Assembly: GCA_945932315.1 (NCBI GenBank)
Contig: CAMEPU010000004.1
Span: forward strand, 1 to 34,081
Origin: an uncultured Clostridia bacterium
GTDB taxonomy: Bacteria > Bacillota > Clostridia > Oscillospirales > Butyricicoccaceae
Length of the DNA: 34,081 nt
Direction of reading: 5' to 3'
Shown here: positions 1 to 34,081 of the stretch, piece by piece
How positions within the stretch are numbered: the first letter of the stretch is position 1
Layout of the letters: each line of letters starts with the position of its first letter
Notes under the pieces: model-generated
Databases searched by the model: none
Told to the model about the DNA's origin: nothing
The model's input: the letters and a program-made list of their open reading frames with translations, nothing else
Translations under genes and position numbers: made by a program

Positions 1-29
1 AGAAATGGGCAATTTCAACAAAATAGTAA

Positions 30-58
30 TTGCATTCTTGTCTGCCATCGTTTATAAT
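30..58 (+). promoter_or_regulatory. Sigma-A-like promoter TTGCAT-N17-TATAAT upstream of the EF-G-like gene
   Basis: -35 TTGCAT at 30-35, 17-bp spacer, -10 TATAAT at 53-58; gene starts at 162. Confidence 0.65.
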
Positions 59-161
59 AACAAACAGGAGCACTGGCTCCGATGTGCGCGGGGGAAGCTT
101 GCGCATTTGTGCGGAGTGTTCCCCATTTTTCAAAAAACAATTGGCAGGGAGTGTATTAACT

Positions 162-2240
162 ATGGCGACTTTTCCGGTAAACAAGATTCGTAACGTCTGC
201 ATCATGGGCCACGGCGGTGATGGTAAGACTTCACTCGTGGAAAGCCTGCTGTATGTCGGCGGCGTGACTGACCGCGTCGGCAAGGTACAGGATGGCAATA
301 CGGTCTGCGACAACGACCCCGAGGAGATCAAGCGCCAGTTCTCGATCTCGACCGCGGTTGCGCCGGTCGTCTGGGATGGCTGCAAGATCAATCTGCTGGA
401 CACCCCGGGTTTCTTTGATTTTGGCTATGAGGCGGATTCTGCCCTTCGCGTTGCGGATTCTGCGCTGATCGTCGCGACCGGCAAGGCCGGCCCGGGCGTC
501 GGCACCGAGAAGGCTTGGGCGCGTGCGGAAGCGCGCAAGACCCCCCGTATGTTCTACATCTCCAAGATCGACGAGGAGAATTCCGATTACTACACCGCGC
601 TGCACAAGCTGCAGAAGCTGTTCGGCGTGGCTGTCTGCCCGATCGTCGTCCCGATTTTCGAGGGCAACCGCGACACCGTCGGCATTGTCGACTGTGTTCT
701 GCGCAAGGCGTATAAGATGGAGGGCACCAAGCGCGTCGAGATCCCGATCCCGGAGAACATGGTTGAGCGCGTCAACCAGCACCGTGCGGCGCTGTGCGAG
801 AATGTCGCCGAGCTGTCCGAAGAGCTGATGGAGCGCTATTTCGCAGGCGAGGAGTTCTCGGATGAAGAGCTGATCGCGGGCATCCGTCAGGGCGTGCGCG
901 ACATGCTGATCGCCCCCGTATTCTGCGGCACCGCCGCCACCGGTATCGGCTCCTATGCGCTGCTCAAGGGCATCGCGGATTACATGCCGTCCCCCGATGA
1001 GGCTCCGGTCGAGATTACCGAGGACGAAAAGGGCGAGCCTGTCGAGATCAAGTGCACCCCGAACGGCTCCACCGTCGCCATGGTCTTCAAGACTGTCGCC
1101 GACCAGTACGGCCGCTTCTCCTACTTCAAGGTATTCTCGGGTTCTGTCAAGGCCGACAGCACCCTGTATAACCGCCGTGCGGACGCCGCTGAGAAGATCG
1201 GCCGTCTGTACACCGTCACCGGCAAGAAGACCGCCGAGACCGATGAGGTCGGCTGCGGCGACATCGGCGCGGTTTCCAAGCTGGCGACCACCAAGACCGG
1301 CGACACCCTCTCCATGTCGGTGCGCAAGGTCAATCTGGCGAGCCAGATGCCCGACCGTCCGTGCTATACCCAGGCGATCATGCCCAAGGTCAAGGGCAAC
1401 GAGGAAAAGATGGTCAGCGGCCTGCAGCGCCTGCGCGACGAGGATCCTTCCTTCTCGATCGAGTACTCGGGCGAGACCAAGCAGCAGCTGATCTCGGGCA
1501 TGGGCGACATCCATCTGGACGTCATCTGCTCCAAGCTGAAGTCCCGCTTCGGCGTTGAGGTCGTTCTCGAAGCGCCGATCGTTCCGTACCGCGAGAAGAT
1601 CCGCAAGTCGGTCACCGTAGAAGGCAAGCATAAGAAGCAGTCGGGCGGCCATGGCCAGTACGGTCATGTCAAGATGGAGTTCGCCCCCTGCGCCGAGCAG
1701 GATTACCTGTTCGAGGAGAAGATCTTCGGCGGTTCGGTTCCGAAGAACTTCCATCCGGCGGTTGAAAAGGGCATCCGCGAGGCGATGGAGCACGGCGTTC
1801 TGGCCGGATATCCGCTCGTCGGCCTGCGCGCGACCCTGCTCGACGGCTCCTATCACGACGTCGACTCCAACGAGCTGTCCTTCAAGATGGCGGCTCGTCT
1901 GGCATACAAGAACGGCATCCCGAACGCCTCTCCCGTCCTGCTCGAGCCTATCTGCTCGCTGAAGGTCGTTGTTCCGGACGCGTACATGGGCGACGTCATC
2001 GGCGATCTCAACAAGCGCCGCGGCCGCATCATGGGCATGAACCCGGTCAGCGGCGGCAAGCAGGAGATCCTGGCTGAGGCCCCGATGGCCGAGCTGTCCG
2101 ATTACGCGATCACCCTGCGTTCGATGACCCAGGGCCGCGGTTCGTTCGTATCCGACTTCGAGCGCTATGACGATGCGCCTCCGATGGTGCAGGAGAAGGT
2201 CGTCGCTGCCAACAAGGCGCGCATGGCTGAGCTCGATTAA
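162..2240 (+). CDS. Elongation factor G-like GTPase (EF-G paralog)
   Basis: ATG at 162 within the ORF at 30..2240; full-length EF-G architecture; P-loop GHGGDGKTS, G3 DTPGFFDF, G4 SKID, domain IV GGHGQYGHVKMEF. Confidence 0.9.
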   Translation: MATFPVNKIRNVCIMGHGGDGKTSLVESLLYVGGVTDRVGKVQDGNTVCDNDPEEIKRQFSISTAVAPVVWDGCKINLLDTPGFFDFGYEADSALRVADSALIVATGKAGPGVGTEKAWARAEARKTPRMFYISKIDEENSDYYTALHKLQKLFGVAVCPIVVPIFEGNRDTVGIVDCVLRKAYKMEGTKRVEIPIPENMVERVNQHRAALCENVAELSEELMERYFAGEEFSDEELIAGIRQGVRDMLIAPVFCGTAATGIGSYALLKGIADYMPSPDEAPVEITEDEKGEPVEIKCTPNGSTVAMVFKTVADQYGRFSYFKVFSGSVKADSTLYNRRADAAEKIGRLYTVTGKKTAETDEVGCGDIGAVSKLATTKTGDTLSMSVRKVNLASQMPDRPCYTQAIMPKVKGNEEKMVSGLQRLRDEDPSFSIEYSGETKQQLISGMGDIHLDVICSKLKSRFGVEVVLEAPIVPYREKIRKSVTVEGKHKKQSGGHGQYGHVKMEFAPCAEQDYLFEEKIFGGSVPKNFHPAVEKGIREAMEHGVLAGYPLVGLRATLLDGSYHDVDSNELSFKMAARLAYKNGIPNASPVLLEPICSLKVVVPDAYMGDVIGDLNKRRGRIMGMNPVSGGKQEILAEAPMAELSDYAITLRSMTQGRGSFVSDFERYDDAPPMVQEKVVAANKARMAELD

Positions 2241-2299
2241 AGCAGACCTTTTCATAGGCTGAGGCAGCGCACACGCCAAAGCCGTTTGTCCCCCAAAAT

Positions 2300-2333
2300 G
2301 AATCCCTCCCATCACAGAGGGATTCCTTTTTTG
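2300..2333 (+). terminator. Intrinsic terminator after the EF-G-like gene
   Basis: GAATCCCTC-N8-GAGGGATTC (perfect 9-bp arms) followed by CTTTTTT. Confidence 0.85.
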
Positions 2334-2393
2334 TTCTATGTTCGGCAGCACGTCCATACAATGGGATATCCGATGCACAGGGGAGGAACAGAC

Positions 2394-2879
2394 ATGGTGG
2401 TATACGCAACCAAGCTGACGGTTCGCAAAGCGCTCTGCGGCGTCGTGGCCGTCTGTGCGCTGATCTGGGGAATCAATGCGCTGAGCGGCATGCATGAGAC
2501 CGCGGTTTCGGTCGCCGGGACAAGCGACTCGATCGCCTGCAAGCTCAAAACGAACGAGGATCGGGTAAAGTTTTTGGAAAGCTACGGAATCACGGTCGAT
2601 GAGACGCCGGTCACTGAGGCCGAGGTGCGCATCCCCGAGGTCTTTGACGCCGCGTATACGGCGTACAACGAGCTGCAGAAGACGATGGGGCTCGACCTCA
2701 CGCAGCACCGGGGCAAGACGGCAATGCTCTATATTTACAGCGTGCGGGACGATCCGAGCGGGGAGGAGGGGGTGACGGCCAGCCTGGTACTCCGCAAAAA
2801 TAAGCTGATCGCGGCCGACGTCAGCTCGGCGCAGGCCGATGGGTTCATCCGGGCGCTCACCGACCGTTCGTCACAATAG
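2394..2879 (+). CDS. DUF4830-like exported/membrane-anchored protein
   Basis: ATG 2394 after GGGGAGG; N-terminal hydrophobic segment; KLKTNEDRVKFLESYGITVDETPV resembles DUF4830. Confidence 0.6.
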   Translation: MVVYATKLTVRKALCGVVAVCALIWGINALSGMHETAVSVAGTSDSIACKLKTNEDRVKFLESYGITVDETPVTEAEVRIPEVFDAAYTAYNELQKTMGLDLTQHRGKTAMLYIYSVRDDPSGEEGVTASLVLRKNKLIAADVSSAQADGFIRALTDRSSQ

Positions 2880-3057
2880 CCAACAACAGAGGGACGCGCA
2901 CTTTGTCGAAAAGCCGCGTCCTTTCTGCTTTGTCTGCAAAAGGAGGGGAAAGGCTTCGGGAAATTTTCGGAAAATCCCTTTTTCAAACGAAAAGCTATTG
3001 TGCAATATGCAAAAAAGTGGTACTCTATTTCTATCAGGTTTCGAAGGAGCGTGGCAA

Positions 3058-3774
3058 ATGGTTTTGCAGCGGTTGGATAAGCTGCTGGGCGCGCAGCGCA
3101 TCGGCACCCGCCGGGAGATCGGCACGATGGCGCGCCGCGGACTCATTGCCGTGGATGGCGTGGTCGTCCGGGACGCGGCGGTCAAGGTCGACCCGGCGGC
3201 GGTTTCGATCACGGTGAACGGCCGGCTGCTCCGCCTGCGGCAGGGCCGGTACTACATGCTTCATAAACCTGCCGGGGTGGTCACGGCCACCCAGGATAAT
3301 TTCCAGAAAACCGTCCTTGATCTGCTGCCCGAAGATGAACGCTCCGGGCTTTTTCCGGTTGGACGGTTGGATAAGGACACCGAAGGCCTGCTGCTTCTGA
3401 CCGATGACGGCGATCTCGCCCATGCGCTGACCGCTCCCGGCCGGCATGTGGACAAGGTCTATTTCGCCCGCGTGTCCGGAGCGCTGTGCGCCGACGCGGC
3501 GGAGCGGTTCGCGGGGGAAATGACGCTGGCGGACGGTTCGGTCTGCAAGCCCGCGCGGCTGGAGCTGCTCGGAGAACACGACGGGCTGACCGAATGCCGG
3601 GTCACCCTGCGCGAGGGCAAGCACCATCAGGTGAAGCGCATGATCGCCGCGTGCGGCGGCCATGTCGAGTATCTCAAACGGCTCAGCATGGGGGCGCTTC
3701 AGCTGGACGAGCGGCTTTTGCCCGGATGCTGGCGCGAATTGACCGACGATGAAATCCACCTTTTGCGCACGTAA
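3058..3774 (+). CDS. rsuA: RsuA-type rRNA pseudouridine synthase (S4 domain plus catalytic GRLDKDTEGLLLLTDDG)
   Basis: MVLQRLDKLL S4-like N-terminus; GRLDKDTEGLLLLT catalytic motif; GKHHQVKRM motif. Confidence 0.88.
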   Translation: MVLQRLDKLLGAQRIGTRREIGTMARRGLIAVDGVVVRDAAVKVDPAAVSITVNGRLLRLRQGRYYMLHKPAGVVTATQDNFQKTVLDLLPEDERSGLFPVGRLDKDTEGLLLLTDDGDLAHALTAPGRHVDKVYFARVSGALCADAAERFAGEMTLADGSVCKPARLELLGEHDGLTECRVTLREGKHHQVKRMIAACGGHVEYLKRLSMGALQLDERLLPGCWRELTDDEIHLLRT

Positions 3775-3797
3775 ACCCCTATATTTGGGGCTTTTTG
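3767..3797 (+). terminator. Weak intrinsic terminator after rsuA
   Basis: CCCC/GGGG short stem with outer GCAC/GTGC and CTTTTTG. Confidence 0.4.
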
Positions 3798-4033
3798 TGC
3801 GATTTGTACACCAGTCGCAAAAACATTGAAAAATTCACAAAGAAATTCTAAAATTTTTGTGTAAAAATCACTCGATTTATGTTATAATTTCTAAAATGGA
3901 CATGAATCGGTTGGCATAGTTGTTGATTATGTCAAAACATGAAACTGCGCAGCGCGCATATGAGCGTGCGCAGCCGGTCCCCGGACCCCGGAAATGGGAA
4001 ATGTGAAAGCGAAAATCGGAAAAAGGAAAGGTG

Positions 4034-5131
4034 ATGGAAATGGCTTCCAGATTGTTCCAGTCGATTATTCTTCAGATGAAAGATACGGTGGATCGCACGA
4101 TCGGTATTGTGGATGCAACCGGCGCCGTCGTCGCGTGCACTGATCTGCCCCGCATCGGTGAGATGCGTGAGGACGCAGTCACTGAGCTCGGCTACGCGGG
4201 CGATATGATCCGTTTCGGCGGGTATACCTACCGTTCGATCTCCGACCGCTCCACCCGCTTCGAGTACGCGGTTTTCGTACAGGGCGAGGACGAGCTTGCG
4301 CGCTCGATCTGTGCGCTGGCGGCCGTCTCGGTCAACAACATCAAGGCGCTGTACGACGAGAAGCACGACAAGGCGACCTTCATCAAGAACATCATTCTGG
4401 ATAACATTCTGCCCGGCGATATCTATATCAAGTCCCGCGAGCTGCATTTCGGCGCGGACGTGCCCCATGTCGTCTTCCTGGTGCGCCAGACCGAGCATGC
4501 GGACATCGCCGCGATCGATGTCATTTCCGGCCTGTTCCCGGACAAGCAGAAGGACTTCGTCCTTCATATCAGCGAGACCGATATCGTCGTCGTGAAGGAG
4601 GTCAAGGCCAATTCCGAGTTCAAGGATCTGGCCAAGATCGCCAAGCAGATCGAGGACGCGCTGTCCTCCGAGCTGCTCGCCAAGTGCATCATCGGTATCG
4701 GCTCGGTTTCGACCCAGCTCAAGGACATCGCGAAGTCCTTTAAGGAGGCGCAGGTCGCCATCGACGTCGGCGGCGTATTCGACACCGAGAAGTCGATCAT
4801 TTCCTTTGAAAATCTGGGCATCGGCCGCCTGATTTATCAGCTGCCGACCACCCTGTGCGAGATGTTCCTGACCGAGGTGTTCAAGCGCGGTTCGCTTGAT
4901 TCGCTCGATCAGGAGACCCTGTTCACCATTCAGAAGTTCTTTGAGAACAACCTGAACGTTTCGGAGACCTCGCGCAAGCTGTTCGTGCACCGCAATACGC
5001 TGGTCTACCGTCTGGAGAAGATCAAGAAGCTGACCGGCCTCGATCTGCGCGAATTTGACCATGCGATCGTATTCAAGGTCGCGCTCATGGTCCGCAAGTA
5101 TCTGGCAAGCCGCGAAGAGAACAATTTTTAA
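4034..5131 (+). CDS. PucR/CdaR-like helix-turn-helix regulator
   Basis: C-terminal LNVSETSRKLFVHRNTLVYRLEKIKKLTGLDLREFDHAIVFKVAL is typical of PucR C-terminal HTH; ATG 4034 after AAAGGAAAGG. Confidence 0.75.
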   Translation: MEMASRLFQSIILQMKDTVDRTIGIVDATGAVVACTDLPRIGEMREDAVTELGYAGDMIRFGGYTYRSISDRSTRFEYAVFVQGEDELARSICALAAVSVNNIKALYDEKHDKATFIKNIILDNILPGDIYIKSRELHFGADVPHVVFLVRQTEHADIAAIDVISGLFPDKQKDFVLHISETDIVVVKEVKANSEFKDLAKIAKQIEDALSSELLAKCIIGIGSVSTQLKDIAKSFKEAQVAIDVGGVFDTEKSIISFENLGIGRLIYQLPTTLCEMFLTEVFKRGSLDSLDQETLFTIQKFFENNLNVSETSRKLFVHRNTLVYRLEKIKKLTGLDLREFDHAIVFKVALMVRKYLASREENNF

Positions 5132-5167
5132 TTCTTCGTCCGGCGCAATCCCAAGGAGAATTCACAC

Positions 5168-5863
5168 ATGATTAGCATGAGAGACGCCAGCGTGGTCTAT
5201 GACAACGGCGTGCGCGCCCTCAACAAGGTGAGCATGCAGATCGGCGAGGGCGAGTTCGCCTTCCTGGTCGGCGCTTCCGGTTCGGGCAAATCGACGATCA
5301 TCAAGCTGCTGACCGCCGAGATCCGCCCGTGCGAAGGCCGCGTTCTGGTCAACAATTTCAACATCGGCAAGCTGAAAAAGCGCGATGTGCCCCATCTGCG
5401 CCGCACGCTCGGCGTCGTTTTTCAGGATTTCCGCCTGATTCCCAACAAAACGGTGTATGAGAACATCGCCTTCGCCATGCGCGCCGTCGGCGCGTCCACG
5501 CGGGCGATCCAGAAGCGCGTGCCCTACGTCATGGACCTGGTCGGTCTGACGGGCAAGGGGGACCGCAAGCCCCTCGAGCTTTCGGGCGGCGAGCAGCAGC
5601 GCGTCGCGATCGCGCGCGCGCTGGTCAACAACCCGCGGCTCATTATCGCCGACGAGCCGACCGGCAACCTCGACCCCGAACGATCCCTCGAACTCATGAC
5701 GCTGTTTGAGAAGATCAATGAACTGGGCACCACGGTGCTCATCGTCACGCATGAAAAGGAGCTCGTCGACCAGTTCGGCAAGCGCGTCATCGTGATCGAC
5801 AAAGGCGAAATCATCAGCGACCAAATGGGTGGGTACTATACATATGAAGATTCGGTTGAGTAG
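5168..5863 (+). CDS. ftsE: Cell division ATP-binding protein FtsE
   Basis: Walker [10 protein letters not shown], signature [15 protein letters not shown], Walker [14 protein letters not shown]; directly followed by ftsX. Confidence 0.93.
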
Positions 5864-6740
5864 TATAGCCTACTTCTGGAAGGAAGGCATACACAATATT
5901 TTTCTGCACGGCTTTATGAGCTTTGCGGCGGTCAGCGTTATCGTCGTCTGCCTGCTGATCACGGGCAGCGTCACGCTGATTTCTTACAGCGTCGATCTCA
6001 ATATTTTAAAGCTCCAGCAGGAGAGCGAGATCGCGATTTACATTGACGAAAATGTCCCGACGGAGACGGCGCGGGGGCTGCAATCGACCATCGAAGCCAT
6101 CCCGAACGTGGCCGATGCCGAGTTCGAATCGGGCGGCGACGCGCTGGAGGACTTCCGCGTTTCGCTCGGTGAGAACGCGGTGCTGCTCGACGGTTACAGC
6201 GCCGAGAACAGCCCGCTGCGCGACGGCTATTACATCACGATGAAGGATGTCGCCCTAGTGGATGAGACGATTGACGCGCTCGAGGAAATCGACGGCGTGG
6301 CCAACATTGTCGTTAAGGAAGAGGTTATCAACAAGCTGCTCCAGGTGCAGCGCGTGTTCCGCACGGTCGCGGCGACGCTGATCGTCGCTCTCGGCCTGAT
6401 TTCGGTCTTTATCATCTCGAACACGGTCAAGCTGGCCATGTTTGCCCGCCGTGACGAGATCTCGATCCAGAAGATGGTCGGCGCGACGAACAGCTTTATC
6501 CGCTGGCCCTTCATCATCGAGGGCATGCTCCTTGGCCTGCTGGCCAGCCTGATCGCGTTCGGACTGGAATGGTGGATTTACAGTGAGCTCACCGCGCTTC
6601 TCAGCAGCGAGCTGTCGTCCTTCACGATGGCGGCCTTTGAGGATGTCAAGTTCCTGGTGCTGGGCTGCTTCGCGGGCTCCAGCGTACTCGTGGGCGTCTG
6701 CGGTTCGGCGCTGACCATCCGCCGGTTTATGGACGTCTGA
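5844..6740 (+). CDS. ftsX: Cell division protein FtsX (ABC permease)
   Basis: [31 protein letters not shown]; four predicted TM segments; start overlaps the ftsE 3' end by 20 bp. Confidence 0.93.
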   Translation: MKIRLSSIAYFWKEGIHNIFLHGFMSFAAVSVIVVCLLITGSVTLISYSVDLNILKLQQESEIAIYIDENVPTETARGLQSTIEAIPNVADAEFESGGDALEDFRVSLGENAVLLDGYSAENSPLRDGYYITMKDVALVDETIDALEEIDGVANIVVKEEVINKLLQVQRVFRTVAATLIVALGLISVFIISNTVKLAMFARRDEISIQKMVGATNSFIRWPFIIEGMLLGLLASLIAFGLEWWIYSELTALLSSELSSFTMAAFEDVKFLVLGCFAGSSVLVGVCGSALTIRRFMDV

Positions 6741-6820
6741 TCACGGTATGAAACAAATTTGATGCATTTTTCCGTTATGCTGTCGGAAACGGCGGTATCG
6801 GAAAAGAGGTAATATTTCCC

Positions 6821-8047
6821 ATGATGAATCCCAAGAAATCAAAGAAGCTGGTGTCTGTCATCGCGCTGCTGCTGGCGGTGCTCATGATCGGAACGACCGT
6901 GATGGGCGCGCTGTCGGTCGCGCTGGCCGCCAGCAAGACCGAGCTCAAGAATCAGCTGAGCGATCTGGAAAGCCAGAAGAAGGCCGCTGAAGCGGCGGTA
7001 GAAGAGCTCCGCGGTCAGGAGGAACAATATCTCAAGCTGATCTATGCGCTGGACGCGCAGATGGACCTCACCGAGCTTGATATCGAAGCGACCGAGGACA
7101 TCATCGCCGAGCTCGACGACGACATCGTTGACAAAACGGCCGAGATCGACGCGACGCAGCAGGAGCTTGACGAGCAGACCGAGCTGTTTGAGACCCGCAT
7201 GCGCGTCATGTATGAGAATGGCGACCTGACCTATCTGGATGTGCTGCTTTCGGCCACCAGCTTTTCCGATATGCTGACCCGCCTCGAGCAGGTGTCTCAG
7301 ATCATGGAGTTCGATAAGAAGGTCATCGCCCGGGTGCAGGTGCTCAAGGAAGAGCTCGAGACCCAGAAGGCCGAGCTGGAAGCCGACAAGGCCGAGCAGG
7401 AGGAGTATAAGTCCGAGCTGGAGGACAAATACGCCGAGCTCGATGATCAGCGTGCGGAGTATCAGGACATCGCGGATAAGCTCGCGGCCGATCAGGACGA
7501 GTATGCACGTCAGCTTGCCGAGATCGAGAGCGAGATGGACGAGATTGACGACGAGCTCGACCGCATCGCGAAGGAAGAAGCAGCCAAGGCGGCAGCCGAA
7601 GCAGCGGCGAAAAAAAATCAGTCGTCCGGCTCCTCTTCGGGCAGCTACAATCTGAAGATCGGCGAGCTGCTCTGGCCCTGCCCGGTATACAGCTACATCT
7701 CAGACAGCTATGGCTGGCGTTACCACCCGATCTATAAGACCGAGAAGTTCCACAAGGGCACCGATATCGCATCGGCCGGCGGCAACCCGGTCATTGCGGC
7801 CAAGGGCGGCACGGTCGTCAAGAGCTATTATTCGTCCTCTTATGGCAATTACATCGTCATCAATCACGGCGGCGGCCTGATGACAGCTTACGCACATCTG
7901 AGCGCACGCTACGTGCAGGTCGGCGCAACCGTTTCGGCCGGGCAGCAGATCGGCACGGTCGGCTCCACCGGCGCATCGACCGGCAATCATCTGCATTACG
8001 AGGTCTATGTGAACGGTTCGACCGTGAACCCGCTCGGCTACTATTAA
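6821..8047 (+). CDS. Murein hydrolase activator / M23 peptidase with N-terminal coiled coil
   Basis: Signal-like N-terminus, long coiled coil, C-terminal M23 with FHKGTDIAS and GNHLHYEV motifs. Confidence 0.9.
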   Translation: MMNPKKSKKLVSVIALLLAVLMIGTTVMGALSVALAASKTELKNQLSDLESQKKAAEAAVEELRGQEEQYLKLIYALDAQMDLTELDIEATEDIIAELDDDIVDKTAEIDATQQELDEQTELFETRMRVMYENGDLTYLDVLLSATSFSDMLTRLEQVSQIMEFDKKVIARVQVLKEELETQKAELEADKAEQEEYKSELEDKYAELDDQRAEYQDIADKLAADQDEYARQLAEIESEMDEIDDELDRIAKEEAAKAAAEAAAKKNQSSGSSSGSYNLKIGELLWPCPVYSYISDSYGWRYHPIYKTEKFHKGTDIASAGGNPVIAAKGGTVVKSYYSSSYGNYIVINHGGGLMTAYAHLSARYVQVGATVSAGQQIGTVGSTGASTGNHLHYEVYVNGSTVNPLGYY

Positions 8048-8061
8048 TATCACAGGATACA

Positions 8062-8094
8062 AGGCGGGGGAAGTCAGACTTCCCCTGCCTTTTT
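8062..8094 (+). terminator. Intrinsic terminator between the M23 and S41 genes
   Basis: AGGCgGGGGAAGT-cag-ACTTCCCCtGCCT followed by TTTT. Confidence 0.8.
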
Positions 8095-8115
8095 CACTGC
8101 AAAGGAGAAAACGCA

Positions 8116-9324
8116 ATGATGAAACTGCCCAAAATTCGCAGGCGGGAGATCCGGATCGGCACGGCTGTTTTTCTGTGTGCCATGACCGCGGTCGTCTCGT
8201 TTCACGCGGCCTACATCGTGATGGAGCGGCGGCTCGAGGAGGAGCTTCCGAACTATCGCGCGAACGATGCGCTTTACGGTAAGCTGGGCGAGATCCGCAG
8301 CCTGTTCGACGAGCTTTACGTCGGTACATACGACGAAAAGGACGCCATCGATGTCGCGGCGGCCGGCTATGTCGCGGGCGTGGGAGACCGCTGGAGCGGC
8401 TATTATTCGGCAGAGGAATACGAGGAATATGTGACCAGCTTTTCTGGCCAGTCCTCGGGCATCGGCGCCTATATCAGCTATGCGCCGGACAGCGGCATGC
8501 GGATCATCGAGGTCTACAAAGGCTCGGCCTGTGACAAGGCGGGGCTGCAAAAGGGCGACCGCATCCTGTCGGCCGACGGCGTGAGCGTGGAGAAGGACGG
8601 CTACAGCGCAGTGATGAACGCCATCGCGGGCGAGGAGGGCACGACCGTGCGGATCGGCGTCGAGCACGCGGCGACCGGAGAGACCGAGGAGATCGAAATG
8701 ACCCGGTCGACCGCCGAGCAGACCATGGTGACGGGCTGCATGATCGAGGACAACATCGGTTTCGTTCGCATCTACAATTTCCATCAGGGCGCGGAGAAGC
8801 AGTTCAAAACCATCGTCAAGCAGCTGCTCCGCGAGGGCGCGGAGGCCTTTGTCTTTGACGTGCGCAACGATCCGGGCGGCTCGGTCGACAGCGTCAACGA
8901 GATGCTCGACCTGCTTCTGCCCGAGGGCAACCTGATGAGCCTGGCCACCAAGGCGGGCGAGAAGGAGCAGTACACCTCGGACGCCGCCTGCGTCGAGCTG
9001 CCCATGGCGGTGCTGGTGGACGCTGAGTCGATCAGCGCGGCCGAATTCTTCGCGGCCTGCCTGCAGGAATACGACTGGGCGACCGTGGTCGGCGAGCAGA
9101 CGATCGGCAAGGGTTACTCCCAGCGCATGTACACGCTGACCGACGGCTCGGCCGTCCGCATCTCGGACAAGACCTATTACACCCCCTCGGGCAAGAGCCT
9201 GATCGGCACGGGCGTCACGCCCGACGTCGCCGTCGAGCTGCCGGAGGAGAAGGAAGCCGACTTCTATTTCCTCGCCCCCGAGGAGGACGACCAGCTGACC
9301 GCCGCTCTCAAAACCCTGCGCTGA
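8116..9324 (+). CDS. S41 family C-terminal processing peptidase (PDZ domain)
   Basis: PDZ SGIGAYISYAPDSGMRIIEVYKGSACDKAGLQKGDRI; catalytic DVRNDPGGSVDSVNEM and SISAAEFFAACLQEY...VVGEQTIGKG. Confidence 0.9.
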   Translation: MMKLPKIRRREIRIGTAVFLCAMTAVVSFHAAYIVMERRLEEELPNYRANDALYGKLGEIRSLFDELYVGTYDEKDAIDVAAAGYVAGVGDRWSGYYSAEEYEEYVTSFSGQSSGIGAYISYAPDSGMRIIEVYKGSACDKAGLQKGDRILSADGVSVEKDGYSAVMNAIAGEEGTTVRIGVEHAATGETEEIEMTRSTAEQTMVTGCMIEDNIGFVRIYNFHQGAEKQFKTIVKQLLREGAEAFVFDVRNDPGGSVDSVNEMLDLLLPEGNLMSLATKAGEKEQYTSDAACVELPMAVLVDAESISAAEFFAACLQEYDWATVVGEQTIGKGYSQRMYTLTDGSAVRISDKTYYTPSGKSLIGTGVTPDVAVELPEEKEADFYFLAPEEDDQLTAALKTLR

Positions 9325-9369
9325 AGCCGGTAAAATCAGGAAAAGTCGAAAAAGCGGGCGATTCCGCGC

Positions 9370-9398
9370 TTGACAGACTTGATTTCTCTCCATATAAT
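9370..9398 (+). promoter_or_regulatory. Full-consensus sigma-A promoter upstream of greA
   Basis: TTGACA (9370-9375) - 17 bp - TATAAT (9393-9398). Confidence 0.85.
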
Positions 9399-9469
9399 AA
9401 GGTGTAATGGTGTAAAGCACCTATTTGTTTTCGTAATATTAAAATTTCTGAATAGAGCGAGGGATCATC

Positions 9470-9949
9470 ATGGCAAAAGAATTCAAGATGACAGCGGAGA
9501 ACCTGGAGAATTATAAACAGGAGCTCGAATATCTGAAAACCGTGCGTGCGATCGAAGTTGCGGAGCAGATCAAGGAAGCGCGCTCCTTCGGCGACCTTTC
9601 GGAGAACGCTGAGTACGACGAGGCCAAGAACGAGCAGGGCAAGGTATACAGCCGCATCGCCGAGCTCGAGAATATCATCGCCCACGCGGTCGTCATCACC
9701 GACGACATGTATGCGGAGGACGAGGTCAATCCCCGCTGCCGCTTCGCGGTCGAGGACGAGGACGGCTTCCAGGAGGAGTACCGCTTTGTCGGTTCGCAGG
9801 ACGCCAACCCGCTGGAAGGCCGCATCTCGGATGAGTCCCCCTTCGGCCGGGCAATGCTGGGCCATAAGGTCGGCGAGGTTGTTGAATTCGAGGCGCCTGT
9901 CGGCGTGATCAAGTATAAGATCGTTTCGATCAATATGATCGAGAAGTAA
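9470..9949 (+). CDS. greA: Transcription elongation factor GreA
   Basis: [20 protein letters not shown] motif; 159 aa; followed by lysS. Confidence 0.95.
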
Positions 9950-9977
9950 TCCCAAATACGGAAGGGACAGAAAAAAC

Positions 9978-11492
9978 ATGGCCAATGAACAGAACATGCA
10001 GCCTGCGCAGCCCACGCAGGCCGAGATGAACGAGCTGCTGCGCGTCCGCCGCGAAAAGCTGGCCGAGCTGCAGAACGCGGGCAACGACCCCTTTATGCAG
10101 GTCAAGTTTGACCGCGACCATTTCACCACCGACATCCACGAGCATTTCGATGAGCTCGAGGGCAAGACTGTCCGCCTGGCCGGCCGCATGATGAGCAAGC
10201 GCATCATGGGTAAGGCCTCCTTCTCGGATATGACCGACCGCTACGGCCGTCTGCAGCTCTACATCAAGCGGGACACCATCGGCGTCGAGAACTATCAGGC
10301 GTATAAGAAGCTCGACATCGGCGACCTGATCGGCGTCGAGGGTGAGGTCTTCCGCACCCAGAAGGGTGAGATCTCGGTCGCGGTCACCGAGCTGACCCTG
10401 CTCTCCAAGAACCTGATCCCGCTGCCTGAGAAGTGGCACGGCCTCAAGGACACCGATACCCGCTACCGTCAGCGCTATGTTGACCTCATCATCAACCCCG
10501 AGGTGCGCGACACCTTTGAGAAGCGCTCCAAGATCGTCCGCGAGATCCGCAACTTCATGGACAGCCGCGGCTTCATGGAGGTCGAGACCCCCTGCCTGAA
10601 CACCATTCCGGGCGGCGCGGCGGCCCGTCCGTTCATCACCCATCACAACGCGCTCGACATCGACATGTACATGCGCATCGCGACCGAGCTGCACTTAAAG
10701 CGCCTGATCGTCGGCGGCATGGAGCAGGTCTATGAGATCGGCCGCATCTTCCGCAACGAGGGCATGGACACCCGCCACAACCCCGAGTTCACCACCATCG
10801 AGCTGTATCAGGCGTATACCGACTACCACGGCATGATGGACATCACCGAGGATATGGTCGTCCACGTCTGCGAGAAGGTGCTTGGCACCACCAAGGTCAC
10901 CTATCAGGGCACCGAGCTCGACTTTTCCAAGGGCTGGAAGCGCGTCACCATGGCCGAGGCCGTCAAGGAGTATTCCGGTCTGGACTTCATGGCGATGTCC
11001 CCCGAGGAGGCGCTCGAGGCCGTCAAGGCGCGCGGCCTGGAGATCGAGAAGGGCAAGGACAGCTGGGGCGACCTGATGGCGCTCTGCTACGACGAGTACG
11101 TCGAGCACAACCTGATCCAGCCCACCTTCATCACCGATTACCCGGTTGAGGTCTCCCCGCTGGCCAAGCGCAAGCCCTCCGATCCCCGTCTGACCGAGCG
11201 CTTCGAGTGCTTTGTTTACGGCCGTGAGCTGTGTAACGCCTTCTCCGAGCTGAACGACCCGATCGACCAGCGCGGCCGCTTTGAGCGTCAGGTCGAGCTG
11301 CGCAACATGGGCGACGACGAGGCCAGCATGATGGACGAGGACTTCCTGACCGCGCTCGAGTACGGCATGCCGCCCACCGGCGGTATGGGCATGGGCATCG
11401 ACCGTCTGGTCATGTTCCTGACCGACAGCGCGTCCATCCGCGACGTCCTGCTGTTCCCGACCATGAAGCCGCTGGGCGCGGAGCAGCAGTAA
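9978..11492 (+). CDS. lysS: Lysyl-tRNA synthetase, class II
   Basis: [65 protein letters not shown]. Confidence 0.96.
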
Positions 11493-11505
11493 GAAAACCG
11501 TAAAA

Positions 11506-11533
11506 AAGCCTGGGCGTACACGCGCTCAGGCTT
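11506..11533 (+). terminator. Probable terminator after lysS
   Basis: AAGCCTGgGCG/CGCtCAGGCTT near-perfect stem; poor U-tract. Confidence 0.5.
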
Positions 11534-11569
11534 TCGGCATATCATCCACACCACGACAAGGAGGGCAAA

Positions 11570-12349
11570 ATGCAACCGATTGAGAGCCGTCAGAACGGCG
11601 CGCTGCGCCATCTTGCCCGCCTGGGCAGAGAGAAGAAATACCGCATGACCACGGGAGAGATGGTCTGTGAGGGCGAGAAGATGCTGGGCGAAGCGCTGGA
11701 CAGCGGCGCGCGGGTGACAACCGTCCTCGTGCGCGCCGGTACTGCCTGCGGCGAGGAGTTGCTCGTCCGGGCGGAGGCGCAGGGCGCCCGGCTCTACACC
11801 GCGACCGAGAGCATTTTCACGCTCGCGAGCGACGTGCAGACCCCGCAGGGGCTGGTGTTCTCGTGCGCCCGCCCGCCCCGCGCGGCGGACGCGCTTCCCC
11901 GGGTCAAGAGCGCCGTCCTGCTCGACGGCCTGCAGGACCCGGGCAATCTGGGCACCATTCTGCGCACGGCGGACGCCTTTGCGCTCGACGCGGTCATTCT
12001 GTGTGAGGGCTGCGCCGACCCGACCGCGCCCAAGGTCGTGCGCGCCACCATGGGCGCGATCTTCCGCCAGCCCATTTACACCCTGCCGCTCACGGAAGCG
12101 ATCGCCGCCCTGCACGCGCAGGGCTTGCCGGTCTACGCCGCGGCGCTGCACCGGGACAGCGCGGCCGTGGGCGTGATCGACCTGACCCATTCGGCCGTCA
12201 TCGTCGGCAACGAGGGCCGGGGCGTCAGCGCCGCTGCGCTTGAGCAGTGCGACCGCACGGTGATGATCCCGATGGCGGGCGCCGCCGAGTCGCTTAACGC
12301 CTCGGTCGCGGCGTCCATTCTGATCTGGGAGATGACCAAACCGGGCTGA
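11570..12349 (+). CDS. TrmH/SpoU family RNA methyltransferase
   Basis: LLDGLQDPGNLGTILRTADAF, VIVGNEGRGVS, IPMAGAAESLNASVAASILIWEM SPOUT motifs. Confidence 0.92.
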   Translation: MQPIESRQNGALRHLARLGREKKYRMTTGEMVCEGEKMLGEALDSGARVTTVLVRAGTACGEELLVRAEAQGARLYTATESIFTLASDVQTPQGLVFSCARPPRAADALPRVKSAVLLDGLQDPGNLGTILRTADAFALDAVILCEGCADPTAPKVVRATMGAIFRQPIYTLPLTEAIAALHAQGLPVYAAALHRDSAAVGVIDLTHSAVIVGNEGRGVSAAALEQCDRTVMIPMAGAAESLNASVAASILIWEMTKPG

Positions 12350-12372
12350 ACACGGGAAAGGGGAGAGAGAAC

Positions 12373-13731
12373 ATGAGCGACCGGCTGTATCGGGTCTGGC
12401 TCAGCGCGAAAAACGGGCTGTCGCCCCGTGTGATCGCCGCGCTGCTGGCGCATTTCGGAGATCCCGCGCATATTTACGCCGCGGGCTGCGAAGAATTTTT
12501 GCAGTGCGCGTTCCTCCAGAAAACCCATGTCGACGCGCTGTGCGATAAAGACCTCGCGCCTGCGGAAGAAATTCTGCACCGCTGCGCGCGCGAGCACATC
12601 GCCGTGCTGACACCGGAGGACGTGGATTATCCGGAGCGTCTCCGGATGATTGTCGATCCGCCCGCCGTGCTCTATGTCCGGGGCAGAATGCCCGATTTGG
12701 AAGGCGCGCCCGGTGTCGCGATTGTCGGCACGCGGAGCTGCTCGGCTTACGGCCTGATTCAGGCGGCCAAATTCGGTGCGGCGCTGGCCGAGGCCGGATT
12801 TACGGTCGTCACCGGCATGGCGCTCGGCATCGACGGCGCAGCCAGCCGGGGCGCGCTGCGCACGGGCAAGCCGACAGCCGCTGTGTTTGCGGGCGGCGTC
12901 GACCTCTGCTATCCGCCCCAGAACCGCGCGCTCATGAGCGATATCCTGCTGAACGGCGCGATTCTCAGCGAAAACCCGCCGGGCACGCCCCACAAGGGCA
13001 GCCTGTTCCCGGTCCGCAACCGCATTCTGAGCGGCCTTTGCGCCGCAACTCTGGTGATCGAAGCGCCGGTTCGGTCGGGCGCGCTCATCACCGCGTCCGC
13101 TGCCCTCGATCAGGGACGCGAGCTCTTCGTGCTGCCCGGCGGCGTGGACAATCCGGCTTCGGCCGGAAGCAACGCGCTGCTTCGTCAGGGCGCGGCACAG
13201 ATCGCGCTCGAACCGATGGATCTCGTGCACGAGCTGTCCGGGCTTCTGCGCACCATGCCGGACGCCGAGCGGGTGCGCGCGATCTATCTGCGCGAAAGCG
13301 GCGGCGCCGAGCTGCGGACGGAGAGCAAGGAACCGTCCGCGCCCCGAAAGACTTCGCGGAGGGAAAAATCCGCCGCGCCGCAGCCGGAACCCATTCCGGG
13401 TGAGACCCCCGAGGAGACCGAGCGCAGGCTGCAGGCCGAGTCGGACGCCCGGGTCGACGCGGCGTTCAAACGGGCCGAACCGGCCATCCGGGCTTTCCGG
13501 GAGGCCAACCGCGCGGAAAAGACCGAACCGAAGTCCGAAACGAATTCCCTGCTGCAGGAGCTGACCGGCGATGAAAAGCTGGTCGCGCAGGTGATGCTGC
13601 AGGGTGCAAAAACCCCCGACGACATCATCCGGATGTCCGGTCTGTCGGCGAGCCGGGTGCTCAGCGCGCTCACGATGCTCGAAATCGACGGCCTGGTCAG
13701 CGGCACCGCCACCGAGGTGCGGCTCGTCTGA
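12373..13731 (+). CDS. dprA: DNA-processing protein DprA
   Basis: VAIVGTRSCSAYG, ALGIDGAASRGAL, NRILSGLCAATLVIEA; C-terminal winged-helix-like domain. Confidence 0.93.
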   Translation: MSDRLYRVWLSAKNGLSPRVIAALLAHFGDPAHIYAAGCEEFLQCAFLQKTHVDALCDKDLAPAEEILHRCAREHIAVLTPEDVDYPERLRMIVDPPAVLYVRGRMPDLEGAPGVAIVGTRSCSAYGLIQAAKFGAALAEAGFTVVTGMALGIDGAASRGALRTGKPTAAVFAGGVDLCYPPQNRALMSDILLNGAILSENPPGTPHKGSLFPVRNRILSGLCAATLVIEAPVRSGALITASAALDQGRELFVLPGGVDNPASAGSNALLRQGAAQIALEPMDLVHELSGLLRTMPDAERVRAIYLRESGGAELRTESKEPSAPRKTSRREKSAAPQPEPIPGETPEETERRLQAESDARVDAAFKRAEPAIRAFREANRAEKTEPKSETNSLLQELTGDEKLVAQVMLQGAKTPDDIIRMSGLSASRVLSALTMLEIDGLVSGTATEVRLV

Positions 13732-13762
13732 CTGAATCACCCAAGTTGGAGGAACAAACAAC

Positions 13763-16318
13763 ATGTCTAAACTCGTCATCGTGGAGTCCCCTGCCAAGGC
13801 CAAGACGATCGGGAAGTATCTGGGTCCCGATTATGTGGTCAAGGCGTCCATGGGTCACGTCCGCGATCTTCCCAAGAAAAAAATGAGCGTGGACATCGAG
13901 CACGATTTCACGCCTAACTATATGCCGATTGAAGGAAAAGAAAAGATCATCGCCGAGCTGCGTCAGGCCTCCGCCGAGAGCGATTTTGTCTATCTCGCGA
14001 CCGACCCTGACCGCGAGGGCGAAGCCATCTCCTGGCATCTCAAGTATCTGCTGAATCTGAAGGACGACCGCTGCAAGCGCGTCACCTTCAACGAGATCAC
14101 CCCCAAGGCCGTCCGTTACGGCATCGAGCACCCGCGCGACATCGACCTCGACCTGGTCGACGCGCAGCAGGCGCGCCGCATCCTCGACCGCATCGTGGGT
14201 TACCAGCTCTCCCCCTTCCTCTGGCGCAAGGTCAAGCGCGGCCTGTCCGCCGGCCGCGTGCAGAGCGTCGCGACCCGTCTGGTCGTTGACCGGGAGAATG
14301 AGATCCGCGCCTTTGTGCCCGAGGAATACTGGACGATCGAAGCCACCCTGCGCACGGCCGAGGGCGGCCGGTTCACCGCCCGCTATTACGGCGACGCGGC
14401 GGGCAAGCGCGAGCTCAAAACCGGCGAGGAGGCGCAGGTCATCGTCGACGCGGTCACCGGCAAGCCCTTCACCGTCGGCACGATCAAGCGCGGCAAGAAG
14501 CGCAAGTCGGCCGCACCGCCGTTCACCACCTCGACCATGCAGCAGGAGGCCTCCCGCAAGCTGGGCATGGTGCCCCGCCGCACCATGAGCGTGGCTCAGG
14601 AGCTCTATGAAGGCATCGAGCTCGAGGGCTACGGCATGACCGGTCTCATCACGTACATGCGTACCGACTCGCTCCGCCTGTCGGATGACGCGACCGCCGC
14701 CGCCGCGTCCTTCATCCGCGGCAAATACGGCGAGGCGTTCTATCCGGGCAAGCCCCGCGTGTTCCGCACCAAGAACGGCGCGCAGGACGCGCACGAGGCC
14801 ATCCGCCCGTCCAATGTCGAACTGGAGCCGGACGCGATCCGTTCGAGCCTGACCGCCGACCAGTACAAGCTCTACAAGCTCATCTGGTCGCGCTTTGTCG
14901 CCTGCCAGATGGCGGACGCTGTGCTGGACACGATCTCGGCCGATCTGCTCTGCGCGGACCACGTGTTCCGCGCGTCCGGCCACACAGTCGCCTTCCCGGG
15001 CTTTACCGCGGTGTATGAGGAGAGTACAGACGACGACAAGAAGAACGAGGCCGACAAGCCGCTGCCCCGTTTCAATGAGGGCGACAGCCTGACGGGCGAG
15101 AAGATCGAGCCCGCCCAGCACTTCACCCAGCCCCCGGCGCGCTACACCGAAGCGTCGCTCATCCGCGCGATGGAGGAGCGCGGCATCGGCCGTCCTTCGA
15201 CCTATGCGCCCACGATTGCGACCATCATCGACCGCGATTACGTCAGCAAGGAGAACCGCGCGCTCCGTCCCACCCCGCTGGGCGAGGGCGTCACCGGCCT
15301 GCTGGTCGACAAGTTCAAGTCGGTCGCCGACTACGAGTTCACCGCCAATATGGAGGAGAGCCTCGACGAGGTCGAAGCGGGCAAGGTCAATTACAAGGAT
15401 CTGCTCCACAGCTTCTACGGCGGCTTTGAGAGCGCGCTCGAGCAGGCCGAGAAGGACATGGAAAAGACCCGCATCAAGATCAAGGACGAGGAGACCGACA
15501 TCCCCTGTGAGAAGTGCGGCCGCAAGCTCGTCATCAAAAACGGCCGCTTCGGCAAATTTCTGGCCTGCCCGGGCTTCCCGGAGTGCACCTTCACCAAGGC
15601 CATCACCGAGGACACGGGCGCGGCCTGCCCGAACTGCGGCGCGAAGGTGGTCAAGAAGAAGTCGGCGCGCGGCTACGTCTATTTCAGCTGCGATAAATTC
15701 CCGGCCTGCCAGTTCATGACCTGGGATAAGCCGCTCAAGACCAAGTGCCCGCAGTGCGATTCCTCGCTCTTCCGCCACACCGACCGCGACTCCAAGGAGA
15801 TTACCGACGTCTGCCTGCGCGAGGGCTGCGGCTATTCCGAGCTCGTTCGCCCGGGCGTGTCGCCCGAGGAGGCCGAAAAGAACCGGCTCCGCCGCGAGGC
15901 GCGGGCGGCCAGGGCCGCAGAAGCCGCCGCGAAGAAGGCGGCGGGGGAGGAAGAATCCGCTCCCAAGGCGTCCGCGAAGAAGGCGCCTGCCAAAAAGACA
16001 GCGAAGAAGAAGGAGCCCCTGCCCTGGATGACCAAGACGACCAACCGCTTCAAGAAGCTGAAGCCCGAGGAGGTCGAAGCGCTGACCGCCAAGCAGCAGG
16101 AGCAGTACGCCAAGGCTCTCGCCAAGGATCAGGCCGCCAAGGAAGCCGAGAAGGCGAAGAAGGCGGCCGAAAAGGCGGCGGCCAAGGAAGCGGAAAAGAA
16201 AAAGAAGGCCGCCGAAAAGGCTGCTGCCAAGAAGAAGGCGGACGCGGCGAAGAAGAAGGCCGCGGCGAAGAAGCCCGCCGCCAAGAAGTCTGCGAAGAAA
16301 ACGGAGGGTGCGGAATGA
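13763..16318 (+). CDS. topA: DNA topoisomerase I with three zinc-ribbon motifs and a Lys/Ala-rich C-terminal tail
   Basis: MSKLVIVESPAKAKTIGKYLG, ATDPDREGEAISWHL, GLITYMRTDS; CxxC ribbons; K/A-rich tail. Confidence 0.96.
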   Translation: MSKLVIVESPAKAKTIGKYLGPDYVVKASMGHVRDLPKKKMSVDIEHDFTPNYMPIEGKEKIIAELRQASAESDFVYLATDPDREGEAISWHLKYLLNLKDDRCKRVTFNEITPKAVRYGIEHPRDIDLDLVDAQQARRILDRIVGYQLSPFLWRKVKRGLSAGRVQSVATRLVVDRENEIRAFVPEEYWTIEATLRTAEGGRFTARYYGDAAGKRELKTGEEAQVIVDAVTGKPFTVGTIKRGKKRKSAAPPFTTSTMQQEASRKLGMVPRRTMSVAQELYEGIELEGYGMTGLITYMRTDSLRLSDDATAAAASFIRGKYGEAFYPGKPRVFRTKNGAQDAHEAIRPSNVELEPDAIRSSLTADQYKLYKLIWSRFVACQMADAVLDTISADLLCADHVFRASGHTVAFPGFTAVYEESTDDDKKNEADKPLPRFNEGDSLTGEKIEPAQHFTQPPARYTEASLIRAMEERGIGRPSTYAPTIATIIDRDYVSKENRALRPTPLGEGVTGLLVDKFKSVADYEFTANMEESLDEVEAGKVNYKDLLHSFYGGFESALEQAEKDMEKTRIKIKDEETDIPCEKCGRKLVIKNGRFGKFLACPGFPECTFTKAITEDTGAACPNCGAKVVKKKSARGYVYFSCDKFPACQFMTWDKPLKTKCPQCDSSLFRHTDRDSKEITDVCLREGCGYSELVRPGVSPEEAEKNRLRREARAARAAEAAAKKAAGEEESAPKASAKKAPAKKTAKKKEPLPWMTKTTNRFKKLKPEEVEALTAKQQEQYAKALAKDQAAKEAEKAKKAAEKAAAKEAEKKKKAAEKAAAKKKADAAKKKAAAKKPAAKKSAKKTEGAE

Positions 16319-17622
16319 ACGAGAAACAGGTCACCGTGGTCGGCGCGGGCCTCGCGGGCTGTGAAGCCGCCTGGCAGCTGGCCGAGCGGGGCATCGCGGT
16401 CACCCTCTGCGAGATGAAGCCCGAAAAGCGCACGCCCGCGCACCACTCGGACGATTTTGCCGAGCTGGTCTGCTCCAATTCGCTGCGCTCGGACGAGCTG
16501 ACGAACGCCTCCGGCCTGCTCAAGGAGGAGCTGCGCCGTCTGGGCGGTCTGGTCGTCCGCTGCGCCGATGAGACCCGGGTCGAAGCGGGCGGCGCGCTCG
16601 CCGTCGACCGCGAGGCCTTCGCCCAAAAAGTCACCGAACAGATCCGCAATCACCCGAATATCACGATTCAGTACGGCGAGGTCACCGAGATCCCCGAGGG
16701 CGAGGTCATCATCGCCTCCGGCCCGCTGACCTCGGACGCGCTGTTCGACGCCATCCACCGCAAGGTGGGCGGGGATTTCCTGTCCTTCTTCGACGCGGCG
16801 GCGCCCATCGTCACCTTCGAGTCGATCGACATGGAGAACGCCTATTTCGCGTCCCGCTATGACAAGGGAACGCCCGATTACATCAACTGCCCGTTCACAA
16901 AGGAAGAGTTCGACGCCTTCTGGGAGGCGCTGACCACGGCCGAAGAGGCCGAGGTGCACGGCTTCGAGGACAAGCTGGTCTTTGAGGGCTGCATGCCCAT
17001 CGAGGTCAACGCCCGCCGGGGGCACGACACCCTGCTCTTCGGCATTTTGAAACCGATCGGCCTGCCCGACCCCAAGACCGGGCGCGATCCCTACGCCGTG
17101 CTCCAGCTCCGCCGGGACAACGCGCAGGGCACGCTGTACAATCTGGTCGGCTGTCAGACCCACCTCAAGTGGGGCGAGCAGAAGCGCATTTTCTCGATGA
17201 TCCCGGCGCTCCGGAACGCCGAGTTTGTCCGCTACGGCGTGATGCACCGCAACACCTTCCTCGATTCGCCCCGCCTGCTCGACCACAACTACGCGCTGCG
17301 CGCCGAGCCGCGCATCCGCTTCGCGGGTCAGATGACCGGCGTCGAGGGGTATATGGAATCGAACGCCTCCGGCTTCCTCGCCGGACTGGCCACCGCGCAC
17401 GCCCTGCTGGGCAAGCCCGCGCCCGATTTCCCGTCCACGACCGCGATCGGCGCGCTCGGCCGGTACATCTCGAACGAGACCGTGGTCAAGTTCCAGCCGA
17501 TGAACATCAATTTCGGCATCATCGACCCGCTGGGGTATAAGATCCGGGGCAAGCGGGAAAAGAATCTCAAGATCTCGGAGCGTGCGCTCGGGGTCATTGA
17601 CAGCATGGAGGGAACACTATGA
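16315..17622 (+). CDS. trmFO: Methylenetetrahydrofolate--tRNA-(uracil-5-)-methyltransferase TrmFO
   Basis: VTVVGAGLAGCEAAWQLAERG FAD motif; CEMKPEKRTPAHHSDDFAELVCSNSLRSD; ATGA overlap with topA. Confidence 0.94.
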   Translation: MNEKQVTVVGAGLAGCEAAWQLAERGIAVTLCEMKPEKRTPAHHSDDFAELVCSNSLRSDELTNASGLLKEELRRLGGLVVRCADETRVEAGGALAVDREAFAQKVTEQIRNHPNITIQYGEVTEIPEGEVIIASGPLTSDALFDAIHRKVGGDFLSFFDAAAPIVTFESIDMENAYFASRYDKGTPDYINCPFTKEEFDAFWEALTTAEEAEVHGFEDKLVFEGCMPIEVNARRGHDTLLFGILKPIGLPDPKTGRDPYAVLQLRRDNAQGTLYNLVGCQTHLKWGEQKRIFSMIPALRNAEFVRYGVMHRNTFLDSPRLLDHNYALRAEPRIRFAGQMTGVEGYMESNASGFLAGLATAHALLGKPAPDFPSTTAIGALGRYISNETVVKFQPMNINFGIIDPLGYKIRGKREKNLKISERALGVIDSMEGTL

Positions 17623-18656
17623 TGAAGATTGCAATCGACGTCATGGGTGGCGACAACGCGCCTCTCGCGCCGATCCACGGCGGCTTTCTGGCCGCTGAGA
17701 AATTCGGCGTCGAGATCGTGCTCGTCGGCCCGGAGACTGAAATTTCCCGTATTCTGAAGGAGAACGGTTGGGAGAGCCCCAAGGCGGGCAAGCTCTCGAT
17801 CGTGCACGCGCCCGACGTGGTCGATATGCACGACGACCCGGCGCGCGTCCTGCGCCAGAAGCCCGAATCGTCCATGGCGGTCGCCCTCACCCTCGTGCGG
17901 GACGGCGCGGCCGACGCGATCGTGTCCGCCGGCTCGACGGGCGCGCTGCTCTCGGGCGCGACCCTGATCTGCAAGCGCATCCGCGGCATCCGCCGGGGCG
18001 CGCTCGCGCCCCTCATGCCCTCGTCTGCGGGCAAGGTGATGCTGGTCGACGCGGGCGCGAACACCGACTGCACGCCCGAATACCTGCTGCAGTTCGCCTA
18101 TATGGGTTCGGCCTACATGGAGAAGATCAACGGCGTGCGCAATCCGCGCGTCGGACTCGTCAACAACGGCGCCGAGGACACCAAGGGCGACGCGCTGCGG
18201 AAGGAGACCTACGCCCTGCTCCGCGAGGCAGGCGAGGCCGGCCGGCTCAATTTCGTCGGCAACGTGGAGGGACGCGACGTGCCCCTCGGCGCGTGCGACG
18301 TGGCCGTCTGCGACGGCTTTGCGGGCAACGTCATGCTCAAGACCATCGAGGGCACGGCCAAGTTCATGTCGGCTGAGCTCAAGAAGGTTTTCAAGGCCAA
18401 TCTGGCCACCAAGCTGGGCTATCTGGCCTGCAAGAAGGGCATGGATGACTTCCGCGCCCTGTTCGATCAGGACGCCATCGGCGGCGCGCCCTTCCTGGGC
18501 ATCGCGCACCCGGTCATCAAGGCGCACGGCTCGTCCAATGAGATCGCGTTTATGAACGCGGCGCGGCAGGCGATCGCCTACACCGAGTCGGGAATGATCG
18601 ACGAAATCAAAAACAATATCGACGTCATGACCGTCGAGAAACATTTGGAAAAATAA
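17619..18656 (+). CDS. plsX: Phosphate acyltransferase PlsX
   Basis: MKIAIDVMGGDNAPLAPIHG; VSAGSTGALL; CDGFAGNVMLKTIEG; start overlaps the trmFO stop. Confidence 0.95.
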   Translation: MMKIAIDVMGGDNAPLAPIHGGFLAAEKFGVEIVLVGPETEISRILKENGWESPKAGKLSIVHAPDVVDMHDDPARVLRQKPESSMAVALTLVRDGAADAIVSAGSTGALLSGATLICKRIRGIRRGALAPLMPSSAGKVMLVDAGANTDCTPEYLLQFAYMGSAYMEKINGVRNPRVGLVNNGAEDTKGDALRKETYALLREAGEAGRLNFVGNVEGRDVPLGACDVAVCDGFAGNVMLKTIEGTAKFMSAELKKVFKANLATKLGYLACKKGMDDFRALFDQDAIGGAPFLGIAHPVIKAHGSSNEIAFMNAARQAIAYTESGMIDEIKNNIDVMTVEKHLEK

Positions 18657-18667
18657 TCCGGGACATC

Positions 18668-18696
18668 TTGACAGCGCCGCCTCCGTCCACTATCAT
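18668..18696 (+). promoter_or_regulatory. Sigma-A-like promoter upstream of acpP
   Basis: TTGACA (18668-18673) - 17 bp - TATCAT (18691-18696). Confidence 0.75.
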
Positions 18697-18743
18697 TATT
18701 AGCATACCTTATATTTTCAAGGCGTTTGAGGGAGGCGAAGAAA

Positions 18744-18974
18744 GTGGTATTTGAGAAGCTGCAGCAGATGATCGCAGAGGAATTCGGCATCGAGCCGGAG
18801 GAGATCACCATGGAGACCAGCTTTATGGATGATCTGGAGGCCGATTCGCTCGATCTGGTCGAGATGATGATGGCGCTCGAGGACGAGTTCGACATCGGCA
18901 CCATCTCCGAAGAGGAAGCTGCCAAGCTGAAGACGGTCGGCGACGTTGTCGATCTGATCAACAGCAAGTCTTAA
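18744..18974 (+). CDS. acpP: Acyl carrier protein (GTG start)
   Basis: [22 protein letters not shown]...[21 protein letters not shown] phosphopantetheine DSL site; GGGAGGCGAA before GTG 18744. Confidence 0.95.
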
Positions 18975-18992
18975 ACCATGACTCAACGGGGG

Positions 18993-19021
18993 GCCGGAGC
19001 AATCTCCGGCTCTTCTTTTTC
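18993..19021 (+). terminator. Intrinsic terminator between acpP and rnc
   Basis: GCCGGAG-caat-CTCCGGC followed by TCTTCTTTTTC. Confidence 0.75.
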
Positions 19022-19040
19022 AAAGAAAGGAGGAAATCAT

Positions 19041-19721
19041 TTGGTACTCGAAAAAATTGGTTATACGTTCCGCGATCCGGTGCTGTTCCAGAAGGCGATG
19101 ACCCACTCATCCTATGCGAATGAGCAGCGCGCCCGGCATCTGCAGCACAACGAGCGTCTCGAATTTCTCGGCGATTCCGTACTCGGCTTTGTCACGGCCG
19201 ACTACCTCTACAACCATTTTCCGGAGCTGCCCGAAGGTCAGCTGACCAAGCTGCGCGCCGCGGTGGTTTGCGAGCAGGCTTTGTATGAAATCGCCAAGGA
19301 ACTCGGCATCGACGAGGAGATCCGTCTGGGACGGGGCGAGGAGATGGGCGGAGGACGCAAGCGCCCGTCCATTCTGGCCGACGCGGTCGAGGCCCTGCTG
19401 GGCGCGATCTATCTGGACGGCGGCATCGAGCCGGCGCGCGCGTTCGTGCTGAGCTTTATCCCGCGCAAGGCCGACGAGGCGCGCGCGGGCGGCGCGTTCA
19501 CCGATTACAAGACCGCGCTGCAGGAGATCGTGCAGAAAAACCGGGAGGAGACCCTCCATTACCGGCTGGCCGGTGAGTCGGGCCCCGACCACAACAAGGT
19601 CTTTGAGATCGAGCTGCTGCTCAACAGCAACGTCTTCGCGCACGGCAAGGGCCGCAGCAAGAAGGAAGCCGAGCAGATGGCGGCCCGTCAGGCGCTCGAA
19701 CTCATGGGCAGAAAAGTGTAA
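19041..19721 (+). CDS. rnc: Ribonuclease III (probable TTG start)
   Basis: NERLEFLGDSVLG signature; C-terminal dsRBD; AAAGGAGG 9 nt before TTG 19041. Confidence 0.93.
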   Translation: MVLEKIGYTFRDPVLFQKAMTHSSYANEQRARHLQHNERLEFLGDSVLGFVTADYLYNHFPELPEGQLTKLRAAVVCEQALYEIAKELGIDEEIRLGRGEEMGGGRKRPSILADAVEALLGAIYLDGGIEPARAFVLSFIPRKADEARAGGAFTDYKTALQEIVQKNREETLHYRLAGESGPDHNKVFEIELLLNSNVFAHGKGRSKKEAEQMAARQALELMGRKV

Positions 19722-19746
19722 AAAAAGCGGCGCTGAGCCGCTTTTT
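19722..19746 (+). terminator. Intrinsic terminator after rnc
   Basis: AAAAAGCGGC-gctga-GCCGCTTTTT. Confidence 0.88.
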
Positions 19747-19829
19747 GTATTTTAAGGATTTCGCTATGGAAAACAAAGTGTATTTATGCGATAATGAAAC
19801 AGGAGATCCAGGCATCGGAGGTAACAAGT

Positions 19830-20525
19830 ATGCATGACATCCCGCCGCTCGCGGTCATCGCGCGCATCCACAGCGATTTTCCGACCAAATTCGGCATCCC
19901 GCGCCAGAGCGGACTGGTCGAGAGCCTGCGGGCGACGATCGTTTTTGAACCGGAGTACCGCAACCCGGATTCGCTGCGCGGTTTGGAGGAATTTTCCCAT
20001 ATCTGGCTGATCTGGCAGTTTTCGGAGGCCGTGCGCCCGGGCTGGTCGCCGACCGTCCGCCCGCCGCGCCTCGGCGGCAACACCCGGGTCGGCGTGTTCG
20101 CCACCCGGTCGCCCTTCCGGCCGAACGAGATCGGCCTGTCCTGCGTGCGGCTGCTCGGCATCGAGCACACGGCCGAATATGGCGATGTGCTCCACGTCGC
20201 GGGCGCCGACCTGATGGACGGCACGCCGATCTTCGACATCAAGCCCTATCTGCCCTTTGTAGACAGCCATCCCGAGGCGACGGGCGGCTTTGCCGACCGC
20301 ACAAAGGAGTATGCGCTTGAGGTGCGCGACCCGGACGGCCTGCTCGACGGGCTGGACGCCGAACAGCGGGAGGCGCTGCGCGGCGTGCTGGCGCACGATC
20401 CACGGCCCTCCTATCAGGACGATCCCGAGCGGGTCTACGGCATGGCGTTCGCGGCGTACGAGGTGCGCTTCACGGTCGCGGACGGCGTGCTCACCGTGCG
20501 CGAACTGAGTTGTCAGGACGGATGA
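19830..20525 (+). CDS. trmO: TsaA/TrmO family tRNA methyltransferase
   Basis: IARIHSDFPTKFGIPRQSGLVESLRATIVFEPEY; LEEFSHIWLIWQF; GVFATRSPFRPNEIGLSCVRLL; SD CGGAGG before ATG 19830. Confidence 0.88.
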   Translation: MHDIPPLAVIARIHSDFPTKFGIPRQSGLVESLRATIVFEPEYRNPDSLRGLEEFSHIWLIWQFSEAVRPGWSPTVRPPRLGGNTRVGVFATRSPFRPNEIGLSCVRLLGIEHTAEYGDVLHVAGADLMDGTPIFDIKPYLPFVDSHPEATGGFADRTKEYALEVRDPDGLLDGLDAEQREALRGVLAHDPRPSYQDDPERVYGMAFAAYEVRFTVADGVLTVRELSCQDG

Positions 20526-20573
20526 TTTGGAGTAAAATAGAAAAGACAGAGAAGTGAAAGGGGTAATCTATTG

Positions 20574-21521
20574 ATGAAACAGTATTGCTTTGGCGCCGAT
20601 CTCGGCGGTTCCAGTGTCAAACTCGGCCTGTTCACCACGGCGGGCGAACTGCTCGAGAAGTGGTCGATCCCGACCCGGCTGGAGAACAACGGCGCATACA
20701 TCGTATCCGACATCGCCGCGGCGATCCTCGCCAAAATGGCCGGGCGCGCTATCCCGGCGGACGAGGTGCAGGGCGTCGGTCTGGACGTGCCCGGCCCGGT
20801 GCTCAAGGATGGCACGGTCACGGTCTGTGTCAACGTCGGCTGGGGCCGCTTCAACGTCCGTGAGGAGCTCGAGCAGGCGCTCGGCGGCCTGCGCGTCTGC
20901 GTCGCGAACGACGCCAACGCCGCCGCGCTGGGCGAGCAGTGGATGGGCGCGGGCAAGGGACACCAGAACGTCGTGATGGTCACGCTGGGCACCGGCGTCG
21001 GCGGCGGCATCATCGTCGACGGCCACATCCTCGAGGGCGCGCACGGTTCGGGCGCCGAGATCGGCCACATGCTCATGCTGGCCGAGGATGAGGTCGATGT
21101 GTCCTGCAACTGCGGCCTGCGCGGCTGTCTCGAGCAGGCGAGCTCAGCGTCCCGCGTCGTCGATTACGCGAAGAAGTTGCTGCGTGAGACCGATCTGGAC
21201 TCCCCGCTGCGCGCGTTCGACGATTTCGCCGCCAAGGAGGTCTGTGACGCCTGCGCCGCGGGCGACGAGCTGGCCACCCGAGCGATCGACCGCTGCTGCA
21301 CCACATTGGGTCGCGCACTTGGCATTCTGGGCACCTGCATCGACCCCGAGATTTTCCTGATCGGCGGCGGCATGGCGGGCGCGGGCGAGCTGATCCTGGG
21401 CCGCGTACGCGAGGTCTACCGCAGGAGTGTGTTCCAGGCCGCGACCGAGACCCCGATCGAATGCGCCACGCTGGGCAACGACGCGGGCATTTACGGCAGC
21501 GCGCGCATGGTGATCGACTGA
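20574..21521 (+). CDS. ROK family glucokinase/sugar kinase
   Basis: GADLGGSSVKLGLF; GTGVGGGIIVDG; CNCGLRGCLEQASSASRV. Confidence 0.9.
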   Translation: MKQYCFGADLGGSSVKLGLFTTAGELLEKWSIPTRLENNGAYIVSDIAAAILAKMAGRAIPADEVQGVGLDVPGPVLKDGTVTVCVNVGWGRFNVREELEQALGGLRVCVANDANAAALGEQWMGAGKGHQNVVMVTLGTGVGGGIIVDGHILEGAHGSGAEIGHMLMLAEDEVDVSCNCGLRGCLEQASSASRVVDYAKKLLRETDLDSPLRAFDDFAAKEVCDACAAGDELATRAIDRCCTTLGRALGILGTCIDPEIFLIGGGMAGAGELILGRVREVYRRSVFQAATETPIECATLGNDAGIYGSARMVID

Positions 21522-22144
21522 TGCGCTACCGTCATATCATCTGGGACTTCGACGGCACGCTGTTCGATACCTATCCGGTGATGGCGCGCGCCTTCACCGA
21601 GACCATGAACGAAGCGGGCTATCCGGCCGATTACCGCGAGGTCTACGACCTGATGAAGATCGCGATCTCGGAGACTGTAAAAAAATTTCAGGCGGAGTAC
21701 GGCTTCGGGCAGGAGGTGCTGGACGCCTACCGCGCCCGACGCATCGAGTTCGAGCTGGCCGGAGCGCGCCCCTTCCCGGGCGTGGAGGAGGTGCTCACGC
21801 GCGTGATCGCGGCGGGCGGCGACAACTTCATCTGCACTCACCGGGGCGATTCGATTTATGAGCTGCTGCGGCAGGGCGGCGTCGAGGGGTATTTCAAGGA
21901 GATCACGACCTCGGCGCATCACTTCGCGCGCAAACCCAGCCCGGAGGCCGTGCAGTACCTGCTGGACAAGCACGGCATGGACCCCGCTGAGACGCTGATG
22001 ATCGGCGACCGGCCGCTCGACGTCGAGGCCGGGCAGAACGCGGGCACCGCGGGCTGCTTCTTCGACCCGGACGGCGCGACCTATGAGCCCGCGCAGCATC
22101 AGATCACCGACATCCGCCAACTGTTTGATGTCATCGGCTGCTGA
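21521..22144 (+). CDS. HAD family hydrolase (phosphoglycolate phosphatase-like)
   Basis: IIWDFDGTLFDTYPVM; MIGDRPLDVEAGQNAGTAGCFF; TGATG overlap with ROK gene. Confidence 0.85.
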   Translation: MRYRHIIWDFDGTLFDTYPVMARAFTETMNEAGYPADYREVYDLMKIAISETVKKFQAEYGFGQEVLDAYRARRIEFELAGARPFPGVEEVLTRVIAAGGDNFICTHRGDSIYELLRQGGVEGYFKEITTSAHHFARKPSPEAVQYLLDKHGMDPAETLMIGDRPLDVEAGQNAGTAGCFFDPDGATYEPAQHQITDIRQLFDVIGC

Positions 22145-22160
22145 CAGAGAGGAGTCTTGC

Positions 22161-22571
22161 ATGGAAAACAAATTTCTGGACGGCAATGAGCGCATCGTAC
22201 AGGCGATCGCCGCCGCCAACGCCGAGGAGAGCATGGACAACTTTCGCGCGGTGGTGGACGCGATTCAGGACCGCATGATTGCGGACGGCCACTTCCTGCT
22301 GCCGGTCGTCCATCCGGACGGCAACGAGGAGCAGTTTCTGGTGCGCACCCTGCGCAGCGAGAAGGGTGAAAATTACATGGTCGCCTTCACGAGCGAAGCC
22401 GAGGTCACGAAGGGCGCGCCGACAGGCATCCTCTCGTATTTCATCGACTCGGTGCTCGAGATCGCGCTGCAGATGGAGGGCGTCGCGGGCATGGTGATCG
22501 ACCCGTGGGGCGAGCGCTTTGTGCTGAACCGCGCCGCGATTCAGATGATTCTGGAAGCAAAACAGTGCTGA
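22161..22571 (+). CDS. SseB-like protein of unknown function
   Basis: ATG 22161 after GAGAGGAG; VRTLRSEKGENYMVAFTSEAEVTKG...ILSYFIDSVLEIAL weakly SseB-like. Confidence 0.6.
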   Translation: MENKFLDGNERIVQAIAAANAEESMDNFRAVVDAIQDRMIADGHFLLPVVHPDGNEEQFLVRTLRSEKGENYMVAFTSEAEVTKGAPTGILSYFIDSVLEIALQMEGVAGMVIDPWGERFVLNRAAIQMILEAKQC

Positions 22572-22577
22572 AACAAC

Positions 22578-22603
22578 AAAAGACCGTCGAAAGACGGCCT
22601 TTT
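22578..22603. terminator. Bidirectional terminator between convergent genes
   Basis: AAAAGaCCGTC-gaaa-GACGGcCTTTT. Confidence 0.75.
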
Positions 22604-22615
22604 TTGCTGTGTTTT

Positions 22616-23497
22616 TTAGAGGTCAACGCCCAGAAATTTCTTGGCCAGCACGCCGACGACGAAGGAGATGACGGCCACGCTGATGCTGATGACGGCCATT
22701 TCCAGGAACCGGGATTTGAACGGCTGATCCTGCGCCACCGAGGTATAGTAAGTAAAGCCCGCGATGATCAGGATCACGACGACCAGCATGCAGACGAGCG
22801 CGGCCACATAGTGCGCGCTGTCGAAGATCAGATAGGGGGCGATCAGCAGCACGACGGTGATCAGATAGGCGATACCGGTGTAGGTGCACGACTTGAGCGC
22901 GTCGCTCCGGCCCTCGCTGCGCCCGGCCAGGAATTCGCTCGACGCCATCGAGAAGGTGGCCGAGATGCCGATGATCAGACCGGACAGGGCGATCAGGCGG
23001 GTGTTCTGCAGGGCGAAGGTGAAGCCGGCGAGCGAGCCGGTCAGCTCGACGAGCGCGTCGTTGAGGCCGAGCACCATGCTGCCGACGTACTGCAGGCGTT
23101 CCTCGTCCAGCATGGCGAGCAGCGCGGTCTCGTGCTCCTCCTCCTGCTGCCGGATCTGAACGCTCTCCGGGACCTCGTTTGCCAGCTGCTGATATTCGCC
23201 CTGCGCGTTTTCCTCGCCGTTTTCCATCAGCTTGACGGCGAAGGTAAAGCCGAAGATGCGAGCGAGCAACTTGTATTTGAAGACCTTCCTCTTTTCGGGC
23301 TTCATTTCGATGCCGGTGTATTTCTTCCAGATTTCATAGTGCGCCTTTTCCTCGCGGGACAGGCGGAGCAGGGTGCGCTTGTTCTCCTCACCCTTAGCGA
23401 ACTTTGCGATCTCCTCATAGATCACGCTCTCGGTCAGCTCATTCTGCTGCATTTTCCGAATGATCGCCAGGGATGCCTGGGAGATGGTTTGATTCAT
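22616..23497 (-). CDS. VIT1/CCC1-family transporter with N-terminal ferritin-like domain
   Basis: N-terminal helices with SREEKAHYEIWKKYTG (ExxH); C-terminal GLNDALVELTGSLAGFTFAL and SMASSEFLAGRSEG. Confidence 0.85.
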   Translation of the reverse strand: MNQTISQASLAIIRKMQQNELTESVIYEEIAKFAKGEENKRTLLRLSREEKAHYEIWKKYTGIEMKPEKRKVFKYKLLARIFGFTFAVKLMENGEENAQGEYQQLANEVPESVQIRQQEEEHETALLAMLDEERLQYVGSMVLGLNDALVELTGSLAGFTFALQNTRLIALSGLIIGISATFSMASSEFLAGRSEGRSDALKSCTYTGIAYLITVVLLIAPYLIFDSAHYVAALVCMLVVVILIIAGFTYYTSVAQDQPFKSRFLEMAVISISVAVISFVVGVLAKKFLGVDL

Positions 23498-23542
23498 ATG
23501 GATGCCTCCAGTTCATTTCCTGTAAAATTTTTCTGCGCACCC

Positions 23543-23571
23543 ATTATATACCTTTTTCCGGAAACAGACAA
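23543..23571 (-). promoter_or_regulatory. Sigma-A-like promoter for the VIT1/CCC1 gene with palindromic spacer
   Basis: Minus strand TTGTCT-N17-TATAAT; spacer contains TTTCCGGAAA. Confidence 0.7.
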
Positions 23572-23587
23572 CATGAAACCGGTTTGA

Positions 23588-24040
23588 TTATTTGCAGCAG
23601 TAAAGCGTGAGAAAGGCGTCGATCTGATCCATCTCGAAGGACGAGAACAGGCGGTGGTCGCCGTCGTCCAGAATGCGGTAGTGCTGGGAGATATAATTCT
23701 GCTGCACCCGCCAGCCCGGGCCGGTGCGCACCGTGCGCCACCAGACCTTGCCGCCCATGGTCTTTTGGGGGCGGATGGGCAGCTCGCGGAAGGCGAGCGC
23801 CTGAATCAGGCCGGGGAGGTCGCCGCCGAAGGCGTTCTGCAGCACCTCGCTCGATGAGAAAATCGTGCACAGGGCGACCGCGCCCGTCCAGCCGAGGGAC
23901 GAACGCCCCTTTTCGATCTCGACCAGCGTCTTTTTGGACAGGCCGAGCAGCAGCGCCATTTTTTCCTGCGTGAGATCGAACTCGGCGCGCACCAGCTTGA
24001 CGCGCGCGTCGGTTTGTTCGATAAATTCGGTGCGGTCCAT
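23588..24040 (-). CDS. XRE-family HTH protein with uncharacterised C-terminal region
   Basis: VRAEFDLTQEKMALLLGLSKKTLVEIEKGRSSLGWTGAVALC HTH; SD GAGGAGG. Confidence 0.8.
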   Translation of the reverse strand: MDRTEFIEQTDARVKLVRAEFDLTQEKMALLLGLSKKTLVEIEKGRSSLGWTGAVALCTIFSSSEVLQNAFGGDLPGLIQALAFRELPIRPQKTMGGKVWWRTVRTGPGWRVQQNYISQHYRILDDGDHRLFSSFEMDQIDAFLTLYCCK

Positions 24041-24050
24041 AGGTTCCTCC

Positions 24051-24518
24051 TCAGAAATACAGCCACTCGACCGGCCAGAGCATGGTGTACGGCGCGGTGA
24101 AAATGGCCAGCGCCAGACTCAGGCGGCGGATCTGTCCGGGCTCCAGCCCGCAGTTCTTGAACGAAATGGTTTTATTGAGCGCGTAAATCAGCACGCCCGC
24201 GAGCGCAATGCCCGGCAGGACGATGAGCTGCCCGCCCGGGAAGAGAAAGGTGTCGTACGACTCGAACAGGAGCATGAGCGGGAAGGTCAGCGCCGCGCCC
24301 AGCAGGTCAGACAGGAAGCCGATGACCCAGATGCGCAGGATCGAGCGCTTCCACACCGTTTTTTTGTTGTCGTAATGGTAAAATGCCATGGCCGCCAGCA
24401 GCACGAGGCTGTCGATGAGGAAATTGCCGGGCAGAATGATGAGCCACGCGGCCGTGGGCAGCAGGTAGAACATCCGGATGGGGAACAGGACGTTGTAAAG
24501 TTTGATATCCCGTTTCAT
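24051..24518 (-). CDS. Small multi-pass membrane protein of unknown function
   Basis: ATG at 24518 after AAAGGAAGGTG; several hydrophobic helices; 10 bp from downstream XRE gene. Confidence 0.75.
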   Translation of the reverse strand: MKRDIKLYNVLFPIRMFYLLPTAAWLIILPGNFLIDSLVLLAAMAFYHYDNKKTVWKRSILRIWVIGFLSDLLGAALTFPLMLLFESYDTFLFPGGQLIVLPGIALAGVLIYALNKTISFKNCGLEPGQIRRLSLALAIFTAPYTMLWPVEWLYF

Positions 24519-24540
24519 GAAAGTCACCTTCCTTTCTGAT

Positions 24541-24575
24541 AGTGTAATTTTACACTTTTTGAGAGGAGATGTCAA
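24541..24575 (-). promoter_or_regulatory. Promoter TTGACA-N17-TAAAAT with -10 inside inverted repeat AGTGTAA-TT-TTACACT
   Basis: -35 at 24570-24575, -10 at 24547-24552, inverted repeat at 24541-24556. Confidence 0.8.
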
Positions 24576-24578
24576 GCG

Positions 24579-24610
24579 AAAAAAAACAGCCGCCCAAAGG
24601 ACGGCTGTTT
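24579..24610 (-). terminator. Intrinsic terminator after pheT
   Basis: Minus strand AAACAGCCG-N9-CGGCTGTTT followed by a continued T run. Confidence 0.88.
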
Positions 24611-24626
24611 GGATGTTTGCGGGAAA

Positions 24627-27044
24627 TCAGCGCATTTCAATGCCCATCTTGAACTTGAGGTTGGAAAGGATCTTCTTGAACGCGCGTTCGGCGGCTTCGG
24701 GGCTGAGCTCCTTCTCACTGTCGTGCAGCTCGATGGAGAACGCCATGCTCTTCTTGCCCTCGCCCAGATTCTTGCCGCGGTAGACGTCGAACAGGCTGAC
24801 CGCGCGGACGAGCGGGCTCGCGCCGCGGATGGTGTTTTCGATGTCGCCGCAGGCGGTCGCTTCGTCGCAGACGAGCGCGAGGTCGCGCTTGACGGGTGCG
24901 AACGGAGACATGGGCTTGTAGCGGTAGCTCGCGGAGAAGTTGGCGGCCAGCGCCGCGTAATCGAGCTCGGCGAGATAGATATTCTGGCTGTTCTTCTCGT
25001 CCTTGGCGATCTTGAGCTCGCCGGTGATCTCATTCGCCAGCTTGCCGAATACGCCAATCTGTACGCCGTTGCAGAGCACATTGGCCGAGATGCCGGGGTG
25101 CAGATAGGGCACGGCCGCGCGCTCGTAGGTGAACTGCAGGTCGAAGCTGGCTGCGATGGCTTCCATCGCGCCCTTCATGGTGAAGAAGTTTTCCTCCGGG
25201 CCAAACGCGCCGACGGCCAGGGTCAGGCGCTCGTCGGGAGCGGCGGTCAGCGGCAGGGATTCGGGACGGTAGACGTTGGACAGCTCGAACAGACGGCCCT
25301 CGTTGTTGCCCTTCTTGAGGTTGTCGACGATGACGTTCAGCATGCTGGGCACCAGCGTGGTGCGCATGATGGACAGGTTCTCACTGATCGGGTTCAGAAT
25401 GCGGATGGCGCGTCGCTCGGGCGCGTCCTGCGGGAAGTGCATCATGTCGAGGTCGCTGACCGCGTAGAACGCGAGCGTGCTCGCCTCGTAGAAGCCCTGA
25501 CCGGCCAGCAGACGCTTGAGCTTGAGCTGGTTCTTCTGATCGACCGTCATGCCGCCGTTGGTGACAGCCGCCGACTGCAGGAAGGTGGGCACGATGTGAT
25601 CATAGCCATACTCGCGGATGACCTCTTCGGCCAGATCGGGGAAGCCCTCCACGTCGTCGCGGTAGCGGGGCACGCTGACCTCCCAGATCGGGGAATCGGC
25701 GTTGACGCCGAAGTCCAGACGGGTCAGGATATCGCGGATGACGTCCTCGGACACCTCGATGCCGAGCACGCTGTTGATCTGGGCGGGCATGACGCGGATG
25801 ACCTTGCGCGCCTGATTGGGGTTGGCCGCGCAGTCGAAGCAGGTGGGGGTGATGTCGCCGCAGTCCAGCTCCTGGATCAGATGGAGCGCGCGCTTGAGGC
25901 CGAGCTCGGTGCTGTACTGGTCGACGCCCTTCTCATAGCGGGCGCTCGAGTCGCTGCTCTGGCCGAGCGCGCGGCTGGTCTTGCGGATCGAATCGCGGGC
26001 GAAGGTGGCGCATTCGAACAGCAGCTCGGTGGTGTCGCTCTCGATCTCACTGTTGAGACCGCCCATGATGCCGGCCAGCGCGACCGGCTTCTCGGCGTCG
26101 CAAATGACCAGATTGTTGGGGTTCAGGGTGAACTCCTTCTCGTCCAGCGTGGTGATCTGCTCGCCCTCAGCGGCGCGGCGGACGATGATGCTGCGGCCTG
26201 CGACATGGGACAGGTCGAAGGCGTGCATGGGCTGGCCGATCTCGATCAGGGTGTGGTTCGTGATGTCGACGACGTTGTTGATCGAGCGCAGGCCGGCCAG
26301 CGCCAGATGGCGGCGCATCCAGCGCGGGCTCTCGCCCGGATGGATGTTGCGGACATAGTGCGCGAGGTAGCGCGGGCAGAGGTCGGGCGCTTCGACGCGG
26401 ACGTGGATGGTCGGGTCGGGCTCGGCCGGGCAGGTGAAATCGGTCGCGGGCATCTTGAGCGGCTTGTTCAGCAGCGCGGCGACCTCGCGGGCGATGCCCA
26501 GAATGCTCTGGCAGTCGGGGCGGTTCGCGGTGATCGAGATGTCGAAGATATAGTCGTTGAGACCGACGACCTCGCAGATGTCGCGGCCGGGGACCGCGTT
26601 CGGATCGCCGTTCATGATGAGCAGGCCGTAGACCTCGGAACCCGGATACCAGTCGTCGTTGAGGCCGAGCTCGGCGCCCGAGCACATCATGCCGTTCGAC
26701 AGGACGCCCTGCATCTTGCGCGCCTTGATGGTGATGCCGCCGGGCAGGGTGGAGTTGTCGAGCGCGACCGGAACGAGCGCGCCGACGAAGATGTTGGGCG
26801 CGCCGGTGGTGATGGCCAGATCCTCGCCGTACTCGCCGCAGTTGACGCGGCAGAGGTGCAGGTGGTCGGTGCCCTCCTGCTTCTCCATGTGGGTGATCTC
26901 GCCGACGACGACCCGGCTGATCTCAGCCGAGAGGTCGATCAGCTCTTCTACTTCAAAACCGCAGCCGAAGAGCTTCTCTTCCAGCTCCTGCGGGGTGATG
27001 TCGATATCGACAAATTCTTTCAGCCAACTGAATGGTACTTTCAT
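24627..27044 (-). CDS. pheT: Phenylalanyl-tRNA synthetase beta subunit
   Basis: MKVPFSWLKEFVDIDITPQELEEKL; B3/4, B5 and ferredoxin-fold anticodon-binding domains. Confidence 0.96.
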   Translation of the reverse strand: MKVPFSWLKEFVDIDITPQELEEKLFGCGFEVEELIDLSAEISRVVVGEITHMEKQEGTDHLHLCRVNCGEYGEDLAITTGAPNIFVGALVPVALDNSTLPGGITIKARKMQGVLSNGMMCSGAELGLNDDWYPGSEVYGLLIMNGDPNAVPGRDICEVVGLNDYIFDISITANRPDCQSILGIAREVAALLNKPLKMPATDFTCPAEPDPTIHVRVEAPDLCPRYLAHYVRNIHPGESPRWMRRHLALAGLRSINNVVDITNHTLIEIGQPMHAFDLSHVAGRSIIVRRAAEGEQITTLDEKEFTLNPNNLVICDAEKPVALAGIMGGLNSEIESDTTELLFECATFARDSIRKTSRALGQSSDSSARYEKGVDQYSTELGLKRALHLIQELDCGDITPTCFDCAANPNQARKVIRVMPAQINSVLGIEVSEDVIRDILTRLDFGVNADSPIWEVSVPRYRDDVEGFPDLAEEVIREYGYDHIVPTFLQSAAVTNGGMTVDQKNQLKLKRLLAGQGFYEASTLAFYAVSDLDMMHFPQDAPERRAIRILNPISENLSIMRTTLVPSMLNVIVDNLKKGNNEGRLFELSNVYRPESLPLTAAPDERLTLAVGAFGPEENFFTMKGAMEAIAASFDLQFTYERAAVPYLHPGISANVLCNGVQIGVFGKLANEITGELKIAKDEKNSQNIYLAELDYAALAANFSASYRYKPMSPFAPVKRDLALVCDEATACGDIENTIRGASPLVRAVSLFDVYRGKNLGEGKKSMAFSIELHDSEKELSPEAAERAFKKILSNLKFKMGIEMR

Positions 27045-27063
27045 GTGTGTGTCCTCCTTACTC

Positions 27064-28080
27064 CTAGAACTGCTTGAGGAACCGCAGATCGTTTTCGAAC
27101 AGCAGACCCATGTTGTTGATGCCGTATTTCAGCATGGCGATGCGCTCGATGCCGATGCCGAAGGCGAAGCCCGAGTAAACGTCGGGGTCGATGTTGCAGT
27201 TTTCCAGAACCCGGCGGTTGACAACGCCGCCGCCCAGAATTTCGATCCAGCCGGTGCCCTTGCACAGGCTGCAGCCCTTGCCGCCGCACTCAAAGCAGCT
27301 CACGTCGACCTCGACCGAGGGCTCGGTGAAGGGGAAGTAGGACGGGCGCAGGCGGGTGCGGGTCTCGGAGCCGAACAGGGACTGCACGAAGCTGTCCAGC
27401 ATGCCCTGCAGATCGCAGAGGGTGATGCCCTTGTCGACGACCAGACCCTCCATCTGATGGAACATGGGGGAGTGGGTGGCGTCCGAGTCGGAGCGGAAGA
27501 CGCGGCCGGGCACGAGCACCTTGATCGGCAGCTCGCCGCGATCCATGACGCGGATCTGGCCGGGGGAGGTGTGGGTGCGGAGCAGCAGCTCGTCGCTCAG
27601 GTAGAAGGTGTCCTGCATATCGCGCGCCGGATGGTTCTTGGGCACGTTCAGGCGGGTGAAGTTGTGGTCGTCGTCCTCGATCTCGGGGCCTTCGAAGATC
27701 TCGAAGCCCATGCCGGCGAACACGTCGATGATCTGGTTCTTGACCAGGGTGATCGGGTGCAGGCCGCCCATCGCGCGGGTCTTGGCGGGCATGGTGATGT
27801 CGACAGCCTCGGCGGCGTTGCGCGCGGCCAGTTCGGCGGCCTGAATGCGGGCGGCGGCCTCGTCGTACTGCGCCTGCACCTGCCCCTTGAACTCGTTGAT
27901 GATCTTGCCCATCGCGGGGCGCTGGTCGGCGGCCACATTCTTGAGTCCCTTCATCAGCGCGGGCACCTTGCCGTTCTTGCTCAGATACTCCTGCCAGAAG
28001 GAGGCGAGCGTTTCCTTGCTCGTCACGCCGGCCAGATCGGCCTTGACGCGTTCAGCAAGCTCGTTGATCACGTTTTGCAT
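27064..28080 (-). CDS. pheS: Phenylalanyl-tRNA synthetase alpha subunit
   Basis: [54 protein letters not shown]-like [24 protein letters not shown] before ATG 28080. Confidence 0.95.
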
Positions 28081-28138
28081 AATGTTCTCCTTTCGGATTT
28101 TGAAATCATTTTGGATGCGGGGCGGGAGGCATGACAAT

Positions 28139-28408
28139 CAAAAAGCCCCGCCCCTGAAAAACAGGGACGGGGCACAAAGCCTCGCGGTACCACCCGGATT
28201 CCGCAGAAAAACGGTTCTGCGGCACTCATAGACGCGATAACGGGGCGTGAAGCCGTTCCACACTACTGGGCGGGGTCGCCGTTGGCATGGACCACTCGGA
28301 AGGGAACTTCCGCGCCGCTGCGCTGCGGAGTCCTTTCAGCCGGTGAAACCCCTCTCTTTCGCGTTGCCTGCGGTGCGTACTTTCTTCGTCAAGGTGTTTT
28401 GCATTCTA
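28139..28408 (-). promoter_or_regulatory. T-box leader RNA of the pheST operon
   Basis: Minus strand GGGTGGTACCGCG T-box core (28183-28195) followed by GCCCCGtCCCTG-N5-CAGGGgCGGGGC terminator and T run; stem-I-like AGTA and GAGAG elements; TTC triplets present in the stem I region. Confidence 0.9.
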
Positions 28409-28414
28409 GATGCC

Positions 28415-28443
28415 ATTTTAACACATTGTTTAAGCCATTGCAA
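28415..28443 (-). promoter_or_regulatory. Sigma-A-like promoter of the pheST T-box transcript
   Basis: Minus strand TTGCAA (28438-28443) - 17 bp - TAAAAT (28415-28420). Confidence 0.7.
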
Positions 28444-28457
28444 GCGGGAATGATGAA

Positions 28458-29129
28458 TTATTTGGAATCAAAGGCGCGGATGACGGCGGGGAGGCAGGCG
28501 ACGGACGGGCAGATCGCGTCCGCGCCCGCTTTTTCGAGCTCTTCGCGGCTGCCGAAGCCGTAAAGCACGCCGACGCACGGGATGCCGAAGGCGTGCGCGC
28601 CCTCGACGTCGTACTTCCGGTCGCCGATCATCAGCATCGCGCCGCGCGCGTCCCCGCCCAGCCGGTCGAGCAGAGACTGGATGACCTGTTCCTTAGTCGA
28701 GACCTTACCGTCCATCGTCGCGCCGCAGATCTCGTCGAAGCAGTCGGCCAGCCCGAAGTGCTCCAGAATGCGGGTCGAGAAGGTGGTCGGCTTGGAGGTC
28801 GCGACCGAGAGGTGATAGCCGTCCGCGCGCAGCTCGTCGAGCGCGGCGCGGATTCCCTCGTAGGGGCGGTTTTCAAACAGGCCGACCTCGGCGTAGCGGG
28901 CGCGGTAGGCCGCCGTGCAGGCGCGGGCGGTCTCAACGTCGACGCCGTGGTTCGCCATGAAGCCGTCGACGAGCGGCGGGCCGATGTAGGGCAGCAGGGA
29001 CTGCAGATCGTCGACCTCGATGCCGCAGACAGTGCGGAGCGCGTGGGCGACGCACTTGGTGATGCCTTCGCTCGAGTCGGTCAGCGTGCCGTCGAGGTCG
29101 AAGAGCACATAGCGAATGGAATGGCTCAT
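28458..29129 (-). CDS. HAD family hydrolase (phosphoglycolate phosphatase-like)
   Basis: YVLFDLDGTLTDSSEGITKCV; SVATSKPTTF; MIGDRKYDVEGAHAFGIPCVGVLYGFG; ATGA-type overlap with dapF. Confidence 0.87.
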   Translation of the reverse strand: MSHSIRYVLFDLDGTLTDSSEGITKCVAHALRTVCGIEVDDLQSLLPYIGPPLVDGFMANHGVDVETARACTAAYRARYAEVGLFENRPYEGIRAALDELRADGYHLSVATSKPTTFSTRILEHFGLADCFDEICGATMDGKVSTKEQVIQSLLDRLGGDARGAMLMIGDRKYDVEGAHAFGIPCVGVLYGFGSREELEKAGADAICPSVACLPAVIRAFDSK

Positions 29130-29971
29130 TTGCAGACGACCCCTTCAAAGACATTGGCCGCCGGGCCGGTCATGTAGACCGCATCCTCGGCGTATTCGAT
29201 GGTCAGATCGCCGCCGCGCAGGTGGAGCAGGATGGGCTTCGACCGGTCGCACAGGCCGCAGAGGACGGACGCGACCGCGGACGCACACGCGCCCGTGCCG
29301 CACGCCCAGGTCTCGCCGCTGCCGCGCTCCCAGACGCGCATCTTGAGCTCGTTCTCGCCGACGACGTTGAGAAACTCGGTGTTGACGCGCTCGGGGAAGG
29401 CCGGATGATGTTCAAACTTGGGCCCCAGCTTCTCGAGATCGAGGGAATCGACGTCCTCCTTGAGGAAGGTGACGCAGTGCGGGTTGCCCATCGAGACGGC
29501 GGTGACCCGGTAGAGCTTTTCATCGATGATGAGGGGGACGCGGACGGCCGGATTCTCGTCGAAGCGCGCCGGGATCTGTGCGGGCTCGAGAATGGGCGCG
29601 CCCATGTTGACCCGCACGCCGGTGACCGCGCCGTTTTCGACGGTCAGGCGCAGGGTCTTGACGCCACTCAGCGTGTCGACCGTGATCTCGGTGCGGCCGC
29701 CGACCAGACCGTGCTCATAGAGGTACTTGCCGACGCAGCGGATGCCGTTGCCGCACATTTTGCCCTCGGAGCCGTCGGCGTTGAACATGCGCATGCGCGC
29801 GTCCGCCTTGTCAGAGGGGCAGATGAGGATGATGCCGTCGCTGCCGACGCCGAAGTGAATGTCGCTCAGCTCGACCGCCAGGGCGGCCGGGTCGTCGATC
29901 TGCTGTTCAAAGCAGTTAAAATACAGGTAGCAGTTGCCGCAGCCGTGCATTTTTGTAAATTTCAGATTCAT
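29126..29971 (-). CDS. dapF: Diaminopimelate epimerase
   Basis: FTKMHGCGNCYLYF; MCGNGIRCVGKYLYE; ERGSGETWACGTGACASAVA. Confidence 0.94.
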   Translation of the reverse strand: MNLKFTKMHGCGNCYLYFNCFEQQIDDPAALAVELSDIHFGVGSDGIILICPSDKADARMRMFNADGSEGKMCGNGIRCVGKYLYEHGLVGGRTEITVDTLSGVKTLRLTVENGAVTGVRVNMGAPILEPAQIPARFDENPAVRVPLIIDEKLYRVTAVSMGNPHCVTFLKEDVDSLDLEKLGPKFEHHPAFPERVNTEFLNVVGENELKMRVWERGSGETWACGTGACASAVASVLCGLCDRSKPILLHLRGGDLTIEYAEDAVYMTGPAANVFEGVVCK

Positions 29972-30036
29972 CGTGCATGCTCCTTTTCAGGAAATTAAGA
30001 AGACAGGGCGCGGGGCGGGCCCGTGTCCTGTCTTTC

Positions 30037-30065
30037 ATCATAGCATATTTTGGCGCGCCCTGCAA
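30037..30065 (-). promoter_or_regulatory. Sigma-A-like promoter of dapF
   Basis: Minus strand TTGCAG (30060-30065) - 17 bp - TATGAT (30037-30042). Confidence 0.7.
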
Positions 30066-30110
30066 AACCCTGCGCAAACTTTCAGAGGATTTCGAGGAAA
30101 ATCATACGAT

Positions 30111-30677
30111 TTAATAGCTTTGCAGGATGTCGTTCGCGATCTCGCGCCGGGTCGTGCGGCGGTTCATCGCCTGTTTTTCGATGTACGCGTGCGCGTCAGG
30201 CTCGGTCATGCCCCGGCACTCGATCAGAATGCACTTGGCGCGCCCGACCACCTTCTCGTCCTCGAGCTTCATGCGCAGGCGGGCGTTTTCGGCGGTGATC
30301 GCGTGCATCCGGTTCTGGGAGGCGTTCATCCAGCGCAGCGCCTGCAGCAGCAGCTCGGTGCTGAGCGGCTTGGACAGGACGAAGATGCCCGCCGGGTCGG
30401 CTTTGACCATCGCCTGATCGAGAATTTCGCTTTTCACCAGCAGGATGACGCCCAAGCCCGCGCGGTCGGCGAGGTCGAGCGCAAAGTCCATGCCGAATTC
30501 ATCCCCGAGCGGCGTGTTGACGAGTACGAGGTCGTAATCCTGCGTGACCTGGGCGCGGCGGGCGGCCATCGCGCCGATGACACAGGTGACCTCGAGCGGC
30601 AGGGCGGCGGAACGGATGAACCGCTCGAGCGCGTTGTTTGCCTTTTCAGTTGCCGAAACGAGCAGCAGACGGTTCAA
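30111..30677 (-). CDS. ANTAR-domain regulator with degenerate receiver domain (NitR-like), TTG start
   Basis: C-terminal ENARLRMKLEDEKVVGRAKCILIECRGMTEPDAHAYIEKQAMNRRTTRREIANDIL matches ANTAR; SD GGGGGAGG before TTG 30677; directly downstream of glnA. Confidence 0.88.
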   Translation of the reverse strand: MNRLLLVSATEKANNALERFIRSAALPLEVTCVIGAMAARRAQVTQDYDLVLVNTPLGDEFGMDFALDLADRAGLGVILLVKSEILDQAMVKADPAGIFVLSKPLSTELLLQALRWMNASQNRMHAITAENARLRMKLEDEKVVGRAKCILIECRGMTEPDAHAYIEKQAMNRRTTRREIANDILQSY

Positions 30678-30724
30678 TTCTTTCCTCCCCCTTTCGGAAA
30701 AAATAGATGCTGTTCAAGCGGCGG

Positions 30725-32041
30725 TCAGAAACGGATGAAGTACATCTCGCGTTCGGTAGCGTGCAGATCGTCCGCGGCGCGGCAGCGCTCCCACTCGGCG
30801 CGCTTGGCGTCCAGATAGCTGCGCAGCGTGCGCTCGGGCAGAATGCGCCGCAGGAACTCGCTGTCCTCAGCCACTTGGAGCGCTTCGCCCAGATCGGCGG
30901 GCAGCTGGGAATAGCGGAGAGCGGCGTCCTCTTCCTCGACAAAGAGGTTCCGGTTGCACGGCGGATCGAGCTGCCGCTTCTCCAGCAGGCCTTCGATGCC
31001 GGCCTCCATCAGCAGGGCAAAGGCCAGATAGGGGTTGATCGCGCCGTCGGGCGAGCGGAGCTCCATGCGGCGCATCGCGCCCGAAGCCGCCGGAATGCGG
31101 ATGAGCGGGGAACGGTTCTGGTGGGACCAGGTGATGAAACGGGGCGCTTCGAATTCGCCGAAGCGGTCGTAGGAATTGGTCAGCGGGTTGAGGAAGATCG
31201 AAATCTCCCGCGCGCGGCTCAGGATGCCCGCGATGAACGCGTCGATCTCGGAGCCGGGCTGGCCAAAGCGGCCGAACACATTCTCGCCGTCCCGGAACAG
31301 GGACAGGTTGATGTGCAGGCCGCTGCCCGGCCGCCCATCGAGCGGCTTGGGCAGGAAGGACGCGAACAGGCCGTTCGAGGCCGCGGCCGTCTTGACGACC
31401 CATTTGTAGGTGGTCAGGTTGTCGGCCGCGCGCAGCGGATTGGAATACTTGAAGTCGATCTCGTGCTGGCCGGGGCCCTGCTCGTGGTGGGAGGCCTCGG
31501 GCTGAATGCCCATCTCCTCGAGCGTCAGGCAGATCTGGCGGCGGACATTCTCGCCCCGGTCGAGCGGCGCGATATCGAAGTATCCGGCCCGGTCATGGGG
31601 CGACAGCGTGGGATTGCCGGATTCGTCGAGCTCGAACAGATAGAATTCGCTCTCGGGGCCGACCGTGCATTCCAGATTGAGCTGGCGCAGACGGCGGACG
31701 GCCTGCCGCAGGATGTAGCGGCCGTCGCCCTCAAAGGGCTTGCCGTCGGGATACCGGATGTCGCAGTAGAAGCGGACGACCCGGCCGTGGGACGGCCGCC
31801 AGGGCAGGATGGACAGCGTGGTCGGATCGGGATAGAGCAGCAGGTCGGAGGACTCGATGTTCATAAACCCCGAAAATGCGGACGCGTCGAAGCTGATGCC
31901 CTCGCTGAACGCGCGGTCGAGCTCGCTGGGCATGATCGAAATATTTTTCTGGATGCCGAAGATATCGCAGAAGGCCAGACGAATAAACTTTACGTCGTTC
32001 TCCTCGATATATTCGAGCACGTCGGAAATTGAAGCAGTCAT
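30725..32041 (-). CDS. glnA: Glutamine synthetase type I
   Basis: VGPESEFYLFELD; HHEQGPGQHEIDFKY; GSGLHINLSLF; NRSPLIRIPAASG; 438 aa. Confidence 0.93.
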   Translation of the reverse strand: MTASISDVLEYIEENDVKFIRLAFCDIFGIQKNISIMPSELDRAFSEGISFDASAFSGFMNIESSDLLLYPDPTTLSILPWRPSHGRVVRFYCDIRYPDGKPFEGDGRYILRQAVRRLRQLNLECTVGPESEFYLFELDESGNPTLSPHDRAGYFDIAPLDRGENVRRQICLTLEEMGIQPEASHHEQGPGQHEIDFKYSNPLRAADNLTTYKWVVKTAAASNGLFASFLPKPLDGRPGSGLHINLSLFRDGENVFGRFGQPGSEIDAFIAGILSRAREISIFLNPLTNSYDRFGEFEAPRFITWSHQNRSPLIRIPAASGAMRRMELRSPDGAINPYLAFALLMEAGIEGLLEKRQLDPPCNRNLFVEEEDAALRYSQLPADLGEALQVAEDSEFLRRILPERTLRSYLDAKRAEWERCRAADDLHATEREMYFIRF

Positions 32042-32103
32042 AGGAAAAAATCCTCCACCCGAATATTCTTGTTCTGGGTTTCCGGCTGCGCCGGTACAAA
32101 ATT

Positions 32104-32133
32104 ATCATACGCGGGGAACGGGGCCGCCGTCAA
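32104..32133 (-). promoter_or_regulatory. Possible proximal glnA promoter
   Basis: Minus strand TTGACG (32128-32133) - 18 bp - TATGAT (32104-32109). Confidence 0.5.
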
Positions 32134-32139
32134 GCCCGC

Positions 32140-32226
32140 AAAAAACGAAAAAACGCCCATCAATACCCGCATTCGCGCCGCGCCCTTTGCGCGCCGCCGC
32201 CGGTCTTGATGAACGCCCTTGTTCAT
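32140..32226 (-). promoter_or_regulatory. Candidate ANTAR-controlled antitermination leader: 5' hexaloop hairpin competing with intrinsic terminator
   Basis: ATGAAC[AAGGGC]GTTCAT (32226-32209) is exclusive with CGTTCATCAA (32215-32206)/TTGATGGGCG (32163-32154) followed by T6CGT6 (32153-32140). Confidence 0.6.
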
Positions 32227-32232
32227 AACCAT

Positions 32233-32261
32233 ATTGTAGGCGAAAGAAAATAAAAGGTCAA
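32233..32261 (-). promoter_or_regulatory. Distal sigma-A-like promoter for the glnA leader
   Basis: Minus strand TTGACC (32256-32261) - 17 bp - TACAAT (32233-32238). Confidence 0.7.
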
Positions 32262-32383
32262 GAGCATCAAACCTTAAAAAATTACATTTCTACAAGTTGC
32301 ACAGAATCGCAGGAAGGAAAGCGGAGACTTTCGTGGATTGCTTCAAAAGCGCCTGAAACTTATCAAAATAATCTTTTTCCGGC

Positions 32384-32412
32384 TGGACAACGCTTTTTTG
32401 GAAGATTATAAT
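32384..32412 (+). promoter_or_regulatory. Sigma-A-like promoter of the type III glutamine synthetase gene
   Basis: TGGACA (32384-32389) - 17 bp - TATAAT (32407-32412). Confidence 0.7.
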
Positions 32413-32482
32413 TGAAAAGAATAAAGTTTGAGCCCCGGCCGCGTCGGCGGCGTGGGAATGCTTGCAGGAGGGAAGAACGGAT

Positions 32483-34081
32483 ATGAGTAAGGTACCTGAG
32501 ATGTTCGGCAGCGCGGTATTCAACGAGACCGTCATGCGCGAGCTTCTGCCCAAGGATGTTTATAAAGCGCTGAAAAAGACCATGCGCGAGGGATCGCTGC
32601 TGGACGCTTCGCTGGCGGGCGTCGTGGCGAACGCGATGAAGGACTGGGCGATCAGCAAGGGCGCGACCCACTATACCCATTGGTTCCAGCCCATGACCGG
32701 CACGGCCGCGGAAAAGCACGATTCGTTTATCACGCCGCTTGACGACGGCACGGTCATCATGGAGTTTTCGGGCAAGGAGCTGATCCGGGGCGAGTCGGAC
32801 GCGTCCTCCTTCCCGTCGGGCGGCCTGCGCGCCACCTTCGAGGCCCGCGGCTACACCGCCTGGGACCCGACCTCGTACGCCTTTGTCCGCGAGGGCACGC
32901 TGTATGTCCCGACCGTTTTCTGCTCGTTCACCGGCGAGGTGCTCGACAAGAAGACCCCGCTGCTCCGCTCGATGGACGCGATCTCGACCCAGGCCTGCCG
33001 GGTGCTCCGTCTGTTCGGCAAGGAGTGCCGGCGCGTCACGACCTCGGTCGGCCCCGAGCAGGAGTATTTCCTCATCGACAAGCAGGACTATGCCAAGCGC
33101 CCCGACCTGATCCTGACCGGCCGCACCCTGTTCGGCGCGCCCGCGCCCAAGGGGCAGGAGATGGACGATCACTATTACGGCTCGATCCGTCCCCGCATCG
33201 CGGCCTATATGCGCGATCTGGACGACGAGCTCTGGAAGCTGGGCATCCTGAGCAAGACCAAGCACAATGAGGTTGCGCCGTGCCAGCACGAGATGGCGCC
33301 CATCTACACCAACACCAACGTCGCCACCGACCACAACCAGCTCACCATGGACGTCATGAAAAAGACGGCTGAGAAGCACGGACTGGTCTGCCTGCTGCAC
33401 GAGAAGCCGTTCGCGGGCATCAACGGTTCGGGCAAGCACAACAACTGGTCGATGTCGACCGACACGGGTGAGAACCTGCTCGAGCCGGGCAAGACCCCGG
33501 GCTCGAACGCCCAGTTCCTGCTCTTCCTGACCGCGATTGTCCGGGCGGTCGACGAGTATCAGGACATCCTGCGCATCTCGGCGGCCAGCGCAGGCAACGA
33601 CCACCGTCTGGGCGCCAACGAGGCGCCCCCGGCCATTATCTCGATCTTCCTCGGCGAGGAGCTTGAGGCCATCTTTGATTCGATCGTCGCGGGAACCGAC
33701 TACACCGACGTCAAAAAGACCCTGATGAGCATCGGCGTCGACGCCCTGCCCCGCATCCCCAAGGACACGACCGACCGCAACCGCACCTCGCCCTTCGCCT
33801 TCACCGGCAACAAGTTCGAGTTCCGCATGCTGGGCTCGTCCTTCAACATCGCCTGCACCAACACCATCATCAACACCGCGGTGGCCGATGTGCTGCGCAT
33901 CTACGCCGATGAGCTCGAGCAGAGCGACCACTTTGAGAAGGCGCTCAACGAGCTGCTCCGCCGCGAGATCAAGGCGCACCGCCGCATCATCTTCAACGGC
34001 AACGGCTACGGCGAGGAATGGATCGAGGAGGCTGCAAAGCGCGGCCTGCTCAACCTGCGCTCGACCCCCGAGGCGCTCGTC
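32483..34081 (+). CDS. glnN: Glutamine synthetase type III, 3' end truncated by window edge
   Basis: Open frame of 533 codons from ATG 32483 to the edge, absent from the ORF track; [74 protein letters not shown] typical of GSIII. Confidence 0.95.

Follow-up and report, generated by a model that had tools for sequence, protein, structure and literature searches.

A Putative Single-Hexaloop ANTAR Attenuator at the 5' End of the glnA Transcript in Butyricicoccaceae and Other Clostridia

The analysis of the glnA leader in the window (the whole stretch of 34,081 nt that was analysed, from an uncultured bacterium of the Butyricicoccaceae) highlighted one hexaloop hairpin, located at the extreme 5' end of the predicted transcript and overlapping an intrinsic terminator. 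The leader has many relatives in which both helices covary and which occur, with few exceptions, in genomes encoding an ANTAR protein. Judging from the sequences, it is probable that transcription is attenuated in this leader under the control of a protein, through a single hexaloop read by the ANTAR protein encoded downstream of glnA. ANTAR control of the genes for glutamine and glutamate synthesis is already known in outline; what is new here is the architecture with a single 5'-terminal hexaloop, its spread, its regulon and the pseudo-receiver of the protein, for which no earlier reports were found in the open-access literature searched.

Anatomy and folding of the glnA leader

All the elements of the leader lie on the minus strand (Table 1). 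We confirmed the promoter proposed in an earlier note on this DNA, with a spacer of 17 nt between TTGACC and TACAAT and with the predicted start falling on the first base of the ATGAAC arm of the hairpin, here called P1. The perfect stem described in that note is also present, and its AAGGGC loop carries A in position 1 and G in position 4 and is closed by a C:G pair, as in ANTAR targets. The segment CGTTCATCAA (32215 to 32206) is complementary over 10 bp to TTGATGGGCG (32163 to 32154), which runs into the U-tract TTTTTTCGTTTTTT (32153 to 32140), consisting of TTTTTT (32153 to 32148), CG, and a further TTTTTT (32145 to 32140). Since the 5' arm of the terminator is made of the end of the P1 loop and of the P1 3' arm, the two structures are mutually exclusive, in agreement with what had been proposed.

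Table 1. Features of the glnA leader and operon in the window, and elements found in genomes with no detectable ANTAR gene
Feature	Position	Strand	Remarks
-35 box TTGACC of the glnA promoter	32256..32261	-	Read from the sequence
-10 box TACAAT	32233..32238	-	6 nt ahead of the hairpin stem; predicted +1 at 32226
P1 hexaloop hairpin ATGAAC-AAGGGC-GTTCAT	32209..32226	-	Perfect 6-bp stem, loop 32220-32215; presumed antiterminator and putative ANTAR-binding site
Intrinsic terminator, 5' arm	32206..32217	-	End of the P1 loop and P1 3' arm, then CAA; partner 32163-32152
Terminator 3' arm TTGATGGGCG and U-tract TTTTTTCGTTTTTT	32140..32163	-	Sequence, fold, co-transcriptional folding
GC-rich inner hairpin GCGgCGCGC-AAAGG-GCGCGgCGC	32175..32197	-	Inside the terminator, 5-nt loop; folds, not conserved in relatives
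64-aa ORF (MVMNKGVHQDRRRR...)	32232-32038	-	Begins at the hairpin, ends on the glnA start codon (ATGA)
glnA, glutamine synthetase	30725..32041	-	Pfam Gln-synt_N and Gln-synt_C
ANTAR protein gene	30111..30677	-	Pseudo-receiver N terminus (NitR-like); PF03861, E 9e-18, 64.2 bits; presumed trans-acting antiterminator of the glnA leader
Elements without ANTAR gene	L136, L143 (purA), L166 (purB), L204 (purC)		Genomes G029, G017, G041, G617

The predicted folding energy of the leader is -45 kcal/mol (z = -4.25), and none of 200 shuffled sequences folded equally well. When both conformers were folded in silico, a check suggested in the earlier note, the terminator reached -43.1 kcal/mol compared to -32.5 kcal/mol for the best fold with P1 forced, and in simulated co-transcriptional folding P1 was dominant up to about 70 nt and was then fully displaced by the terminator. 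The ANTAR gene attributed to the position directly 3' of glnA is indeed there, with a gap of 47 nt and a clear domain match. A gene for the type III glutamine synthetase (GSIII) lies divergent from glnA, from 32462 onward; a partner element ahead of it was searched for, also by eye, and none was found.

The window matched no Rfam family at the gathering score and, at E values up to 10, only unrelated families, which we took as chance matches. In particular, the glnA RNA and Downstream-peptide glutamine riboswitches, which are likewise found ahead of nitrogen genes and of genes for glutamine synthetase, differ from the element described here, as their covariance models did not match the leader at the gathering score; the leaders of ten relatives also matched none of the Rfam riboswitch families at the same score, the sole match obtained being a tRNA.

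Distribution and covariation of the element

The same leader is present in Butyricicoccus pullicaecorum DSM 23266 (locus L033) and in a same-genus genome (G003). Three same-genus glnA genes share the promoter, a GGAC-AAWGGC-GTCC hairpin and a terminator of the form TGCGGACGC(C) followed by a T-run, with different stem sequences. Furthermore, 80 named glnA loci were fetched from genome collections: in every one of them glnA is immediately followed by an ANTAR ORF, and the leader stands directly ahead of glnA in about two dozen, the element being sometimes located, in the remaining loci, at the start of the operon or ahead of a neighbouring gene. A scan of upstream DNA returned 20 element matches, compared to a single one in reversed sequence, and the genes 3' of these matches include GSIII, gltA, an ammonium transporter and purC.

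A covariance model was then built on 14 leaders, considering the terminator helix only and leaving P1 unpaired. Among the matches of the model in the genome of the window, the window site, itself one of the 14 seeds, ranks first (E = 5e-6). Matches were obtained in 50 of 87 genomes of the family at E <= 0.01, and at E <= 0.001 in 43 of 297 genomes of the order and in 40 of 292 genomes of a class-wide sample, the latter 40 spanning 31 genera. The counts for the order reflect this strict cut-off: 20 stretches, mostly upstream of ANTAR-linked genes, were checked in genomes without such a match, and several of them contained the element at a lower score or as the variant AAGGC-AANGGC-GTCTT. The genes 3' of the element include glnA, gltA (the glutamine amidotransferase part of glutamate synthase), GSIII, amt-glnK, pyrG, carA, purA, purB, purC and an Lrp-like gene, names that were assigned by recognising the sequences and by BLAST against a handful of reference proteins rather than taken from curated annotation, and they form a functionally coherent set of nitrogen and glutamine genes.

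The genome of the window contains a second copy of the element (L113, 1501 to 1546; G000:C68:8058-8103), with the loop AAAGGA and the promoter TTGACA-N17-TATAAT, ahead of an Lrp/AsnC-like regulator gene; this gene carries the element also in G016 and G028 (L149 and L175), and the L113 copy looks genuine. Other weak matches in the same genome were discarded, L112 (G000:C29) and L115 because they look like ordinary terminators and L114 because it is devoid of the alternative helix. A metagenome-assembled genome labelled as Treponema (L068) has the same glnA leader with an ANTAR gene downstream, which suggests either misbinning or that the unit was transferred horizontally.

In total, 73 leaders with the element, mostly from Clostridia, were analysed. 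The loop consensus is AANG(G/A)N: A1, A2 and G4 are found in each of the 73 instances, and the closing C:G pair in all 66 distinct sequences, an invariance which is partly due to ascertainment, since the seeds were found by a loop-and-closing-pair pattern; the terminator played no part in their choice. The P1 stem measures 4 to 9 bp in all but one of the instances, and most of them keep the layout from promoter to P1, with a distance between the -10 box and the stem mostly of 4 to 9 nt. The search for covariation among orthologues, also envisaged in the earlier note, revealed that both helices are conserved and covary over the 66 distinct sequences. In the 11-bp terminator helix, 98.2% of the cells are paired and 7 of the 11 pairs are doubly changed, with 128 doubly changed cells versus 36 in shuffles and a covariation of 0.656 versus 0.310. 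In P1, taken over six positions, 86.4% of the cells are paired; the doubly changed cells number 39 versus 15 in shuffles, including 20 A-U to G-C exchanges, and the covariation is 0.276 versus 0.166. When either helix is shifted by 1 to 3 columns, the paired cells fall to 22 to 52%. A count of P1 over just the 14 seeds was dropped as biased by ascertainment, and the first alignments, in which the 3' arm of the CAGC/GCTG variants was misplaced, were kept out of all the counts.

The element is associated with ANTAR genes at each taxonomic level considered. An ANTAR gene occurs in 46 of the 50 element-bearing genomes of the family (Fisher p 1.4e-12), in 39 of the 43 of the order (p 1.2e-6) and in 39 of the 40 of the class-wide sample, compared to 147 of 292 overall (p 4.8e-12), all these p values being too small because the genomes are related and not independent. 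Among the exceptions, the ANTAR gene of G086 is cut by the end of the contig. In a further genome of the same genus (G004; L218, G004:C36, minus strand), without an ANTAR gene and without a close GlnA, the element located before pyrG is decayed, and its P1 is mispaired (GAAC/GTCC).

The ANTAR protein and the known systems

The gene downstream of glnA is the only ANTAR match found in the genome of the window, which is 80% complete. Residues E159, K148, M171 and R174 of its product correspond to E160, K149, M172 and R175 of EutV, which contact G4 and plug the loop, and each of them is conserved in at least 95% of about 85 orthologues. Different from EutV, Tyr164 and Arg168 are replaced by His163 and Glu167, and the N-terminal domain is a pseudo-receiver devoid of the phosphorylatable Asp. 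In particular, Asn54 aligns with the phospho-acceptor Asp of Rv1626, inside a conserved N-x-P-L-x-D-E-x-G stretch, and this position is occupied by Asn in 76 of 85 orthologues and by Asp in 4 of 85; phosphorylation by a histidine kinase would therefore be unlikely. AmiR is also a pseudo-receiver ANTAR protein, and it is under the control of a protein partner. Since the glnA neighbourhood is constant, glutamine synthetase can be considered a candidate for this role.

ANTAR antitermination is taught as requiring two hexaloops. The leaders targeted by EutV, NasR and AmiR (eut, nasF and amiE) resemble the glnA leader in the short stem, in the C:G-closed A1/G4 hexaloop and in its mutual exclusion with an intrinsic terminator, as well as in the presence of an ANTAR gene in the genome and in nitrogen-related targets (PMC3369931, PMC7496416, PMC8934654); nitrogen genes are also among the predicted ANTAR targets (PMC3369931). 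The constancy of A1, A2 and G4 and of the C:G closing pair matches the results of EutV mutants (PMC3369931) and of NasR SELEX (PMC7496416). However, the known targets contain two tandem hexaloops, of which the second overlaps the terminator, single hairpins are weakly bound by EutV and NasR, and EutV requires both hairpins in vivo (PMC3369931, PMC7496416), whereas the glnA leader has a lone hexaloop, with which the transcript is predicted to begin. The study of the structure of EutV with RNA, reported in 2022, reinterpreted the complex as requiring no more than one hexaloop, regarded this as the minimal site and called for a bioinformatic search for such sites (PMC8934654).

The closest precedent is NitR of Clostridium saccharobutylicum, which, according to the passage of PMC6316151 citing Stutz et al. 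(2007), antiterminates the GS/GOGAT genes in nitrogen limitation. Both systems tie an ANTAR protein to GS/GOGAT genes, with the ANTAR gene adjoining glnA in the loci collected here. The leader described in this study is carried by Clostridium species (L051, L052, L062 and L066), and the NitR leader of C. saccharobutylicum is likely the same element. A lone antiterminator hairpin, overlapping a terminator and stabilised by a protein, is found also in the RAT of the BglG/SacY/LicT systems, which differ in the protein family involved and in the size of the RAT, about 29 to 30 nt. The BglG-type proteins are controlled via the sugar PTS.

Alternative readings and proposed mechanism

A standard dual-hexaloop element, in which an ANTAR dimer would hold P1 together with either the non-canonical inner hairpin or a distant copy, appears unlikely to us, even if all the well-studied ANTAR targets carry two hexaloops and AAAGG does occur in the inner hairpin of the window. 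The second GC-rich hairpin pointed out in the earlier note exists, with the 5-nt loop described there, but it is private to the genome of the window and was rejected as a conserved P2, hence as the partner in a two-hairpin motif. Among the 73 leaders, second A1/G4 hexaloops with a stem of at least 4 bp are not above the chance level given by shuffles, either downstream (5 versus 4.4 ± 2.3 expected) or upstream (2 versus 3.6 ± 1.8), and on the upstream side there is no room for a second hairpin because the promoter adjoins P1. Versions with a 3-bp stem are commoner downstream (23 versus 10.2 expected), many of them falling inside the 3' arm of the terminator. In a few relatives, two complete hexaloop-plus-terminator units, with the AAGGC-AANGGC-GTCTT stem variant, stand in tandem before GSIII (L183, plus strand, about 7187; L184, minus strand; L191, plus strand, about 5858; L197, minus strand); yet each of the two has a terminator of its own. 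The family apparently possesses a lone hexaloop, placed right where the transcript begins. The layout regarded as unusual in the note, with the first hairpin overlapping the terminator, is real, but it is the rule in this family rather than an oddity.

An attenuator read by a different factor, be it a small molecule or an RNA-binding protein of another kind, with the ANTAR gene as a mere neighbour, seems distinctly improbable. Such a reading would account for the intact elements found before purine genes in the genomes with no detectable ANTAR gene (G017, G029, G041 and G617), but it is at odds with the class-wide association with ANTAR genes, with their constant position 3' of glnA, with a loop and a closing pair that fit ANTAR specificity, with the mispaired P1 of G004, and with the lack of a match to any Rfam family. 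Still less probable is a leader peptide or small membrane protein of 64 amino acids, coupled to glnA through ATGA, which would make the RNA pairing incidental or part of a translation attenuator. Even though the open frame runs from the hairpin to the start codon of glnA, with which its stop overlaps, no ribosome-binding site precedes it, the other leaders have no counterpart, their frames being broken or their ORFs unrelated, neither a convincing tblastn match among the loci nor a Pfam match was obtained, and the RNA helices covary; the ORF, for which no relatives were found, was rejected as a conserved small protein and is probably a product of chance in GC-rich DNA. The least credible reading, which we consider nearly negligible, is that of a plain 5'-proximal terminator folding in two ways by chance and without regulation. 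AAAGGC...GCCTTT is commonly seen in bidirectional terminators, and the discarded match L112 is one lookalike in the same genome; on the other hand, the P1 5' arm is no part of the terminator and nevertheless covaries with the 3' arm, the promoter is located a few nucleotides upstream, the targets are coherent in function, and the element tracks ANTAR genes.

Returning to an attenuator read by the ANTAR protein, it is possible to outline the following mechanism. RNA polymerase would start at about 32226 and, because of this start, P1 (with its C:G-closed A-A-N-G-R-Y loop) would be the first structure made and would fold at once. If unheld, P1 would give way after about 70 nt to the helix formed by the terminator 3' arm with the P1 3' arm and the end of the P1 loop, and transcription would stop at the U-tract. 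If active, the ANTAR protein would grip the P1 loop and prevent the pairing of the terminator, with readthrough into glnA and into its own gene; a single hexaloop would be enough for antitermination. By analogy with NitR, the protein would be active in nitrogen limitation, and autoregulation is plausible since its gene shares the operon with glnA. The binding by the ANTAR protein, the direction of control, the signal and the autoregulation are what we infer here.

A wider proposal, which in our judgement is evenly balanced between holding and failing, is that a class of ANTAR attenuators occurs across Clostridia, in which a single 5'-terminal hexaloop would suffice to control a nitrogen and glutamine regulon and a pseudo-receiver ANTAR protein would sense nitrogen without phosphorylation, perhaps via the glutamine synthetase encoded next to it. 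The family provides natural evidence of single hexaloops, together with their terminator, of the kind called for by the EutV-RNA structure study (PMC8934654), and with this family at hand the reason why EutV requires two hexaloops and these systems apparently one can now be directly addressed by experiment. Moreover, the element matched no Rfam family at the gathering score, and a covariance model is now available for a putative nitrogen and glutamine regulon of many gut Clostridia, in which nitrogen control has been little studied.
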